NCBI RefSeq assembly: GCF_004364345.1
Contig: NZ_SOCA01000001.1
Coordinates: 1,116,001-1,180,000, forward strand
Direction: 5' to 3'
Length of the DNA stretch: 64,000 nucleotides
Origin: Prosthecobacter fusiformis
GTDB lineage: Bacteria > Verrucomicrobiota > Verrucomicrobiia > Verrucomicrobiales > Verrucomicrobiaceae
Shown here: positions 1-64,000 of the stretch, piece by piece
Position numbering within the stretch: position 1 is the first letter of the stretch
How the letters are laid out: every line of letters starts with the position of its first letter
Made by a program: the position numbers and the translations under genes
Notes under the pieces: generated by a model
What the model saw: only the letters and a program-made list of their open reading frames with translations
Told to the model about the DNA's origin: nothing
Database searches by the model: none

Positions 1-1
1 T

Positions 2-307
2 TATGCGAACGAAATCCCCTATCGTGCCCTCACGCCTCAGCCCACCGAATGCACCAACCTGCTGGTCCCCGGAGCCGCCAGCTATACTCACGTCGCCTTC
101 TGCACCCTGCGACTGGAAAGCGTCTGGATGATCACCGGCCATGCCGCAGGCATCGCCTCAGCCATGGCCGCAAAGGAGAACAGCGAAGTCCAAAAAGTAA
201 ACGTCCCCGCCCTCCAGGAAAAACTCCGCGCCCAAAACCAAGTCGTCAACTTCATCCCCGGCCTCCCCGAAAAGTGCGAACACCTGAACGGCCCCCCCGA
301 ATTTTGA
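2..307 (+). CDS. FAD-dependent oxidoreductase, C-terminal fragment
   Basis: The reading frame is open from the window edge and ends at TGA 305-307, giving 101 residues. The visible part contains a stretch around LLVPGAASYTHVAFCTLRLE followed by a helix with SVWMITGHAAGIASAMA. This is the usual C-terminal end of the FAD_oxidored family, secreted or cytoplasmic flavoproteins common in Verrucomicrobia and Planctomycetes, where the conserved segment contacts the FAD and the following Gly/Ala-rich helix closes the Rossmann domain. The N-terminal dinucleotide-binding part lies outside the window, so substrate and location cannot be judged. The family assignment rests on this C-terminal pattern only. 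Confidence 0.7.
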   Translation, partial: YANEIPYRALTPQPTECTNLLVPGAASYTHVAFCTLRLESVWMITGHAAGIASAMAAKENSEVQKVNVPALQEKLRAQNQVVNFIPGLPEKCEHLNGPPEF

Positions 308-756
308 TCCTCAATCAACTCAGTTCAGCCCATCGTAGGGCGGGTTTGTCCGGCGTCATCGAGCATCGTTATCTTGCGCATTACCCCGCCGGATAACCCG
401 CCTTTCCCTGAAGGCACGGAGTCCATAAAGACATCCCCCACCTCCCAACCAACCCTTGCCAACCATGCATCCATAACGGATATTTTACACCATCCTTTAT
501 CATCCCATACGTCCTTCTTTGCCTGGTATCTGATCACACGCCCTCACCTTCTCCCATCCCCCAAATTTCCCCATGGGGAAATGCATCCCCATGAAATCCC
601 CATCGTAACCCCCTGAAAATCAATCCATTACCCGCCAAATCCCCAAATGGGGAAAAATTAAAAACCATTCCCCATCCCCATCAAAGCGGCGCAAAACCGC
701 CTTGGCAGAAAATCGCCCTCCTCTAACCTTCACAGCGAACCCACACGCAGGAAGCT
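308..756. other. Intergenic region with inverted repeat and CCCC/GGGG palindromes
   Basis: No convincing gene is present in this stretch; the short open frames lack family features. It holds an inverted repeat at 338-402 that belongs to a family seen again at 61469-61534. It also has a cluster of G/C palindromes, TTCCCCATGGGGAA at 567-580 and CCCCAAATGGGG at 641-652, set in A/C-rich sequence. Similar palindromes occur upstream of mutS (40112-40123, 40198-40211). The final 50 bases are the first copy of the duplicated leader described at 704-783. Confidence 0.6.
338..402. repeat. Dispersed inverted repeat, copy 1
   Basis: The left arm at 338-355 reads GGGCGGGTTTGTCCGGCG. The right arm at 387-402, CGCCGGATAACCCGCC, is nearly its reverse complement, with about 31 bases between. 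A closely related pair of arms occurs at 61469-61486 and 61519-61534, and diverged arms again near 61585-61640. The structure suggests a non-coding REP or MITE-like element; no transposase is attached. Confidence 0.6.
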
Positions 757-783
757 ATGAAATCCAAAAATTCCAATTCCGCT
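704..783 (+). repeat. Duplicated leader plus start codons, copy 1
   Basis: The segment from about 721 to 783 is nearly identical to 1318-1379. It covers some 36 bases of untranslated leader and the first nine codons (MKSKNSNSA) of the gene that starts at 757. Similarity continues more weakly upstream to about 704. The copy therefore carries the ribosome binding region and possibly the promoter. Confidence 0.85.
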
Positions 784-1263
784 GAGACAAGCCTTGCTTC
801 TACGTCGTCCCTGCTAAGCAGCAATCAACCTTCACAAGCAGGCCCGAAATCCGGGGAAAAGGTTAAATGGCAGATCTACTGTGTGAACTGTGGTCGTGTA
901 ATCTCCGCTCCAGTTGAGGAATTGCCAGTTTCTTGGCAGGTCAGTGAAAAATGTGAGGTCTCACTTGTTCCAAAAGGACAGTTTTGGCGAGTCCATAATT
1001 TCTGGGACTCGACCCCTGATGGAGTGATCGTAGTACATAGGAAGGATGTCCTGGATTTAAATAAGCACCCCGATTCCAATCGCCATGCGGGATGCTGTGG
1101 AGAAGGTGGATATCAAGGTCCTAATCTGGTATGCCCGTGCGGAAATGAAGTTGCTACGGAGGTTTCTGATTGCTGCACCCCACACTTCATTCACTTTCTC
1201 CCCGAGGCCACTGATATAGAACATCAACCTTTGCAACGCAATGACCTGGAGGCTGACAAATGA
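757..1263 (+). CDS. Cysteine-rich protein of unknown function
   Basis: This 168-residue protein is not one I recognise. It starts with a low-complexity Ser/Asn-rich stretch (about residues 1-35), followed by YCVNCGRVI (a CxxC knuckle near residue 45) and a second cluster with GCCGEGG, CPCGN and DCCTPHF between residues 112 and 145. The spacing of Cys pairs and His suggests a zinc-ribbon-like metal-binding fold. There is no signal peptide or membrane segment. The start is supported by the duplicated leader shared with the next gene. Codon use is more A/T-rich than in the surrounding genes, hinting at a different origin. Confidence 0.6.
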   Translation: MKSKNSNSAETSLASTSSLLSSNQPSQAGPKSGEKVKWQIYCVNCGRVISAPVEELPVSWQVSEKCEVSLVPKGQFWRVHNFWDSTPDGVIVVHRKDVLDLNKHPDSNRHAGCCGEGGYQGPNLVCPCGNEVATEVSDCCTPHFIHFLPEATDIEHQPLQRNDLEADK

Positions 1264-1298
1264 GACCCCTCAAATATCAGGCTTAGACTAATGAGTTC

Positions 1299-1380
1299 GG
1301 CAAACAACAGCCAACCGCTCTAACCTTCACAGCGAACCCAACCGCCGGAAGCCATGAAATCCAAAAATTCCAATTCCGCA
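1299..1380 (+). repeat. Duplicated leader plus start codons, copy 2
   Basis: This is the second copy of the leader at 704-783. The segment 1318-1379 matches 721-783 with only a few differences and ends inside the tenth codon of the gene starting at 1354. Downstream of the shared MKSKNSNSA the two proteins are unrelated. Confidence 0.85.
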
Positions 1381-1884
1381 AAAGACCTCCCCGCCCCCAA
1401 GGCGGCAATGAAAAAAACGACGTGCCCCATTAAACCTGCGACCCAAGCCCCGGCAAAAAAGTTGCAGAAAAACGAGCAAGGCATCGTACTCCTTTCCGGC
1501 GGCAATCCGCAGATCGCCAAGGCGGATGGTGATGCGCCCGTGCAGGCCTACATCGCCGCCATGCCCGGCTGGAAAAGCGATCTTGGCAAGCGCCTGGATG
1601 CCATCATCACCCGCACCGTGCCCAACGTGCGCAAAGCCGTGAAATGGAACTCTCCCTTTTATGGCAGCGCAGATCAGGGCTGGTTCGTGTCCTTCCACGT
1701 GCTCACCCGTTACGTCAAAGTCACCTTCTTCGATGGCACCTCACTAGATCCCATTCCGCCCGGCGGCACTCCAAAGAGTAAAGAAGCCCGCTGGCTGGAC
1801 ATCTATGAAGACGATGTGCTTGACGAAGCCCAAATGACATCCTGGGTCAAACAAGCTGCTTCACTTCCTGGTTGGCTGCCCTAA
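1354..1884 (+). CDS. DUF1801 (YdhG-like) domain protein
   Basis: The protein has 176 residues. The first 45 are low-complexity and rich in Lys, Ala and Pro. The rest matches the DUF1801/YdhG-like fold, with the typical features VQAYIAAMPGW, a helix with LDAIITRTVPNVRKAVKWNSP and a C-terminal pair of helices ending in SLPGWLP. The family is small and cytoplasmic with no established biochemical role. The N-terminal nine residues are shared with the preceding, unrelated gene through a duplicated leader. The gene ends seven bases before the stop of the convergent Omp85 gene. Confidence 0.75.
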   Translation: MKSKNSNSAKDLPAPKAAMKKTTCPIKPATQAPAKKLQKNEQGIVLLSGGNPQIAKADGDAPVQAYIAAMPGWKSDLGKRLDAIITRTVPNVRKAVKWNSPFYGSADQGWFVSFHVLTRYVKVTFFDGTSLDPIPPGGTPKSKEARWLDIYEDDVLDEAQMTSWVKQAASLPGWLP

Positions 1885-1890
1885 CCATGC

Positions 1891-3981
1891 TCAAAACGCA
1901 AAGCCGACGGTCACGTGCAGCATACCGCTTTTTTCTCCCTCACGCGCATCCAAGTTATGACCGTAGTCGATACGGATGGGGCCAAAGGGAAGTTTATACC
2001 TCAGGCCCGCTCCCACAGCGGTTCTGAAGTCGGAAGAATAGTCAAACGGGCTGCCATTGTTAGCCCCGGCCAGGCTGCCGAAATCGGTAAACAGAGCCAA
2101 TTCCAGGTTAGGATAGATTTCATAACTGAACTCTGCATTGGCAAAGATAGCCGCCGTGCCGCCCAAGGGGGTATTCCCATTGGTTACCGGTCCCAGTTCA
2201 CGCTCAGCAAAGGAACGAACCGTATTCGGGCCACCGTTGAAGACTCGCGAATCAATCGGCAGTTCCTCGGTCGAGGCACCCTGAATACTGAGCAATCCGC
2301 CCCCCGCCGCAAAGCGAAACTTCTTCGTAATCGGCTTATACCAGGCCCCGCGCAGATCCGTCCGCACGAAGCTCACATCACCACCCGTCAATTCCAAACG
2401 GCCACTGAGGAACCAGCCTTTCCGAGGCAATACCGGACTGTCCCGATAGTCCAGCATCAGGCTGCCACCAATACTGCCCAGAAGGTATGTATCTGGTCCT
2501 ATTTCCGCTTCGGTAAGCACATCGGTCGAGACAGTATTCGCGGAGACCCCAGTAAAGACCGTATAGGAGAAGCCTTTGCTGACGCGCCGGGAGAGTTCCA
2601 GATTCAGGCTCGTGCCATTGCGGGAGTATTCAAACAGGCTGAAGTTCTCGACAGCGATCTGTATAGAGGCCGCATACCCCGAGTTAAAGATAGCCGGATC
2701 CGTCAGTTTGATGGAACCGAGGGGCCCCGCAACACTCCAGTTCAGTTCAGCGGCCAGGGTCGTCCCCCAGTCGCGGAAGTTTGTATTGCGGTAGTTCACC
2801 CCGGCCTGGGCACCCAGAAAGGTATCGAAGCCGAGTTCAAACCCCAGGGTCTTAGGCTGGGTCTCCTCCCCCGAAATGAGCAAATCCGCCGTGGCTGGGG
2901 ACACCCCCGGCCGCAATTGAGGGTCCACATCCAGCCGGGCAAACATGCCCGTGTCCAGGGCACGCTTGAACATGATGTCCAGGTCCTCAGCCTGATAATA
3001 CTTCCCCTCCGCCTCCCGAAAGCCAGCGGTGAGCACCCGCTTGGAGCCACGACTAAAACCCTCATGCGGCTGCACTCGCGCCACCATCACACGCTCCCCC
3101 GCCGTCATCACGATCACCACATCCACCGTGCCGCCTAACTGACCAAGTGTGTAATCTGAGACCGTAACCGCATTCAGCCAGCCACGTTCCTTGGCCATGC
3201 TGGTGAGCTGTCCCTCCAATTGCTGGACCCGTGCTTCATTAAAAGGCTCTCCCGGAGTCTGGGCGATCCGGGTTCTCATCAGCGCATCCAGTTCGACCGG
3301 GGCACCGCTAAACTCGACGCTGCCAAAGGTGAACCGAGGGCCCGCCGTGACCTCCAAAGTCAGGTCGCGCAGACCATCGGGATGAATATCAGGCGAAGGG
3401 GTCAGGACCGTGACAGCCTGTAAATAACCCTCCGCACGCAGACGGCGCTGGACCAGCCCGGAGCCGCTTTCGAGCTCCTTGTTCACCCATACTGGATTCG
3501 CCTTATCGGAGCCCTCTCTTTCGATGCTGGGACGCAGAAGGAACTTCCGCATTTCTTCTTCAGGCAAGATCAACTCACCTTTCCAAAAGATCTCTCCCAC
3601 GCGAATCTGCATTCCCGAGACGATCTCCAGGGAGATGACATCACCTTTAAGATCCCAGCGCACCTCAGCATTTGGCCAGCCTTCCCGGATGTATTCCTGC
3701 CGGGTAAAAAAGGCCAGATCATCGGCCAGGGGTTCCGTGGGATTACTGTTACCCGAAAGGGTAAGCTGATCCCTGAGCATACTCCTCAGATCATCCCAGG
3801 CCGTCGCTTCTATACCGGAGACCGTAACGGTGATTCCTCCCTCGCGTAGGGTATAGGGTGATGCCTCCTCCTGGGCAATGGATATACCTGGGGCTATACA
3901 AAGAAGGGCGGCCACGCATAGCCACCATCCCGGATACGTCCGCAGACGGTCCGGCAGCGCTCTGGTGACATCACTCCACAT
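1891..3981 (-). CDS. Omp85/BamA-TamA family outer membrane protein
   Basis: The chosen ATG at 3979-3981 gives 696 residues starting MWSDVTRALP, with a hydrophobic signal segment WWLCVAALLCIAPGISIAQ. Residues up to about 350 look like POTRA domains, for example a stretch with FTFGSVEFSGAPVEL. The C-terminal half is a beta-barrel rich in alternating aromatic strands, with IRIDYGHNLD near the end and a terminal Phe, the usual recognition signal for outer-membrane insertion. This matches the bacterial surface antigen/TamA group, which inserts or exports proteins at the outer membrane. Its start overlaps the stop of the upstream ABC ATPase gene by 11 bases, so it is translated as the last gene of that operon. 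Confidence 0.85.
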   Translation of the reverse strand: MWSDVTRALPDRLRTYPGWWLCVAALLCIAPGISIAQEEASPYTLREGGITVTVSGIEATAWDDLRSMLRDQLTLSGNSNPTEPLADDLAFFTRQEYIREGWPNAEVRWDLKGDVISLEIVSGMQIRVGEIFWKGELILPEEEMRKFLLRPSIEREGSDKANPVWVNKELESGSGLVQRRLRAEGYLQAVTVLTPSPDIHPDGLRDLTLEVTAGPRFTFGSVEFSGAPVELDALMRTRIAQTPGEPFNEARVQQLEGQLTSMAKERGWLNAVTVSDYTLGQLGGTVDVVIVMTAGERVMVARVQPHEGFSRGSKRVLTAGFREAEGKYYQAEDLDIMFKRALDTGMFARLDVDPQLRPGVSPATADLLISGEETQPKTLGFELGFDTFLGAQAGVNYRNTNFRDWGTTLAAELNWSVAGPLGSIKLTDPAIFNSGYAASIQIAVENFSLFEYSRNGTSLNLELSRRVSKGFSYTVFTGVSANTVSTDVLTEAEIGPDTYLLGSIGGSLMLDYRDSPVLPRKGWFLSGRLELTGGDVSFVRTDLRGAWYKPITKKFRFAAGGGLLSIQGASTEELPIDSRVFNGGPNTVRSFAERELGPVTNGNTPLGGTAAIFANAEFSYEIYPNLELALFTDFGSLAGANNGSPFDYSSDFRTAVGAGLRYKLPFGPIRIDYGHNLDAREGEKSGMLHVTVGFAF

Positions 3982-4987
3982 GCGAAGGCGTTTCGCCTTT
4001 GAACGTGCCTTTGTCAATCTGACCCAGCATGTCGATAAAGGCGTCTTCAAGGCGGCGTTCTTCGCGGTGATAATCGGTGACCTGCAATCCATCGGTAATC
4101 ATTCGGCGCAGAACCCCTGCCAGCGTGGATTCATCTTTGGATAAGATCCGCAACCGCGCACCGCGTTTGGTTTCCTCGACAATCTCGATCATCGGTGCCG
4201 TCAGCGCCCATTGCACCAGTTGGCCGGGTTCCCCCACCACCTGGACATTGACCAGGGTCGTTTCCGTGGCTGTGCCCTGGGTCATGGATTCCGCGTTGCC
4301 GTGATGGACGATCCTGCCTTTGTCGATGAAGAGTAGGCTGTCGCACATTTCCCCCAGTTCACTCAGGATGTGGGAGCTGATGAGGATGGTTTTTCCCTCC
4401 TCCGCCAGGATGCGGATGAGTTGCTTCAGTTCCACGCGGGCCTTGGGATCGAGGCCCGCCGCAGGTTCATCCATGATGAGGATCTGCGGATCATGCAAAA
4501 GAGCACGTCCCAGGCACAGGCGCTGGGTCTGGCCCTTGGACATCTTGTTGCTCATCCGATCAGCCAAAGGCGTCAGGTCGGTAAAATCCATCACCTCCTG
4601 GATGCGCTGCAGGCGCTCCTGTCCTTTGTAACCAAGAGCACGGGCGTAAAAGTCCAGGTATTCCAGCACGGTCATGTGCTCATAAGTGCCAAAGCTGTCT
4701 GGCATCCAGCCCAGCAGGCGGCGGACTTTGGCCGGGTAATGCACGACATTGTGCCCGCCAATTTTGACCGTACCCTCATTGGGATAATCCAGGGTGGCCA
4801 GGATGCGCATCGTGGTGGTCTTACCAGCACCATTGGCCCCGACAAAACCGACCACCTGGCCATGAGCGATGCTGAAGGAGACCCCCTGAACTGCCTGGAG
4901 GCTACCAAAGGAACGCTGCAGATTTTCCACCACGATAGCGGGCTGGCTGCGGTCCATTTCCGGGAGAATTTGCGCGGGCTGGTGCAT
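3971..4987 (-). CDS. ABC transporter ATP-binding protein
   Basis: This is a cytoplasmic ABC ATPase with Walker A GANGAGKTTT, a signature of the form MSKGQTQRLCLGRALL (SKGQ in place of SGGQ), Walker B ILIMDEPAAGLDP and an H-loop in ISSHIL. These are typical of the ABC-2/GldA-like group that energises multidrug, polysaccharide or gliding-associated exporters. The C-terminal 90 residues form an accessory domain (TLVNVQVVGEPGQLVQW). The start is uncertain: ATG at 4987 follows the upstream stop directly, while ATG 5011 would overlap it. No ABC-2 permease gene lies in the operon; the upstream membrane protein may fill this role or the permease is elsewhere. Confidence 0.85.
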   Translation of the reverse strand: MHQPAQILPEMDRSQPAIVVENLQRSFGSLQAVQGVSFSIAHGQVVGFVGANGAGKTTTMRILATLDYPNEGTVKIGGHNVVHYPAKVRRLLGWMPDSFGTYEHMTVLEYLDFYARALGYKGQERLQRIQEVMDFTDLTPLADRMSNKMSKGQTQRLCLGRALLHDPQILIMDEPAAGLDPKARVELKQLIRILAEEGKTILISSHILSELGEMCDSLLFIDKGRIVHHGNAESMTQGTATETTLVNVQVVGEPGQLVQWALTAPMIEIVEETKRGARLRILSKDESTLAGVLRRMITDGLQVTDYHREERRLEDAFIDMLGQIDKGTFKGETPSHVE

Positions 4988-4988
4988 G

Positions 4989-6734
4989 TCAGGGAGGGGT
5001 GACGCTGCCATGGACAATGATCTTGTCCTCCTGCCAGCGGATGGATGAAAGAGTATCCTGGGTGAAATCTGGGGCGGACTGGGCCGCCGCAAAGAACTCA
5101 TTTTGCGGCGTCACCACCAGTTCCTGCAAACCTGCGATTTTGACAGCTTTCTGGTGGGCTTTCCACCATGTCCGCAGTTGCTCCGGCTCCGCTTTGCTCA
5201 GTGCGGCTTTTTGACCCGTGGCCAAGGGAGAGGCGAGCGTCCAAAGGCCACCATTGGCGTCTGCATAGTACATTTCCTGCACTGTAAAACCGAGGGCAGA
5301 AACCACGCTGGGCGCTTCATCGGGTGAAGGAGCGGGAGTTACCTCCAGGCGGGCACGGGTGGAAATGACCGCGCGGATGAGCTGCCCCTGCTCCGTGCGG
5401 CTCTGGAAAAAATTACCGCCGCGAGATGCCCCATTGTGAGTCAGGTTCACGGGCTGTGCATCATGGGTGTTTTTCAGCTTCACCCATTCTGAATCCGGCA
5501 GTGTCAGCGGCTCAATGAGGGAAGGCTGGCGGGCGTCAAAACCTGCTCCCAAAAGCACCCCTGTGCGACTCACCTGCTTTTGTGTCACATAAGCTGCCGC
5601 CTCTTCCGGCTCCAACTCAATAAAGACAGAGCGGGCACCTGTGCCGCCGATGCCGTCCTGAAATAAAATGATGCCCACCATCACCACACTAGCACCCAGG
5701 GAGAGCAAAGGAGTCGTGACAAAAAGGCGGTGCCGCCGCCCCGCTGGTGCCAGGACAAAAAGATTTACGGGCCCCACCAGAATGCCAAAGATGGCCAGGA
5801 AAACAATGACCTGCCAAGAGTTAAAGCTGCGCTTCCCCAGTGCCTGCAAGAGCGGCCAATCACTGTAAGTGGTGTGCTCACTGAAGAGTGCTTGGAGGCG
5901 CTGGGAGCCATTCCAGTAGCGTGACACCGTTTCTGAAGCAGGCATTTTGCTGCCATTCCAACGGAAGGTTTCAATCTTACCCAGCCCATAAGCCGGACTG
6001 TCAGCCGGGAGATTGCCCGGCTTTTCGGACTTGCAGTAAAAGTGGAGCCGCCCGCCCAGTCTCGTCCATTGTAGAAGGGCATTGCGGGAACCGGGTTTCA
6101 TCACCTGCCAGTCGGTGTCCGTCAGCATCACATAATCAAATCCGCTGACCCCCAGCCAGTCCTCCGGCACTTCTTCAGGCAGGAAACGGCTGCCAAAGAC
6201 GTTCGCGCCGCTGCTATAACCGCTCTTCGTCTTATTCTTTTGTTCCACCTCATCGTTCAGGCCGTCCAGACTGTTGTCCGCCAGCGTTTTGCTCAGTGCA
6301 ATGGCCGGGAAATCAATGGTGCGGTTACTATGCTCGGAGAAACTTCTCTGAGCGGGTCCATTCAGAGTGATCTGCAATTGATGTGCACTATTACGATAGG
6401 TAGTCGTGGAGCCATAATCTGGAGCCAGCGGGACCAAAAACAGGGCAGACTGAGTCGAGCGAGCCGGAACGGGCAGGTTTAAACGGCTGGTATGCAAGTT
6501 GTTACGCCGATAATCCTGGGTCTCCGAACCAAAAGTAAAATCCCACAGCCCATCCTGCAGGGAACCGTTCGTTGCCACGATTCGCATTGGCGCATAACCG
6601 GAAGGCGGCAGGGGATCGAACACACTGCGGATCTCCAGCCGCGTGCCATCGGCCTCATTTAGAACTTCGTCCGTGATGCTCTTCTGCGCCTGGGCCTGGG
6701 AGGCGAAAATCACTAAAAGCAGCAGTCTTTTCAT
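4989..6734 (-). CDS. Exported membrane protein of unknown function
   Basis: The protein has 581 residues. It begins with a signal peptide (MKRLLLLVIFASQAQA), followed by a long extracytoplasmic domain of about 290 residues. Two adjacent membrane helices follow (around WQVIVFLAIFGILVGPVNLFVLAP and TPLLSLGASVVMVGIILF), then a C-terminal domain of about 200 residues. The layout recalls large membrane proteins found beside MoxR ATPases and ABC ATPases, but I recognise no catalytic motif. Its ATG overlaps the stop of the moxR-like gene in an ATGA arrangement (6731-6734), and the ABC ATPase starts at its stop, so the proteins are probably made together. Confidence 0.65.
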   Translation of the reverse strand: MKRLLLLVIFASQAQAQKSITDEVLNEADGTRLEIRSVFDPLPPSGYAPMRIVATNGSLQDGLWDFTFGSETQDYRRNNLHTSRLNLPVPARSTQSALFLVPLAPDYGSTTTYRNSAHQLQITLNGPAQRSFSEHSNRTIDFPAIALSKTLADNSLDGLNDEVEQKNKTKSGYSSGANVFGSRFLPEEVPEDWLGVSGFDYVMLTDTDWQVMKPGSRNALLQWTRLGGRLHFYCKSEKPGNLPADSPAYGLGKIETFRWNGSKMPASETVSRYWNGSQRLQALFSEHTTYSDWPLLQALGKRSFNSWQVIVFLAIFGILVGPVNLFVLAPAGRRHRLFVTTPLLSLGASVVMVGIILFQDGIGGTGARSVFIELEPEEAAAYVTQKQVSRTGVLLGAGFDARQPSLIEPLTLPDSEWVKLKNTHDAQPVNLTHNGASRGGNFFQSRTEQGQLIRAVISTRARLEVTPAPSPDEAPSVVSALGFTVQEMYYADANGGLWTLASPLATGQKAALSKAEPEQLRTWWKAHQKAVKIAGLQELVVTPQNEFFAAAQSAPDFTQDTLSSIRWQEDKIIVHGSVTPP

Positions 6735-7747
6735 GCAGCCTCCTTCAGGGTGCGGGGTGTTGAAAGTTTTTGCACGGGCACCTCAGCCAGGATAGCCCGC
6801 ACGATGCTGGCACTGCTGCGGCCATCCATGCGGGCTGCATAATCCAGCAGCACGCGATGGTTCAGCACGGCAGGTGCCAGGGCCTGTACATCCTCAAAAC
6901 TCGCATTGGGGCGTCCATGCATCAGAGCACGTGCTTTGGCTGCGGAAGCCAGGCTTAAGGCAGCACGCGGGCTGGCCCCATAACGCACTCCTTCAGCAGC
7001 CTTGGACTGCCCAGGATGCGTGGCATCCACGATGCGGGCGATGTAATCCGCCACGATGTCCGGAAGATAGATGCGGCGGGCAGTTTCCTGAATATGGGCA
7101 AATTCTTCCCTGGTTGTGATGGCGGGCACCTGCGGCTCCACGCCTAACTCACGATGAGTCACGATTTTCGCCAGGGTCTCTGCACTGTTGCGCAGGACTT
7201 CCAGCTTGAAGAGAAAGCGGTCCACCTGGGCCTCAGGCAGCGGGTAAGTTCCCTCCAGCTCGATAGGATTCTGAGTGGCGAGAACAAAGAACGGATCCGG
7301 CAGTGTATGGGTATGCCCCAGCACGGTTACTCGCCTTTCTTGCATGGCCTCCAGCAGGGCTGACTGCGTTTTGGGTGAGGCACGGTTGATTTCATCCGCG
7401 AGCAGCAAGTTCGTGAAAATAGGTCCTGGCTGGAAGACGAACTCCCTGCGTCCATCCACTTCTTGCAGCACCGGGTTCCCGGTGATGTCACCTGGCAGAA
7501 GATCTGGCGTGAACTGCACGCGACGAGTGGTGAGGTTTAGTGCCTTAGACAGCCCTTTCACCAGTTCCGTTTTACCCAGGCCGGGCAGACCTTCTAATAA
7601 AACATGCCCACGGGCAATGACTCCACAGAGTACCAGATCAATCAGTTCCTCCTGACCGAACAGCACCTCATTCAGCGCCTGTCGTAAAGCGGCGATAGGT
7701 TTCGTCGCGGACTGCAGTTCGGCATCAATCGCGTAGGGTTCAGACAT
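6731..7747 (-). CDS. MoxR family AAA+ ATPase
   Basis: This 338-residue protein has the MoxR-type AAA_3 core: Walker A GLPGLGKTELVKG, Walker B LLADEINRASPKTQSALLEAM, sensor 1 FVLATQNPIELEGTYPLPEAQ and the C-terminal lid with GASPRAALSL. MoxR ATPases act as chaperones that activate or assemble metal- or membrane-linked complexes. They are usually followed by DUF58 and von Willebrand factor A genes. Here neither is present, and the gene heads a run of a membrane protein, an ABC ATPase and an Omp85 protein. Confidence 0.92.
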   Translation of the reverse strand: MSEPYAIDAELQSATKPIAALRQALNEVLFGQEELIDLVLCGVIARGHVLLEGLPGLGKTELVKGLSKALNLTTRRVQFTPDLLPGDITGNPVLQEVDGRREFVFQPGPIFTNLLLADEINRASPKTQSALLEAMQERRVTVLGHTHTLPDPFFVLATQNPIELEGTYPLPEAQVDRFLFKLEVLRNSAETLAKIVTHRELGVEPQVPAITTREEFAHIQETARRIYLPDIVADYIARIVDATHPGQSKAAEGVRYGASPRAALSLASAAKARALMHGRPNASFEDVQALAPAVLNHRVLLDYAARMDGRSSASIVRAILAEVPVQKLSTPRTLKEAA

Positions 7748-7799
7748 TGCGCCGGAGTTAAGCAGGGAGGAGGCCGCTCAGTCGAGAGGAAAGATCAGG

Positions 7800-8537
7800 T
7801 TATTTTCTCACAGGGGCAGCCTTGCGCGTCCTAGGCTTGCGCTCAGGAGCCAGGGTCATTTCCGGAGTGACCTTGATGCCCATACGCTTGTAGAAGTCCA
7901 CCATCTTAGCCGTTGCGCGCTGATGCGCTTCGAGGGCGATACGGGTCGGCTCCAAGATGGTGCGTGGGGGAGTTTCCATGAGATGAATCTCGTTAAACCA
8001 TTGACGGGCAGTTTCAGGAGAATCCTGCAATGAATTGGCAATCTCCACCGATGGAGGTTGGGTATTGTTCCACAAATGCCATTCATCAGCAAGCGGCAGA
8101 TAGTCTGCGATGAAATGGCGGTGACTGCGTGAAAAACGGCGTTCAACATCCCCATCCGGCACGTGATGTCCACCCAGCCCCACACGCAGACGCACCCGCT
8201 GAATGGCCTGGGCCGGGGAATGAATAGTCAGGTAGTGCAGGATAAAGTGGTAACCCAGCTCCTTTGCCCGGCGGATGAGTGAAACGTAAGTCCGGCCACT
8301 GAGGGTGGATTCAATGGCGAAGCTGGATCTGGCAGCTAAAAGAACCTCCACTTCCTCCAGCAACAAGCGCCCTGCCTTGAAAGCCACCAGAGTGGGATCC
8401 AGCGGTGAAAGCCCTTTGGCAATTTCATCTGCATTGAGGAAACGCTTTACCCCGAGGGCAGGCAGGAGTTCGCGTGAAAAGGTGGTCTTGCCAGCTCCGT
8501 TGCAGCCGCCAATGATGCAGAGGATGGGAGGGTTCAT
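7800..8537 (-). CDS. Zeta-toxin-like P-loop kinase
   Basis: The 245-residue protein opens with a P-loop (IIGGCNGAGKTTF), then FLNADEIAKGL and FAIESTLSGR. These match the zeta toxin/UDP-N-acetylglucosamine kinase fold, in which the Asp and Arg residues bind and phosphorylate a sugar nucleotide. The first 170 residues are conserved-looking; the last 60 are a basic tail ending in RKPRTRKAAPVRK. No epsilon-type antitoxin lies on either side, so it is either a solitary kinase of this superfamily with another substrate or a toxin controlled in another way. It lies between the moxR operon and a TrmH gene, both on the same strand. Confidence 0.75.
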   Translation of the reverse strand: MNPPILCIIGGCNGAGKTTFSRELLPALGVKRFLNADEIAKGLSPLDPTLVAFKAGRLLLEEVEVLLAARSSFAIESTLSGRTYVSLIRRAKELGYHFILHYLTIHSPAQAIQRVRLRVGLGGHHVPDGDVERRFSRSHRHFIADYLPLADEWHLWNNTQPPSVEIANSLQDSPETARQWFNEIHLMETPPRTILEPTRIALEAHQRATAKMVDFYKRMGIKVTPEMTLAPERKPRTRKAAPVRK

Positions 8538-8591
8538 GATGAGATTGCACGACCTGAAAATGCCCGGCCCCGGCAGAGGAGATGCCTGCGC

Positions 8592-9164
8592 CTACTTCTT
8601 CCCTTGACGCTGGCGCACTACCTCAAAGAGGGAGACACCGGTGGCGACGGAGACGTTTAGACAAGGCACCCGGCCGATCATGGGGATGCGCACCAGGAAA
8701 TCGCAGTGCTCCCCAGTGAGGCGGCGCATGCCGTCGCCCTCGGCTCCCATGACAATGGCGGTCGGCCCTTTCATATCCATATCGTAGATGGACTTCGTCG
8801 TTTCATCCGCAGTGCCGATGATCCAGATGCCCAGCTTTTTCAGCTTGTCCATGGCCCTGGCAAGGTTGGTCACGCGTACCAATGGGATGTTTTCCGCTCC
8901 ACCGCAAGAAACACGGATGACCGTATCTGAGATGGGAGCGGATTTATCCTTGGGCATGACCACGCAGTCACAGCCGGCTGCGTCCGCCGTACGCAGGCAG
9001 GCCCCCAGGTTATGCGGATCCTGGATACAGTCCAAAATGAGGACCAGCGGATTTTCCTTTCCCTCCAGCAGCGTCGAAAGATCGTCCTCATCATACACGG
9101 GCACATGCCCGGTGGTGGGTGAGGAGTGACGGTTCTGGCGGGCGACTGGAGCTGGCTTGGGCAT
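8592..9164 (-). CDS. TrmH-family RNA 2'-O-methyltransferase (SpoU-type)
   Basis: The 190-residue protein has the three SpoU motifs: [16 protein letters not shown] (motif 1, with N and R), [13 protein letters not shown] (motif 2) and [17 protein letters not shown] (motif 3). It forms the trefoil-knot methyltransferase that uses S-adenosylmethionine to methylate a ribose of rRNA or tRNA. The closest named relative is RlmB, which modifies 23S rRNA. It is about 55 residues shorter than usual and lacks most of the N-terminal L30e-like RNA-binding domain, which is replaced by a short tail. Confidence 0.85.
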
Positions 9165-9222
9165 TCAACAGTGATGAAATGCTGTCGCCTGGGCCGCAAG
9201 GGCTTTGAGAGATAAATGCAGC

Positions 9223-9627
9223 TTATTCCGTCACCACGTCATAAACGAGCAGCTTCTTCGCCAGCGGCTTCAGGGTATCCGTCACGGCCTGGGTGTGCAC
9301 AGGATGCTTCTCATACACGCTCAGATCCGCTTGGTTGGCAAAACGGATGACCATGCCCACATCGAAGCTGTCATCCACCACGGGACGGTCGCTGGGGAGG
9401 GGCTGGCCCACGCTCAGGTGCTGGATCTGGGGAATCTCCGCCTGGAATTTCTTCGCGGCAGCTACCACTGCTGCGCGGTCCTTCGCATCGCCGGGTTTTT
9501 TCAGCCAGATGAGGACGACATGCTCCACCTTCCCCTGCGCAGTCGTTTTATGCCCCAGAGGGCAGCTTGTGCAGGAGGCGAGGAGACTCAAAGCGGCGAA
9601 GGTAAAGAAGGCGATGGCTTTTTGCAT
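9223..9627 (-). CDS. Dabb-domain (stress-responsive A/B barrel) lipoprotein
   Basis: This protein has 134 residues and a lipoprotein signal peptide, MQKAIAFFTFAALSLLASC, with Cys19 as the lipidation site. The mature part begins near VEHVVLIWLKKPGDAKDR and ends in VYDVVTE. It matches the dimeric alpha+beta barrel (Dabb) fold, with VDDSFDVGMVIRFANQADL as the central strand-helix. Small Dabb lipoproteins are common in Verrucomicrobia and have no settled function. It is divergently transcribed from the PQQ-like protein gene, 23 bases away. Confidence 0.75.
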   Translation of the reverse strand: MQKAIAFFTFAALSLLASCTSCPLGHKTTAQGKVEHVVLIWLKKPGDAKDRAAVVAAAKKFQAEIPQIQHLSVGQPLPSDRPVVDDSFDVGMVIRFANQADLSVYEKHPVHTQAVTDTLKPLAKKLLVYDVVTE

Positions 9628-9650
9628 AGCGGTCTTTAATCTGCGAGTTC

Positions 9651-11141
9651 ATGAAGCAAGCGTCGAGACTGTTTTTCTGCCTGGGACTGTTTTCTGGAAG
9701 CGTGATGGCCCAAGCACCCGCCCCCTTTGACAGGCTGACTTTTCATGCCCCCCCGAAACCTCTGGCAGTGGGAGCCAAGACCAGTGACTGGCCGCGCGTG
9801 CTGGGACCAACGGATGACGCATCCTCCCCTGAATCACCGTTACTCAAAAAATGGCCTGAGAGCGGCCCGAAAGCGGTGTGGGAAGTCGCCACTGGCGAAG
9901 CTTATACCTCCCCGGCCATCAGCGGAGAATTCTGCGTCCTTTTTCATGCCCTTGATGGCAAAGAAACCATCGAATGCCTGAACCGGGAAACTGGTCAACG
10001 TTATTGGAGCCAGTCCTACGCCATTGAATATCAGGACCGATACGGTTTTGGCAATGGCCCCCGTGGTAGCCCGGTCATCGCCAATGGTATCGTGGTGACG
10101 CTTGGCGTGACTTCCATGCTCCATGCCTTCGATCTGAAAACTGGCGCGGAGCTTTGGAAGCAGGATCTTCGCAAAGAATACCATGTACCTCAGGACTTCT
10201 TTGGCGCAGGCTCTTCCCCGCTGATTCTGGAGGGTCAGGTGATCGTCAATGTCGGCGGGAAAGCGGAGGCTTTTGACGGATTCGAAGACCGCCGTGACCG
10301 CGCAGAAAAACTGGCCACCAAAGGGGTGACCGTGGCCGCTTTTGACCTGAAGGCTGGAACCGTGAAATGGAAGGTGGAGGACCAATGGGGGGCCAGCTAT
10401 GCCTCCCCCATCCCGGCGAAATTGCATGGGCAGGTGAAAATCCTCATCTATGCCGGGGGTGAGAGCAATCCTGCCATCGGCGGGCTGCTCTGCATTGACC
10501 CTGCCACCGGCACCGTCCATGACCGCTTCGCCTGGCGGGATGAGGAATACATCCAGGCCACTGGCAGCAGCCCTGTGGCCATCCCGGAAAAAAATCGGGC
10601 TTTCATCACTACCTGTTACCCGAAGAATAAGCCGTTAGGCGGCGTGATGGTGGAGTATGACGAAAGCTTCAAAGCCCGGGAAGTCTGGCAGTCGAAAAAA
10701 ATCGGGGTTCACTGGATGACTCCTGTTTATCACGACGGTCATCTTTATGCCATTGATGGCGAACGTGAAAACAACTCACGCCTCGTCTGCGTCAATGCAG
10801 AGACCGGGGCGGAAGTCTGGGGAAAAAACATTGAGTGGGAAGACGCGGCTTTTGCCACCGCCCAGGGCCGTAGCAAACCCGTCACTCTGAGTATCCTGCG
10901 CGCCAGCCTGCTGCGTGTGGATGGCGCCTTTCTCTGCCTGGGTGAGACTGGCAGTCTGCATTGGTTGAATCTGACGCCTCAGGGCTGTGAGGAAACCGCA
11001 CGCACTCAATTGTTCTACGCCTTGAATACCTGGAGCCTGCCAGCCCTGAGTCACGGTCTGCTGTATGTGCATCAGCAGGCCGAGTCCCTGGATCGCAAAA
11101 GCGGTACACGCATCGTTTGTTATGATCTGCGGGGTGAATAA
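9651..11141 (+). CDS. Secreted PQQ-like beta-propeller protein
   Basis: A 496-residue protein with a signal peptide (MKQASRLFFCLGLFSGSVMAQ) and repeats of the PQQ-enzyme/BamB propeller type. Blade motifs such as AFDLKAGTVKWKVED, CLNRETGQRYW and CVNAETGAEVWGKN repeat through the protein. It probably acts in the periplasm. The lack of a recognisable quinoprotein dehydrogenase active site argues for a binding or scaffold role. Neighbouring genes give no pathway. Confidence 0.8.
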   Translation: MKQASRLFFCLGLFSGSVMAQAPAPFDRLTFHAPPKPLAVGAKTSDWPRVLGPTDDASSPESPLLKKWPESGPKAVWEVATGEAYTSPAISGEFCVLFHALDGKETIECLNRETGQRYWSQSYAIEYQDRYGFGNGPRGSPVIANGIVVTLGVTSMLHAFDLKTGAELWKQDLRKEYHVPQDFFGAGSSPLILEGQVIVNVGGKAEAFDGFEDRRDRAEKLATKGVTVAAFDLKAGTVKWKVEDQWGASYASPIPAKLHGQVKILIYAGGESNPAIGGLLCIDPATGTVHDRFAWRDEEYIQATGSSPVAIPEKNRAFITTCYPKNKPLGGVMVEYDESFKAREVWQSKKIGVHWMTPVYHDGHLYAIDGERENNSRLVCVNAETGAEVWGKNIEWEDAAFATAQGRSKPVTLSILRASLLRVDGAFLCLGETGSLHWLNLTPQGCEETARTQLFYALNTWSLPALSHGLLYVHQQAESLDRKSGTRIVCYDLRGE

Positions 11142-11299
11142 GGCCTGAGTTCACACCCACATGGAAAAGAATTCATCGGCTCAAGCTGTTAAACACTGCT
11201 GAATATCAAGGAGTTAAAAGAGGGCTTAGGCTGCCATGGCTTGTTCAAAGGAGCAGTCGCTTGAGGATTGGGGCAGCCAGGTTATCCTGTGGTCCCCCC

Positions 11300-12037
11300 A
11301 TGAGTGAAACTTCCACGGAAAGCCACCTGCCAGCGACCCAGTGGACGCTCATCGCACAGTTGCGGCATGGCACCGAACTGGAAGCTCAGCGTGCCTTGGA
11401 TGAGCTCATTCTCCAATATCGCTACCCTCTCTATTGTTACCTTCGCAGGCGCGGTTACAGCCACCACGATGCCGATGACATCTTGCAGGATTTCCTGATG
11501 AAGCTGCTGCGCAATGAAAGCTTCGCGGCTGCCGATGCCACCAAGGGCAGGCTACGGTGCATGCTTCAGGTCAGCCTGGATCGCTTTGTCATCAACTGGG
11601 AAAGGCAGCACCAGCATCGCCGCAGGGAGGTCAACCTGGAGGCAGAGATGCCCGGCAGCCAGTCGGAGGTGGAAAGACGCTATCAGCATGAGCACTTTCA
11701 GTCCCATGAAACCCCCGAACAAATTTTCGGCCGCAAATGGACCCTGACGCTTCTTGGTTCCGCCCTCAACCGCGTGGGTGAGCTTTACAAGGCCCGGGGG
11801 AAAGAGAACCTTTTCAAAATCTTGCGCCCTGTCCTTATGGATGCTGGCAGCCTGAGGGGTGAAAACGGCCCGCGAATGGCACAGGAAGCCGGGATGGCGT
11901 ATGGGGCCTTTCGCACAGCGCTCATGCGCATGCTGGCGGATTACCAGGAGGCGCTGCTCCAGGAGATTCTTCACACGGTGGAGGACCCTGCTGCCGCCGC
12001 CGAGGAGCTGGCCCAGCTTCGCCAGAGTGTTTCATGA
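11300..12037 (+). CDS. ECF-like RNA polymerase sigma factor
   Basis: ATG 11300 (MSETSTESHLPATQW) gives 245 residues. Region 2 is seen in YPLYCYLRRRGYSHHDADDILQDFLMKLL, and a C-terminal helix-turn-helix, region 4, in MAQEAGMAYGAFRTALMRML. The long insert between the two and the opening HLPATQWTLIAQL are typical of the ECF group expanded in Planctomycetes and Verrucomicrobia. In that group the sigma factor usually lies beside a Ser/Thr kinase gene, but none is present here. The next gene is a methionine sulfoxide reductase, so an oxidative-stress regulon is possible but unproven. Confidence 0.85.
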   Translation: MSETSTESHLPATQWTLIAQLRHGTELEAQRALDELILQYRYPLYCYLRRRGYSHHDADDILQDFLMKLLRNESFAAADATKGRLRCMLQVSLDRFVINWERQHQHRRREVNLEAEMPGSQSEVERRYQHEHFQSHETPEQIFGRKWTLTLLGSALNRVGELYKARGKENLFKILRPVLMDAGSLRGENGPRMAQEAGMAYGAFRTALMRMLADYQEALLQEILHTVEDPAAAAEELAQLRQSVS

Positions 12038-12101
12038 CAGCAACTTTACGGGAATAAGCAATCAACGGGCTTTCTCGCACGTTTGAATCCATACATCCAT
12101 C

Positions 12102-12704
12102 ATGAACAAGAACACGTTACTTTTCATAGCCCTGTCCAGCCTGTCCCTCGTCGCCTGCGCCGAAGACAAACCCAAAACCGATCCGACCATGCCCAAGCCC
12201 GAAGTCACCCTCACAGAAGCTGAATGGAAAAAACGCCTCACTTCTGAGCAATACGCCGTCACCCGCCAGGCAGGCACAGAGCGCCCCTATGGTGCCATTT
12301 ATGAGGAATTCGAAAAGCAGGGAGAGGGCACTTATTACTGCGTGTGCTGCGGGGTGGAGCTCTTCACATCGAAAGAAAAATTTCACTCCGGCTGTGGCTG
12401 GCCTTCCTTCTATGATGCCTCCACGGCGAAGAACGTACTGGAGCGGGCGGACAATGCCCACGGCATGGTCCGCACAGAAACGCTGTGCAAACGCTGCGGA
12501 GCCCATCTGGGGCATGTCTTTGAGGGAGAAAGCGTCTCCGCCAAGACCCCCACGAAGCGCCGCTTTTGCATCAATGGCGTGGCTTTGAACTATGTCCCCA
12601 AAGGTGGAGCCGCCCCCAAGCTGCTGGAGCTCACCGATGCGGCCGTGGACAAAAAGAAAGAAGAGGTGGCCAAGGAAGCTGGCGTGGAAGTACAGAAACC
12701 TTGA
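12102..12704 (+). CDS. msrB: Peptide-methionine (R)-S-oxide reductase, lipoprotein form
   Basis: A 200-residue protein with a lipoprotein signal (LSLVAC, Cys19), so it acts at the periplasmic face. The SelR/MsrB domain covers about residues 38-185. Zinc-binding Cys pairs are at about 80/83 (YCVCCG) and 129/132 (CKRCGAHLGHVF), and the catalytic Cys near 156 is in RRFCINGVAL. It reduces methionine-R-sulfoxide in proteins. The C-terminal tail is Lys/Glu-rich. It follows the ECF sigma gene by 64 bases. Confidence 0.92.
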   Translation: MNKNTLLFIALSSLSLVACAEDKPKTDPTMPKPEVTLTEAEWKKRLTSEQYAVTRQAGTERPYGAIYEEFEKQGEGTYYCVCCGVELFTSKEKFHSGCGWPSFYDASTAKNVLERADNAHGMVRTETLCKRCGAHLGHVFEGESVSAKTPTKRRFCINGVALNYVPKGGAAPKLLELTDAAVDKKKEEVAKEAGVEVQKP

Positions 12705-12743
12705 GGCTTGCCAAGACCGGTCTGGCCTCGCTAAACTGAGGCC

Positions 12744-13379
12744 ATGAACCGCACGCTGATCATCCGCCTGGGTCTCATCGCTTTGTTTATCCTGCTGATC
12801 CGGATTGGCTGGGAAAAAGTGAAGGGGGATGATGGGCTGGCGCTTGTGTTTTTCGTCGCCATCGGATTTATCCTGGGCTTGGTGGTAGTCTTCTACGCCT
12901 TGCCTTGGTTTGGAGACCTGATAGGAACCATTGTCTATTCATCCGGCGAAAAAGTGCAGGTGAATGAAGGGCTGAAAGCTGCCGCCAAACTGGCCCAGGG
13001 TGACTACGAAGGTGCCATCGCTGAGCATGAGAAGGCGCTGGCAGCCGATCCATCGCAGAGCTTTCCCATTGCGGAAATTGCCAAAATTTGTGCGGACAGG
13101 CTTAAAGATCCTGTGCGTGCTATGGGCATCCTGAAGCAGCACCTGGCCGCGCGTGAGTGGCCGGAGGATGATGCCACGTTTCTGCGTTTCCGCATTGTGG
13201 ACCTGCAACTGGCGCACTTTCATGACTTTGCCGCCGCACGCAGTCTACTGGAGGGAATCATCGCCGACTTCCCCAACACGCGCCACAGCGCTAATGCCCG
13301 CCACAAACTAAACGAGCTGGAACAGGCCGAATATAAGTCCATCGTAGAGCAACGCGCCAAGGCAGCGGGGAAACCGTAA
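12744..13379 (+). CDS. Membrane-anchored TPR-like protein
   Basis: The 211-residue protein has two N-terminal membrane helices (LIIRLGLIALFILLIRIGW and LALVFFVAIGFILGLVVVFY). They are followed by a soluble helical domain from about residue 70 with tetratricopeptide-like pairs such as GDYEGAIAEHEKALAADP and DFAAARSLLEGIIADFP. It is probably an inner-membrane scaffold. It lies 36 bases before comEC on the same strand, so the two may be co-transcribed. Confidence 0.6.
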   Translation: MNRTLIIRLGLIALFILLIRIGWEKVKGDDGLALVFFVAIGFILGLVVVFYALPWFGDLIGTIVYSSGEKVQVNEGLKAAAKLAQGDYEGAIAEHEKALAADPSQSFPIAEIAKICADRLKDPVRAMGILKQHLAAREWPEDDATFLRFRIVDLQLAHFHDFAAARSLLEGIIADFPNTRHSANARHKLNELEQAEYKSIVEQRAKAAGKP

Positions 13380-13415
13380 GCTTAGCGGCGCAAGATTCCC
13401 CCAGCACATTCTGCG

Positions 13416-15782
13416 ATGCCTTCCCCCTCATGCCTCCAACCATGGCTGAGGAAACATCCCCTGTTGGTCCTGTCCGTCCCCGCAGCAGCCGGCATCCTCC
13501 TGGCCGACGGACAAACCTGGCAGCCCCAGTGGCCGCTGATTCTGATCACACTTTTGGTTTGGCTACCCTTCCTTTACCGGCGGCGCTTATGGACAGCCGC
13601 GCCTGCCTTGATGCTGACTTTTGGATTCCTGCATTCCCTGCGGCTGGCTGACACCTTCGAGCATCCGCTGCGTACCCAGCTCCTCGCGACGGCGGATCAT
13701 GCCATGGACGTCACGCTTCGCGGCCATCTTTATCCCTGGAACAAAGGGGCTGAGCTGGATGAAGACGCGGCTCTATGCAGCGTCACTGCAATCAGACCAG
13801 GACGTCATGGCAGCTTCCAGCCATTGAAGGCAAAGATCAAAGTGCGGCTCCCAGAAGGCTGGTCATTAACAGCACCGGGTGTCTATGAGATCAGCGGCCG
13901 CCTCTCCCTGCCCAGGCCGCCGATGAATCCAGGCCAGTTCGATTCAGTGAACTATGGTCTGCGTATGGGCTGGATCGCCCATTTGCGTGCCCAGGAAATC
14001 AACTTGGTAGAAGAGGATGCCATAGCCCTGCGATTCCATCTTTTACACGCAGCGGAGACCTCACGACAATGGATCACGAAGCAACTTTCGTTAGGCCTGG
14101 AAAAAGAGGACAAGGATGCCGCCGTGATATTAGCCATGGCCCTCGGAGCCTCAGACGCCGCAGGTGAAGACATCGAAGATGCGTTTCGTGACAGCGGCAC
14201 TCTACATGTCTTTGCCGTCAGCGGCCTGCACGTGGTCATGCTGGCTCACATCGCATCCATGGGGCTGCGCTGGCTAGGCACCCAGCGCATGAGCCTGGCG
14301 ATTATTCTGATCGTTTTTGCATATGCTTTTATCACTGGCTGGCAGCCATCCGCAGCACGGGCGGCCTTCATGCTGGCCATCGTGCTGACGGGCCCGTTGC
14401 TTTATCGCAGATCGCAGTTGCCCAACACGCTAGGTGCGGCGGCGCTTATTCTCTTATTTTTCGATTCGCATCAGCTTTTCCTGCCGGGGTTTCAGCTCTC
14501 GTTTGGTGTCCTTTTAGCCATCCTTTTCATGAGCGGAGGCATCGCTGAGCAAGCCCGGCCCTGGTGTGAACTGGACCCCTTTTTACCACCCGCCCTGGCC
14601 ACTCCGTTTCAACGGTTAGGCGTGTGGGCGAAGCTAAAAATCGCCTCGCTTTTCTCCGTCACGGCGGCGGCGTGGGCGGGGAGCCTGCCGCTGATGATCC
14701 TGCATTTCGGCAGCATCACACCCGTGGCTTTGGTCTCGAATCTTTTCCTGGTACCTGCATCGGAACTTTGCCTGATTTTTTCATGCTTCAGCCTCTCTTT
14801 CGCCACGCTTCATTGCAGCGGCATGGCCATTTTCTTGAATGTTATCAATGCTCAACTGGCCAAAGGCATGGTGATGCTGGCCACCTGGTTTGCCAGCCTT
14901 CCGGCGGCCAATTACACCCTGGACCTCCGTTTTGAAAAGGCACCTCCGCCTGCTGAGATACGTGTCCTGCATGTCCCCTTCGGCGGTGGGGCCGGATACC
15001 TCCGCAGTGGGGAGGAACGCTGGCTGCTGGATACCGGCAATGACAATAACTGGCGCTATGTGCTGCGGCCATTCCTCCAGCATGATGGGATCAATAATCT
15101 GGATGGCCTTATTCTAAGCCATGGCGATATCTCTCATGTGGGTGCGGCTCCGCGGGTGCTGAAAATGCAAAAACATCCACGCATCCACACTAGCCTCCTG
15201 GAGCCCTGGCCTTCTGATCCTGCCACTGGCAGTCTCAAGACTTTGAGTCGTGCTATCCCGCCGGATGGCCCCATCTGGAAAAGGCATGGCCTGGGGGAAC
15301 TGATTAACCTCCATTCCGGACATGGGATGCCCGTCACTGCTCAGGTGCTGCATCCAGGCCCTGCTGATCTGCATGAAAAGGCCAATGACCGGGGACTCGT
15401 CCTCCTCATCCAGGCAGGTCCATTCCGGGTCCTGTGGCTGAATGATGCCGGATTCATCACGGAAAAACGCCTGCTGGAGCGCCGTGCACCGGTGCAGTGT
15501 GACATCCTGGTGCGTCACCAGCACAACGCCGATTTCTCCGGCCTCACGGAACTGCTATTGGCCGCACAGCCCCGCGCCATCATCAGTTCTAACGATGCCT
15601 ATCGTACCGAGGAAGCGCTACCGCAGCGCCTCCGCGACCATTGCCAGGCCCAGCAGATTCCGCTGTTCGACCTCGAGGCCAGCGGCAGTGTCGGCATCGA
15701 ATTTTGGGACGAGTTCGTGGAATTGAAGGGCTATGGCAACGGCCAGTCGGTGAGGCTCAGCGCCTTGTCGGAACTGCGGTGA
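13416..15782 (+). CDS. comEC: ComEC/Rec2-family DNA uptake channel protein
   Basis: At 788 residues this is full length for ComEC. The N-terminal part has membrane helices and a DUF4131-like soluble domain (to about residue 215), then the Competence domain with the hallmark VFAVSGLHVVML around residue 270 and about seven further helices to residue 500. The C-terminal 270 residues are a metallo-beta-lactamase-like domain. Its metal motif is altered (LSHGDISHVG instead of the usual SHxDxDHxGG), so its hydrolase activity is doubtful. ComEC moves single-stranded DNA across the inner membrane during transformation. Confidence 0.9.
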   Translation: MPSPSCLQPWLRKHPLLVLSVPAAAGILLADGQTWQPQWPLILITLLVWLPFLYRRRLWTAAPALMLTFGFLHSLRLADTFEHPLRTQLLATADHAMDVTLRGHLYPWNKGAELDEDAALCSVTAIRPGRHGSFQPLKAKIKVRLPEGWSLTAPGVYEISGRLSLPRPPMNPGQFDSVNYGLRMGWIAHLRAQEINLVEEDAIALRFHLLHAAETSRQWITKQLSLGLEKEDKDAAVILAMALGASDAAGEDIEDAFRDSGTLHVFAVSGLHVVMLAHIASMGLRWLGTQRMSLAIILIVFAYAFITGWQPSAARAAFMLAIVLTGPLLYRRSQLPNTLGAAALILLFFDSHQLFLPGFQLSFGVLLAILFMSGGIAEQARPWCELDPFLPPALATPFQRLGVWAKLKIASLFSVTAAAWAGSLPLMILHFGSITPVALVSNLFLVPASELCLIFSCFSLSFATLHCSGMAIFLNVINAQLAKGMVMLATWFASLPAANYTLDLRFEKAPPPAEIRVLHVPFGGGAGYLRSGEERWLLDTGNDNNWRYVLRPFLQHDGINNLDGLILSHGDISHVGAAPRVLKMQKHPRIHTSLLEPWPSDPATGSLKTLSRAIPPDGPIWKRHGLGELINLHSGHGMPVTAQVLHPGPADLHEKANDRGLVLLIQAGPFRVLWLNDAGFITEKRLLERRAPVQCDILVRHQHNADFSGLTELLLAAQPRAIISSNDAYRTEEALPQRLRDHCQAQQIPLFDLEASGSVGIEFWDEFVELKGYGNGQSVRLSALSELR

Positions 15783-15798
15783 TCAACCGTTGCCGATT

Positions 15799-17247
15799 TC
15801 ACTTGGCCCGCATTTTGGCAAAAATGTCTCCGCCTTTTTTGGCCCCTTCCACATAGATGCTCATGGCGTTGAAGTGACGGACAAACTCACCTGCATCAAT
15901 CTCCTCGTCATTTAGCCAGAAGCCTTCCGGTGCTTGGGCTTTCAATGCCTGGACTGTTTTATCAGCCACTCCCTTTGCTCGGCTGGCCCAGCTTTTTTCA
16001 TTGTCAGGTCCGCTGCGTTTCGCCAGTATTTCTTCACGCGGTCTGGACATTATCTCACGGAGTTGTTTCAGGTCTTTTTGAATCCAGTCCAGCTTAAATC
16101 CATAATGTGTTGGCAGGTTGCTGTCGTCATAGACCAGCTCATAGGTGTCTTTGACAAAGTAGAGCGGCTTGTTCGTCTTCAGTTCATAGAAGCGAGCATG
16201 CTTGCCATCCGGGAGGACGGAGCGCTCATACCACGCAAAGGCCGCAGGCAGAGGCTTCATATACTTTTCATCTCCCGTCACCACATACAGATCATACAAT
16301 GCCTTCATAGTGCTCAGGCTCTCGCCGCCACTCACACAAGGCGGCTCAAATTTACGCGCCCAAACGGGTTCCATCTGGTGATTGTATTGCTGTGCCCAAC
16401 CGGGCTGTGGCTCGGGCATCTGCGCCAGGATGAAAAAATTTCCGGTCTTTTTTGCCGAGTTCAGATACCGCTCTTCTTTCGTCAGGTCATAGGCACGCAA
16501 CAGCAGTTGGACAATCTTCTCCATGTTTCCATCATTGAGAGTATAAAAGTCCGTGTACTTTTCCTTTGGGAAGGTGCGCGGCCAATCTGCGGGATAGCGG
16601 GCCTTCAGGACCGGAATCGCGGGATCGGCAGGTTTTTCAAACTGCTGCGGCCAGGCTCCGTTCGGGTATTGAGCGCCTAACAAACTATCCATTCCGAATT
16701 TCAAACAATCCTGCAAAGCTTGGTCATCCTTGCTCTCCGGCAGACTTGCCAGCTCCAGCAAAAGCAACAGGGCGGACTGCGTCTTGTTGTCATCCAGCGT
16801 GCTGCGGAATTCGCGCTTGCCTGGCTCCGTATCCCCCGCCAGCACATGCTTGCGCAGATGATATTTCTTCTCATACGCACCGGAAAAGTCATACTCCGCC
16901 AGCCAGCCACCGCTGGCGAGCTGGCACTCGATCAAAGCCTTCGCTGCACCTCGGGCAGCCTCCAGAAACTGTGCATCCCCCGTGGCCTGGTACCCCTTCA
17001 ACATGGCCAGCCCCACCGTTGTCGTTCCTGGCGGCTGCATGGAGATGATCTCCGTGCCCTTCTTTCCTTCCACAAACGCCATGCTCAGATCCTTCGTCCA
17101 TGAGGAGGCATACCCTCCATGCACGGCCAGCTTCTCCGTGTAAAACGAGGTCGCCTTTTTCATCGCCGCCGTCACCTCCGCAGGATCTGGAAACGAATCC
17201 GCCGCCAGGGCGGAAAGAGGTAACATGAGGCAAAGCAATGATTTCAT
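15799..17247 (-). CDS. Pectate lyase, polysaccharide lyase family 10
   Basis: From ATG 17247 the protein has 482 residues and a signal peptide (MKSLLCLMLPLSALAA). The rest matches the PL10 (Pec_lyase) alpha/alpha barrel, with repeated helices, GGYASSWTKDLSM near the N-terminus, FYTLNDGNMEKIVQLLLRAY in the middle and RFYELKTNKPLYFVKDTYEL towards the end. PL10 enzymes cleave polygalacturonate by beta-elimination with Ca2+. It follows the Gfo/Idh/MocA gene on the same strand with a gap of about 190 bases. An earlier in-frame ATG at 17289 is less likely because the signal peptide begins at 17247. Confidence 0.85.
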   Translation of the reverse strand: MKSLLCLMLPLSALAADSFPDPAEVTAAMKKATSFYTEKLAVHGGYASSWTKDLSMAFVEGKKGTEIISMQPPGTTTVGLAMLKGYQATGDAQFLEAARGAAKALIECQLASGGWLAEYDFSGAYEKKYHLRKHVLAGDTEPGKREFRSTLDDNKTQSALLLLLELASLPESKDDQALQDCLKFGMDSLLGAQYPNGAWPQQFEKPADPAIPVLKARYPADWPRTFPKEKYTDFYTLNDGNMEKIVQLLLRAYDLTKEERYLNSAKKTGNFFILAQMPEPQPGWAQQYNHQMEPVWARKFEPPCVSGGESLSTMKALYDLYVVTGDEKYMKPLPAAFAWYERSVLPDGKHARFYELKTNKPLYFVKDTYELVYDDSNLPTHYGFKLDWIQKDLKQLREIMSRPREEILAKRSGPDNEKSWASRAKGVADKTVQALKAQAPEGFWLNDEEIDAGEFVRHFNAMSIYVEGAKKGGDIFAKMRAK

Positions 17248-17435
17248 AAAGTCGGGAGATGCAGCCTGAACGCTCATCAAGCCTCTCATTCTTCACCAAT
17301 GTTGCTTTTATCCCGGAGAAATCGCTGGCCGGGGGAAAGTTCCCCCTGAGCTTTAACTCGCAACCTGCCCGACCGCCCATTCTGTATCGAATGAGCGGGC
17401 TGTCGCATGCCCAGCTAAAGCTCTGGAATACTTTC

Positions 17436-18758
17436 TCATCCCAGCCCAGGCACCTTCCACCCGTCCCGATACTCCCGCTTCACCAGCTTGTTCGCGCCTT
17501 CGTGGTTGCTGATCTGGCAGGACTCGCGGTCGAATTCCAGCCATTGGCCGGGGAAGCGGTCGGTGATGGTGCCGACAAGCACAGTCTCCGTGAGCGGGCC
17601 GCCATGGCTGAAATCGGCACAGCTCTTGGTGCCGGCGAGGATGGCATCTACCCAGTCGTGATAGTGGTCTTGTCCCTTCAAACCTTTGGGATACTTCTCC
17701 GCAGGGAAGCTTTCCTCCGGCAGCACAAACGGACGCTGGCCATAGGGTTTAAAAATACTGCCTTCCGTGCCCACCCAGAACGTCCCGGAATGGGGAAACT
17801 TCGTCAGCACAGACGGCATCTTCACTTTGGTCATATCCGGGTCCATGCCGCCATCATTCCAGGTGACTCGCACGGTGTCTCCCTCTGTGTATTCGCTGCC
17901 GGGGAAGTCCAGTTCCACGATGCGCTTCTCTCCCCACAGTGGGCCGCTGCTGCCACCGCTGGTGAGGCGGGCACGTGTGGGAGCGGTGAGTTTCAGTGCA
18001 TCAAAAGTCGCATCAAAATGGTGGCAACCCATGTCTCCCATTTCGCCACAGCCGAAGTCAAACCACGCACGCCAGTTCTGCGGATGATAGGTGTCGTTTA
18101 AAAAGGGCACTGGATTCCGCACCCCGCACCACAGATCCCAGTCCAGCCCTTCTGGAATGGCATCGCCCTGCGGACGAAGCTCCGTGTTTTTGGGCCACCA
18201 GCTCAGGGGTTTGTTCTCCCACATAATGACCTCCTTCACCTTGCCAATGGCCCCGCTCTGGATGAGCTGCACCGTCATCCGTGCCTCAATGCTGGAGCGC
18301 CCCTGATTGCCGAGCTGCGTCACCACACCGGCTTTCTTCGCCTCTTCCGTGATCACCCGGCACTCATGCAGCGTGGGTGCCATCGGCTTTTGAAGATAGA
18401 CGTGCTTCTTCGCGCGCAAAGCTGTCACGCAGGGCCCGGCGTGGCTGTGATCTGGCGTGCCAATGGTCACCGCATCAAATTTGTCGCCATACTTCGCCAT
18501 CACCTCGCGCCAGTCTTTATGCTGGCTGGCGTCTGGAAAGTCCTTGGCTGCCTGCGCCAGGTGCTTCGCATCCACATCGCAGATGCTGACGATCTTCACC
18601 TTCTCATGCCGGGCCACGCTGCGCATCGTGTTGCCGCCCATCCGTGCCACACCGATGCTGGCGACCTGGAGCATGGAATTGGGCGAGGCACTGCGTAAAA
18701 TCGCAGGAAACCCAAGGGTGGAGGCAGCGGAGGTCTGGAGAAAGCGGCGACGGTTCAT
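17436..18758 (-). CDS. Secreted Gfo/Idh/MocA family oxidoreductase
   Basis: From ATG 18758 the protein has 440 residues and starts with a twin-arginine-like leader, MNRRRFLQTSAASTLGFPAI. The Rossmann domain follows (VASIGVARMGGNTMRSVARH, then VSICDVDAKHL), with the dinucleotide-site motif LQKPMAPTLHEC near residue 125, where most family members have EKP. The C-terminal domain carries GEMGDMGCHHFDATFDAL. Such proteins oxidise or rearrange sugars with NAD(P) and are strongly expanded in Verrucomicrobia and Planctomycetes. The gene may be paired with the PL10 lyase downstream; the substrate is unknown. Confidence 0.85.
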   Translation of the reverse strand: MNRRRFLQTSAASTLGFPAILRSASPNSMLQVASIGVARMGGNTMRSVARHEKVKIVSICDVDAKHLAQAAKDFPDASQHKDWREVMAKYGDKFDAVTIGTPDHSHAGPCVTALRAKKHVYLQKPMAPTLHECRVITEEAKKAGVVTQLGNQGRSSIEARMTVQLIQSGAIGKVKEVIMWENKPLSWWPKNTELRPQGDAIPEGLDWDLWCGVRNPVPFLNDTYHPQNWRAWFDFGCGEMGDMGCHHFDATFDALKLTAPTRARLTSGGSSGPLWGEKRIVELDFPGSEYTEGDTVRVTWNDGGMDPDMTKVKMPSVLTKFPHSGTFWVGTEGSIFKPYGQRPFVLPEESFPAEKYPKGLKGQDHYHDWVDAILAGTKSCADFSHGGPLTETVLVGTITDRFPGQWLEFDRESCQISNHEGANKLVKREYRDGWKVPGLG

Positions 18759-18873
18759 GGTGGACGGTAACAACGCTGTACCGAGCGCTGGTTTATCACC
18801 TCACAAGATCGGTGCACCTTCAAACAAGGCGCGCAGAGCAGCCCCCGCCCCCTTCGGCTTCCTTGGCGCCAGT

Positions 18874-19023
18874 ATGGAAGTCTTCGCTGTCACCATTTTC
18901 ATGAGCCTCGCCTTCGCGGTGCTCTTTGCCGTCCTTTTCTTCGCCGAGCGCTCCCAGCGGCAGCGCCGTTCCCTGGAGCAAATGTCCCTCCTCCCCCTGG
19001 AGTCTGACCATTCCGACCGCTGA
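18874..19023 (+). CDS. Small membrane protein before the cbb3 oxidase genes (CcoS-like position)
   Basis: This 49-residue frame is MEVFAVTIFMSLAFAVLFAV followed by a basic tail with ERSQRQRRSLEQ. It has a single membrane helix, and its stop lies six bases before the ATG of the fused ccoNO gene. It resembles CcoS in size and in having one helix with a short soluble tail. The sequence itself is not close enough to call it CcoS with confidence. A role in oxidase assembly is inferred from position. Confidence 0.6.
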   Translation: MEVFAVTIFMSLAFAVLFAVLFFAERSQRQRRSLEQMSLLPLESDHSDR

Positions 19024-19029
19024 TCTTTC

Positions 19030-21417
19030 ATGAACACCCTCGCTCAAAAACAGCTCATCACTTTCGATGACAAAGTCGTCCGCCAGTTCATGTGGGCCTC
19101 CATCATCTGGGGCATCGTCGGCATGCTGGTCGGTGTCATCATCGCCTCCCAGCTCAATTTTCATCAGCTCAATGTTACGCAGTGGCTGTCCTTTGGCCGC
19201 CTGCGTCCGCTGCATACCAATGCTGTCATCTTCGCCTTCGTGGGGAATATGATGTTCTCCGGCATTTACTACTCCACCCAGCGCCTGTGCAAGGCCCGCA
19301 TGGCTTCGGACATCCTGTCCAAGATCCACTTCTGGGGATGGCAGGGCATCATTGTCGCCGCCGCCATCACCCTGCCATTAGGGTACACTCGCGGGCAGGA
19401 ATACGCAGAACTCATCTGGCCCATCAACATCGCCGTCGCACTTATCTGGGTCGTCTTCGCGGTGAACTTCTTTTGGACCCTGGCCCGGCGTAACGAGCCC
19501 TCCCTGTATGTCGCCCTCTGGTTCTACATCGCCACCATCATCACAGTGGCGATGCTCTACATCGTCAATCACCTTTCCATCCCCACCAGTTGGACTCATA
19601 GTTATACCCTTTTCTCCGGGGTGCAAAACGCGCTGGTACAGTGGTGGTATGGGCACAACGCCGTCGCCTTTTTCCTCACGACTCCCATCCTGGGCATCAT
19701 GTACTATTTCCTGCCGAAGGCAGTGGAGCGGCCCGTGTATTCCTACCGCCTTTCCATCGTCCACTTCTGGTCGCTCGTTTTTATTTACATCTGGGCCGGC
19801 CCCCACCACCTGCTGAATACCTCCCTGCCAAAGTGGCTGCAAATGCTGGGCATGTTCTTCAGCCTCATGCTCTGGGCCCCGAGCTGGGGTGGCATGCTCA
19901 ACGGTCTGCTCACCCTGCGCGGTGCCTGGGACAAACTCCGGACCGACCCCGTCGTCAAATTTTTCATCGCCGCCGTCACCTTTTACGGCATGTCCACCTT
20001 TGAGGGCCCACTTCTCTCCATCCGCGCTGTCAATGCCCTCTCCCATTACTCAGACTGGACCATCGGCCACGTCCATAGCGGGGCACTAGGCTGGAACGGC
20101 CTCATGGCCGCAGGCATGTTTTATTGGCTCACCCCGCGTCTGTACGGCACCAAGCTACACTCCGTGCCGATGGCCAATTTCCACTTCTGGATCTCCATCG
20201 TGGGCATCCTCCTTTACGTCGCTGCCATGTGGGTCTCCGGCATCATGCAGGGGCTGATGCTAAATTCCACCAACGCCGCTGGCACAGCGCTGACTTATCC
20301 GAATTTCATCGAGACCCTCACCGCCATCCGCCCCATGATGGCCTTCCGCATCATCGGCGGCTCCATGTACCTCGTCGGCATGGGTCTCATGCTCTGGAAT
20401 CTCTGGAAGACAGCCCGCAGCGGCCAGCCCGTCAATGAAACCCGCGAAGTCGCGATCCTTGAGCGCAACAGCGTGGATAACATGGGGGTCAAAGACACTT
20501 TTCTCTCTGACCCGGTCACGTACTTCTTCGGCGGTCTCTTCCTCCTCATGGGCTGGATCTTCCTGCCTAAAGGAGCGGACATCACCGCCCTGGTCTGTGC
20601 GCTTATCTTTGGTGCCATCGCCGTGAGGAAATTCACCACCTCCCATCACACCTGGTCACAGTGGTATGAACGTTTGTTAGAAAACTGGCTTCCCTTCACC
20701 ATCCTCACCTTCATCGCCGTCGCCCTCGGCGGCCTCATCCAGATCATCCCCACCGTCATGGTGAACCGGGCCAAGAACATGGAGGACCGCATCCAGCAGG
20801 TTTACACCCCGCTGGAACTCACCGGCCGCGACATCTACGTCAGTGAAGGCTGCTACAACTGCCACAGTCAGATGATCCGCACCCTCCTGCCGGATGTGCT
20901 GCGCTATGGCGACTACAGCCGCCTGGGTGAAAGCATTTATGACCATCCCTTCCAATGGGGGTCCAAGCGCACCGGGCCAGACCTGGCCCGTGAAGGCAGC
21001 CGCTATCCCCATAGCTGGCATTTCAATCACATGATGGATCCGCGCAGCACCTCCGTGGGCTCCAACATGCCCGCCTATCCGCATCTCTTCACCACCAAGT
21101 TCGACCAGAAAACCCTGCCGAAAAAAATCGCCGCCATGGTCCGCCTCGGCGTCCCCTACCCTGCGATGACTGATCTGGAGATCAAAGAAAACGCCATCAA
21201 GCAAGGCATCGAAATTGTCGAAAAACTCAAGGAAGACAAACTCACAGCCGCACCGGATACCCAGATCGTCGCCCTCATCGCCTATCTGCAAAAGCTCGGC
21301 AAATACGACACCCTGGAGGTGGAGGACAAACTCCAAAAATATCCCACCGCCCCCGGCCTCATCCCCGGCCCGGTCAATCCTGACCAGAACCGCCCAGCCG
21401 CCAGCAGCCAAGAATAG
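19030..21417 (+). CDS. ccoNO: cbb3-type cytochrome c oxidase, fused subunits I and II
   Basis: The 795-residue protein joins CcoN (about residues 1-490) and CcoO (about 555-780). The CcoN half has the many helices and His ligands of a heme-copper oxidase, for example LHTNAVIFAFVGNMMFSGIYYS, WWYGHNAVAFFLTTP and HYSDWTIGHVHSGALGWNG. The CcoO half has one heme c site, C608-x-x-C611-H612 in EGCYNCHSQMIRTLLPDV, and a Met-rich HMMDPRSTSVGSNMPAY. It reduces O2 with electrons from cytochrome c in the inner membrane, with high oxygen affinity. The fusion is known in Bacteroidota and related groups. Two short subunit genes follow closely. Confidence 0.93.
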   Translation: MNTLAQKQLITFDDKVVRQFMWASIIWGIVGMLVGVIIASQLNFHQLNVTQWLSFGRLRPLHTNAVIFAFVGNMMFSGIYYSTQRLCKARMASDILSKIHFWGWQGIIVAAAITLPLGYTRGQEYAELIWPINIAVALIWVVFAVNFFWTLARRNEPSLYVALWFYIATIITVAMLYIVNHLSIPTSWTHSYTLFSGVQNALVQWWYGHNAVAFFLTTPILGIMYYFLPKAVERPVYSYRLSIVHFWSLVFIYIWAGPHHLLNTSLPKWLQMLGMFFSLMLWAPSWGGMLNGLLTLRGAWDKLRTDPVVKFFIAAVTFYGMSTFEGPLLSIRAVNALSHYSDWTIGHVHSGALGWNGLMAAGMFYWLTPRLYGTKLHSVPMANFHFWISIVGILLYVAAMWVSGIMQGLMLNSTNAAGTALTYPNFIETLTAIRPMMAFRIIGGSMYLVGMGLMLWNLWKTARSGQPVNETREVAILERNSVDNMGVKDTFLSDPVTYFFGGLFLLMGWIFLPKGADITALVCALIFGAIAVRKFTTSHHTWSQWYERLLENWLPFTILTFIAVALGGLIQIIPTVMVNRAKNMEDRIQQVYTPLELTGRDIYVSEGCYNCHSQMIRTLLPDVLRYGDYSRLGESIYDHPFQWGSKRTGPDLAREGSRYPHSWHFNHMMDPRSTSVGSNMPAYPHLFTTKFDQKTLPKKIAAMVRLGVPYPAMTDLEIKENAIKQGIEIVEKLKEDKLTAAPDTQIVALIAYLQKLGKYDTLEVEDKLQKYPTAPGLIPGPVNPDQNRPAASSQE

Positions 21418-21427
21418 CCTCACCTCC

Positions 21428-21583
21428 ATGTACAAATACGTCATCTACGAAACCTGGCTGGATTGGGTGCCCTACGTCGCCTTCGGCGTCACCGCCCTCG
21501 TCTTCATCACCTTTTCCATCCACGCCCTCATCATGCGCAAAGACCGCGCGGACCACCTCTCCCACCTGCCCCTGGATAACTGA
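21428..21583 (+). CDS. ccoQ: cbb3 oxidase small subunit, CcoQ-like
   Basis: The 51-residue protein starts at ATG 21428, ten bases after ccoNO. It has one membrane helix (WVPYVAFGVTALVFITFSIHALIM) and a charged C-terminal tail. Size, topology and position between ccoNO and ccoP identify it as the CcoQ-like subunit, which stabilises the complex. Sequence alone would not be decisive. Confidence 0.75.
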   Translation: MYKYVIYETWLDWVPYVAFGVTALVFITFSIHALIMRKDRADHLSHLPLDN

Positions 21584-21597
21584 GCTTCTTTCCCTCC

Positions 21598-22194
21598 ATG
21601 CCTCCCGATTCCCCTAACTCCGGCCCCACCCTGCGCCCACATGAATACGACGGCATCCAGGAATACGATCAAAAGCTGCCTAACTGGTGGTTGTTTAGCT
21701 GGTATATCACCATGGTGTTCTTCGTCATCGCCTGGGTGGCCTATTATCAGTTCGGCGTCGGCATGTCCGACGAAAAAAACATTGAGACCGCCATGGCCAA
21801 AATCGCCGACTTCCAAAAACGGGAGTTGGAGATGATCGATGACGACAAGCTCTGGGCCATGTCCAAGGATGAAAAGATCGTCACTGCCGGAGCCGCCACC
21901 TACAGCACCACCTGCATCGCCTGCCACGCAGCCGATCTCAGCGCCCACATCGCCGGGGCCAAACTGCCCGGACTTCCCCTCAACGACCAGGAATGGAAAC
22001 ACGGCGGACAGCCCACCCAGATCCTCACCATCGTCCGTAAAGGTGCCCCCGACCTCACCAAAGGCATGCCCCCCTGGGAACCCCAGCTCGGCCTCCAGCG
22101 CGTCGTCGAAGTCGTCGCCTACATCCTCAGCAAACACGAAAAAGGCGAACCCGCCACCCTCGCTGCCGATTCGCCTTTGGGGGCCCCGAAGTAA
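21598..22194 (+). CDS. ccoP: cbb3 oxidase subunit III, single-heme CcoP
   Basis: A 198-residue protein with an N-terminal domain typical of CcoP (HEYDGIQEYDQKLPNWWLFSWYITMVFFVIAWVAYYQF), whose helix anchors it in the inner membrane. One heme c site follows, C106-x-x-C109-H110 (CIACH), with a likely Met ligand in KGMPPWEP. Typical CcoP has two c hemes and is about 300 residues long, so this is a shortened mono-heme form. It passes electrons to CcoNO. The gene is 14 bases after ccoQ. Confidence 0.9.
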   Translation: MPPDSPNSGPTLRPHEYDGIQEYDQKLPNWWLFSWYITMVFFVIAWVAYYQFGVGMSDEKNIETAMAKIADFQKRELEMIDDDKLWAMSKDEKIVTAGAATYSTTCIACHAADLSAHIAGAKLPGLPLNDQEWKHGGQPTQILTIVRKGAPDLTKGMPPWEPQLGLQRVVEVVAYILSKHEKGEPATLAADSPLGAPK

Positions 22195-22238
22195 GCCTGG
22201 GCTTCACAGCTACAATTCTCCCAAATTCCTCACAGGTC

Positions 22239-22310
22239 TCAGATTTTTCGGTACGTCTGGCAGAAGTATATAGCTTCCTCAAGCGCCTCGGCCTCAAACC
22301 TAACGGTCAT
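22239..22310 (-). pseudogene. Truncated ParE/RelE-type toxin remnant
   Basis: An ATG at 22310 overlaps the stop of the antitoxin-like gene (ATGA arrangement). It opens a 23-codon frame, MTVRFEAEALEEAIYFCQTY plus three residues, that ends at TGA 22239-22241. The start resembles the first strand and helix of ParE/RelE toxins (MxVRFxxxAxxE). The sequence beyond shows no continuation of the family in any frame. It is most likely a decayed toxin gene. Confidence 0.5.
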
Positions 22311-22540
22311 CGGCCGCTCTTCAATGAAGCGAGTACACTCGCATGAGATTCAGGGGCGGGGATCAGCTTGGAAGCACCCGTTCGAACATTTTCCATTCGC
22401 CCGGCAACAACCTCTAGTTGCTGTTTCAAGAAATCTTCAGATGGCGTACTTCGCTCCAAGATGGCTTCCACTAGCTCAGTTCGCGCTTCACTGGGCAGCA
22501 GCAACACTTCTTCAAAAAGGTGGCAAACGGCAGCGTTCAT
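22307..22540 (-). CDS. Putative addiction-module antitoxin
   Basis: The 77-residue protein has the pattern FEEVLLLPSEARTELVEAILE typical of the short addiction-module component family (TIGR02574-like), acidic partners of RelE/ParE toxins. It sits alone on the minus strand between ccoP and ccsA. Its stop overlaps the start of a truncated toxin remnant, so it appears to be an antitoxin that has outlived its toxin. About 200 bases on each side hold nothing else recognisable. Confidence 0.65.
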   Translation of the reverse strand: MNAAVCHLFEEVLLLPSEARTELVEAILERSTPSEDFLKQQLEVVAGRMENVRTGASKLIPAPESHASVLASLKSGR

Positions 22541-22753
22541 ACAGTGCTAACTGTGTAAGTTCTGAAGGCCATTCAGCAAAGCAAAAGCTGCGGTAAGCAT
22601 GGATAAACGAAATGTCAGGAGCGTTCCAGTTCCAGTCCCCCCGCTCCCAACCTTCACAAAATCTAAATTCTTTGCCTGATTTAGGTCACTTGTAAGCGTA
22701 TTTAGCTTCTCAGTTGCAGTGGTGCCCGGCCACCGCGAAACTGTTCCCCCACC

Positions 22754-23530
22754 ATGACCACCGACCGGCTCGCACTCGCCCTGTCCACCTTCGCCTTTCT
22801 GGCGGCGGTGGTGCCTGCCCTGGCCTGTCTGAAGTCAGGGGACTGGCGGCGAGGCCCGACCCAGGTCATCGCCATGACGGTCGGTTTTCTGCTCCAGACC
22901 GCCGCCATCTACCTGCGTGGGCAGGTCGTCGGCCAGTGCCCGATGAAGAGTGTCTCGGATATCCTCGTCTTTATCGCCTGGAGCATCGTGCTGCTCTACT
23001 TCCTCGTCGGCACCACCTACCGCGTTTCCCTCCTGGGCATGTTCACCGCACCGCTGGTGGTGGCCATGCATGCCCTCGCCTTTCTCCTGCCCGGTGCGTT
23101 TCCTGATTATCCTGCCAAGGCCAAAATTGATGCCTGGGTGGAGTTGCATGCCGCCCTGGCCCTCATCGCCTACGCCGCCTTCGCCCTGGCCTGCATCACT
23201 GGCGTCATGTACCTGCTGCAGGAGCGTTTCCTGAAAAAGCACCTCATCGGCGGCCTATTTTATCAGCTCCCGCCCATTCAAGGCCTGGCCAAAGCCATCC
23301 AGCGCCAGCTCCTGCTGGGCCTCATCCTCCTGAGCGCCAGCCTGGCCATCACCTTTAAACTGGACACCCCCATTACCAACCCCAAGCTCATCTTCGCCTG
23401 GGGTGTCTGGGGCCTTTATGCCGTCATGGGGTTCATCACCTGGCGGCACACCCTCTCCCCACGCCAGACTGCCTGGCTGGCCGCCGTGGGATTTGTCATC
23501 CCCTTCATTTCCCTGTGGCTGGTGACCTGA
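22754..23530 (+). CDS. CcsA/HemX-like cytochrome c assembly membrane protein
   Basis: The 258-residue protein has about eight membrane helices and matches the CcsA/CcmC/HemX family. It includes the tryptophan-rich segment FAWGVWGLYAVMGFITWRH that binds or presents heme, and AALALIAYAAFALACITGVMYLLQ. HemX-type members lie directly before hemA, as here: the stop at 23530 is two bases before the hemA ATG. A role in heme handling for c-type cytochromes fits the cbb3 oxidase genes just upstream. Confidence 0.85.
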   Translation: MTTDRLALALSTFAFLAAVVPALACLKSGDWRRGPTQVIAMTVGFLLQTAAIYLRGQVVGQCPMKSVSDILVFIAWSIVLLYFLVGTTYRVSLLGMFTAPLVVAMHALAFLLPGAFPDYPAKAKIDAWVELHAALALIAYAAFALACITGVMYLLQERFLKKHLIGGLFYQLPPIQGLAKAIQRQLLLGLILLSASLAITFKLDTPITNPKLIFAWGVWGLYAVMGFITWRHTLSPRQTAWLAAVGFVIPFISLWLVT

Positions 23531-23532
23531 CA

Positions 23533-24612
23533 ATGACCTTCCCAACCACCACAAGTGAACATCTGGTCTGCCTGGGCCTGAATTATCGCACCACCCCCGT
23601 GGAGGTACGGGAGCGCGTCGCATTCCCGGAATCCAAAGTCCCGGATGCCGTCCAGGAAATCCGCCAGCTTCCTGGTTTCGAAGAAAGCGTCATCCTCAGC
23701 ACCTGCAACCGGGTGGAGCTCTACGCCACCCATTCCCTGACGGACCCCCTCCAGGCCCACCAGACCCTGGTGGAATACCTCGTACGCCGCTTTGAGCTGC
23801 CCCCGGAGCAGGCCGAAGCCCTCGTCACATACCGGCTGCGCTCTGATGAAGCCGCCCGCCACCTTTTCCGCGTCGTCAGCGGCCTGGATAGCATGGTTCT
23901 CGGCGAGACCGAAATCTTCGGACAGGTCAAACAAGCGTATAAGGTTGCCCTGGAAACCGGCAGCACTGGCCGCTCACTCAACAAGCTTTTCCAACAGGCC
24001 TTCACGGTCGGAAAAAAAGTACGCCACGACACCACCATCCAGCGCGGCTCCACCAGCGTCGGCTCTGTCGCCGTAGATCTGGCGGAAAAAGTGCACGACC
24101 TCAAACAGTGCCGCGTCATGCTCGTCGGCGCTGGTGAAATGAGCCGCACCTGCGCCCAGAGCCTCCTCTCCCGCGGAGCCCAGAGCATCATCGTATCGAA
24201 CCGCAGCTATGACCGCGCCGTCGAGCTGGCCACCGAGATGAAGGGCACCGCCATGAAATTCGATGAATGGGAACACGCCCTCCACGAGGTGGACGTCATC
24301 ATCTCCAGCACCAGCGCACCGCATTTCGTCATCAAGCCGGAGCTCATCGACCAAGTCATGCGCAAGCGCCGCTGGGATCCCCTGCTCATCATTGACATCG
24401 CCGTCCCCCGCGACGTGGACCCCGCCGTCAACGAGATCGAAGGCGTTTATCTCTACGACATTGACGCCCTCCAGGCCATCGCCGACGACGGTCGCCGCGA
24501 GCGTGAGCGCCAGCTCAGCGCCTGTGAGCGCATCATTGAAGACCACCTGGAAAAATACGGCTTCACCCATCACGCCGTCCCGCTGGCAGCCAGCAGCCAG
24601 GTGGTCATTTAA
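23533..24612 (+). CDS. hemA: Glutamyl-tRNA reductase
   Basis: The chosen ATG 23533 gives 359 residues starting MTFPTTTSEHLVCLGLNYRT. The catalytic domain has the active-site Cys58 in STCNRVELYAT. The NADPH-binding domain shows VMLVGAGEMSRTCAQSLLSRGA, and the Arg-rich C-terminal dimerisation region follows. It makes glutamate-1-semialdehyde from glutamyl-tRNA, the first step of heme synthesis by the C5 route. An earlier in-frame ATG at 23515 would overlap ccsA and is less likely. Confidence 0.95.
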   Translation: MTFPTTTSEHLVCLGLNYRTTPVEVRERVAFPESKVPDAVQEIRQLPGFEESVILSTCNRVELYATHSLTDPLQAHQTLVEYLVRRFELPPEQAEALVTYRLRSDEAARHLFRVVSGLDSMVLGETEIFGQVKQAYKVALETGSTGRSLNKLFQQAFTVGKKVRHDTTIQRGSTSVGSVAVDLAEKVHDLKQCRVMLVGAGEMSRTCAQSLLSRGAQSIIVSNRSYDRAVELATEMKGTAMKFDEWEHALHEVDVIISSTSAPHFVIKPELIDQVMRKRRWDPLLIIDIAVPRDVDPAVNEIEGVYLYDIDALQAIADDGRRERERQLSACERIIEDHLEKYGFTHHAVPLAASSQVVI

Positions 24613-24643
24613 ACATTTGCCTCCCTCATTTGGGCTCATTCGT

Positions 24644-24758
24644 GTTTTACCGCAAAGGGGCGGAGGAGCAAAGAAGCGGCGGACGGATCTCATCTGATCC
24701 CGTTCATCCCTGATTTATTTCATACCTCTGCCACCTCCGCCTCTCTGCCCCACTGCGG
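24644..24758. repeat. Imperfect inverted repeat with TTTACCGCA arms
   Basis: The arm at 24644-24673 begins GTTTTACCGCAAAGGGGCGG. Its partner at 24726-24758 ends CTCTGCCCCACTGCGG, an imperfect reverse complement. A related single arm occurs at 49241-49279, downstream of the histidine kinase gene. The element fills the gap between the hemA stop and the lipid kinase stop and could act as a bidirectional terminator; it lacks the usual U tract. Confidence 0.4.
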
Positions 24759-25673
24759 CTAATCCAAACTACCCACAACCCCTCCCCCCGCCACCTGCAT
24801 CTTAAACGGTGCCGCCTTAAACACAACGGGCGTGCCGAACCCGGCCAGCTCTCCATCTACCTCCACAGGTGCCAGCGGATCTGCCGTGACGGTAAACTCC
24901 CGCAACTGCACGTAATCCAGGTCCTCCGCCGGTTCATATCCGCCCTCCAGGATTCCACGCAGCATCTGCGCAAACTCCCAGCCGCCCAGCCCGCGAAAGA
25001 TCAGCACATCCAGCAGCCCATCCTGATTGTTCGCCTTCGGGAAAACCTGCACCGGCCCTCCGTAGTGCTTGCCGCCTCCCACTAGCACGACAGAGCCATG
25101 CATGGCCGGGCGTCCCTCCACCGTCACGGTCAGCACGGGCGGTTTCCGGGTCAGCACCTGCATGGCGGACATCACATAACTCAGCGGTCCAAAGCGTTTT
25201 TTGCTCTCCCATGAAGTCTCCTGGATGATCTCCGCATCGAAGCCCACGCCGGCCAATTGTACAAAGTACTGCTCATTGGCCATCCACAAATCAAGCTCTC
25301 GCAGGCGTCCGCTGGAAATTTGCGCCCAGCATGCGGCGATGTCTGGACTGGGCAGCCCAAGCTCGAGTGAAAAGACATTCATCGTCCCTACGGGCAGCAC
25401 GCCCAACGCGGTATGCGGCTCCCCTGGGGCACGCCCGGCATTCACCCGGCAGATGCCTTGGAGAATCTCATTCATCGTACCATCCCCGCCAGCAGCCACG
25501 ATCAGCGGATGCCCTTCACGCGCCAGCTTTTCGGCAATCTCCGTGGCCTGTCCTGGATACTCGGTCAGGACCAGCTCTGGCTCGGGTGATAATGCACGCA
25601 GGGCCTTCTCACGTGCCGCCGCCTGCGTACTGCGGGCAGCGGGATTTAGAATAACGGGGATTCTCGCAGGCAT
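24759..25673 (-). CDS. Diacylglycerol kinase-family lipid kinase (YegS/BmrU-like)
   Basis: The 304-residue protein starts ARIPVILNPAARSTQ and has the catalytic-domain motif LIVAAGGDGTMNEILQGI with the conserved GGDGT, followed by LGVLPVGTMNVFSLELGLP. These are typical of the DAGK_cat fold that phosphorylates lipids or sphingoid bases with ATP. The second domain contains NNQDGLLDVLIFRGLGGWEFAQ. It is probably cytoplasmic and membrane-associated. It is the last gene of a minus-strand run after nuoD-nuoE. Confidence 0.85.
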   Translation of the reverse strand: MPARIPVILNPAARSTQAAAREKALRALSPEPELVLTEYPGQATEIAEKLAREGHPLIVAAGGDGTMNEILQGICRVNAGRAPGEPHTALGVLPVGTMNVFSLELGLPSPDIAACWAQISSGRLRELDLWMANEQYFVQLAGVGFDAEIIQETSWESKKRFGPLSYVMSAMQVLTRKPPVLTVTVEGRPAMHGSVVLVGGGKHYGGPVQVFPKANNQDGLLDVLIFRGLGGWEFAQMLRGILEGGYEPAEDLDYVQLREFTVTADPLAPVEVDGELAGFGTPVVFKAAPFKMQVAGGGVVGSLD

Positions 25674-25742
25674 GGGGGCTGTGCTTATCCCCCAAAACGG
25701 CCTGGATCACAAGCAACAGTTGCCAACGTAAAGTCGGCCTCT

Positions 25743-26243
25743 TCAGGCATACTTTGCCAGCAGCTCGCCCGCCTTGGAAGGCTCCACTTTCTCAAAGAAA
25801 TCATCCTCCACCATGCACACGGGGCCGAAGCCGCAGCTAGCCAAGCATTCAGCAAATTCGATGCTGTATTTGCCATCTTCACTCACGGCGATGGGGTGAT
25901 GATGGTCGCAATGGCTGCGGTCAATCTTCGCCTCTTTGCAGAGAGAATCCATCAGCTCATAGCTGCCTGTCATCGCACAGGAAAGCGTGCGGCAGACACG
26001 GATGTGATACTTCCCGGGAGCGCTCTGGCGGAAGCCTGGATAAAAGGTCACCACCTCCAGCACCTGGATCGGCTCTAGGCCCAGCTTGGCCGCCACCCAG
26101 GTGACGATGTCATCGCTGATGTAGCGGTAATGCTCCTGCATCAGATGCAGCAGGGGCAGAACGGCGCTGCGTTTGGACACCGGGTAATGCGTGATTACCT
26201 CGTCCATCTTGCTCTCCAACTCTGCGGGGACTGCGAATGCCAT
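25743..26243 (-). CDS. nuoE: NADH-quinone oxidoreductase subunit E
   Basis: The 166-residue protein has the thioredoxin-like 2Fe-2S fold of NuoE. Ligands are two Cys spaced C-x4-C in VCRTLSCAMTG and two spaced C-x3-C in ECLASCGFGPVC. The N-terminal helical part (RSAVLPLLHLMQEHYRYIS) is also typical. It is part of the NADH-oxidising arm of complex I and lies 48 bases after nuoD. NuoF and NuoG do not follow, so the complex is encoded in more than one place. Confidence 0.92.
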   Translation of the reverse strand: MAFAVPAELESKMDEVITHYPVSKRSAVLPLLHLMQEHYRYISDDIVTWVAAKLGLEPIQVLEVVTFYPGFRQSAPGKYHIRVCRTLSCAMTGSYELMDSLCKEAKIDRSHCDHHHPIAVSEDGKYSIEFAECLASCGFGPVCMVEDDFFEKVEPSKAGELLAKYA

Positions 26244-26291
26244 CTTGAAATTCAGGGGATAAAGGGTTGCTTCGTTCAGCGTCGGAGGATC

Positions 26292-27551
26292 CTAGCGGTC
26301 ACATTCGCCCATCACAAAGTCCAGGCTGCCCAGCACGGAAGGAATGTCGCTGAGCATGTGGCCCGGCATGATTTTGGAAAGAATGCTCAAATTGATGAAC
26401 GAGGGGCTGCGGATCTTCAGACGGTAAGGAACACCGCCGCCCTTGCTGTGGATATAAAAACCCAGCTCACCCTTCGGGTTTTCCGCGCCAAAATAAACCT
26501 CACCCGCCGGCGCATCAATGCCCTGAGTGGCAATGATGAAATGGTGGATCAGCTCCTCCATCTTCATCAGCACGCGATCCTTGTTCGGCAAAAGCCCCTT
26601 GGCATCCGCCACGTTGATGGGGCCACCAGGAAGATCGGCAAGCACTTGGCGCAGGATGCGCACACTCTGCCGCATCTCTTCCATGCGCACCAGATAGCGG
26701 TCAAAGCAGTCGCCTTTCGTCCCGATCGGGATGTCAAAATCGTACTTCTCGTAATCCAGGTAAGGATTCGTTTTCCGCAGATCATGCTCCACGCCGGAGC
26801 CGCGAAGATTCGGGCCGGAGATGCCGTAAGCGATGGCATCCGCCTTCGTGATCACACCAATATCCTGGGTACGCGCAATGAAAATGGCGTTGCGTGTCAG
26901 CAGCTTGTCCACTTCATCAATCACCGGCTCCAGTTCTGTGAGGAACTTCAGCACCGCATCCGTAAAACCAGGCGGCAGATCCCGCACCTGACCACCCACA
27001 CGGGTATAGCTGGTGGTAAATCGAGCACCCGTAAGCTGCTCACAGAGGTTATAGATCTTCTCGCGCTCTGTGAAGGTATAGAGGAAGACGGTCATCGCCC
27101 CCACATCCATGGCGAAGACGCCCACGCCCAGCAGGTGGGCCGAAATACGAGCCAGCTCACAGCAGATCACCCGGATAGCACGGCCACGCTCCGGCACTTC
27201 CCAGCCCATCAGCTTTTCCACCGCCAGGGAATACGCCACGTTATTGGCCAGAGGAGCCAGGTAATCCAGACGGTCCGTATAGGGCACGAACTGGTTGTAG
27301 TGCATGTTCTCGGCGATCTTCTCATCGCCCCGGTGCAGGTAACCCACATCCGGCTCCGCCTTGGTGATCGTCTCACCGTCCAGTTCCAAGATCATCCGCA
27401 GCACGCCATGCGTCGCCGGATGGGAAGGTCCCATGTTCAGGACCAGCTTCTCACCCACGAGATCACTGGTCGTCTCTTCGAGGTTCTCCAGGTGCATCGC
27501 AGCCTTGGCGGCGGTGTCCGGGGTCTCGTATTCACGGGTAACGGCAGGCAT
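26292..27551 (-). CDS. nuoD: NADH-quinone oxidoreductase subunit D
   Basis: The 419-residue protein is full length. It shows the hallmark NMGPSHPATHGVLRMILELDGE, GYLHRGDEKIAEN and the C-terminal LGSLDFVMGECDR. NuoD forms part of the quinone-binding pocket at the junction of the membrane and peripheral arms of complex I. Its stop lies 48 bases before nuoE, and the two are surely co-transcribed. No nuoC is found upstream; the preceding gene is the separately terminated rpsU. Confidence 0.95.
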   Translation of the reverse strand: MPAVTREYETPDTAAKAAMHLENLEETTSDLVGEKLVLNMGPSHPATHGVLRMILELDGETITKAEPDVGYLHRGDEKIAENMHYNQFVPYTDRLDYLAPLANNVAYSLAVEKLMGWEVPERGRAIRVICCELARISAHLLGVGVFAMDVGAMTVFLYTFTEREKIYNLCEQLTGARFTTSYTRVGGQVRDLPPGFTDAVLKFLTELEPVIDEVDKLLTRNAIFIARTQDIGVITKADAIAYGISGPNLRGSGVEHDLRKTNPYLDYEKYDFDIPIGTKGDCFDRYLVRMEEMRQSVRILRQVLADLPGGPINVADAKGLLPNKDRVLMKMEELIHHFIIATQGIDAPAGEVYFGAENPKGELGFYIHSKGGGVPYRLKIRSPSFINLSILSKIMPGHMLSDIPSVLGSLDFVMGECDR

Positions 27552-27752
27552 AATGGGGTGAAGATGACTATTCTACGCCCCCCAAACAGCGGCAAGGCGA
27601 ATTTGTGAAAAATTTCACAAGCTCCTCCAACCCTGCCTTCCAAATGCCTTTTCGCAAAGGGAAAGGTCAGAAGACTCCCAAGAAATTCAGGTGCAAAAAG
27701 TTTAACGCCAAACCCATTGTCCAGAGCTCCGGATCGTGGCTCCCCCTGGACG

Positions 27753-27785
27753 CAAAAAGGCTGCCTGATGAACAGACAGCCTTTG
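27753..27785 (-). terminator. Rho-independent terminator of rpsU
   Basis: On the minus strand the sequence forms AAAGGCTGTCTG, a TTCA loop and CAGGCAGCCTTTTT, a stem of eight or more pairs followed by a T run. It lies 35 bases after the rpsU stop codon and fits a classic intrinsic terminator. Confidence 0.85.
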
Positions 27786-27819
27786 AGAGGTTGGAAATCC
27801 AGACAACGAGCCAGGAAAT

Positions 27820-28050
27820 TTAAGCAGTCGGCGCAGGAGCACCTTCAGCCGTCTTTGGCAGAGTGAAGCGGAAGCGGATCTTACCACGCTTTGCGGCTGC
27901 ACGAGCCTTGCGCTTGGTGCGCTCTTTCGGATTCTCATGAGCGCGCAGGCGGCGCATTTCTTCGAGGATGCCTTCCATCTCGAGCTTGGTTTTAAGACGC
28001 TTGAGAGCGCGGTCAACAGGCTCACCTTTGCGGATTTGGACTTCGGGCAT
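27820..28050 (-). CDS. rpsU: 30S ribosomal protein S21
   Basis: The 76-residue basic protein starts MPEVQIRKGEPVDRALKRLK and has RRLRAHENPKERTKRKARAA, the characteristic S21 (bS21) sequence. It binds the small ribosomal subunit near the anti-Shine-Dalgarno region of 16S rRNA. The last 15 residues are an Ala/Pro-rich extension. The gene is monocistronic, with a terminator at 27753-27785. The next gene on the left is nuoD and on the right a decayed recombinase. Confidence 0.95.
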   Translation of the reverse strand: MPEVQIRKGEPVDRALKRLKTKLEMEGILEEMRRLRAHENPKERTKRKARAAAKRGKIRFRFTLPKTAEGAPAPTA

Positions 28051-28321
28051 ACGTGTTCAGAGAAATGGTTTTGAAAAGGGGTGACGAGTCTATGGGCTGA
28101 CAGCCATTCGTCAAACGGAAAGATGCATTGCTGAACGCTTTTACACCTCCACCAGGTTAGATTCAAGAGGACGACTGTAGCAAATTTGAAGGCTGACGGC
28201 CCCAGAACCCATCTGCATCCCCCAATTGGGTCTCCTTTAATCAGCCAATCAGCCTCGACATGGTTTTACCAACACACCTGGAGAGGAACAGGCTATCTCA
28301 CAATGCTTGATAGCAGGCCAG

Positions 28322-28776
28322 CTAAAGCATTCCGACATAACGGTTTAGCTGCTGTTTCTGAAGCGATTCCCCCGGATGGCCAGCCATTCTTCTAGATGAG
28401 CAGGGCAAACATTGCGGACCTGAAATTTGCTGCCATACAGCCACCAGCCCAGAAATTCGTCTCTGACACCTTCGATGATGTCGATGGGCCTGGCTGACTT
28501 CCCCGCATCCACCGCCAGCAGGCGTTTGAAGAGGTCTTCGAGCGTGGTCTTTTCCACCGAAGTGTCAACCCGCCCAAGTTCGTCGATCCAGGCCTTGAGC
28601 CGCCGTTCTGCAATCTTGCGATCCGTGGTTTTGAGGGAGCGCTCCTTGCGTTTGCCCTCGACCTTCTTGATGCCCAGATACATGCCCGAGCGCGTGTTCC
28701 GATACAGTCCGGCGATGCCAGGGACTTTGATGAAATCGGGCGCGGGTGCAGATGATGAACTGGAGGCGGGAGGCAT
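28322..28776 (-). pseudogene. Decayed tyrosine recombinase (integrase), N-terminal part
   Basis: The open frame 28345-28776 codes 143 residues. They look like the arm-binding and core-binding start of a phage-type integrase: GLYRNTRSGMYLGIKKVEGK, KTTDRKIAERRLKAWIDEL, TTLEDLFKRLLAVDAGKSA and VCPAHLEEWLAIRGNRF. The frame ends at RNSS. One base later, the next frame continues with LNRYVGML, as expected after NSS in this family, and then meets TAG at 28322. A one-base deletion therefore broke the gene, and the catalytic domain with the Arg-His-Arg-Tyr residues is gone. It marks the left side of the accessory island. Confidence 0.75.
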
Positions 28777-29037
28777 GTGACTCCCCTAGAAGTTGACAAA
28801 AGGGCCTCCAGGACGGCGGAAAATGACAGTTTTGTCAGCAGATGGCATAGCGTCAGCCTTTGAGTGCCAATCACCACGCAAGAGCCAGTCTTCAAAGCAA
28901 AAACCATGAAGTGCGTTGAACGAGTTTTTACCTTCCAGCCCACCATCTTCACCTGCGGGATGTAGCCATCCGGTATTTGTAGGAAATAAGGAAGATGAAG
29001 TTCATGGCTGGTTTGTCTGAACTCTTTTCCTACTGCA

Positions 29038-30534
29038 TCAAACCAAGCCTACGGCACGCATCTCATTCACCAGCTCAACTGCTGATGCTGCCGTAGCAAC
29101 AAGGAAGGCGGATGTCATATCCACGCCGTTCTGGTGGTTTTTGAAATCACCTGCCTCTTGGATGTGGGCGATCAATATGAAGTGCTTCCGGTTCGCCTTC
29201 TTCGGACTACTCTCCCATTTTCGGTCATCGGTCATGGCATCGAGTAACTCGACCAAGCCACTCCGATTCTCGGGCCAGCGGCGTTCGACCTTCAGCCATG
29301 GCGGCCCGCTTCTCAGAGCTGGGACCATGTGACTGGGCGATTCCACATCCCAAATGACATTCAGAGCCTCCTCTGCAATGTCACGGAATGCTCGTGATGC
29401 TTTGTCTGGTCGTTCCAGGGACTCGATGGCGTCGCGCACGTTCGAGACCAGTTCACATTCTTCGTCCATTTTGGGGCCAAGGCGCATGGCGAGCACCTGT
29501 TTCATCGAGTTCAAATATGATGCTTCGGTGCCGAACCATTCCTTAAGCAAAACGGTTCCCTTGGCTGCTCCGGCTCCAAAATCCTGCATGAGGCGACATG
29601 TGGGCTTCAGGTTGCCTCCAGCACTCGTGAGAAGGCCAAGACACTTCAGCTTCCGTGCACCATTGCTTGGAGTCGTTACATTGCCCGTGCGTCCAGCCGT
29701 GATGAAGACATCTCGCTCATCGGGATCAAGGTCCTGCCAGATGAGTTCCAGTTCCTCGGCACGTTCTTGGACGATGGCTTGGGCGGCAGCGTTGATGAGT
29801 TCCACTTCCAGAGGCACTGTATCAGCCAACTTTGAAGCCTCCTCGCACAATGCGATCACGAGGGAAGGATTTCCACCGGATGCACTGAGGAGGGCTGGCG
29901 CAACACCACTAGACCCCACGCCTCCTATTTGGAGTATCGCCATGATGTCCTCCACAGTCATTGGTTGGATGTCGATAGGGTTTTTGAAACGATCCGACAT
30001 CAGGGAGTCACGCTTCTCACGGGTGTTGCAGAGTTCCCGAATCCGTTTCCGTGAAATGCAAAGGAATGTCACCGGCGCTCGTTCCACAAAGTTGCAGAGG
30101 AATGACCAAGCGGTCTGGAGTGACACAAAAGCATCATCAATGCCGTCGAGGATGAACAGCACTTTGTGCCCTGCGCTTTCCCAGTCATCCACCGTAGTGT
30201 TGAGCTTCTCCTCGACAGGTGATTCCAAATTAGGGTCCAACCATTCAGTGCTTGCCTCCGGCGGCAGTTGCTGGCGAATGTCCTGAATCAGAGCCTCATA
30301 AAACGTTTCGTCGCCATCAATGCCACGGCCTTTGAGTTCGCAGAACACGATGGCGTTGAACATCTGCTTCGTGACACTATGTGCCGCCAGCGCCCGCACC
30401 ACACAGCTCTTTCCAGTGCCGCGAGGCCCCGTGAGACTGATGTTCCGACGGGCCAATTCGCGTTGAAGCTGGGTGATAAGAGCGGTCCTACCGAGGGCGG
30501 GCTGGGCTTTATAGCGATAGTCAGAGAAGGTCAT
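29038..30534 (-). CDS. AAA/STAND-type ATPase, partner of the 1380-residue protein
   Basis: From ATG 30534 the protein has 498 residues starting MTFSDYRYKAQPALGR. Walker A is SLTGPRGTGKSCVVRAL (about residues 32-48) and Walker B is VLFILDGIDDA (about 122-132), followed by a sensor-like LCISRKRI. Helices with PALLSASGGNPSLVIALCEEA form the lid typical of ORC/STAND ATPases. A winged-helix-like segment comes next, then a C-terminal region of about 140 residues (HFILIAHIQEAGDFKNHQNG) I do not recognise. The start overlaps the upstream gene by 14 bases, or by 35 if ATG 30555 is used, so the two are made together. No nuclease motif is visible. Confidence 0.75.
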   Translation of the reverse strand: MTFSDYRYKAQPALGRTALITQLQRELARRNISLTGPRGTGKSCVVRALAAHSVTKQMFNAIVFCELKGRGIDGDETFYEALIQDIRQQLPPEASTEWLDPNLESPVEEKLNTTVDDWESAGHKVLFILDGIDDAFVSLQTAWSFLCNFVERAPVTFLCISRKRIRELCNTREKRDSLMSDRFKNPIDIQPMTVEDIMAILQIGGVGSSGVAPALLSASGGNPSLVIALCEEASKLADTVPLEVELINAAAQAIVQERAEELELIWQDLDPDERDVFITAGRTGNVTTPSNGARKLKCLGLLTSAGGNLKPTCRLMQDFGAGAAKGTVLLKEWFGTEASYLNSMKQVLAMRLGPKMDEECELVSNVRDAIESLERPDKASRAFRDIAEEALNVIWDVESPSHMVPALRSGPPWLKVERRWPENRSGLVELLDAMTDDRKWESSPKKANRKHFILIAHIQEAGDFKNHQNGVDMTSAFLVATAASAVELVNEMRAVGLV

Positions 30535-33500
30535 GGTTGTCGGGAGATGATTCATCGCTCTCGGCGACTTCGGCGCAGACGGCGGCGAAATCCTGGTGAC
30601 GACGCAACCAGAGGGCGAACAAAGGAACTTCAAAAGCGAGGTCTTCGACCTGATCGTTGATGGTGGAACTCAAGACATCTTGGTCTTTGAGCGCGTCGAG
30701 GTCGGCTTTGAGCTGTTGGAGGCTCTCGAAGCGGAGTCCGCTTTCCTCCGCCTGTTCTCGGAGCAGCACAGGGCGCACGGCCTGCTCATCGCGGGCCATT
30801 TGCTCCAAGACGAGCACCAGGGCCTGCCTTCGCGAGTTGCCGATATCATCCCAGAGACGGGCAAAGGTTTCAGAGTCCTCGATTTGTTCCTGGGCCGCCT
30901 CACGCACCATTTCCAGAGAAATCAGCACGGCGTGGCGATCCGTACTCATGTCAAACAACCGTCCGCAAAGAGTTTGGATCAGCAAGGGCTGACGTCCTGT
31001 AAGGCGAACGATCTCTGTCACTGCCTCGGGCGAATAGGCAAGATGCCCATGCACGGGTTGAGTGACAAGTTCAGCAGCCTCTGCTGGTTCCAGACCACGC
31101 AGTTGTAGGCTTTGGCCCAGGTTGAAGAGCACGTTCCAATACTGCTGACGCAGCCGCCTGATCTTCAGCGAGCCCGTCAGGATGGCAGCGAGCTGTGGGT
31201 GGTCCTGCAACAGGTTGCGAAAGTTTTCAGGCACCTGGCTGCCCGTCACACCTGAATCGATGCCTGACTGGATGAGGTCAAACTCATCAAACATGAAAAG
31301 CAGCCGCTTCTCACCCAAGACAGACAGTGCGGCTTCCAGAATATGGAGGAAACGTTCAAAGGGTGCGCCCTCGTTGAAGAATGTCTCCAGGTCCCTGAGC
31401 AGCAGGCGCTTAGTCTCTGTGGGCAGTCCGGCACTCACGTGGCCCAAACCGGCTATGGGAACGGCTAGTCCAGAATCGCTCGCGGCTTCCAGCACTTTCT
31501 TGGCGATGCCTTGAAAAATGCGCCGATCGGGGATGCCGGACGACTTGCTCTTGGTTCCGCCTGAGGCTCCAGGGAAGCGCTGAAAATTGATGTCCACGGG
31601 CAGCCATTTGGCGAGGTCCAGCCGGTGGGTGCGGTAGTATAGCAGCAGCGAGCTTTTTCCGATTCGGCGGTTTCCTTCGACGATCAGCACGGTCGTGCGA
31701 TTGCCGCGTGAGAAGGCTTGGTCCATACGATGAAGCGCTTCTTTTCGGCCATAAAACATCTCATCCTTGCCACCCACCGGGCTGCCACCGTCCACATAGG
31801 GGTTCTGTTGCACGGCGGTGGAGGCCGTGCGCAGCGACACAACGTTCACTTGTTCCTCGATGACTCCATTGAATTCGCGACCATCCAAGGTGCGTGCCTT
31901 CCATTGCACCCGAATGGGCAGCGGCCCTGCATTCGTCGCATGAACAATCACGGGCAGTTTGAGGCCGTCTGCACAGGCAAGCATCTTGGCATGATTTCGG
32001 CCTTCGTTGACGGACACCATTACATCTTGAAGGGACAACGGTGACAGGTTTCCAAGTTCAACTGTGACTACCGTTTGTGTGGCTACGGTCACTTCCTGAG
32101 GTTCCAGTGTGACATGCAGTTTTACGGGCTGGCATTGCCGCCCAATCTCTGTAGCTGCCAGTTCGCCCATGCGTCGGAGCAGCGTTTTGCCTCGGTGAGT
32201 GATGCCGTCCTTTTGCAGTTCATCAGCGTTCGGAGCGGTGCTGTCTTCCAGCATTTGGGTGATCCTTTCCACAGCGCTGGCGAGTGCTTTTTCGCTCTCC
32301 AGAAACGCGTGCTGCCAGAATAGCAGCAGAGTAAGCCGGTCATAGCCTGGATTTGTTCGAAGCGCTTCGAGCAGTCGATGCACAAGCGCATCCACCTCGA
32401 TCCACCAATCGTGCAGCCCACCCTTGGGAATGGCCTCATTGAAGCTGTCTTTCCATGTTTGCAGTGACCAGCTGAGTCTTCCCAGCCATGCTTCCACTGC
32501 CTTCGCGGACTCAGGCGCAAACGTCGCTCGCATCGCCTCGCATTCGCTGAAAAAGGCCAGTGTTGGGTCCTGGCGCAGACGGTCGTCAAAGACGCTGATG
32601 GCTGTCTCAAGTGGATGACCTTGAAGGAGGTGCTCGCCGATTGCATCCAGGATCTCGTCCGGGCCGTCAATCATGGGCATTGACTTCAAATCACGCAGTA
32701 CTAGGTGCTGGATCACTGAGCCGGTGGCCAGCCCCTGCAGCCAAGCCATGCCCGCTTTGGATCTCAGGATGCCCACGATGTGGCGAATGGTTTTCTCCTC
32801 CATGCCCAATTTGGGACGGATGATGATGATCGAATGCGAGGCCACACAGCGGCGCTCTTCTTCAGCAAAGACACTGACCTTGTCCACCGTGCCGGTGCCG
32901 GAGAGCAGGATGTCCCACGGGCGCAGAAGCTGCCGCTCCCGCACCTCACTGGAGGCTTGCGGGGTGAGCAGCAGGGTTGGCGGCTGGCAGAGCGGCAGGG
33001 CGGCATCAGAGTCTACCTTCCGCGTCAAGTCACTCACACGGATGAGGCCCACGAGTTCATTTGGCTCACGTTCTCGCAGCTCAGCTGCACGGAGGGTCCG
33101 TTCCCTGGTGTAGGCAATGCCTTTGGAGCAATCCGCCACCTCTTCCAGGGTGGTGAGACGGAGTTGGGGCTTGGCGGCCACCAGGAGATGCAGCGAGCGC
33201 TTCAGATCCCCTTGCAGGTCTCTGGGCCAGGTGAACTCCACGTCATGTTCTTCCCAGGAGTCGCGAGGCACGATGCCTGTGCGCAGTTCGGAGAGGCGAC
33301 CGATTTTCGGAGGTGGCGAACTCAGGTTTGCCAGCCCTCGGGCCAGGGCCAACATCTCAGCACGTTCCTCGGCATATGCTGGATTGACCTTCTTAGAGTC
33401 TTCCCGCAGAGCGGTGAGATCGGCATCATTGACCGCGCCCATGGCCGTCCGCAGCAGGAGGCTTAGTAGGTTTAGTTGTGGCTGCGTGGGGGCGAAATCA

Positions 33501-34663
33501 GCGTCCTCCAGGCAGCGTTTCACAAGCGGCTCACCCACAAACAAGCAAGCGTTGGCCGTGTGGCCTCGACTCAGCAGCAGCAGTAAGCTGGTCACACGGG
33601 TCGCAGTGCCAGTAGCAGTATCAGATGGCAGCTCCGCCACGGCATGAAGTTGCTGGTGATCCACCAGCCAGCGTCGCAGAGATTGGTCGGAACCGTTGCG
33701 GGCCAGGGAGCGTGGCATCCAGGCAATGAGTCGGCCCGTGGGTAAAAGCCCTGCGAGCGCCCGTTGGAGCACGACGCTCTCCACCCGGCGAGAAGGTACT
33801 GGCACATCCGTCTGATCCTCGGGCATCACGGCACCCCAGGGCGGTGCGGCGATCACCCAGTCATAGACCGGCTCGGGGTTCAGCAGATTCGGGGCCTCCA
33901 GAACCACGTCAGGCTGCTCCACCTCATGGGCCAACAGGAGGGCAAGTGCTTGTTCGGCAAAACTGGCGCTGCCGGTGCTCACGGTCACTCCATGCCGGGC
34001 CATATTCGTGAGTTGATTAGCAGGCGTGTAGCGGGCTAGTCGTGCCAGGCGATCCAGTAGCTCATTCAGCAAATGGATATTCTCCCCGCCAGCCAACAGC
34101 ACGCGGTGATGCGGCTGGATGGCGGCGAGATCACGCAGCAGCAATTGCATGGGATAGCTGGCTAGGCTGAGCCCGTCGGAGCGATGCTCGCCGATGCCCC
34201 AGAGCAGGAGCCGGAAGTGCTCTTGAAACCACCCGGCAAAGGTTTGTTTCTGACTTGGTTTGAAGCACTGGATGACACGAGCCGCCAACGCCGTAGCTGA
34301 CTCCAGCTGCACAGGCCAATGGCTGCGGAGGCTCATGCGCTGGCGAAGTGCCTGGGTGCGGGTGGGCCAATGGTGAACGCTAGCCTTGTAGCTATGCCAC
34401 CAGGCATTCAACCCGGCGTATTGCTTCTCCTCCCAAGCCTGTGCCCAGGGCGGCACCGGCAGTTCTTCCCATGCCCTGCCCTCAAACTCCAGGCCCGCGA
34501 TCTCCGAGGCATCCCGCTCCTCCAGCATGGTCAGCGAACCCAGGAGGGAAAACGCATGGACAAACTCCGCTGGACTCACGCCCTGCTGGCGCAGCACGCG
34601 CGTCCACTCGTCCGGGTCATCGGGCAGGCGCAGGGAAATAGAAGATAACGGAGGAACAGGCAT
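30521..34663 (-). CDS. Fusion of methyltransferase-like, HsdS-like TRD and AAA ATPase domains
   Basis: A 1380-residue cytoplasmic protein. Residues about 100-470 follow the N6-adenine methylase (HsdM) pattern, but the S-adenosylmethionine motif is lost (VLLAGGENIHLL near 183-197). The catalytic NPP[YF] is replaced by APPWG near 273-277, so it is probably inactive. Residues about 497-663 look like an HsdS target-recognition domain, from LRLTTLEEVADCSKGIAYTR through RPWDILLSGTGTVDKVSVF to VIQHLVLRDLKSMPMI. A helical stretch and a CARDB/Ig-like beta-sandwich (about 849-942) follow. Then comes an ATPase with a GRKEALHRMD entry, Walker A EGNRRIGKSSLLL (about 996-1008) and Walker B LLFMFDEFDLI (about 1122-1132), and a lid with LTGRQPLLIQTLCGRLFD. 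I recognise no named family for the whole. Confidence 0.8.
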   Translation of the reverse strand: MPVPPLSSISLRLPDDPDEWTRVLRQQGVSPAEFVHAFSLLGSLTMLEERDASEIAGLEFEGRAWEELPVPPWAQAWEEKQYAGLNAWWHSYKASVHHWPTRTQALRQRMSLRSHWPVQLESATALAARVIQCFKPSQKQTFAGWFQEHFRLLLWGIGEHRSDGLSLASYPMQLLLRDLAAIQPHHRVLLAGGENIHLLNELLDRLARLARYTPANQLTNMARHGVTVSTGSASFAEQALALLLAHEVEQPDVVLEAPNLLNPEPVYDWVIAAPPWGAVMPEDQTDVPVPSRRVESVVLQRALAGLLPTGRLIAWMPRSLARNGSDQSLRRWLVDHQQLHAVAELPSDTATGTATRVTSLLLLLSRGHTANACLFVGEPLVKRCLEDADFAPTQPQLNLLSLLLRTAMGAVNDADLTALREDSKKVNPAYAEERAEMLALARGLANLSSPPPKIGRLSELRTGIVPRDSWEEHDVEFTWPRDLQGDLKRSLHLLVAAKPQLRLTTLEEVADCSKGIAYTRERTLRAAELREREPNELVGLIRVSDLTRKVDSDAALPLCQPPTLLLTPQASSEVRERQLLRPWDILLSGTGTVDKVSVFAEEERRCVASHSIIIIRPKLGMEEKTIRHIVGILRSKAGMAWLQGLATGSVIQHLVLRDLKSMPMIDGPDEILDAIGEHLLQGHPLETAISVFDDRLRQDPTLAFFSECEAMRATFAPESAKAVEAWLGRLSWSLQTWKDSFNEAIPKGGLHDWWIEVDALVHRLLEALRTNPGYDRLTLLLFWQHAFLESEKALASAVERITQMLEDSTAPNADELQKDGITHRGKTLLRRMGELAATEIGRQCQPVKLHVTLEPQEVTVATQTVVTVELGNLSPLSLQDVMVSVNEGRNHAKMLACADGLKLPVIVHATNAGPLPIRVQWKARTLDGREFNGVIEEQVNVVSLRTASTAVQQNPYVDGGSPVGGKDEMFYGRKEALHRMDQAFSRGNRTTVLIVEGNRRIGKSSLLLYYRTHRLDLAKWLPVDINFQRFPGASGGTKSKSSGIPDRRIFQGIAKKVLEAASDSGLAVPIAGLGHVSAGLPTETKRLLLRDLETFFNEGAPFERFLHILEAALSVLGEKRLLFMFDEFDLIQSGIDSGVTGSQVPENFRNLLQDHPQLAAILTGSLKIRRLRQQYWNVLFNLGQSLQLRGLEPAEAAELVTQPVHGHLAYSPEAVTEIVRLTGRQPLLIQTLCGRLFDMSTDRHAVLISLEMVREAAQEQIEDSETFARLWDDIGNSRRQALVLVLEQMARDEQAVRPVLLREQAEESGLRFESLQQLKADLDALKDQDVLSSTINDQVEDLAFEVPLFALWLRRHQDFAAVCAEVAESDESSPDNHDLL

Positions 34664-34799
34664 GAAGGGCTAAAGACGAACAACGAAGGCTTCGCGGAGG
34701 ACAGCGTGGATGCTAGCACAGTGGTAAAACTGGCCGGAAGTGAATACTGCCAACCTTGCACCGCTTTAGTGTTGCGCGCCAGTGGCTCGATGTCATGGT

Positions 34800-34819
34800 C
34801 CATAACTTTTCAGTTATGG
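34800..34819. promoter_or_regulatory. Inverted repeat over the LysR start codon, possible operator
   Basis: CCATAAC at 34800-34806 and GTTATGG at 34813-34819 are perfect 7-base inverted arms with a six-base spacer. The ATG of the LysR-type gene lies in the right arm. ATAAC-N6-GTTAT resembles the dyads bound by LysR-type regulators, so autoregulation, with effects on the divergent large gene 150 bases away, is possible. A translational hairpin is an alternative. Confidence 0.45.
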
Positions 34820-35709
34820 ATGATCTCTTCGCACAAGGTGGCCTTTCGCTAGAGCGGCTTCGGACGTTCTGCCTGATCGTCGAGCACGGAGGCTTTACGA
34901 GAGCGGCCCGTGGTGATGCGGCAAAACAACCCCTTTACAGCCGTCAGCTCAAGGAGCTGGAATCGTTCTTTGGCACTGAACTCGTGCGGAGGTCAGGAAA
35001 ATCTTTTGCCCTGAATGATGAAGGCAGGCGGCTCTATGAGCTGGCACGGAGCTACTTCGGAGCATTGTCAGACTTCAAAAACGCCTGTTCCAACCGCTCC
35101 ATTCACATTCACCTTGGTGCTGGAGACAGCATCATCCAGTGGCACATCCTTCCAAAACTGGCGGACATCAGAAACGCACTACCCAACACGGTGCTCAAGC
35201 TTCTCAACCTACCGACGGAACAGATTGTGGACCGGGTTGCCTCTGGCGACCTAGACCTTGGAGTCGTTCGTCAAACCGCAGTGAAAGGTGATTTGAAGTC
35301 ACACGTTCTCGGCAAGTTGGAGTTTGCTCTTTTTGCCCCCATACGCTACGCCAACAACAACTGGGAATCGACTCTGAGAAGCTGTCCTTTGGTTTTGCTT
35401 GAAGGCTCAGGAGAGTTTCGGAAAGAGCTGGAGAAAGCCGCACTTAAGGAGCAATTCCAGCCACGAATCGAAGTAGAATGCGCTTCATTTCCTGCAGTGG
35501 CAACAGCAATGAAAAGCGCAGGTCTTGCAGGGATTCTTCCTCTTGCCGCCGCTGATGAGCTTGGAACTCGGAGCTTTGTTCGCCAAGAGGCATCCTGGCT
35601 GCAAAAGTTAGGAAGGCAGATGACACTGATTGCCAGTCGTCGTACTCTAACTCTGCGTCCTGACTTGGAAATGATTGCAAAAGAACTTGTAGGCCTGTTA
35701 CGAGCCTAG
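34816..35709 (+). CDS. LysR-family transcriptional regulator
   Basis: ATG 34816 (MDDLFAQGGLSLERLRTFCL) gives 297 residues. The helix-turn-helix is LIVEHGGFTRAARGDAAKQP, then LYSRQLKELESFFGTELVRR, a divergent LysR domain. The effector domain follows from about residue 90 (IHIHLGAGDSIIQWHILPKL) and includes DLDLGVVRQ. Earlier ATGs at 34795 and 34756 are possible but would add residues not usual in this family. The gene is divergent from the 1380-residue gene, with about 150 bases between starts, so it may control that system. The ligand cannot be judged. Confidence 0.85.
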   Translation: MDDLFAQGGLSLERLRTFCLIVEHGGFTRAARGDAAKQPLYSRQLKELESFFGTELVRRSGKSFALNDEGRRLYELARSYFGALSDFKNACSNRSIHIHLGAGDSIIQWHILPKLADIRNALPNTVLKLLNLPTEQIVDRVASGDLDLGVVRQTAVKGDLKSHVLGKLEFALFAPIRYANNNWESTLRSCPLVLLEGSGEFRKELEKAALKEQFQPRIEVECASFPAVATAMKSAGLAGILPLAAADELGTRSFVRQEASWLQKLGRQMTLIASRRTLTLRPDLEMIAKELVGLLRA

Positions 35710-36251
35710 TCCAGATCCCATTGTTGTACAATCACAATCCATGGACCACCCCCTCCCCCAAAATGACTCATTCTTCCCTAGCAGAGGGGGACTCTTAGGG
35801 GGGACTCGCTGCTTTTTGAGGCATGGAACCACCCTTAAATCCGTTGATTATCAACGGATTGAACGCTGAAACCTACCCCTTCAGGCCTTCCTGACGAACG
35901 AAGGGTTGAAGCCTTCGTGCGCAACTGTATGAACCTCTTCTAAACTGTTCACATCCAAGGATTTCCAAGGAAGAACATGCCGCCCAGACAGCCGCTCAGA
36001 TTATACCTACCCACTTTACTCGAAGACTGAAATGGACTGGAAATTACCCTTATACCACCCGGAGGGGGGGCAAATCGGGGGGGGGGGGAAATTCATGGTG
36101 GGCGAAAGAGTTCCTAAATCTACATTGCGCAGTGGATTCAAAGTGACTCATTCCCCTTTGGCAGGGGGACTCCTCGGGGGAACCTTGTGTTTTTTGTGGG
36201 GATGGCCACCCTCTCAACATGTTGATTATCAACATCTTAAGTTGCCGGAAA
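35710..36251. other. Intergenic region with duplicated accC 3' end
   Basis: No gene is present. The region holds two imperfect copies of one segment (35764-35907 and 36144-36286, listed separately) and, between them, G-rich sequence with a run of seven G at 36064-36070 and twelve G at 36077-36088. The short open frames across this area have no family features. It separates the LysR gene from accC. Confidence 0.7.
35764..35907. repeat. Direct repeat copy 1, carrying a decayed accC 3' end
   Basis: This segment matches 36144-36286 along its length. Shared blocks are TGACTCATTC, a G-rich run with GGGGGACTC, GTTGATTATCAAC and the CTTCA-GCCTTC block. Read on the minus strand, its end codes QPFVRQEGLKG and a stop, close to the true accC terminus [10 protein letters not shown]. 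It contains a 10-base inverted repeat with a TTA spacer (35838-35860), AATCCGTTGA/TCAACGGATT. Confidence 0.75.
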
Positions 36252-36286
36252 TCAGCCCTTCAAGCCTTCTTGCCGAAGAAAGTTTT
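36144..36286. repeat. Direct repeat copy 2, at the functional accC 3' end
   Basis: This is the second copy. It overlaps the last eleven or so codons of accC and its downstream sequence. It has ATGTTGA-TTA-TCAACAT, the counterpart of the inverted repeat in copy 1. The hairpin may end accC transcription, although no long T run follows. Confidence 0.7.
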
Positions 36287-37613
36287 CGACCCAGGTGATG
36301 TCGTATTGGCCGTTTTGGAAATCGCTGGTGGTGAGGACTTTGCTTTGGAGGGGGATCGTCGTTTTGATGCCTTCGACGACGAATTCACCGAGGGCGCGGC
36401 GCATGCGGCGGATGGCGATCTCGCGGGTGGCACCAGTGACGATGAGCTTGGCGATCATCGAATCATAATAAGGGGGTACTTCGTAGCCGGAGTATACGTG
36501 GCTGTCCACGCGGACGCCGCGGCCACCGGAGGTATACCACAGATTGATCTTGCCAGGGCTGGGGGCGAAGTTGCGGAAGGGGTCTTCGGCATTGATGCGG
36601 CACTCGATGGAGTGACCGCGAGGGACGGCATTGAGCACGTGCTCGCTCAAGGGCAGGCCGGCGGCGATGCGGATCTGTTCCTTGATGAGGTCGCAACCGT
36701 ATACTTCTTCGGTGATGGGATGCTCCACCTGAATACGGGTATTCATTTCCATGAAGTAGAAGTCTTCACGGTTGTTATCGACGAGGAATTCGATGGTGCC
36801 GCAGTTTTCGTAACCGATCTCTTTGCAGATGCGGACGGTGGCATCGCCCATTTTCTTGCGAAGGGCCTCGGTCATCTTGGGGCTGGGGCACTCCTCAATG
36901 ATCTTCTGGTTACGGCGCTGCATGGAGCAATCGCGTTCACCGAGGTGGACGACGTTGCCCTGGCTGTCGGCGACGATCTGGAACTCGATGTGATGGGGTT
37001 TTTCGACCAGCTTTTCCATGTACATGGAGCCGTCGCCGAAGCATTTGAGGGCTTCCATGGAGGCGGCCTGGAAGCTGGAGATGAGGGTGGCCTCATTGAG
37101 GACAGGACGCATGCCGCGGCCACCACCACCGGCGCTGGCCTTGATGATGACGGGGTAACCGATCTTGCGTGCCCACATGAGAGCTTCTTCCTCGTTATGA
37201 ATGAGGCCGTCTGAACCGGGGGTGACGGGGACGCCAGCAGCGCGTGCAGTGGCACGGGCGACGTTTTTATCTCCCATCATGGAGATGACGCGGGAGCTGG
37301 GGCCGATGAACTTGATTTTGCACTGCTCGCAAACGTCGGCGAATTCAGCTTTCTCAGAAAGGAATCCGTAGCCGGGATGGATGGCATCGACGTTGGCGAT
37401 CTCCGCAGCGCTGATGATGCGGCTGATCTTCAAGTAACTCTCGCTGCTGGGGCCGGGGCCGATGCAGATGGCTTCATCGGCCAGGTGGACGTGCATGGAA
37501 TCCACATCCGCCTCAGAATATACGGCGACAGTTTTGACATCGAGCTCTTTGCAGGCGCGGATGATGCGGACGGCGATCTCACCACGGTTGGCGACGAGGA
37601 CTTTTCGAAACAT
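36252..37613 (-). CDS. accC: Biotin carboxylase subunit of acetyl-CoA carboxylase
   Basis: The 453-residue protein is full length and starts [20 protein letters not shown]. It has the ATP-grasp glycine-rich loop [12 protein letters not shown], the catalytic-site segment [20 protein letters not shown] and the C-terminal [12 protein letters not shown]. It carboxylates the biotin on AccB with ATP and bicarbonate at the start of fatty-acid synthesis. It follows accB on the minus strand by about 110 bases. Its 3' end and downstream sequence are duplicated at 35764-35907. Confidence 0.96.
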
Positions 37614-37724
37614 GAGGACGGGAGAGGGAGTTGGCGAATCTTGACGGTTATGACGTTTGGCCTCCTGGGCTGGCTGACACCTCTATGGGGGTCAAAACAG
37701 CCGAGGATGCGCTGGCGACCTGCC

Positions 37725-38252
37725 TTAAGCTTTGAGCTCAAAGAGGGGCTGGCCGTATTGGACGGGCTTACCGTCTTCGACCAGGACGCGGGCGATGGTG
37801 CCGCGGATCTCGGCTTTGATTTCGTTCATCACCTTCATGGCCTCGATGATGCAGACATTGGAATTTTCGTCCACGGAATCACCGATGCTGGCAAAGGCTT
37901 TTTCACCGGGGGCGGCGGAGCGGTAGAAGGTTCCGACCATCGGGCTATTGATGGTGGGACCGGCTGGCTCAGAAACGGCGGAAGGAGCGGCTGCAGCAGC
38001 CGGGGCACCAGCGCTCAGGGCCACGGGCGCAGCGGCCATGGAAACAGGTGCGGCGGCGGATGCCATGGGCAGATGCCGGAGCAGTTCTTTAGCGGCCTGG
38101 AAGTCAGAGCCGCGGCGCAGCTCCACTTTAGAGCCTTGATTTTCAAAGTGAAAATAGCTGAGGTCGTTTTCGGCCATCAGGGTCACGATCTGTTTGATCT
38201 GCTTTAGGTCCAAAGCTGTGGCCTCCTTGTCGTTTGATTTTGTTTCGTCCAT
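37725..38252 (-). CDS. accB: Biotin carboxyl carrier protein of acetyl-CoA carboxylase
   Basis: The 175-residue protein has an N-terminal helical part (LKQIKQIVTLMAENDLSYFH), an Ala/Pro-rich linker (about residues 65-95) and the biotinyl domain. The domain shows PMVGTFYRSAAPGEKAFASIGD and EAMKVMNEI, with Lys140 as the biotin site. It carries carboxybiotin between AccC and the carboxyltransferase. The gene is first in the accB-accC pair, the usual order. Confidence 0.95.
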   Translation of the reverse strand: MDETKSNDKEATALDLKQIKQIVTLMAENDLSYFHFENQGSKVELRRGSDFQAAKELLRHLPMASAAAPVSMAAAPVALSAGAPAAAAAPSAVSEPAGPTINSPMVGTFYRSAAPGEKAFASIGDSVDENSNVCIIEAMKVMNEIKAEIRGTIARVLVEDGKPVQYGQPLFELKA

Positions 38253-38329
38253 TTCCGGGATATGGGTACTGTTAGCGGAGTCGAGGTTAGCGCCGATGAC
38301 TGCCGTGGCAAGAATAAAGAAACAACCTG

Positions 38330-39712
38330 TTAAGGACGGCGACGTGGACCTTTTTTATCCGACGGGCGCTTTCCTGCGGCACGCGGAGGGCGGCTGGAGG
38401 AGTCACGGGGGCCACGGGACTTGCCTGCGCTGCGTCCTGAGCCACCACTGGAGCGCGGTTTGCGGTCGTCATCCGGGCGCTTGCTGCTGCGTGAGCGGGG
38501 AGCTGCGTCATCGCCTGAGGAGCGAGAACGCGGGCTGCGAGGGCGGTCTTCACCACCGAAAGAGGGGCGCGAGCGCGGAGCCTCATCATCGCCCGTGGAG
38601 CGGGAGCGAGGGCCACGAGGGCGATCTTCGCTGCCGAAGGAGGGACGTGAGCGAGGACCACCACGGGGGCGATCATCCCCATCAGAAGCACGGGAGCGGG
38701 GAGTCCGAGGGCGATCTTCGCTGTCCGAAGTGCGGCCGCGAGGGGTGCGGGGACGGTCGTCACTACCGAATGAAGGGCGGGCACGGGGGCCACGGGGACG
38801 GTCTTCGCCGCCAGTGGAGCGACCACGCGGTGTGCGCGGACGGTCTTCGCTATCCGAAGTACGGCTGCGTGGTGTGCGGGGGCGCTCTTCACGGGAGGAG
38901 GTGCGGGCACGAGGGCCGCGGGAACCAGGACCGGTCCGGCGGACTGGCCGGGCGTCTTCATCACCCGCATCGCTAGGGGCGGGAGCGGTTTTGGCTACCT
39001 TAGGTGGTCGGCCAGTGGCTCCATCTTTGGAGAAAAAGCGCTCGACCTCGACTTCGGTGAGCTGTTTCCAGCCGCCTTTTTGCAGGCCTTTGAGTTCCAA
39101 CCAGCCGATGCGGGTGCGGGTGAGGCGCTCGACTTCAAAGCCGAGCTGGTAAAACATAAGGCGGATCTGGCGCTTGAGGCCCTGCTTGAGGACGACATGC
39201 GCGCGGTATTCGGTGATCATCCAGGCGCGCTCGCACTTGGCGTGGCCTTCTTCGGTGAGCATGCCTTTGACCAACTTGGCCATGGTGGCCTGGTCCATGG
39301 GCTGGTCCACGATGACCTCGTATTCCTTTTCAGCACCCATGCTGGGGTGGATGAGGCGGTGGGAAAGTTCCCCCCGGTTGGTCATGAGCAGGAGGCCTTC
39401 GCTGTCTTTATCCAGACGACCCACGTGGTGGAGCGTCTGAAACTGCTTGGGCAGGAGCGAATAGATCGTCATGCGATCCCGCTCATCGCTGCGGCTGCAA
39501 ATGTAGCCGCGCGGTTTGTTGAGGGCAATGACCACACCGCTCTCGGCCTTGACGGGCTTGCCGTCGGCGATGATGCGATCCTCATCGGATACCTGGGTGG
39601 CCAGGTCTTTGATCACATGTCCATTGATGGAGACGCGACCTTCTTGGATGAGTACTTCGCAACCACGGCGGGAGCCGAGGCCGCACAGGCTGAGATAACG
39701 GTTGAGGCGCAC
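38330..39712 (-). CDS. RsuA/RluB-family pseudouridine synthase with long repetitive tail
   Basis: Residues 1-235 are a complete RsuA/RluB-type enzyme: an S4 RNA-binding domain (MRLNRYLSLCGLGSRRGCEV), then the catalytic motif HHVGRLDKDSEGLLLMTNRG with its Asp, and KQGLKRQIRLMFYQLGFEVERL. It isomerises a uridine in rRNA. From about residue 240 to 460 follows an unusual tail built of imperfect repeats such as EDRPRTPRGRTSDS and SFGSEDRPRGPRSR, rich in Arg, Ser, Pro and Asp. It is likely disordered and binds RNA. The usual enzyme ends with a far shorter tail. The gene starts 29 bases after the small basic protein gene. Confidence 0.88.
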   Translation of the reverse strand: MRLNRYLSLCGLGSRRGCEVLIQEGRVSINGHVIKDLATQVSDEDRIIADGKPVKAESGVVIALNKPRGYICSRSDERDRMTIYSLLPKQFQTLHHVGRLDKDSEGLLLMTNRGELSHRLIHPSMGAEKEYEVIVDQPMDQATMAKLVKGMLTEEGHAKCERAWMITEYRAHVVLKQGLKRQIRLMFYQLGFEVERLTRTRIGWLELKGLQKGGWKQLTEVEVERFFSKDGATGRPPKVAKTAPAPSDAGDEDARPVRRTGPGSRGPRARTSSREERPRTPRSRTSDSEDRPRTPRGRSTGGEDRPRGPRARPSFGSDDRPRTPRGRTSDSEDRPRTPRSRASDGDDRPRGGPRSRPSFGSEDRPRGPRSRSTGDDEAPRSRPSFGGEDRPRSPRSRSSGDDAAPRSRSSKRPDDDRKPRSSGGSGRSAGKSRGPRDSSSRPPRAAGKRPSDKKGPRRRP

Positions 39713-39741
39713 GGTGGGAGGCGGGGATTAACCCGCGCAGA

Positions 39742-39894
39742 CTATTCGGATTTGGTCTTCGGCAGGCTGGTCGGCAGGCGACCTTCCTTCCACTGACCGC
39801 GGGCCTTCATGAGCTTGATGCGCTCACCACGCTTAAGGACACTGCGCTTGGTACCAACGGAACCGGCGGTTTTGAGGCTGCGATGCTGAGACAT
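39742..39894 (-). CDS. Small basic protein of the PVC group
   Basis: This 50-residue frame runs from ATG 39894 to TAG 39742 and begins MSQHRSLKTAGSVGTKRSVL, followed by KRGERIKLM and KEGRLPTSLPKTK. It matches the short, very basic protein family (TIGR04137-like) known from Chlamydiae and Verrucomicrobia, for which an RNA- or ribosome-linked role is suspected. It sits 29 bases before the pseudouridine synthase gene on the same strand, which suits an RNA-related job. Confidence 0.8.
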   Translation of the reverse strand: MSQHRSLKTAGSVGTKRSVLKRGERIKLMKARGQWKEGRLPTSLPKTKSE

Positions 39895-40482
39895 GGTAAG
39901 AAAAGAAGGTTCGGGGTTAAGAAAAAGGGTTTTGAGGATAGGCGAGTCTGCGGAGTGCGCAAGAGGTTTGTTGATGGGAGGAAAACGAATGAGGCTGCGG
40001 ACGGGGACGGAGGACGGAACTGGGTAAAAAAATTCGGGGTAGAAAGATTTTTCTTTGGGTTTGGGGGGGCGGTTCGTCGCGGATGGGGATTTGGGGAGAA
40101 TTTGATTTTATCCCCATTTGGGGATTTGAGGGGTAAAAGCGTTGGCGATCAAAGGATTGCCGTGGGGATTTGCTTCCCCATCCCTTCCCCACAGGGTTCC
40201 CCATGGGGAGGTGCGGGGGAAAGAAGTGGGGGCATGGGGGGGTGGCCAGGGAGGTAACCGAGCGGCTGTAAGATTTGGTCGCTAGCATTCGGTGGATGTT
40301 TTATAGTATGCTGCGGATGGCTGATTTTGCAAGGGGGGCTGATCGGGAGAATGGGATGAGGGCGTTCTTTTGGCCCGGGTATTCCCAAAGCCCCACGCCT
40401 TGGCAGGCGCAGCTAAGGGGAAATGCATCCAGTCTTGACCAGTGGGGTGTTGACAGCCAAGCCTGGGCGGCCTGATTGAATT
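39895..40482. other. Intergenic region upstream of mutS
   Basis: No credible gene is seen; the 124-residue plus-strand frame is low-complexity and G-rich. The region has G tracts, the palindromic CCCCATTTGGGG at 40112-40123 (reverse complement of the one at 641-652), TTCCCCATGGGGAG at 40198-40211 and a short copy of the palindromic repeat at 40383-40415. Promoters for both mutS and the small basic protein operon must lie here. Confidence 0.6.
40383..40415. repeat. Short copy of the CACGCC..GGCG palindromic repeat
   Basis: The sequence TCCCAAAGCCCCACGCCTTG followed by GCAGGCGCAGCTA matches the core of the repeat at 62596-62688 and 63880-63926 (CCCAAACCCCCACGCCCTGG and so on). It keeps the small hairpin with CGCCTTGGCAGGCG but not the second palindrome. 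It lies about 70 bases before the mutS start. Confidence 0.55.
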
Positions 40483-42990
40483 ATGTCTGACGCCAGCGCC
40501 ACTCCTATGATGAAGCAGTACCTCGCCATCCGGCGGGAGCTGCCGGAGGACGTGCTGCTGTTCTTCCGGCTGGGGGATTTTTATGAGCTGTTCTTTGAGG
40601 ATGCGAAGACGGCGGCTCCGCTGCTGAATGTCTCGCTCACGAAAAGGAACGGGGTGCCGATGTGCGGGGTGCCACATCATGCGTCCACGGGGTACATCGC
40701 GAAGCTGATCAAGGCGGGCAAAAGGGTGGCCATCGCGGAGCAGACCTCCGAGCCGACTCCGGGGAAGATTGTGGAGCGGGCGGTCTCGCAGATCCTGAGT
40801 GCGGGGACGGTGAATGATCTGAACCTTTTGGAATCCAACCGGGCGAACTATCTGGCGGCGGTGTTTCGTGCGGGGAAAAAGCTGGGCCTGGCCTATGTGG
40901 ACCTGACGACGGGGGAATTCGAGGTGGCGGAATTTAAGGAGCCGGTGGATCTGGTGGATGAGCTGGAGCGCATCCAGGCGAGCGAGCTGCTGCACAGTGA
41001 TGAGCAGCGGGATTTGATCGAGGCGCTGGGGAGTCCGGCATATGCGCTGGGGGTGGAGGGTTACCTTTTCCTGGAGGATCAGGCGGATCATGCGCTGACA
41101 CAGCATTTTAAGGTGAAGTCGCTGGATGGCTTTGGCTGCCAGGGGCTGACGGCGGCGCTTTGTGCGGCGGGGTGCATCCTGCAGTATTTGCAATTCCAAC
41201 TCCGGCGGAATGTGGATCACATCCAGCGGCTGCGGGTGGCGCAGACGAGTGATTTTGTGCTGATCGATGCGGCGAGCCAGAGCCATCTGGAACTGGTGAC
41301 GGCACGGGGCGGGGCGCAGCACACGCTGCTGAGTGCTCTGGACCGGACGTGCACACCGATGGGCGGGCGCAAGCTGCGGCATTGGGTGCTGCATCCGCTA
41401 CGGGATCTGGACCAGCTGACGGACCGGCAGGATATGATCGCGGGCCTGCTGGCGGAGCCGCTTTTGTTAGGCCAACTGCGCACTCTTTTAAAGGAGGTGC
41501 GGGATTTGGAGCGGACGAGCAGTCGGCTGAGCCAGGGCAGTGGCAATGGGCGTGATCTGCTGGCGATGGCGACCTCCCTAGAGGTGGTGCCGTCTTTAAA
41601 AATGGCGATGGAAGAGGCGCGGAATTCCGGGTTTGAGCGGCTGCTGGCTCATCTGCATGACCTGTCCGCGCTGGCGGCGGAGATCCAGGCGGCGATCGTG
41701 GATGAACCGCCGATGCAGATCAAGGAAGGCGGGGTTTTCCGGCCGGGCTATCTGACGGAGCTGGATGAGCTGCGCGATGCTTCAACGTTAGGCCGCCAGT
41801 GGATCGCAGATCTGCAAAATCGTGAGATTGAGCGTACAGGGATCAAGAGTCTGAAGATCAAGTATAACGCCGTGTTTGGTTATTTTATCGAGATCACCAA
41901 GGCGAATGTGGGCGCGGTGCCAGCGGACTATCATCGCAAGCAGACGACGGTGAATGGCGAGCGCTACATCACGGATGAACTGAAGCGGATGGAGGACAAG
42001 ATTCTGGGCTCCGAGGAGCGCAGCAAGGCGCTGGAGTATGAGGAATTTGTGGGCCTGCGCGGCAAGGTGCTGACGCACCTGGCAGAGATCCAGGAAACGG
42101 CGGGTGTGCTGGCGGTGCTGGATTCTCTGTGCTCCCTGGCGGAGACGGCGCGGCTGTTTAACTACACCCGCCCGGTGCTGAATGATACACGGCATCTTTT
42201 CATCCGCGATGGACGGCATCCGGTGCTGGATCAGAACCTGACCAGTGGCGAGCGTTTCGTGCCTAACGATGTGACGCTGGAGCCGGAGGAAAGCCGGCTG
42301 ATCTTGATCACGGGTCCGAACATGGCTGGCAAGAGCACGTATCTGCGCCAGACGGCGCTGCTGACGCTGATGGCTCAGATCGGCAGCTACCTGCCGGTGA
42401 CGAGTGCGGAGATCGGTCTGGTGGACCGCATTTTTACCCGCATCGGGGCCAGTGATGATCTGGCGCGCGGGCAGTCCACCTTCATGGTGGAGATGAACGA
42501 GACGGCGCTGATTTTAAACAATGCCACGGAGCGGAGTCTGGTGATCCTGGATGAGATTGGTCGTGGCACGAGCACGTTTGATGGGCTGAGCATTGCCTGG
42601 AGCGTGGCGGAGCATCTGCATGATCACATCGGCGCACGGGCACTTTTTGCGACGCATTACCATGAGATCACGGCCCTGGCACAGAGCCGCAGCGCGGTGA
42701 AGAATTACAACGTGGCGGTGAAGGAATGGAACCAGCAGATCATCTTCCTGCGCAAGATCCTGCCGGGCTGTGCTGAGAAGAGCTATGGCATCCAGGTAGC
42801 GCGGCTGGCGGGTCTGCCGGAGAATGTCATCGAGCGGGCCAAGGAGGTGCTGGCGCAACTGGAAGCCGGGCATCAACCGGCGGAAAGCGTGACCGAGGTG
42901 CCGGTGCCGACCAGCGTGCCCGCGAAGGTGAAGAAGGCAACGAGAGTGGCGCGGGGTGAGGATGCGGGGCAGATGGTGTTGTTTGGGTGA
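40483..42990 (+). CDS. mutS: DNA mismatch repair protein MutS
   Basis: The 835-residue protein is full length. The mismatch-recognition domain has FFRLGDFYELFFEDAKTAAP with the Phe-x-Glu motif. The ATPase domain carries Walker A GPNMAGKST (about residues 611-619) and Walker B LVILDEIGRGTSTFDGLSIAW. The last residues, DAGQMVLFG, follow the MutS C-terminal pattern. It recognises mispaired bases and starts repair with MutL. It stands alone with a long upstream region, and a decayed IS200-like gene follows. Confidence 0.97.
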   Translation: MSDASATPMMKQYLAIRRELPEDVLLFFRLGDFYELFFEDAKTAAPLLNVSLTKRNGVPMCGVPHHASTGYIAKLIKAGKRVAIAEQTSEPTPGKIVERAVSQILSAGTVNDLNLLESNRANYLAAVFRAGKKLGLAYVDLTTGEFEVAEFKEPVDLVDELERIQASELLHSDEQRDLIEALGSPAYALGVEGYLFLEDQADHALTQHFKVKSLDGFGCQGLTAALCAAGCILQYLQFQLRRNVDHIQRLRVAQTSDFVLIDAASQSHLELVTARGGAQHTLLSALDRTCTPMGGRKLRHWVLHPLRDLDQLTDRQDMIAGLLAEPLLLGQLRTLLKEVRDLERTSSRLSQGSGNGRDLLAMATSLEVVPSLKMAMEEARNSGFERLLAHLHDLSALAAEIQAAIVDEPPMQIKEGGVFRPGYLTELDELRDASTLGRQWIADLQNREIERTGIKSLKIKYNAVFGYFIEITKANVGAVPADYHRKQTTVNGERYITDELKRMEDKILGSEERSKALEYEEFVGLRGKVLTHLAEIQETAGVLAVLDSLCSLAETARLFNYTRPVLNDTRHLFIRDGRHPVLDQNLTSGERFVPNDVTLEPEESRLILITGPNMAGKSTYLRQTALLTLMAQIGSYLPVTSAEIGLVDRIFTRIGASDDLARGQSTFMVEMNETALILNNATERSLVILDEIGRGTSTFDGLSIAWSVAEHLHDHIGARALFATHYHEITALAQSRSAVKNYNVAVKEWNQQIIFLRKILPGCAEKSYGIQVARLAGLPENVIERAKEVLAQLEAGHQPAESVTEVPVPTSVPAKVKKATRVARGEDAGQMVLFG

Positions 42991-42998
42991 TCGCGCTT

Positions 42999-43218
42999 TC
43001 AGAGAATTTTAAATCCCGCAGAGCATATGGACTCAAGACGGCTGATCTCCTTGACGAGGTCTGAAAGGGTCACGCTTGGATGCAGGCTGATCAACATGTG
43101 CAGATGGTCTTCAACACCACCGATCCGGTAAAGGTGGCATTGGCGGTTTTGCAGCTAGCCCCAGATGAAACGAAACAAGTCGCCGCGGCGAGCTTGATCT
43201 AGAACCCGTTCATTGCTT
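42999..43218 (-). pseudogene. Decayed IS200-like (Y1/HUH) transposase fragment
   Basis: Read on the minus strand, the sequence codes RRGDLFRFIWG, then an in-frame TAG, then LQNRQCHLYRIGGVEDHLHM and further LISLHPSVTLSDLVKEISRL before TGA 42999-43001. This is the middle of the Y1 transposase family, in which DHLHM supplies the metal-binding His-x-His. The start, the catalytic Tyr and the C-terminus are missing. The relatives include REP-associated transposases, which spread short palindromic repeats. Confidence 0.75.
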
Positions 43219-43232
43219 AGATCTCCCCATTT

Positions 43233-43724
43233 TCACAGCAACGATGCCGGTTTTGCCTTTGCGCGTTCATACCCTTCATCCACGAGCAGCCCGGGTGAAC
43301 GCGTGGCAGCGACGGCGAGTTCGTCACAGCGGTTGTTGCCGGCATTAGAGGCGTGGCCTTTGACCCAACGAATGGTGACGCGATGTTTTTCCAGGGCTTT
43401 GAGGGCGCGGTCCCAGAGGTCGGCATTCACGGCGGGTTGCTTGTCAGCCTTGATCCAGCCGCGGGATTTCCAGGCCTTGGCCCAGCCTTTTTCGACGGTG
43501 TCCACGACGTATTTGGAATCGGAAAACAGGGTGACTACACATGGCCGGTTGAGCAGTTCCAGCCCCTTGATCAGGGCCATCAGCTCCATGCGGTTGTTGG
43601 TGGTCTTGCGGTAGCCTTCGGAGAGTTCCTTGGTGTGCTGGCCAGCCTGCAACAGCACGCCGTAGCCGCCTGGGCCCGGATTGCCGCTGCATGCGCCATC
43701 TGTGTAGATTGTGACGGAGGTCAT
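43233..43724 (-). CDS. rnhA: Ribonuclease HI
   Basis: The 163-residue protein has the four acidic residues of the RNase H active site: Asp9 (YTDGACSGNPGPGGYG), Glu47 (NNRMELMAL), Asp69 (LFSDSKYVVD) and Asp134 (NNRCDELA). It degrades RNA in RNA-DNA hybrids. The start overlaps the stop of the PIN-domain toxin gene by four bases (ATGA, 43721-43724), so it is the last gene of the ribD operon. That is an odd place for a replication and repair enzyme. Confidence 0.95.
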   Translation of the reverse strand: MTSVTIYTDGACSGNPGPGGYGVLLQAGQHTKELSEGYRKTTNNRMELMALIKGLELLNRPCVVTLFSDSKYVVDTVEKGWAKAWKSRGWIKADKQPAVNADLWDRALKALEKHRVTIRWVKGHASNAGNNRCDELAVAATRSPGLLVDEGYERAKAKPASLL

Positions 43725-44209
43725 GTTTCGTCGGCTAATTGAAGAATCTTTTCACGTGTCCGGGCTGACAGCCAAAAGCGGCTGCGGTTTTGAAGGTCAT
43801 CGAGAACGGGACGGAGGAGCTTCAGATGACTGGCTTGCTTGGCCCTGAAAAGGACGCCCAAAATGCCCACGACTTCGAGACCTAGAGCTTCGGCGACTTT
43901 CCTGCCTTGCTGCTCGTCCAGCAAGACGGCGTCGGCTTGATGCTCCAAGGCCAGTTCAATGGCGGCACTTTCACCCCGGTCAAGCTGAGCCCAGGGTGCA
44001 CGGTTTTCCAGGGAGTGACTGGTTTGCAGGACTTGGATCCATTGAGGAAATGTCACACCTCCAAACAATGGATAAGCAGCAGTGATTCTGTCAAACTCTT
44101 CGGCTACTTCTATGGGGGCATAAACCACCTCGAAGAGCTCTTTGAGCAGGGGGTGCAAACCTACCTGGCAGAGATTCAAAATGACTGAGGTATCTGCAAC
44201 GACGATCAC
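43721..44209 (-). CDS. PIN-like DUF3368 toxin
   Basis: The 162-residue protein starts MIVVADTSVILNLCQVGLHP, with Asp6 as the first acidic PIN residue. Further acidic positions are in LDRGESAAIELAL and VLLDEQQGRKVAEALGL. This is the DUF3368 branch of the PIN fold, metal-dependent RNases that form toxin-antitoxin pairs with UPF0175 proteins, as here. The start overlaps the antitoxin stop (44206-44209), and the stop overlaps rnhA. Activity is inferred from the family. Confidence 0.8.
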   Translation of the reverse strand: MIVVADTSVILNLCQVGLHPLLKELFEVVYAPIEVAEEFDRITAAYPLFGGVTFPQWIQVLQTSHSLENRAPWAQLDRGESAAIELALEHQADAVLLDEQQGRKVAEALGLEVVGILGVLFRAKQASHLKLLRPVLDDLQNRSRFWLSARTREKILQLADET

Positions 44210-44445
44210 TTTGCAAAGAGTCGGTCAAGGGCTGCAATGTCCTGATCCAGGCTGGTTTCATCGGCTGCAGGGATGCCCCGTTCATAGAGGGCTTGCTGGA
44301 AGGAAAAGAGATCCACCTCGGCGAGTTCCGAAGCGGCGACCTTGCCCAGGCGGCCATGCTGATACAAGGCGCAGGCGAGTTCCAGGCGCAGATCATTCAC
44401 GCTGAAAGCGCGCAGAGCCGGGGTGTCTGGAATGTTCATGACCAT
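44206..44445 (-). CDS. UPF0175-family antitoxin
   Basis: The 79-residue protein has LRLELACALYQHGRLGKVAA and ELAEVDLFSFQQALYERGIP, the helix-turn-helix pattern of UPF0175, the usual partner of DUF3368 PIN proteins. It probably neutralises the toxin and represses the pair. It begins four bases after the gmhB stop; ATG 44439 is an alternative start. The order antitoxin-then-toxin with a four-base overlap is typical of type II modules. Confidence 0.78.
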   Translation of the reverse strand: MVMNIPDTPALRAFSVNDLRLELACALYQHGRLGKVAASELAEVDLFSFQQALYERGIPAADETSLDQDIAALDRLFAK

Positions 44446-44449
44446 GGAC

Positions 44450-45007
44450 TTATTCTACTTCTTCCGCAGTCTCTGCCAAGCATCTTTCCAGCAGTGCCGC
44501 CAGGCCGGTGGTATCTGGCAGGGTGTGGGTGGCGGAAACGAGGTGAGGGTTTTCGCTTTCGATGCGAATGGTGAGGGGGATGCCGGCGTTGGTGCCCATC
44601 TGGATGTCGCGGTCGGCATCGCCGACCATGAGGCTGCGGGTGAGATCAAGGTCATGCTCCCGGGCGGCGCGCAAGAGCATTTCGGCACTGGGTTTGCGGC
44701 AGGTGCAGGCGGGGTCGCTGGAGAGGCAGGTGCAGGCATAGATGCCATCGAAGGCGGCAGCGTGTTTTTCCAGCTCGGCCTGCATGCGGGCATGGATGTC
44801 ATCCAGTGTGGATTGCGACATGAGGCCTTTGCCCACGCCCTGCTGGCTGGTGGCCAGGATGGTGGCGTAACCACGAGTGTGACAAATCTTCAGCGCCTCG
44901 ATGATGCCGGGGCTGAAATGGAAGTCATCCCAGGTCAGGACGTAACCGGCACCTGGGGAGAGATTGACGACACCGTCGCGGTCAAAGAATACGGCAGGTC
45001 GGCTCAT
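44450..45007 (-). CDS. gmhB: HAD-family heptose bisphosphate phosphatase (GmhB-like)
   Basis: The 185-residue protein has the HAD nucleophile motif FFDRDGVVN (Asp9 and Asp11), the Thr/Ser motif LATSQQG, a zinc-binding loop CTCLSSDPACTCRKP and the acidic motif SLMVGDADRDIQMGTNAG. The zinc loop and length identify the GmhB type, which dephosphorylates D-glycero-D-manno-heptose 1,7-bisphosphate for LPS core synthesis. Related histidinol phosphatases share the fold, so the substrate is not certain. It overlaps ribD by four bases (ATGA). Confidence 0.82.
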   Translation of the reverse strand: MSRPAVFFDRDGVVNLSPGAGYVLTWDDFHFSPGIIEALKICHTRGYATILATSQQGVGKGLMSQSTLDDIHARMQAELEKHAAAFDGIYACTCLSSDPACTCRKPSAEMLLRAAREHDLDLTRSLMVGDADRDIQMGTNAGIPLTIRIESENPHLVSATHTLPDTTGLAALLERCLAETAEEVE

Positions 45008-46098
45008 GGATGGTGATCAGATTCATTGTTAGGCCAGACGGGACGACCGGTGAGGCAGATATTATCGCCAATGGGCAGGAGGGTGACGCTTTCCAAAGCG
45101 ACGGATTGAGCCCAGGGGGGACCACCGATGACAGGGAGACCGCCACCACAAAGCCGGGGGGCGATGTACCAGCAGACCTCGTCCACCGAGCGGGAGGCGA
45201 AGGCTTGGCCGAGGACGTTACCGCCGCCCTCAATGAGCACACTGGTGATGCCTCGTGTGGCGAGGTCACGCAGCACATCGGGGAAAGCGAGGTCGCGCAG
45301 GATGAGGGTACGGTCCTGATAGGCATCGGTGAAGACATGGGCCTCCGCAGGTAGGTGGCCTCCGCGAGTGAGGATGATGCGCCAAGGCTGCTCCTTGGCG
45401 CTGCCATTGCGCAGGGTCAGGCGGGGATTGTCCTGGCGCACCGTTTCAGCGCCGACCAGGATGGCATCCACGCGGGCACGCAGGCCCTGGCTGTGGGCAC
45501 GGGCAGCCTCGCTGGTGATCCAGGGGCCTTCACCGGCGGGGCGGGTGATGCGGCCATCCAGACTCTGTCCGGCCTTGGCGATCACATAGGGCAGACCGGT
45601 GGTGATCCATTTGGCAAAGGGGCGCAGGATTTCCTGGCACTGGGCCTCCAGGATGCCGGTGGTGACGCTGATGCCCGCGCTTTCCAAAAGCTGCCGGGCA
45701 CGGCCGACATGGCTGGGGTTGGGGTCCTGGGCTGCCCAGACGACACGGGTGATGCCTGCGGCCTGGATGGCGGAGGTGCAGGGGCCGGTGCGGCCCTGGG
45801 TGCTGCAGGGCTCCAGGGTGACGTAGATCGTGGCTCCTGGGATGCGTTCGGGCGCTCGGCTTTGGGCATCCAGTAGGGCTTCGATCTCGGCATGAGGCAG
45901 CCCGGCTTGCCGGTGATACCCCTGGCCGATGAGCTCGCCACCCGCCACGATGACGGCGCCGACGGCGGGATTCGGGCTGGTGAAGCCGATGCCGAGACGT
46001 GCCTGCTCCAGGGCGAGGCTCATCCAGTGGAGGTCGGATTCGTGGGTGGCAGGTGACATGACGGCCTGTTTCATAACGCGCACCTTTCCACCAGACAA
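45004..46098 (-). CDS. ribD: Bifunctional riboflavin deaminase/reductase
   Basis: The 364-residue frame contains an N-terminal deaminase domain with the zinc site GLPHAEIEAL and LEPCSTQGRTGPCTSAI, and a C-terminal reductase domain from about residue 165 (YVIAKAGQSLDGRIT, VLIEGGGNVLGQAFA). It catalyses two early steps of riboflavin synthesis. ATG 46074 (MKQAVMSPAT) is an equally likely start. No FMN riboswitch was seen upstream, and the other rib genes are not nearby. It is the first gene of a five-gene overlapping operon. Confidence 0.93.
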   Translation of the reverse strand: MSGGKVRVMKQAVMSPATHESDLHWMSLALEQARLGIGFTSPNPAVGAVIVAGGELIGQGYHRQAGLPHAEIEALLDAQSRAPERIPGATIYVTLEPCSTQGRTGPCTSAIQAAGITRVVWAAQDPNPSHVGRARQLLESAGISVTTGILEAQCQEILRPFAKWITTGLPYVIAKAGQSLDGRITRPAGEGPWITSEAARAHSQGLRARVDAILVGAETVRQDNPRLTLRNGSAKEQPWRIILTRGGHLPAEAHVFTDAYQDRTLILRDLAFPDVLRDLATRGITSVLIEGGGNVLGQAFASRSVDEVCWYIAPRLCGGGLPVIGGPPWAQSVALESVTLLPIGDNICLTGRPVWPNNESDHHP

Positions 46099-46175
46099 GG
46101 CGGCATTCAGCGGGAACGCTGACAGGGAAGTGCGGGCTTGACCGTTGGTGTGGGACTCTCTTCACTCCTGTCTGC

Positions 46176-47231
46176 ATGAACCGCCGCGTTTTTCTCCACC
46201 AGTCCGCCTTTATCACTGCCGCTCTGACCGCCTCCAAGCTGAAGGCTTCGGATTCGCGGCCTTTGCTCGGCATGGACCATTTTTCCCTGCGCGCCACGGG
46301 CTGGAAAGCGGGCCAGTACATTGATCATGCTGCCAGTCTGAAACTGGACACGTGTTTCATCTCCGAACTGCACATCTTTGAGAGCTTCGAAGAGGCTTAT
46401 CTGAAGGGGCTGAAGGAGCAGGCGGACAAAGCGGGGCTGAAGCTCTACGTGGGCACTGGTTCGGTGTGTGGCAGTTCCAATACCTGGAAGGATCTCTATG
46501 GCACGCCGGAGGAGCATCTGGCGCTGACCATCCGCATCGCCAAGGCGCTGGGTTCTCCGGTGGCCCGCTGTTACCTGGGCAATCAAAAAGACCGTGCAAC
46601 GGATGGCGGCATCCAGAAACACATTGAGGCCACGATCAAGGTCATCCAGGCTAACAAGTCCCGCGCTGAGGCTGAGGGCATCAAGATCGCCATTGAAAAC
46701 CATGCGGGCGACATGCAGTCCCACGAACTGAAGGCGCTGATCGAGACCGCAGGCAAAAGCTACGTGGGGGCAAATATTGATCCTGGCAATGCGGTGTGGG
46801 CCATGGAGGAGCCGATGGCGCACCTAGAGGCCCTGGGGCCGCTCACCATCTGCTCCAGCGTGCGGGATAGCATGGTGTGGGACACGGAAGATGGTGCCGT
46901 GGTGCAATGGACGGCTGTAGGAGAAGGGCTGGTGGATTTCAAAGCGTATGCGAAGCGCCTCGCCGAGCTGGCTCCAGGAGTGCCTTTGCAGGTGGAGACC
47001 ATCTCAGGCTTTGCGCGGCCCATGCTGTATAAAAACAATGAGGATTTCTGGAAAGCGTATCCTGGCTACCGGGATACGGCAGCTTTCAAGGGCTGGGTGG
47101 ATATGTCCAAGAAGGGCAAGGAAATCCCCACTTTTAAAGCACCGGATGGCGCTGGAAAGAAGGACGCTGAAATTGCTTATCAAAAGGCGGAGTTGCAGCG
47201 CAGCATCGAATGGTTGCAGGCAAATCTGTAA
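46176..47231 (+). CDS. Secreted sugar phosphate isomerase/epimerase-like TIM barrel
   Basis: The 351-residue protein starts with a twin-arginine-like leader, MNRRVFLHQSAFITAALTAS. The TIM barrel of the xylose-isomerase/AP-endonuclease-2 type follows, with GIKIAIENHAGDMQSHELKA and YVGANIDPGNAVWAME supplying metal-binding Glu and Asp. These proteins act on sugars or inositols, usually with a divalent metal. The family is abundant in Verrucomicrobia, often beside Gfo/Idh/MocA genes. It is divergent from ribD and alone here. Confidence 0.82.
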   Translation: MNRRVFLHQSAFITAALTASKLKASDSRPLLGMDHFSLRATGWKAGQYIDHAASLKLDTCFISELHIFESFEEAYLKGLKEQADKAGLKLYVGTGSVCGSSNTWKDLYGTPEEHLALTIRIAKALGSPVARCYLGNQKDRATDGGIQKHIEATIKVIQANKSRAEAEGIKIAIENHAGDMQSHELKALIETAGKSYVGANIDPGNAVWAMEEPMAHLEALGPLTICSSVRDSMVWDTEDGAVVQWTAVGEGLVDFKAYAKRLAELAPGVPLQVETISGFARPMLYKNNEDFWKAYPGYRDTAAFKGWVDMSKKGKEIPTFKAPDGAGKKDAEIAYQKAELQRSIEWLQANL

Positions 47232-47399
47232 GGAAAGCGAGATCAAAGGCAAGTCGCCTGAGTCTGGTGCAAGCCTGCCTTAGGTTTTGAATTACTAGAA
47301 TTTCAAAAATGAGATGCATAAAAGATCGGTTTCCCGAAAATTAAAGTTTACTTAATTATTTAAGATAGCTAAATGAGGCCATAATTACCTGTGGCTGCC

Positions 47400-49049
47400 A
47401 TGACACTATCTCCCGATACACTGCGTCCTGACACATTGACCGAACTGGAGGCGAGTCTGCACCAGATGAAAACGGCCAATTACTTCCTCCGGGTCGCGGT
47501 GGACCAAGTGCCGGAGGCGGTGCTGATCCTGGAAGCGGAGACGAATGAAAAGTCCGGGCCGAAGGTCTTGTTCAGCAACGCCACTGCCGCTGTCCTGGTG
47601 GGTGTAGAGCCGGAGAAAGGCCTGCGTGGAATGGGCATCACCGACCTAGCCGCAGGCGATATGGATGCTGCTGTCTTGCTGGAAAGTCTGAATCGTGCGG
47701 TGGAGAATGGTGGTGCGCATGAGTGCGAAGCCATGGTGCAGAACTTTTATGGCAATGCGCCCCAGCGCTGCCGCTGGCGTGTGCGCGCTGTTTTCAACAG
47801 CCTGCGCAAGCTACTGAACTTCACCCTCATTGTAACGCCGCTGACGGCCGGTCAGGCCGCCGGGACACGCGCAACGCCGATGCGCTGCGATGACCTGGAT
47901 GCGCAGTCTAACCAACTCAAGCAAGACAACCTGGCCGCACTGGCGCAGGGCATCGCGCATGATGTGAATAATTTGTTAGGTCCGGTGACCATGCGTCTTT
48001 CAGACCTGCTGCAACAGGTGCAGGGGCAGCCCGCGCTGAAGGAGGAACTGCAGCTCATTTTCAGCGGCCTGAAACGCGCCCGCCAGTTCACCTCGCAGGT
48101 GGTGACGGCCTGCAAGTCTAAGCCGCATCAGAAGCAGCCCGTGGACCTTGCCGCCATCATTCATGACACTGTCAAATTCGCGGGAGCAGGGTCCAATGCC
48201 CAGCTCCGCGTACGCCTGGGCACCGCCCTGCGCTGGCCTGTAGCGGATGGGGTAAAGATCAGCCAGGTGTTGCAAAACCTGATCCTCAACGGCATCCAGT
48301 CCATGCCCCAGGGCGGCTACATGGATGTGGACGCGGAGAACGCGGACATCGGCCTGGCTGAAGACGAAGTGCTGAAACCAGGCACCTATGTGCGGGTGAC
48401 GGTGCGTGACCGCGGCTGCGGCATCCCGCCAGAAAATCTGGACCGGCTTTTCAAAGAAACCTTCACCACGAAGCCTGACGGCAACGGCATCGGCCTGACC
48501 ACCTGCAAGCTCTTCATCCATGATCTGGATGGAGACATCCGGGTCTCATCGCGCCTGAATGTGGGCACGGAATTCACCATCTATCTGCCTGCGGTCCCCG
48601 CACTGATCGCAGGCGCCACCGCAGAAAAAGACCAAGCACCGGTACCGCTGAAAAAAGGCCAGGGCCGGGTGCTCATCGTGGATGATGAAGATGACCTGCG
48701 GAAGGTGGCCCATCTGATCCTGAAACGTTGCGGATATGAAGTTATCGAATGTGATAACGGCCAGGATGCGGTGAAGATTTATCATAGCCTGGCCCGCACC
48801 GGCACCCCGCCGGATGTGGTGCTGATGGACCTGACCCTGCGCGGCGGGATGAACGGTGGTGAAACTGCGGCAGAGATCCTGCGCTTTGACCCGGAAGCCC
48901 GGTTGGTCGTGACCAGCGGCAGCGTGAATGAAGACGTGCAGATGACGTATCTGGAAAAGGGCTTCGTCGGCGTGCTGCCGAAGCCTTATGAAGCGGGAGA
49001 GCTGACCCAGATCGTGCACCGCGTGGTGACCATGATGAGCCGCGCGTAA
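47400..49049 (+). CDS. Hybrid sensor histidine kinase with C-terminal receiver domain
   Basis: From ATG 47400 the protein has 549 residues; a GTG at 47391 is an alternative. It has a PAS-like sensor domain (about 15-150), a HisKA segment with His187 in AQGIAHDVNNLLGPV, and a HATPase domain with VLQNLILNGIQSMPQGG and DRGCGIPPENLDRLFKETFTTK. A receiver domain follows, with DDEDDLRKV and the phospho-acceptor Asp477 in VVLMDLTLRG. There is no membrane helix, so it senses an intracellular signal. No response regulator lies next to it. The upstream 160 bases are A/T-rich and probably hold the promoter. Confidence 0.9.
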   Translation: MTLSPDTLRPDTLTELEASLHQMKTANYFLRVAVDQVPEAVLILEAETNEKSGPKVLFSNATAAVLVGVEPEKGLRGMGITDLAAGDMDAAVLLESLNRAVENGGAHECEAMVQNFYGNAPQRCRWRVRAVFNSLRKLLNFTLIVTPLTAGQAAGTRATPMRCDDLDAQSNQLKQDNLAALAQGIAHDVNNLLGPVTMRLSDLLQQVQGQPALKEELQLIFSGLKRARQFTSQVVTACKSKPHQKQPVDLAAIIHDTVKFAGAGSNAQLRVRLGTALRWPVADGVKISQVLQNLILNGIQSMPQGGYMDVDAENADIGLAEDEVLKPGTYVRVTVRDRGCGIPPENLDRLFKETFTTKPDGNGIGLTTCKLFIHDLDGDIRVSSRLNVGTEFTIYLPAVPALIAGATAEKDQAPVPLKKGQGRVLIVDDEDDLRKVAHLILKRCGYEVIECDNGQDAVKIYHSLARTGTPPDVVLMDLTLRGGMNGGETAAEILRFDPEARLVVTSGSVNEDVQMTYLEKGFVGVLPKPYEAGELTQIVHRVVTMMSRA

Positions 49050-49391
49050 TGCCGGAATGCTGATGGGCAGCCGTTATTGATAACGACGCTTACACAGCGT
49101 GTTAGGCCATCCTGGCCACAGTTTGTGGGCGGTCGCCATCACTCCATACGGTAGAGGCACGGATGCTTGGAAGCTCGGACTCGCCGCAGAGAGGCTGAGG
49201 AGGCAGAATGCGGGCGGATGAGGTTGGAAAACTCAACCCAGCTTTGCCCCTTTGCCCCCTCTGCCCCACTGCGGTAAAAATGATCTTCCTATCGACCATA
49301 TAAGACGGCCCTTTGACCTTTCTTTGAGGCAAGGCCCTCACTCCGGTATATCAGGAGGAGGGCTTTACCGAGGCGCGGGGGCCATCAAAGA
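49050..49391. other. Convergent intergenic region with a TTTACCGCA-type arm
   Basis: This lies between two converging genes. It contains CGTTATTGATAACG (a short hairpin shortly after the kinase stop), GGCCATCCTGGCC, and at 49241-49279 the sequence GCTTTGCCCCTTTGCCCC leading to CACTGCGGTAAAA, which resembles the repeat arms at 24644-24758. No gene is seen. Confidence 0.5.
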
Positions 49392-52300
49392 TTACGGCTC
49401 TTCTGCGGGAGGATCTTCTTCTGGCGGATCCTCTACAGTGGGTTCTTCAAAGCTGAGGCTAAACGTTTCACTAGCTATTGGTGACAGGTTGGCAGCGTTG
49501 CGAACGGTCACGTGATAAGTACCGGAATCTTCGGTTGTTGGAGTGGTAATCGTATATTGGGCGCTATCGCCGCCTTCCTCGATTTCTTCGCCATTTTTAT
49601 ACCATTGATAAAAATAAACTGGATAGATGGCAGGAGATGGAGTGGCCGTCATGCTGAAGGTCGCATTCAAAGGCGGTGTGAGTGTATCGGGATTTCTTGT
49701 AACACTGACCGAAGTCACCGGGAGTTGCACATTCAGGCCCTTAACGCTGCTTTCCACAGAGCTAGGAGTGCCGTTGATATTGTTGGAAATCGTCACCGTG
49801 TATTCCCCTTCATCATTCGAGGTGAGTTCAGGGATCTCATATGTGGAGGAGGTTGCATTCTCGATGATCTCTCCGTCCTTTTTCCAAACGTAGCCAAACT
49901 CGGGTTCTCCCAGTGCTTCGGCAGAGAAGACCACACGCTTGCCAAGGGGAACGTAGGTATCTGAAGGACTGCGAGTGAGCGAGACATTGGACACACTGCT
50001 ACTGACAAGAAGAGGAACGCCCTCGCTGATGACATAATCTGTCGTCACTGCATTCTTGACGCCGACTTTATACACGCCTTGATCCGCACCGCGCAGGAAG
50101 CCGATGGTGTAGGTGGCGGAAGTGGCTCCCTGGATCTCCACATTTTCGTCCCCAACCACCTTATACCACTGATACTCATAAGGCCCCTGACTATCCACGG
50201 TGAGGCTGAAGGTCAGATTTCGATAGCCGTATCCGATGGTGTCCTCAGGGGGGGTGCGCTGGGCCACGACGCTGGTGATCGGATAGTCCACCGTGAGCAC
50301 ATTCGCCGAACTTTTCAGTTCGTGCCCAGTGCTTGTATCCGTCACGACAACGTAATATTTGCCTGCTGAATCACTGGTCACGTTTGTGATGCTATAAGTG
50401 TCAGACGTCTCCCCTGCGATATCATCTTCATCGCTATCATCCGTATTGGCTTTTCTCCATTGATATGTGTATGGGCCTGTACCAGCCACGGAAGTGACTT
50501 CAAAGACGATCGGGGTAGAGCTGCCAATAGGCACCGGGTTCGTAGCCGGGGTGCGAGTGACCACGATGTTGGTGATGAGGTTGTTCACGGTCAGGACAGC
50601 TGGCTGGCTGGTGACAGTGGAAAGAGATGTTTTGACGACCACATCGTAAGTACCCTGGCTGCTCTCGGTGATGTTGGTCAGTGCAAGAGTGGATGCCGTC
50701 TTGCCACTGATATTCACACCGTCTTTCCGCCACTGGTAGGTGACAGAAATACCCGTCGGCGGGGTGGCAACCACGGTGAAGGTATGGTCAACAGCAGCCT
50801 GGCCAGTAATGGTGGGATTCAGTGTCACCGACTGTGGATGCTGGGTAATGAGGACTGGCAGAGGATTGAGAACCACACTGCCGGACAAAATGGGCGCGGT
50901 CTTGATTGTAGTCGTCGGAGGTGTGTCCGAAGGCAACTGGCCGAGGAGGAAATAACCGACACCCAGCCCATCGGCACCCGTGACGGCAGGTGAGTCCGTA
51001 TAATAAAAACCGGCAGCCGCAGTGGGGATGCGCGGGATGATGAGTCCGAGAAAGGTGGCGGTGCGGGAAGGGGCACCAGTTGGGGCCACTTTGAAGCTCC
51101 CGCTGATGAGGCCTACGTCCGGAGTGATGGTCAAGCTGAGGCCCCCAGCATTCGCCACCCCTGGCGTAATCGGGATGAGTTTGCTTGTACCAATGCTGAG
51201 CTGGGCTACATCCGGATTCATCCCGGCGAATTCAAGACCGCCATCTTCAAAATCAATGCTGGCATTGCCGGGAGTATCTTTAGGCAGGTCCAGGATCAGT
51301 TTGTTCGTTCCCGGCTTAAGGTAGGTACCACCCCTGACACTAAGGACTTGGGTGCTGAAACCTGCTTTGTAATTACGCTCACTGGCGGTCGTCTGCGGGG
51401 CTTTCGTCCAGGCAACAGCACCATCCAGACGGTAGATGAAATTGGAGCTGTTTTGTGTGCTGGGCAATTCAACGATGAGCATCTTGGGCTGCCCGATGAC
51501 AGAGCCAGTGCTTTTATACAGGGACTGATAAACGAGGAACTGTTCCTGCCCGCCTACAAATGAACTGGCAGTGACGGTCGTGCCGTCCGCCATGCGCCCT
51601 GACATCTTGGCGGTGCCATTGTTGTCGGTTGTTACCACGAGGTAACCCGTGCCCTGGGGCACAGCCTCATTGCCCACGTCGTCTCCAGTAAGAGTCAGTG
51701 CCACATGGTGACGGCCCACATAGCCGGAAAAGCCAGCCCTGGCACTGTTGTATTTGTTGCGATAGGCAGAGAAGGCCACGGCATTTTCACCGTCGGTGAT
51801 GATGCCTGAGACATCGCCACTGACGTCATAACCCGAAGGTGCGATGGAGGATAAAGTGAGCGTGAGAGTATCCTTGCCCTTCCGGATGATGGTGGCCTTG
51901 CCAGAAGTATAAATAGAGCCGGGGGTCTGGGTCATCAAGCCGGTGAAGCTGATGACTTCCTTGCCCTGGCTCAGCTTGCCGCTGATGACGCCAGTATCCG
52001 TCACTGTCATGTCCACACGCCCGCCCATGTTGTTGTTAAAATAAGTGGAGTTGGCGATCTGTCCCACAAAGGAACCCACGACGGCCTCCGGCATCGGCCG
52101 GACATTCATGGTGATATTGGAAAGGGTGGATGATCCCTTCGGATTTTTGGCCGTCAGCTTCATGATATACTGGCCATAGCGCGTAGCTTTGCCGGTGATC
52201 CGGCCGGTCACGGTATCCAGCTTCAAGCCGGTAGGCAGGCCGGTGAGAGAAAATGAGGCGATGCTGAAGTTCGTGTCTCCACCGCCAGGGATCTGGTAGT

Positions 52301-55300
52301 CGTATTCAATACCCACATACGCATCGGGCGGCGTGAAGGCAGCGAGTGTGGGTGCAGCTCCGGCAAAGCCCACTCTCCAGGGTCCAGTCTCCGCATTGTG
52401 GGACGCATCCACCGCATCCTCCACATAGCAGGTGTATTCACCGGTATCAGACTGCCCAAAAGTTTTGATCGTCAGGGTGGGGCTGGCGGCACCGGAGATT
52501 TTATTTGGGATGTCAATCACCGTGGTCGTTGAGTCTTTCTTCCACTGATACTTCAGATTTGGCCCGGACACCTGGGCCTTCAGCACCACAGTTTTAGCAG
52601 GCAGTGACATCATGAGGCGGGAGGATTTATCCACCACGATGACGCTGGCAGCACTGCTGTCCGCACGGGTCACAACGTTGCTGGCACGCATCACGTAGCT
52701 GCCGCCGTCGGTGAGCTTGGTCACTGGGATGTTCAATACAGCGGCCTTCTGTCCACTGACGGTGGAGTTCGTGCGCAGCCAAGTGATCGTCGGCACGGGG
52801 GCACCTCTGACTTCAGTGGTCAGAACCAGGGGGTCACCCAGCTTCACCACTTTCCTAACCGGATGTGTATCAATCACCGGCGGTGCACGGAAGTCCAACC
52901 GGGCGGTGACGCTGGTGAGGGTCATGCTGATGTTGCTGACCAGCACACGGTATTCGCCCGTATCAGAATTTTGCAATGCAGCAAAGGTCAGGACGTTCTT
53001 CTTGGCAGTGAGGTTGGTATCTGGGACATTTTCCCACACTTCACCGACCCGCTTCTGCCACTGATAAGTGAGTGCCGTACCTGTGGCCGTGACACTTAAA
53101 GTGGCTTTTTTATCCGGCAGCACAGCCAAGGAAACTGGCTGGCGCGTGATGACCGGGAGCTTGTGCCCCTTGATGACCGTGACAGTGAAGCTGTCTTCCA
53201 CAGGATTGTTATCCAGGTCCCGTGCACGCACGGTGACGGTGCTGGTGCCTGCCAGCAAACCTTCCAGCCGCAGGACACCATTGAGGATGCTGGTGCGGAC
53301 GATGGTGGGAGCGCTGTTTTCCACCACCTCATATTTGAAGAGGGCCACTTCCTTTGCACTGCGAATCTGCACCGTGCTATTGATGTCCATTTTGGCAGGG
53401 GCAGTGCCACCCGTCACATTCATGGGCACGTCCACCATTTCAGTTTGGTAACCGTCCAGGATGACCCCCGTTGTGGTATCTGACGAGCTAGGTGAATAGT
53501 CCCCAATTGGCAGTGCTACCATGTCATCGACCAAATCCATCCCTGAGCCTGCGACACGGCCAAAGACGGTGAAACCGGAGTTTTGGTTGTCCAGGTTTTC
53601 GACATAATTGGTTACACCACGAGCGTCATTATTTGCTACCAAGTTAAAGAAGAAATCATGAGTGGCGCTATCCGGGTTATCCCCCACTTTGGCATGCGCT
53701 ACGGTACCACGGACATTGGAAATACCGGGTTCATTTTCTGATGGCGGGCGCTTGAGGAGGGAGGTGAAGTAGTTTGGCGAATCAGTAGGCACATAGCCCC
53801 CTCCCTGCAAAATGAAGCCTGGAATAGACCGGTGGAAAATGACGCCGTTGTAAGCCCCGGTTTCCACATAGCCCATGAAGTTTTCCACCGCCTTGGGAGT
53901 CAGGCTATCATACAGCAAGAGGTCAATAATGCCCAAGCTGGTATCCAGGCGGACAGCCTTTTCAGAATCCGCATCGGTGAAGCGTCCGTTCAGGTCGATG
54001 GTATGCTGCGTGGCGGTTCCCAGGATTACGTCCGTAATAGGGGAAGCCAACACAGGTGTGGCATCGTCTTTTAGGATGCGCAGGGTCAGGGTCACTTCCG
54101 CGACGTTATCTGGATAAACGACCTCCATCGGGCAATGGAAGACGCCGGACTCTGTGGGCGTACCGCTGATGAGGCCATCGGCATTCATTTCGAGGCCAGG
54201 TGGCAGATCATCCACACTCCAGGAAGTTCGGTTAGGGCTGTCTGAGACGGCCATCTGGTAAGTGAAAGGGTCGTTCACCTTCGCAGGCTGGTGCGTGCGG
54301 CTGGTGAAACCATGCCGGGCATACGCGCGGGCGACGTTGCTCTCCGCTGCAGCAACATCGCCGACAAAGTTGCTATGAAGGGCATCCACCCTGAATTCAT
54401 ATTCTACATTCGGTGTTAGCAGAACAGATGTGGTGCTGCTGGTATTATAGCCCGTGACGGTGGCCTTGGTCGTGCCTGGCTGCATGTCCATGGAGTCATA
54501 CCATGTATCGCTGGTGCCGCCCGAGGGGCGTACATAGATTCGGTAAATGGTCTCCCCAATGGTGTTATCACCCCACGTTAGGTCCACGGCAGCGGACTTG
54601 CCAGAGGTCGTCGCCACAAGTTGTCCGGGACTGATCAGATCATCCATGATCACCGGAAGTTCATCCGTGTAATCTGCGGACGTGGCCGCAGGTGACCCGG
54701 TTGGTGGAACAGCGCGCACTTTCCAAATGTAGGTCCCCCCAGGACCAATCGCAGCCGTGATGGATGTCGAATTGGCAGCCATCGTATAGGTATTCCAAGT
54801 GATCGCCTCCGATTCATTTTCTACAGGCTTGCGGTATGAAATTTCGTATCCGGTTTCATTGTCAGTATTATCCTCCCAGGTCAGACGGATGTTGGATTCA
54901 TCCAGTTTTTCAGCCTGGAGATTTGTTGGCACCTTCACCGCAGGCACTGTGTAGGAAGAAAGACCTCCAGGATAGGTCAGGCTGGTAATATATCGTTTTT
55001 CACTGGCCGTATTCGATGTCACTTCCGTGGCGGTTGCGTCATCCTTCCGGGTGGCGCGGAGCATAAAATGATACGCCTGATTGGGCACCAACCCATGCTG
55101 CACCCAGACAGTGGTGCGGGTGGTCAATGCTTCTTTGTTATCAAAGTAGGACAGTCCTCCGGGAAGCGGAGCATAGTTTTCATCCCCTGTCAGGCTCGCT
55201 TTCTTGTAGAAGATTTGGAAATATAATTCCCCTGTACTATTGTCCTTCCAGCTGAATTCCAGTATGCCATCGGAGACCTCATTATCCTTTGAGTATGTAG

Positions 55301-55760
55301 CTACGCGGAAGTCCTGTGGCGCACTCAGGGTGGAACCGGTCGTTTTGATCGTTTGATCCACCAAGGAACTGGCTGCGGTTTCAAAAGAGGATCCATTGCT
55401 TTTAAATGCAACTACCCTGACCTGAAACAGGGTATCCACCGGGAGCTGTACTCCGATGAATTCGCAGTAGGTCACCCCGGCATTGACGGAGGTATAATAA
55501 TTCCATATCCCAGCATTCCCCAGCCGGTATTCCACACGGAAGCCGGATTCATCCAGGGAATTGTCCTTCCATGTCAGCAGGAAGTTCCGCTTGGTATTCG
55601 CGGCGGTCGGCGCATCGGCCATCGTGGACTTCAGCACTAAGTTGGTGGGTGCCTTCGGTGCTACGGCTGAAGCGGTGCCTGCCAGACCGGCCAGCACGAC
55701 CATCATGGGCAGCATCAAGGCGCGAGCATGACGGGAAATAGAGTCGGGGAAGCGCAGCAT
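49392..55760 (-). CDS. Giant secreted Fn3/Ig-like protein with embedded cyclophilin domain
   Basis: A 2122-residue protein with a signal peptide (ALMLPMMVVLAGLAGTASA). Residues about 36-480 are fibronectin type III repeats (APTNLVLKSTMADAPTA, VPTNLQAEKLDESNIRLTWED). A putative-Ig domain follows at about 490-575 and a complete cyclophilin-type peptidyl-prolyl isomerase at about 600-755 (VIFHRSIPGFILQGGGYV, GTVAHAKVGDNPDSATHDFF). Ig-like repeats come next (about 800-1110), another putative-Ig domain (about 1145-1225), a beta-rich region to about 1620 and more Ig-like repeats to about 2105. The tail is acidic and Pro-rich (PPEEDPPAEEP). No sorting domain is recognised. It is likely a surface or matrix protein. 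Confidence 0.88.
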   Translation of the reverse strand: MLRFPDSISRHARALMLPMMVVLAGLAGTASAVAPKAPTNLVLKSTMADAPTAANTKRNFLLTWKDNSLDESGFRVEYRLGNAGIWNYYTSVNAGVTYCEFIGVQLPVDTLFQVRVVAFKSNGSSFETAASSLVDQTIKTTGSTLSAPQDFRVATYSKDNEVSDGILEFSWKDNSTGELYFQIFYKKASLTGDENYAPLPGGLSYFDNKEALTTRTTVWVQHGLVPNQAYHFMLRATRKDDATATEVTSNTASEKRYITSLTYPGGLSSYTVPAVKVPTNLQAEKLDESNIRLTWEDNTDNETGYEISYRKPVENESEAITWNTYTMAANSTSITAAIGPGGTYIWKVRAVPPTGSPAATSADYTDELPVIMDDLISPGQLVATTSGKSAAVDLTWGDNTIGETIYRIYVRPSGGTSDTWYDSMDMQPGTTKATVTGYNTSSTTSVLLTPNVEYEFRVDALHSNFVGDVAAAESNVARAYARHGFTSRTHQPAKVNDPFTYQMAVSDSPNRTSWSVDDLPPGLEMNADGLISGTPTESGVFHCPMEVVYPDNVAEVTLTLRILKDDATPVLASPITDVILGTATQHTIDLNGRFTDADSEKAVRLDTSLGIIDLLLYDSLTPKAVENFMGYVETGAYNGVIFHRSIPGFILQGGGYVPTDSPNYFTSLLKRPPSENEPGISNVRGTVAHAKVGDNPDSATHDFFFNLVANNDARGVTNYVENLDNQNSGFTVFGRVAGSGMDLVDDMVALPIGDYSPSSSDTTTGVILDGYQTEMVDVPMNVTGGTAPAKMDINSTVQIRSAKEVALFKYEVVENSAPTIVRTSILNGVLRLEGLLAGTSTVTVRARDLDNNPVEDSFTVTVIKGHKLPVITRQPVSLAVLPDKKATLSVTATGTALTYQWQKRVGEVWENVPDTNLTAKKNVLTFAALQNSDTGEYRVLVSNISMTLTSVTARLDFRAPPVIDTHPVRKVVKLGDPLVLTTEVRGAPVPTITWLRTNSTVSGQKAAVLNIPVTKLTDGGSYVMRASNVVTRADSSAASVIVVDKSSRLMMSLPAKTVVLKAQVSGPNLKYQWKKDSTTTVIDIPNKISGAASPTLTIKTFGQSDTGEYTCYVEDAVDASHNAETGPWRVGFAGAAPTLAAFTPPDAYVGIEYDYQIPGGGDTNFSIASFSLTGLPTGLKLDTVTGRITGKATRYGQYIMKLTAKNPKGSSTLSNITMNVRPMPEAVVGSFVGQIANSTYFNNNMGGRVDMTVTDTGVISGKLSQGKEVISFTGLMTQTPGSIYTSGKATIIRKGKDTLTLTLSSIAPSGYDVSGDVSGIITDGENAVAFSAYRNKYNSARAGFSGYVGRHHVALTLTGDDVGNEAVPQGTGYLVVTTDNNGTAKMSGRMADGTTVTASSFVGGQEQFLVYQSLYKSTGSVIGQPKMLIVELPSTQNSSNFIYRLDGAVAWTKAPQTTASERNYKAGFSTQVLSVRGGTYLKPGTNKLILDLPKDTPGNASIDFEDGGLEFAGMNPDVAQLSIGTSKLIPITPGVANAGGLSLTITPDVGLISGSFKVAPTGAPSRTATFLGLIIPRIPTAAAGFYYTDSPAVTGADGLGVGYFLLGQLPSDTPPTTTIKTAPILSGSVVLNPLPVLITQHPQSVTLNPTITGQAAVDHTFTVVATPPTGISVTYQWRKDGVNISGKTASTLALTNITESSQGTYDVVVKTSLSTVTSQPAVLTVNNLITNIVVTRTPATNPVPIGSSTPIVFEVTSVAGTGPYTYQWRKANTDDSDEDDIAGETSDTYSITNVTSDSAGKYYVVVTDTSTGHELKSSANVLTVDYPITSVVAQRTPPEDTIGYGYRNLTFSLTVDSQGPYEYQWYKVVGDENVEIQGATSATYTIGFLRGADQGVYKVGVKNAVTTDYVISEGVPLLVSSSVSNVSLTRSPSDTYVPLGKRVVFSAEALGEPEFGYVWKKDGEIIENATSSTYEIPELTSNDEGEYTVTISNNINGTPSSVESSVKGLNVQLPVTSVSVTRNPDTLTPPLNATFSMTATPSPAIYPVYFYQWYKNGEEIEEGGDSAQYTITTPTTEDSGTYHVTVRNAANLSPIASETFSLSFEEPTVEDPPEEDPPAEEP

Positions 55761-55934
55761 GGTCGTGAAGGTGGCGGTTGGGGGAAACCTGGATGGTCCC
55801 GATATTAGGAACCACCGCTAGCAAAGTTTGTTCAGTTAAAATACCCTTTTTGTCATTACATCGTCAATCTTTTTGCGATTCAATGTCATGTTTTGCTGGC
55901 CCTTTTTTCCCAAAACAGACACAAATCAGGCTTT

Positions 55935-57116
55935 ATGTGCCGCCCACTTTGGATTTTACCCCTGTTCATCGCCCTTGCCGCCCAGGCTCAGGTGACTCCC
56001 CAGTTCCGTGAGCAGGAAATCGACAACCAAGTAGGCATCGGCTACGGGCTGGCCATCGCCGATGTGGACGGCGATGGCAAAACGGACATCCTTTTGGCCG
56101 ATAAGGACTCCATCGTCTGGTATCAAAATCCGGAGTGGAAGAAACACATCATCGCGGAAAAGCTCACGGAGAAGGATCACGTGTGCATCGCCGCCCGTGA
56201 CACGGATGGGGATGGCAAGGCGGAGATCGCCGTGGGTGCCGAGTGGAATCCGGGGGATACGGAGACCAGCGGCGCGGTCTTTTACCTCCAGCCCCCGGCT
56301 GACCGCACACAGCGGTGGACGCCCGTGCAGCTCACCCATGAACCCACCACCCACCGCATGCGCTGGGTGCGCAACCGCGCCGGGCGCTATGACCTCATCG
56401 TGGCCCCGCTGCATGGCCGTGGAAATAAAAACGGTGAGGGTGCCGGAGTGCGCATCCTGGCTTATCACAAGCCGGAAGACGTGACCCGTCCCTGGAATAC
56501 CACCCTTGTACACGACAGCATGCACCTGACGCATAACTTCGAAGTGGTGCCCGGCCCGGCTGGTGAAGCGGAATCCCTGCTGCTAGGCGGGCGCGAGGGC
56601 ATCGTCCGTCTCACACCGGGGGACAGTGGCTGGAAGCAGCAGTGGGTGACCCGCCATGACAGCCCGGACCTGCAAGGCGTGGGGGAAGTGCGCTGGGGTG
56701 CCTTTGCCGGTGGCCAGCCCTATGTGGCCGCCATCGAACCGATGCATGGCAACCAAGTCGTCATCTATACTCCCCCGCCGGAGGGACCCAAAGACGGCCT
56801 GTGGCAGCGCCGGGTGCTGGATGATACCCTGGTGGACGGTCATGCCCTGGCCTGCTACGATTACCTGGGCCTGAACAACCGCCAGATCGCCGTCGGCTGG
56901 CGTGCCCATCACAAGCTGGGCAGCCGGGTCGGTGTGAAGCTTTATTATACCACCAAGGAGGACGGTCACGGCTGGGAATCCTACTTGGTGGATGACAATA
57001 CGATGGCCTGTGAAGACCTGATGGGAGCCGACTTGGATGGCGATCGTGACACTGACCTCATCGCGGCTGGCCGTCGTAGCCAGAATCTCAAGATTTACTG
57101 GAATTTAAGACAATAA
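55935..57116 (+). CDS. Secreted FG-GAP/VCBS repeat protein
   Basis: From ATG 55935 the protein has 393 residues and a signal peptide (MCRPLWILPLFIALAAQAQ). Calcium-binding FG-GAP repeats follow, such as IADVDGDGKTDILLAD, ARDTDGDGKAEIAVG and ADLDGDRDTDLIAAGRR. They fold as a beta-propeller typical of secreted or outer-surface proteins in Verrucomicrobia and Planctomycetes. It is divergent from the giant Ig protein, with about 170 A/T-rich bases between. Confidence 0.82.
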   Translation: MCRPLWILPLFIALAAQAQVTPQFREQEIDNQVGIGYGLAIADVDGDGKTDILLADKDSIVWYQNPEWKKHIIAEKLTEKDHVCIAARDTDGDGKAEIAVGAEWNPGDTETSGAVFYLQPPADRTQRWTPVQLTHEPTTHRMRWVRNRAGRYDLIVAPLHGRGNKNGEGAGVRILAYHKPEDVTRPWNTTLVHDSMHLTHNFEVVPGPAGEAESLLLGGREGIVRLTPGDSGWKQQWVTRHDSPDLQGVGEVRWGAFAGGQPYVAAIEPMHGNQVVIYTPPPEGPKDGLWQRRVLDDTLVDGHALACYDYLGLNNRQIAVGWRAHHKLGSRVGVKLYYTTKEDGHGWESYLVDDNTMACEDLMGADLDGDRDTDLIAAGRRSQNLKIYWNLRQ

Positions 57117-57179
57117 TCAGAGGGAAAACTTTAGTCCGGAATTGCGAAGCTTCATTGCAAAACGGTGCTCGTCGTTAAG

Positions 57180-57788
57180 ATGAACGCCGCTATGAACATT
57201 GCACGACTCACCCTGGCTGCCCTCGCAGGCTGCACTCTGTGTGCCTGCCAGATGCCCACCTCCTTCGCCCGGCAAGAAGTGATCCGCCGCCCGCTGCTCA
57301 TCCAGCCTGCGGATTCCTCCAGCAGCCCCCTTTATGTCTGGCATGGCCTGGGCGAACCCGGACCCGTGCGTGTGACCATCGATCTGAGCGAGCAGAAGGC
57401 CTACATCTTCCGCAACAGCGAAAACGTGGCCTGGAGCTATGTGGCCACTGGACGCAGCGGTCACCGGACACCGACCGGGAGTTTTGTGATCTCTGAAAAA
57501 GTGGTGAACAAGCGCTCCAACAAATACGGCAGCATCGTGGATGCCAGTGGCGACGTCATTCGTAGTAATGCCACCGCCGGCGTCCATAGCGCCCCTGGTG
57601 GCAAGTTTCAGGGAGCTAAAATGCCCTACTGGATGCGCCTGACGGGCGATGGCGTGGGCATGCATGCGGGTCCCATACCGAACCCTGGCTCCCCCGCCTC
57701 CCACGGTTGCATCCGCCTGCCCTATGATATGGCCCAGCGTCTCTATGATGTGGCCCCCAGCGGCACGCGCGTGACCATCGTCCCGTGA
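57180..57788 (+). CDS. L,D-transpeptidase (YkuD domain)
   Basis: From ATG 57180 the protein has 202 residues. The leader MNAAMNIARLTLAALAGC ends with a lipobox-like LAGC, and a second candidate Cys follows in LCAC. The YkuD domain shows VTIDLSEQKAYIFRNSE, TGRSGHRTPTGSFVIS, GMHAG and the catalytic SHGCIRLPYDM with Cys177. It cross-links peptidoglycan or anchors proteins to it in the periplasm. It follows the FG-GAP gene by about 60 bases on the same strand; no link is evident. Confidence 0.9.
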   Translation: MNAAMNIARLTLAALAGCTLCACQMPTSFARQEVIRRPLLIQPADSSSSPLYVWHGLGEPGPVRVTIDLSEQKAYIFRNSENVAWSYVATGRSGHRTPTGSFVISEKVVNKRSNKYGSIVDASGDVIRSNATAGVHSAPGGKFQGAKMPYWMRLTGDGVGMHAGPIPNPGSPASHGCIRLPYDMAQRLYDVAPSGTRVTIVP

Positions 57789-57890
57789 TCCCCATCTGCG
57801 GCCGCAGGATTTTGATGCGGTTCTCCGGCAAAAAATGGCGACAAGGGTCATGACCCGCTTCATGAGTGGACAGACCCCACCTGACGACCC

Positions 57891-58664
57891 TTGATCCACG
57901 ACTGGCTCCAGCAGCACACCCTGTTTACCGGGGATTCGCGCATCCTCCTCCTGGCTGGCATCGCCGCCCTTTGCATCGGCTTATCTAAAAGTGGCCTCTC
58001 CGGCACCGCTACGCTGAATGTCGTCCTGATGGCCCAGGCCTTCGGGGCCAAGGCCTCCGTGGGACTGGTGCTGCCTTTGCTCATCGTGGCCGATTTCATG
58101 GGCTATTACCTGAACCGCCATGGCGGGAGCTGGCGGCGCATTTTACCCATGGCCCCGCCCGCCATCGCCGGGGTCATCGCCGGTTACTTTCTCCTGGACA
58201 CCATTGATAACACGACCGCCCGCACCGTCATCGGCTGGCTCATCATCGGCCTTCTGGGTTTCAAGCTCCTGCTGGATGCCAGCAAGGGCACGCTGGAGGT
58301 GCTGACCAGCCACCGTCTGTTTTCCTGGGCCATGGGCTTGTGCGCTGGCGTGACCACCATGCTGGCCAATGCCGCCGGACCTGTGATGACTGTTTATCTC
58401 CTTTCCCAGCGGCTGGAGAAAAAGGAGCACCTGGGCACCTTCAGCCGCTTTTTCCTGTTCATCAATCTCTTCAAAGTCCCCTTCTCCGCCGATCTGGGCA
58501 TCATCAATCCCCGGTCCCTCATGACCAATCTTGTGCTGCTGCCCGCCGTCGTGCTCGGCATTCTGCTCGGTTGGCAGATCCTCAAACGCATCCCGCAAAA
58601 ACCCTTCGAGTGGACCCTCTTTGTGATGACCCTCATCGCTGCGGCGTGGCTGATCCATGGGTGA
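57891..58664 (+). CDS. TauE/SafE-family membrane permease
   Basis: The 257-residue protein has about eight membrane helices. Typical TSUP motifs are LSKSGLSGTATLNVVLMAQ near the N-terminus and GLCAGVTTMLANAAGPVMTVYLL in the second half. The family exports or takes up sulfite, sulfoacetate and similar organic anions. No ATG fits the frame, so it begins with TTG 57891 (read MIHDWLQQHTLF). The gene lies between an L,D-transpeptidase and a hydrolase, which says little about the substrate. Confidence 0.85.
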   Translation: MIHDWLQQHTLFTGDSRILLLAGIAALCIGLSKSGLSGTATLNVVLMAQAFGAKASVGLVLPLLIVADFMGYYLNRHGGSWRRILPMAPPAIAGVIAGYFLLDTIDNTTARTVIGWLIIGLLGFKLLLDASKGTLEVLTSHRLFSWAMGLCAGVTTMLANAAGPVMTVYLLSQRLEKKEHLGTFSRFFLFINLFKVPFSADLGIINPRSLMTNLVLLPAVVLGILLGWQILKRIPQKPFEWTLFVMTLIAAAWLIHG

Positions 58665-58803
58665 AGACGGGGCTGCTCCGCTTGCGACGCGGATGCCTGG
58701 ATTGAAAGATCTGGCGCCAGGAACAGTATCCCCTTCCCACAGCTGTAGATTGACCTCGGTTCTGATCTATCATTCTGTCCGCTTTGCCTTCCTATCACCT
58801 GTC

Positions 58804-60045
58804 ATGATCCGCAGCCTCCTCCTCGCCCTCCTTTTCACCACCTCTCTGGCCCAGGCTGAAAACCTGCTGCCGCCCGATGCCCGCGTGGCCATCATCGGGG
58901 ACAGCATCACCGAGCAGAAACTCTATTCCAAATACATGGAGGCTTACCTCCTGGCCTGTACCGGTCGCCAGGACATCCAGGTCTTTCAGTTCGGCTGGAG
59001 CGGTGAGCGGGCCAGCGGTTTTGCCGCCCGTCTGGAGAACGACCTCAGCGTCTTCCACCCCACCGTGGCCACGACCTGCTACGGCATGAACGACGGCCAG
59101 TACACTGCCTATACCGACGCCATCGGTGCCGAGTATGAAAAGAACATGCGCCTCGTGCTGGATGGCCTCAAGGCCCAGGGCGTGAAGCACATCGCCGTAG
59201 GCTCTCCCGGTGCCGTGGACACGCGCTTCTTCACCCGTTTTGAACCCGCCATCTACAACGACAACCTGGCCCACCTGCGCGACATCGTCCAAAAGCTGGC
59301 CGGGGAATACAGCCTCAGCTTTGCCAACGTCCATGACACCATGACCAGCGCCATGGCCAAAGCCAAGCCCGTGCTGGGCCAGGACTACGACGTGTGCGGT
59401 CCGGACGGTTTCCACCCCGGCCCCAACGGCCACCTGCTCATGGCCCAGGCTTTCCTCAAAGGCCTGAAGCTGGAGGGCACCATCGGCCAGATCACCCTCG
59501 ACCTCGCCGGAGAATCCACCGCGACCGAAGGCCACCAGATCACCGCCCGCGCCCCCGGCAGCCTCACGCTGGCCAGCAGCACCTGGCCCTTCTGCTTTGA
59601 TGCTGATCCCGCCGCCTCCACCAGCACCCGCAGCATCCTCCCCTTCACCAGTTTTAACCAGGACCTCAACCGCTACACGTTGGTGGTAAAAGGCCTAACC
59701 AAAGATAAGGCCCAAGTGACCTGGGGCAGCGAGACCAAGGAATTCACCAAGACCCAACTCGAAGCTGGCATCAACCTCGCCGCTGAATTCGCCACCACGC
59801 CTTTTGATGCCGCCTTCGCCGATCTCCTCAACGCCATCGGTTCCAAACAGGCCTACGAGACCACGATGATCAAAAACCTCATCACCCACTTCCGCACCTA
59901 CTCCCCCGAAGCCGAAACCGATCCCGAATTTAAGAACGCCCTCGAAGTCCTGAAACAAAAGACCCTCGAAAAACACGCCAAGTATAACGCCAACGTCCGC
60001 AAGCGCCTGAAGGCTGTGACGCATACGGTGAGTGTGGTGGAGTGA
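58804..60045 (+). CDS. Secreted SGNH/GDSL hydrolase
   Basis: From ATG 58804 the protein has 413 residues and a signal peptide (MIRSLLLALLFTTSLAQA). The SGNH blocks are IIGDSITEQ with Ser34 (block I), FGWSGERASG (II), TCYGMNDGQY (III) and GFHPGPNGH with the catalytic His (V). The family hydrolyses esters of lipids or acetylated sugars. The C-terminal 130 residues are an unrecognised alpha-helical part ending in a basic stretch. A possible start far upstream at 58657 lacks the signal peptide and is rejected. Confidence 0.88.
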   Translation: MIRSLLLALLFTTSLAQAENLLPPDARVAIIGDSITEQKLYSKYMEAYLLACTGRQDIQVFQFGWSGERASGFAARLENDLSVFHPTVATTCYGMNDGQYTAYTDAIGAEYEKNMRLVLDGLKAQGVKHIAVGSPGAVDTRFFTRFEPAIYNDNLAHLRDIVQKLAGEYSLSFANVHDTMTSAMAKAKPVLGQDYDVCGPDGFHPGPNGHLLMAQAFLKGLKLEGTIGQITLDLAGESTATEGHQITARAPGSLTLASSTWPFCFDADPAASTSTRSILPFTSFNQDLNRYTLVVKGLTKDKAQVTWGSETKEFTKTQLEAGINLAAEFATTPFDAAFADLLNAIGSKQAYETTMIKNLITHFRTYSPEAETDPEFKNALEVLKQKTLEKHAKYNANVRKRLKAVTHTVSVVE

Positions 60046-60136
60046 GGCATCAGCAGAGTAGGTCAGTCATGCCCTAACCGGCTTTCCCTGACCTCCTGCT
60101 AGATCTTGAATGTCGAAATCTGGCATTCTCAAGGAG

Positions 60137-60177
60137 TGACGGCGTCTCGCCGTCATCATGAGGCCGAGACGGCCTCA
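60137..60177. repeat. Two adjacent 19-base palindromes
   Basis: TGACGGCGTCTCGCCGTCA at 60137-60155 and TGAGGCCGAGACGGCCTCA at 60159-60177 are each perfect or near-perfect palindromes, separated by three bases. Their centres, GTCTC and GAGAC, are reverse complements. The pair lies between two converging genes. It could be a REP/BIME-like unit or a bidirectional terminator. Confidence 0.65.
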
Positions 60178-60213
60178 CACCTTGCTCCATCGCCACATCC
60201 TCCGTTCATATAT

Positions 60214-61380
60214 TCACTCTGTCCTCTTTACAGCTTCCGCCTTCATCGCCTCTTCCAGCCACTCCTTCAATTGGGCGATCACTTCGCGCCGATGGCTGAA
60301 CAGCAGGAAATGATCGGCCTGGGGCACGGTTTTCAAGGTCACCTGCGCGCCATTCTTTTTCATGACGGAGGACACATAGGTCACAGACTCCAGCGGCACG
60401 CGGTCATCCTTGGCCCCGGTGATGATAAAGACCGGTTTGCCCTGCCAGTTCCCGATGAAACGCGGATCTTTGATAGAGCCGGTTTCGACCACCGGAGAAA
60501 TAAAGGTTAGAGAAGCAAATTTTTCACCCAGGTCACGCCCTGCATGGCCCAGGCCTTTGCCACCGTTGGAGAGGCCCATCAGGTGCATCTTTCCCCGATC
60601 CAGCCGCACTACGTTTTCCGCATCAGCCAACGCTGCCTCCACCACCCCGGCGGAGTCTGCCGCATTCCAGTTTCCCATTCCATAGCTCGGGCAGATAAGC
60701 ACCAGGCCCAGTTCATCCGCCATCTGGGAAAGCAGCCAGGGATAGGCCTTGAAACTGCCTCCACTGCCATGCAGAAAAACCAGCACGGGGGCAGGCACAT
60801 CCCTCTTCAGCCCGGGCGGCACGTACAGGAAAGAATGGCCCTGGCCTCCCCGTCCCAACCACAAGTCTGCATAGGCCACCGGCATCACCGAACCTAGCGC
60901 ATGGAAATCCGCATCCGCCTCCAGTTCCCGATAAATTTCCGCCGTCCAAGCAGACAGCTCCCGGGACTGTTCAAAGGTGAAATAAGAGTCCATCAAAGGC
61001 ACCACTTTGAAGCCTAACAAAAATTGATCCAGCTCCGGCAGCAGGTTGCCCAACGCCTGCCGCTGAAACCCCCAGGCTCCCTCAGCATAACGATGCTGGA
61101 TGCGCGCACCCTTCGGCCGCTTCCCATCTGGAGCCAACGAGTACAGCGCCACAGTCAGCCCCAGCCATCCAAGACATCCCAGCCCGCCGGTCCATTTCAG
61201 CCATCGCCTTTCCAGCTCCACGCCCAGGCACACCAAAAGCGGAGATACCCCAATCATCATGCCAGCTATCCCGAACAGTCTGCTCTCAAACGACTGCCCA
61301 ACGATTAGCAACAGAACCGACAAGGGCGTGGCGAGAACCGCCAGCACCAGGCTGGCCATGCGTGCAATGACAAAAAACAT
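60214..61380 (-). CDS. Alpha/beta hydrolase with N-terminal membrane helices
   Basis: The 388-residue protein begins with about four membrane helices (to residue 110), then a hydrolase domain. It has the oxyanion segment VLVFLHGSGGSFKAYPW, the nucleophile elbow MGLSNGGKGLG with Ser271, GAKDDRVPLESV with a likely Asp, and QADHFLLFSH with the catalytic His. This resembles the dienelactone hydrolase or esterase group. It is probably an inner-membrane enzyme with its domain on one side. It converges with the SGNH gene, about 170 bases away. Confidence 0.8.
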   Translation of the reverse strand: MFFVIARMASLVLAVLATPLSVLLLIVGQSFESRLFGIAGMMIGVSPLLVCLGVELERRWLKWTGGLGCLGWLGLTVALYSLAPDGKRPKGARIQHRYAEGAWGFQRQALGNLLPELDQFLLGFKVVPLMDSYFTFEQSRELSAWTAEIYRELEADADFHALGSVMPVAYADLWLGRGGQGHSFLYVPPGLKRDVPAPVLVFLHGSGGSFKAYPWLLSQMADELGLVLICPSYGMGNWNAADSAGVVEAALADAENVVRLDRGKMHLMGLSNGGKGLGHAGRDLGEKFASLTFISPVVETGSIKDPRFIGNWQGKPVFIITGAKDDRVPLESVTYVSSVMKKNGAQVTLKTVPQADHFLLFSHRREVIAQLKEWLEEAMKAEAVKRTE

Positions 61381-61681
61381 CCGTCACCTATGATACCTGC
61401 AATGCTTGCCTGTTCGATCATTATCGAGTGTCAGTTCCCGATTCCATATAGGCGGGCCTGGAATCGTAGGGCGGTTGTGTCCGGCGCGAAACCACCTGCT
61501 TCGTGTGTTTGACGACCTCGCCGGATTAGCCGCCTTCTCTGAGGATGCCCCCCATCTCGGAGCTTCGAGGTCTCCCTGACAGAAGGTTATCCGGCGGCAG
61601 GATGGGAAAGCTTTGAAATCCTGTCTCGCCGGACAAACTCATCCTGCGGCTGGTTACGGCTCGCGTGCCCCACTTCACCCC
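61381..61681. other. Intergenic region with the dispersed inverted repeat
   Basis: No gene is seen. The region holds a copy of the repeat found at 338-402 (arms 61469-61486 and 61519-61534). A second, diverged pair has arms near 61585-61597 (AGGTTATCCGGCG) and 61627-61640 (CGCCGGACAAACTC). It lies between the hydrolase and the ATPase loader gene. Confidence 0.55.
61469..61534. repeat. Dispersed inverted repeat, copy 2
   Basis: The left arm 61469-61486, GGGCGGTTGTGTCCGGCG, and the right arm 61519-61534, CGCCGGATTAGCCGCC, match copy 1 at 338-402 (GGGCGGGTTTGTCCGGCG and CGCCGGATAACCCGCC) closely. The loops differ in sequence but are similar in length, 31 and 32 bases. Recurrence at two distant sites with conserved arms indicates a repeat family. 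Confidence 0.65.
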
Positions 61682-62521
61682 TCAAAACCCTGACCCGTCC
61701 CAATCGGTTCCACGGGCGCTTTGCCATTCGCCATAACAAAAAGTGACGCCACCGGAGCGCAAGCGGTCGCTGATGCGGTCGCCGATCCACGCGCGGGTTT
61801 CCTGGGCGGGTTTGTTTCCCAGCAGCAGGGTGCGGCGGGCGTTTTTATGCCGATGATCCAGGATGGCAAAGAGGATCTCCTCCCCATCGGAAGGCAGGTC
61901 ACGCAGGCACAGCTCATCTAGCACGAGCAGCGCCGGGGCGGTGTAGCGGGCGATGACGGCCTCCATGCCATCGGCACTGTAAGCACGATGGCATGCGGCG
62001 AAAAGACGTGCGCACTCAACCCAACGCACGCTGCGGCCTTTCAAGATTTCCTGGCGAGATAGAGCTGCGGCCAGGTGGCCTTTGCCAATGCCGGGCGTGC
62101 CTGCCAGGAAAAGATTGCGCATGCGCCCTTCGGCAAACTGGCGGGCGGCCTCCAAGAAGGCCGTCGGGGGCTGGAATCCGTGCTCCTTTTTCACGCCGGG
62201 GCGGTCGGTGTGGAAGTTATCCAGCGTGGCATGACGGACGTCGGTAGGGATACCGGCTTCTTCCACACGGCCCAGGCTGCGTTTCACTCGCTGATCCTGC
62301 ACACAGGCGGCGCAGGTGTAGGCGGGTTTCGCCGCCTGCCGGGAGGCCTCGCGGTCCAGTATCCGCATCTTCGGGCCATGCTTGGCACAGGGCAGTGCCT
62401 GCGGCTGGGCATCCAATTCGCGGTCGAATTTCTCCGACCGTTCAGCGATCTGCCGGATCAGTTGATCCAGCTTGTCCAGTTGAAAGGCCGTGTCTGGAAG
62501 GGCCCGTTGCGTTGTGTTCAT
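61682..62521 (-). CDS. DnaC/IstB-like ATPase (helicase loader type)
   Basis: The 279-residue protein has a Cys/His cluster (LPCAKHGPK and YTCAACVQDQ), which suggests a zinc-binding N-terminal region. An AAA+ domain follows, with Walker A LAGTPGIGKGHLAAAL (about residues 138-153), Walker B LLVLDELCLRDL and a sensor with RTLLLGNKPAQETR. This is the pattern of DnaC/IstB-like loaders found in phages and IS elements. It lies 214 bases after the replication protein gene on the same strand, which suggests a mobile replication module rather than the host loader. Confidence 0.75.
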   Translation of the reverse strand: MNTTQRALPDTAFQLDKLDQLIRQIAERSEKFDRELDAQPQALPCAKHGPKMRILDREASRQAAKPAYTCAACVQDQRVKRSLGRVEEAGIPTDVRHATLDNFHTDRPGVKKEHGFQPPTAFLEAARQFAEGRMRNLFLAGTPGIGKGHLAAALSRQEILKGRSVRWVECARLFAACHRAYSADGMEAVIARYTAPALLVLDELCLRDLPSDGEEILFAILDHRHKNARRTLLLGNKPAQETRAWIGDRISDRLRSGGVTFCYGEWQSARGTDWDGSGF

Positions 62522-62595
62522 AAATTCGTTTTAAAACTGAAGCCGCATGCTTCACGGCGGCGGTCATTTCTCCCTCTTGCAGGACGGGCGTAGCG

Positions 62596-62688
62596 ACGTG
62601 TGGCTGCTCGCGCCAGCGAGTGGGTGAGGGGTTCTCGTAACTTCGACACCACCCAAACCTCCACGCCCTGGCGGGCGCAGCCACGTGT
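62596..62688. repeat. Palindromic repeat, internal copy
   Basis: The sequence begins ACGTGTGGCTGCTCGCGCC and has the hairpins CTCGCGCCAGCGAG and CGCCCTGGCGGGCG, and ends in CCACGTGT. The same arrangement occurs at 63880-64000, where two copies abut, and in a shorter form at 40383-40415. It fills the gap between the two replication-type genes. Confidence 0.7.
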
Positions 62689-62735
62689 TGGGGCGGACGA
62701 CGCGGGCAAGAGTGCCCCACGGTACTTGGAGCGCT

Positions 62736-63596
62736 TCAGAAACAACTGATCTGCTCGGGCGTCAGGCCACGGGTGGCTTCGGAGGCTTGGTAGGCCTGAT
62801 ACTTGGGTCTCGGGCGGTTGTTGAAGCCGTTGCTGTTTCCGCTGTAGCTGCTGCCGTTTCCTACGTTTCCGTTACCGCTGTTGCGCGGGGGGCTGGTCCG
62901 CTCCCAGACGAGGCTTTGCCAGCCGTTGGCGATGGAGGCGCGGATGGCTTGAGTGGCGAGGGGTTCGCCGTTGCGCTCGCATTCGGCCAAGGTGTTGCGG
63001 GCGGCGATGGCAGTCCATTGCTTCTGCGGATTCAGCCGGGCCAGGGCGCTGCGATGCTGGCACCACTGGTCCCAGGCTTCGAGGAAGTCTGGGGTGCTCA
63101 AGGCGGTGGGAACGGCCACAGAATCGGCTTCACGAAGGTTTTCCTCGGTGTGCTGACGCCTCGCCGACCTGGGTCGGGCCTCACGCGCGGGAGGAGGCAC
63201 GGGTGTAAGGGCGGGTGGGGAGGATAGGGGAGCGGGGAAAGGAGGGGCGGGAGGGAAAGAGGGGGTAGAATCGGCTGAAACGTGTTTCACTGTTTCATGC
63301 GTTACATGCGTTTCATCGGTCTCAGGCAGGAGAGTGGAAAAGGGCGCGTCATCGGGTAATAATGTTTTGCACTGTTCGACTTCAGAAGGAGGAACCTCTG
63401 AAGGAGAGGCCTGGCGTTTCGCTTCGCGGTGCTTGCGCACACGCTCAGTGGAGGAGGCTGCGGAGGTGCGTCGGTCCAGGAGAGGGCGTACGAGAAAGCC
63501 GCCGCTTTTGGACAGGCGCACCTCACAGCCGTATTCAGCCGCGACCTGGGCGGCGACCTTCAGCAGGGCTGGGAGGTCGAGGGGAAGAGTCAGCAT
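62736..63596 (-). CDS. Phage-type replication protein
   Basis: ATG 63596 (MLTLPLDLPALLKVAAQVAA) gives 286 residues. The first 70 end in STERVRKHREAKRQASPSE, a basic helix seen in phage and plasmid DnaD-like replication proteins. A Pro/Ser-rich linker follows, then a helical domain with FLEAWDQWCQHRSALARLNP and a Gly/Asn-rich disordered tail ending TRGLTPEQISCF. It probably binds the origin or the helicase, with the DnaC-like gene downstream as partner. I am not certain of the family; the ATG at 63641 is an alternative start. Confidence 0.6.
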   Translation of the reverse strand: MLTLPLDLPALLKVAAQVAAEYGCEVRLSKSGGFLVRPLLDRRTSAASSTERVRKHREAKRQASPSEVPPSEVEQCKTLLPDDAPFSTLLPETDETHVTHETVKHVSADSTPSFPPAPPFPAPLSSPPALTPVPPPAREARPRSARRQHTEENLREADSVAVPTALSTPDFLEAWDQWCQHRSALARLNPQKQWTAIAARNTLAECERNGEPLATQAIRASIANGWQSLVWERTSPPRNSGNGNVGNGSSYSGNSNGFNNRPRPKYQAYQASEATRGLTPEQISCF

Positions 63597-64000
63597 GGCG
63601 AAAGCTATTCGGCGCTTTTTGCGGACGCAAGGGAGTGCCACCCCGACTTGGGCTAAGTGGCGAAAAAAGTTTGGGGGGTGTGGGGAGCGAGGGGAGATCC
63701 ATCGTCATTCGGCCAAGGCAGGACGGAACCCCGTTGGGGTTCGCCGGGGAGTCGATGGGGTGGTGGCGTGACCCAGGGTTGTGCCAACCCAGGGCTGAAT
63801 GACGTAAGCCCGTTGGGCTTGAGGAAATGGGGCTGTTCGTGGAAGTGGGAAAGGCGTGAGTTTTCGGGGGGCTTATAGACTTCGATATCTCCCAAACCCC
63901 CACGCCCTGGTGGGCGCAGCTACGTGTGGCTGCTCGCGCCAGCGAGTGGGCGGGTGTTCTCGCTGCTTCGATACCTCCCAAACCTCCACGCCATGGCGGG
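63597..64000. other. Right-edge region with tandem palindromic repeats
   Basis: No gene with recognised features is present; short frames overlap in several phases. From 63880 the sequence holds about one and a half tandem units of the palindromic repeat also found at 62596-62688. The part 63880-63927 (CTTCGATATCTCCCAAAC and so on) is followed by 63922-64000 with nearly the same blocks, running off the window. No CRISPR-like spacing is seen. Confidence 0.6.
63880..64000. repeat. Palindromic repeat, tandem copies at the window edge
   Basis: A unit of about 85 bases contains CTTCGATATCTCCCAAAC, CACGCCCTGGTGGGCG, TACGTGTGGCTG, CTCGCGCCAGCGAG and GGGCGGGTGTTCTCG. A second unit starts at 63966 (CTTCGATACCTCCCAAAC) and is cut by the window end. 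Both hairpins of the internal copy at 62596 are kept. Confidence 0.7.

Follow-up and report, generated by a model that had tools for sequence, protein, structure and literature searches.

In this study, two overlapping genes, F and B, were analyzed in a 64,000-nucleotide stretch of Prosthecobacter fusiformis DNA (the window). F-B was found to be a widespread, apparently undescribed module. On balance, the pair is judged to be a two-protein switch made of type I restriction parts, in which F would be a sensor of DNA sites that derives from a methylase and uses ATP to signal to B, probably against viruses. Since the pair closes a conserved type I restriction operon in most genomes, F-B is an offshoot of restriction-modification and not a free-standing invention. 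It was apparently missed because its parts are annotated as "N-6 DNA methylase" and "ATP-binding protein".

F and B were two long uninterrupted frames of 1380 and 505 aa, and Walker A and B were intact in both ATPases (four Walker motifs). The domain order of F was an HsdM-like region, one HsdS-type target recognition domain (TRD), a helical spacer, a beta-sandwich, an ORC/STAND AAA+ ATPase, and a winged helix. The open frame of B spanned 29038-30633 (-). Homologues placed its start at ATG 30555 (or 30534), giving an overlap with F of about 35 nt (or 14 nt). An earlier note, made from the sequence alone, had proposed a 1380-residue fusion frame with HsdM-like, TRD, and ATPase regions and a second ATPase gene overlapping its 3' end. 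Both were confirmed, the former by Pfam, PADLOC, and family-profile matches.

Table 1. Features of the F-B region, in window positions.
Feature	Position	Strand	Evidence
F, methylase/TRD/beta-sandwich/ATPase fusion, 1380 aa	30521..34663	-	window ORFs, Pfam, PADLOC, profiles, model
HsdM-like methyltransferase domain, degenerate (F residues ~1-460)	33284..34663	-	N6_Mtase; family profile vs 5ybb_A
SAM-binding motif I position, lost: LLAGGENIHLL (DPCFGxG in relatives; F residues 189-199)	34067..34099	-	
Catalytic motif IV position, first residue lost: AAPPWG (NPPY in partner HsdM; F residues 272-277)	33833..33850	-	
Single HsdS-type TRD, half HsdS (F residues ~495-700)	32564..33181	-	PADLOC, 8vsr, profile
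Helical spacer (F residues ~701-848)	32120..32563	-	AlphaFold2 model
Beta-sandwich, Ig-like (F residues ~849-942)	31838..32119	-	eight strands in model
ORC/Cdc6/STAND-type AAA+ ATPase (F residues ~970-1290)	30794..31756	-	model, fold match
Walker A of F, GNRRIGKS, intact	31649-31681	-	
Walker B of F, MFDEFD, intact	31277-31294	-	
C-terminal winged helix (F residues ~1291-1370)	30554..30793	-	model; ORC2 1w5t_A TM 0.63
B, second ORC/STAND-type ATPase (505 aa, start ATG 30555), overlaps the 3' end of F	29038..30555	-	
DUF4145/HEPN-like four-helix domain, E405 kept (B residues ~383-505)	29038..29409	-	hhalign, model
Rx4H site of B: H474 kept, Arg missing (GDFKNH)	29134-29151	-	
Truncated tyrosine-recombinase N-terminal fragment (DUF6538-like)	28345..28776	-	
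Divergent LysR regulator, ATG 34816 as likely start in a frame open from 34756	34816..35709	+	Pfam HTH_1, LysR_substrate
Perfect 8-bp inverted repeat TCCATAAC-N6-GTTATGGA over LysR start, candidate operator	34799..34820	.	

The domain assignments of the N-terminal half held up under profile search. The single F protein matched N6_Mtase with an E value of 1e-4, and a 41-sequence F family profile matched the HsdM structure 5ybb_A (E 3e-92) and the HsdS structures 5ybb_D/3okg (E ~1e-24). A type I HsdM carries a SAM motif and an N/D/S-PP-aromatic motif; the window F has LLAGGENIHLL and APPW instead. Because its methylase part is degenerate and both motifs are lost, the window F should not methylate, judging from its residues. 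The TRD matched PADLOC Specificity_I (E 2e-7) and Esub1 8vsr (E 1e-4). It was the one HsdS-type region in F, and an HsdS with two TRDs was absent from the window. Reading of the same site by F and the operon HsdS was rejected, the TRD of the own HsdS having a mean rank of 15.4 of 29. With a TRD unlike that of its own operon's HsdS, F probably reads its own DNA site.

The beta-sandwich of F had eight strands in a confident AlphaFold2 model (pLDDT 86). It had been described as CARDB/Ig-like; the fold stood, and the CARDB name was dropped, as Pfam gave no CARDB match. The ATPases of F and B both matched ORC/Cdc6 and CED-4/NLR folds, and the model and fold matches gave a STAND/ORC AAA+ fold with a winged helix for the window pair. 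AAA_16 was present in 40/40 F and 46/48 B members scanned.

The C-terminus of B matched DUF4145, a HEPN family (PMC3710099), by hhalign with E 1.2e-4 and a score of 32 against a shuffled maximum of 17, at a probability of only 54%. The helix order in the model fits HEPN; direct Pfam matches to HEPN were weak (E 0.09-0.12). Kinship with HEPN_Swt1 was unsupported (hhalign score 16.6). Rx4H was intact in 11 of 50 B homologues, L039 and L045 among them. The His was kept in all 50 and the Arg was missing in 39, including the window B, where GDFKNH does not form an Rx4-6H motif. The earlier note had seen no obvious effector and so had missed this domain.

A scan of GTDB genomes yielded 49 F-B loci in more than 10 phyla, each verified by a tblastn comparison with the window segment itself. 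One scan query was loosened with two invented alignment rows, which are not data. Homologues of both proteins were found at full length. B followed F in 49/49 loci, and the co-occurrence named beforehand as a check was thereby borne out. The pair had been presented as stand-alone; hsdR-hsdM-hsdS (RMS) lay directly upstream in 26 of the 40 loci whose upstream stretch was long enough, with F and B as the last genes of the operon, and the window holds the operon-free form. Marinobacterium L024 and Lysobacter L067 are environmental carriers of an RMS-linked pair. An RtcR/CARF-like sigma-54 activator preceded hsdR in 18 of these 26 loci, making a six-gene operon, and also lay upstream of F in four loci without RMS. 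Since it also precedes complete restriction operons, this activator is taken as inherited control of the system. In loci with all five genes, NPPY was kept in the separate HsdM, and ExK and DECH in HsdR. Distances of F, B, HsdM, and HsdR correlated (rho 0.74-0.88, p<=0.0005). RMS-free pairs with intact ATPase motifs were found in the window and at L019, L032, L040, L041, L065, L020, L021, L027, and L033, and upstream hsdR/hsdS pieces were decaying at L048 and L052. Several loci adjoined defence-type genes (SIR2+HerA, McrBC, a dynamin pair, E1/E2/JAB, and WYL), a co-location that had been named as support. Scans of viral contigs with five queries returned no relatives of F-B.

Motif I (SAM) was kept in 42 of 44 F copies. 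The catalytic motif IV was eroded, most clearly in copies that lack RMS: an initial N/D/S was present in 20 of 27 copies linked to RMS versus 1 of 15 other copies; with tree-independent pairs, this link was about 3:0 and not significant (p 0.25). With a branch of 1.94 and 24% identity to L019, the window copy was strongly diverged, and relaxed selection on it is therefore possible. The window and L019 had a common LysR layout and were grouped at 100/98 in the tree; since both are long branches, the grouping leans on the common LysR. The window LysR, correctly named in the earlier note and confirmed by Pfam HTH_1 and LysR_substrate, was 45% identical to the one beside F-B in L019, with the next best in the genome at 28%. 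As the LysR-F-B layout is common to both loci despite their low identity, it appears to have been kept long. The layout of the window recurs in a Verrucomicrobia genome; none of the other sampled Verrucomicrobiota-type genomes had the pair, and the distribution was patchy. On the other flank, the reported decayed integrase was found as an N-terminal-type fragment of 143 aa, with a weak DUF6538 match below cut-off (E 2e-4) and without a catalytic domain. No HsdR adjoined the window pair and no HSDR_N or Methylase_S match was found in the whole P. fusiformis genome, in agreement with the claim that an HsdR nuclease is lacking.

A TRD-guided ATPase, already suggested in the earlier note, remained the likely logic of the pair; DNA sensing by F and signalling from F to B are inferred. 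F would have kept a DNA-site reader (methylase scaffold and one TRD) and gained an ORC/STAND AAA+ ATPase. It may survey DNA for a site of its own or for how that site is modified. On a foreign site, the F ATPase would change state and F would engage B, whose C-terminal domain would act, cutting RNA in proteins with an intact Rx4H, or scaffold another response. In most genomes, F-B would be a second line in an inducible restriction operon (RtcR/CARF-like sigma-54 activator, hsdR, hsdM, hsdS, F, B). The presence of F-B alone in the window suggests that a restriction part was turned into a sensor; there it would operate independently of restriction and probably be controlled by the divergent LysR, with an F able to bind and not to methylate.

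In a more autonomous and less likely form of this idea, F-B would be a self-sufficient class of STAND-type immune receptor. Its ligand-sensing domain would be the dead methylase with the TRD, which would respond to foreign DNA unmodified at the site or, in copies that retain the SAM motif, to a loss of SAM caused by phage enzymes that destroy it. The pair would then trigger the ATPase-HEPN partner, guarding restriction and outliving its loss as in the window. It is rather doubtful that F-B is instead a BrxC-like assembly or licensing part whose ATPases load or gate HsdR, with F adding a second methylation mark where its motif is intact and no killing of its own. The co-variation with HsdR and HsdM fits such a part, ORC/Cdc6 ATPases belong to the BREX core (PMC12839542), and the NPPW/DPPW motifs, common among F proteins linked to RMS, may have retained activity; however, pairs with intact ATPase motifs persist without RMS in the window and nine other loci, and the F TRD differs from that of its own HsdS.

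It is unlikely that the window pair is what is left of a decaying restriction island, with its sensor motifs, hsdRMS, integrase, and function gone. The lost motif I, the long branch, the truncated integrase, and a genome without HSDR_N or Methylase_S would agree with decay, for which L048 and L052 show a route, but the uninterrupted frames, the four intact Walker motifs, and the layout common with L019 speak against it. Improbable, too, is that RMS-free pairs bind DNA to regulate transcription or the chromosome, in a role coupled to LysR or sigma-54 and unrelated to defence. Regulator genes do adjoin several RMS-free pairs and both ATPases are of the DNA-binding ORC/Cdc6-like class, yet the same sigma-54 activator heads complete restriction operons and the distribution is patchy.

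The earlier claim of novelty was largely upheld: PADLOC gave no match of F-B to a described system, and no description was found in the literature searched, made up of journals outside subscription and a minority of preprints. Compared with type I restriction-modification (EcoEI-like hsdR/hsdM/hsdS), the N-terminal half of F equals HsdM plus half an HsdS, and most pairs lie at the end of an hsdRMS operon that is complete and apparently active; in F, however, M and one TRD are joined to an ATPase, B is extra, and the window has no HsdR, catalytic methylase, or two-TRD HsdS. In BREX and the DUF499-centred BREX-related Hma (PMC12839542), too, an N6-methylase/TRD acts together with a helicase and an AAA+ ATPase of the ORC/Cdc6-STAND type, in some cases also with HEPN. 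In F-B, the methylase with TRD and the ATPase form one chain, their cooperation being presumed, and the core is hsdRMS; neither Pfam nor PADLOC listed a DUF499 or BrxC-type match for members of the two families.

PrrC is an ATPase-HEPN nuclease held in check by a type I system (PMC3710099). PrrC-EcoprrI resembles F-B in an ATPase fused to a HEPN-type domain and encoded with hsdRMS, but F-B has two ORC/STAND ATPases versus one ABC ATPase, its sensor is a methylase-TRD fusion, and the HEPN Arg is absent in most B proteins, including that of the window. Restriction superoperons under RtcR-CARF control are known from CoCoNuTs (PMC11090510) and CARF-NtrC proteins (PMC4012209), accounts in which F and B do not seem to appear. 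There, too, an RtcR/CARF-like sigma-54 activator heads an operon with type I genes, whereas the F-B operon lacks a McrB/coiled-coil nuclease pair and the window has LysR. Against the mad1-mad8 set of MADS (methylation-associated defence system), F-B gave weak matches to the mad5 (S) and mad2 (methylase) models. These matches probably reflect common HsdS/HsdM folds and lie far below the NCBIfam cut-offs (mad5/mad2/mad8 at ~20 bits versus 400 and 720, with part of the neighbours scanned for mad genes). F-B shares STAND-class AAA+ with winged helix with AVAST/STAND receptors, but its sensor is a methylase-TRD rather than TPR-like repeats and it has no N-terminal effector.

If the proposal is true, a two-gene, ATP-driven sensor arm would join an antiviral system that ranks among the oldest known, showing a route from restriction methylase to signalling receptor. 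Whether type I systems contain a backup of their own that is set off by a failure of restriction becomes testable, and copies without RMS, the window's among them, would allow the sensor arm to be studied by itself.

The LysR and the inverted repeat at its start are not defence-specific features. A conserved LysR operator was rejected, the window dyad being absent at L019. The extra part of the long F at L055, considered as an effector, was a second AAA ATPase in tandem.

The fusion gene F (HsdM-like methylase, single HsdS-type target recognition domain (TRD) and ORC/STAND-type ATPase) was followed by the second ATPase gene B in 49 of 49 loci. These loci were obtained by scanning 84,980 GTDB species genomes with a query loosened by two invented filler rows, and were confirmed against the window's own sequence (47–55% identity over the ATPase segment). 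The hosts belonged to Verrucomicrobia, several proteobacterial groups, Planctomycetes, Acidobacteria, Gemmatimonadetes, Cyanobacteria, Spirochaetes, Chloroflexi, Latescibacteria, and others. The pair was absent from the other genomes sampled from the phylum (387) and the class (383).

The upstream context of F-B was investigated in 40 loci with enough sequence. In 26 of them, hsdR, hsdM and hsdS (RMS) immediately preceded F-B in the same orientation; two further loci had hsdM/hsdS at the contig edge. The first gene of the operon was a sigma-54 activator in 18 of the 26 complete loci, and the best Pfam match of its N-terminal domain was RtcR (divergent CARF), below threshold. Intact copies of these RtcR/CARF-like activators upstream of hsdR (L022, L024, L026, L028, L029, L034, L038, L051, L053, L056, L061, and others) were 45–79% identical. 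In four loci that lack RMS, the same activator was found, immediately before F-B in L032, L040, and L041 and two small genes farther upstream in L065; its copies were 64–74% identical among four phyla. These four loci keep the ends of the operon and lack its middle. Scraps of hsdR/hsdS were still visible at L048 and L052, and in L014 and L043 the HsdR helicase motifs were eroded and separate HsdM/HsdS were absent. F, B, HsdM, and HsdR had correlated pairwise distances in 22 loci covering many phyla (rho 0.74–0.88, p ≤ 0.0005), with shared host ancestry kept in by the permutation.

The separate HsdM had NPPY in all five-gene loci, where HsdR had ExK and DECH. In F, the SAM motif (DPC..G) was present in 42 of 44 copies. 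The catalytic motif was N/D/S-PP in 20 of 27 copies linked to RMS versus 1 of 15 without it (Fisher 5e-5); in tree-independent pairs, the association was about 3:0 and not significant. The F TRD was no closer to the HsdS of its own operon than to other HsdS (mean rank 15.4 of 29); therefore, F probably reads a target of its own.

The window locus (Table) represents the form without restriction. The island is flanked by the core genes nuoD/nuoE on one side and an accC/accB-like pair, recognised from sequence alone, on the other. The same order, a divergent LysR gene and then F-B, was found in Verrucomicrobia RA.bin74 (L019), whose LysR matched the window LysR at 45% and the next best protein of the window's genome at 28%. 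The two F proteins grouped at 100/98, both on long branches. Both methylase motifs were lost in the window F and largely lost in L019, its nearest relative; Walker A and Walker B were intact in both window ATPases. No HSDR_N or Methylase_S domain was found in the window's genome (99.9% complete), and its other N6_Mtase matches lay in frames of 941–1191 codons; therefore, the pair appears to lack a type I partner in trans. Two of these frames (L113 and L114; 1071 and 1191 codons) possibly encode type IIG or BREX-like enzymes. The window locus may have been acquired as an island, with the F-B arm acting alone there or having long done so. No further copies of the G-run element beside the LysR gene were found elsewhere in the genome.

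Features of the window locus and other elements in the window
Feature	Position	Strand	Remarks
F	30521-34663	minus	open frame, 1380 codons
B	29038-30555	minus	ATG start backed by homologues; overlaps end of F
B, alternative TTG start	30633	minus	would give 531 aa
LysR gene	34816-35709		divergent to F-B
Tyrosine-recombinase-like N-terminal fragment	28345-28776		downstream of B; 143 aa, catalytic domain absent
Intergenic element with G runs	35759-36199		beside LysR gene; two diverged copies (71–77%), spaced 380 bp
2122-aa protein	49392-55760	minus	cyclophilin-type isomerase domain and Ig-like domains; a stretch resembles solved phage tail and Ig-like proteins

Single-protein searches of F gave weak matches (N6_Mtase, E 1e-4; Specificity_I, E 2e-7). 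A profile of its N-terminal half with 41 relatives matched HsdM of known structure (E 3e-92) and HsdS (about 1e-24). The C-terminal half was modelled (pLDDT 86) as a helical spacer, an eight-stranded beta-sandwich (about residues 849–942), and an AAA+ ATPase with a winged helix; this ATPase resembled archaeal ORC2 (1w5t, TM 0.63) and the CED-4/Apaf-1/NLR group. The N-terminal part of the B model (pLDDT 87) resembled ORC/Cdc6 and CED-4. The last 120 residues of B formed a helical domain, whose family profile matched DUF4145, a HEPN family (PMC3710099), with an hhalign score of 32.3 (E 1.2e-4); the maximum was 17.3 among 60 column-shuffled controls and the reversed control gave 13.9. Since the match probability was 54% and direct Pfam matches to HEPN were weak, this domain is likely, not proven, to be HEPN.

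The mechanism proposed for F-B has a parallel in PrrC, a nuclease of the ATPase-HEPN type that a type I enzyme keeps in check (PMC3710099). The link between regulator and restriction is already known, since the occurrence of CARF-NtrC proteins close to restriction systems was reported in 2014 (PMC4012209) and that of restriction superoperons led by RtcR in 2024 (PMC11090510). No description of F-B was found in the searchable full-text literature, and to that extent F and B themselves are undescribed. PADLOC had no model for B and matched F by generic methylase/specificity models only; family scans of F and B listed no DUF499 or BrxC-type match. F-B was placed with putative restriction-associated ATPase defence, and not with BREX, MADS or type I restriction.

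Beyond the architecture, we infer each step of the mechanism. F would recognise a DNA site via its methylase scaffold and TRD, an ATP-dependent change in its ORC/STAND domain would engage B, and the response of B would come from its C-terminal domain. In complete operons, F-B could form a second layer on restriction, turned on by the RtcR/CARF-like activator. By analogy with RtcR, this activator may detect RNA ends that bear cyclic phosphates (PMC11090510, PMC4012209); such ends can be generated by HEPN nucleases themselves. The output is the least certain step for the window copy, because no methylation and no canonical HEPN catalysis are expected there.

Individual loci varied in form. In Minicystis (L053:6714-10750), the methylase-TRD and ATPase parts of F were separate proteins, and F of Planctomycetes CA13 (L055:6518-12022) itself carried a second AAA ATPase in tandem. 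F of L061, on a contig labelled as a Klebsiella pneumoniae MAG, grouped tightly with that of an unclassified Pseudomonadota MAG (L051), apart from enterobacterial copies, and is possibly mislabelled. IS-truncated F-B copies were found in 3 of 5426 E. coli genomes. Remnants in two E. coli chromosomes (L017 and L018) were interrupted by IS3 and adjoined hipBA; genes for an integrase and a protein kinase lay close by. A tblastn search in plasmids found an Acinetobacter ursingii locus with a WYL regulator, an HsdR-like protein, F, and B. Two more such copies on A. ursingii plasmids (L015 and L016) were split into many short frames, with pieces 91–94% identical, which could reflect decay or sequencing error. 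Beside the Acinetobacter F-B operon of L014, an E2-E1-JAB fusion protein and a metallohydrolase (L014:546-4019) probably constitute another defence cassette; this 317 kb plasmid also has a predicted aac(3)-IId gene.
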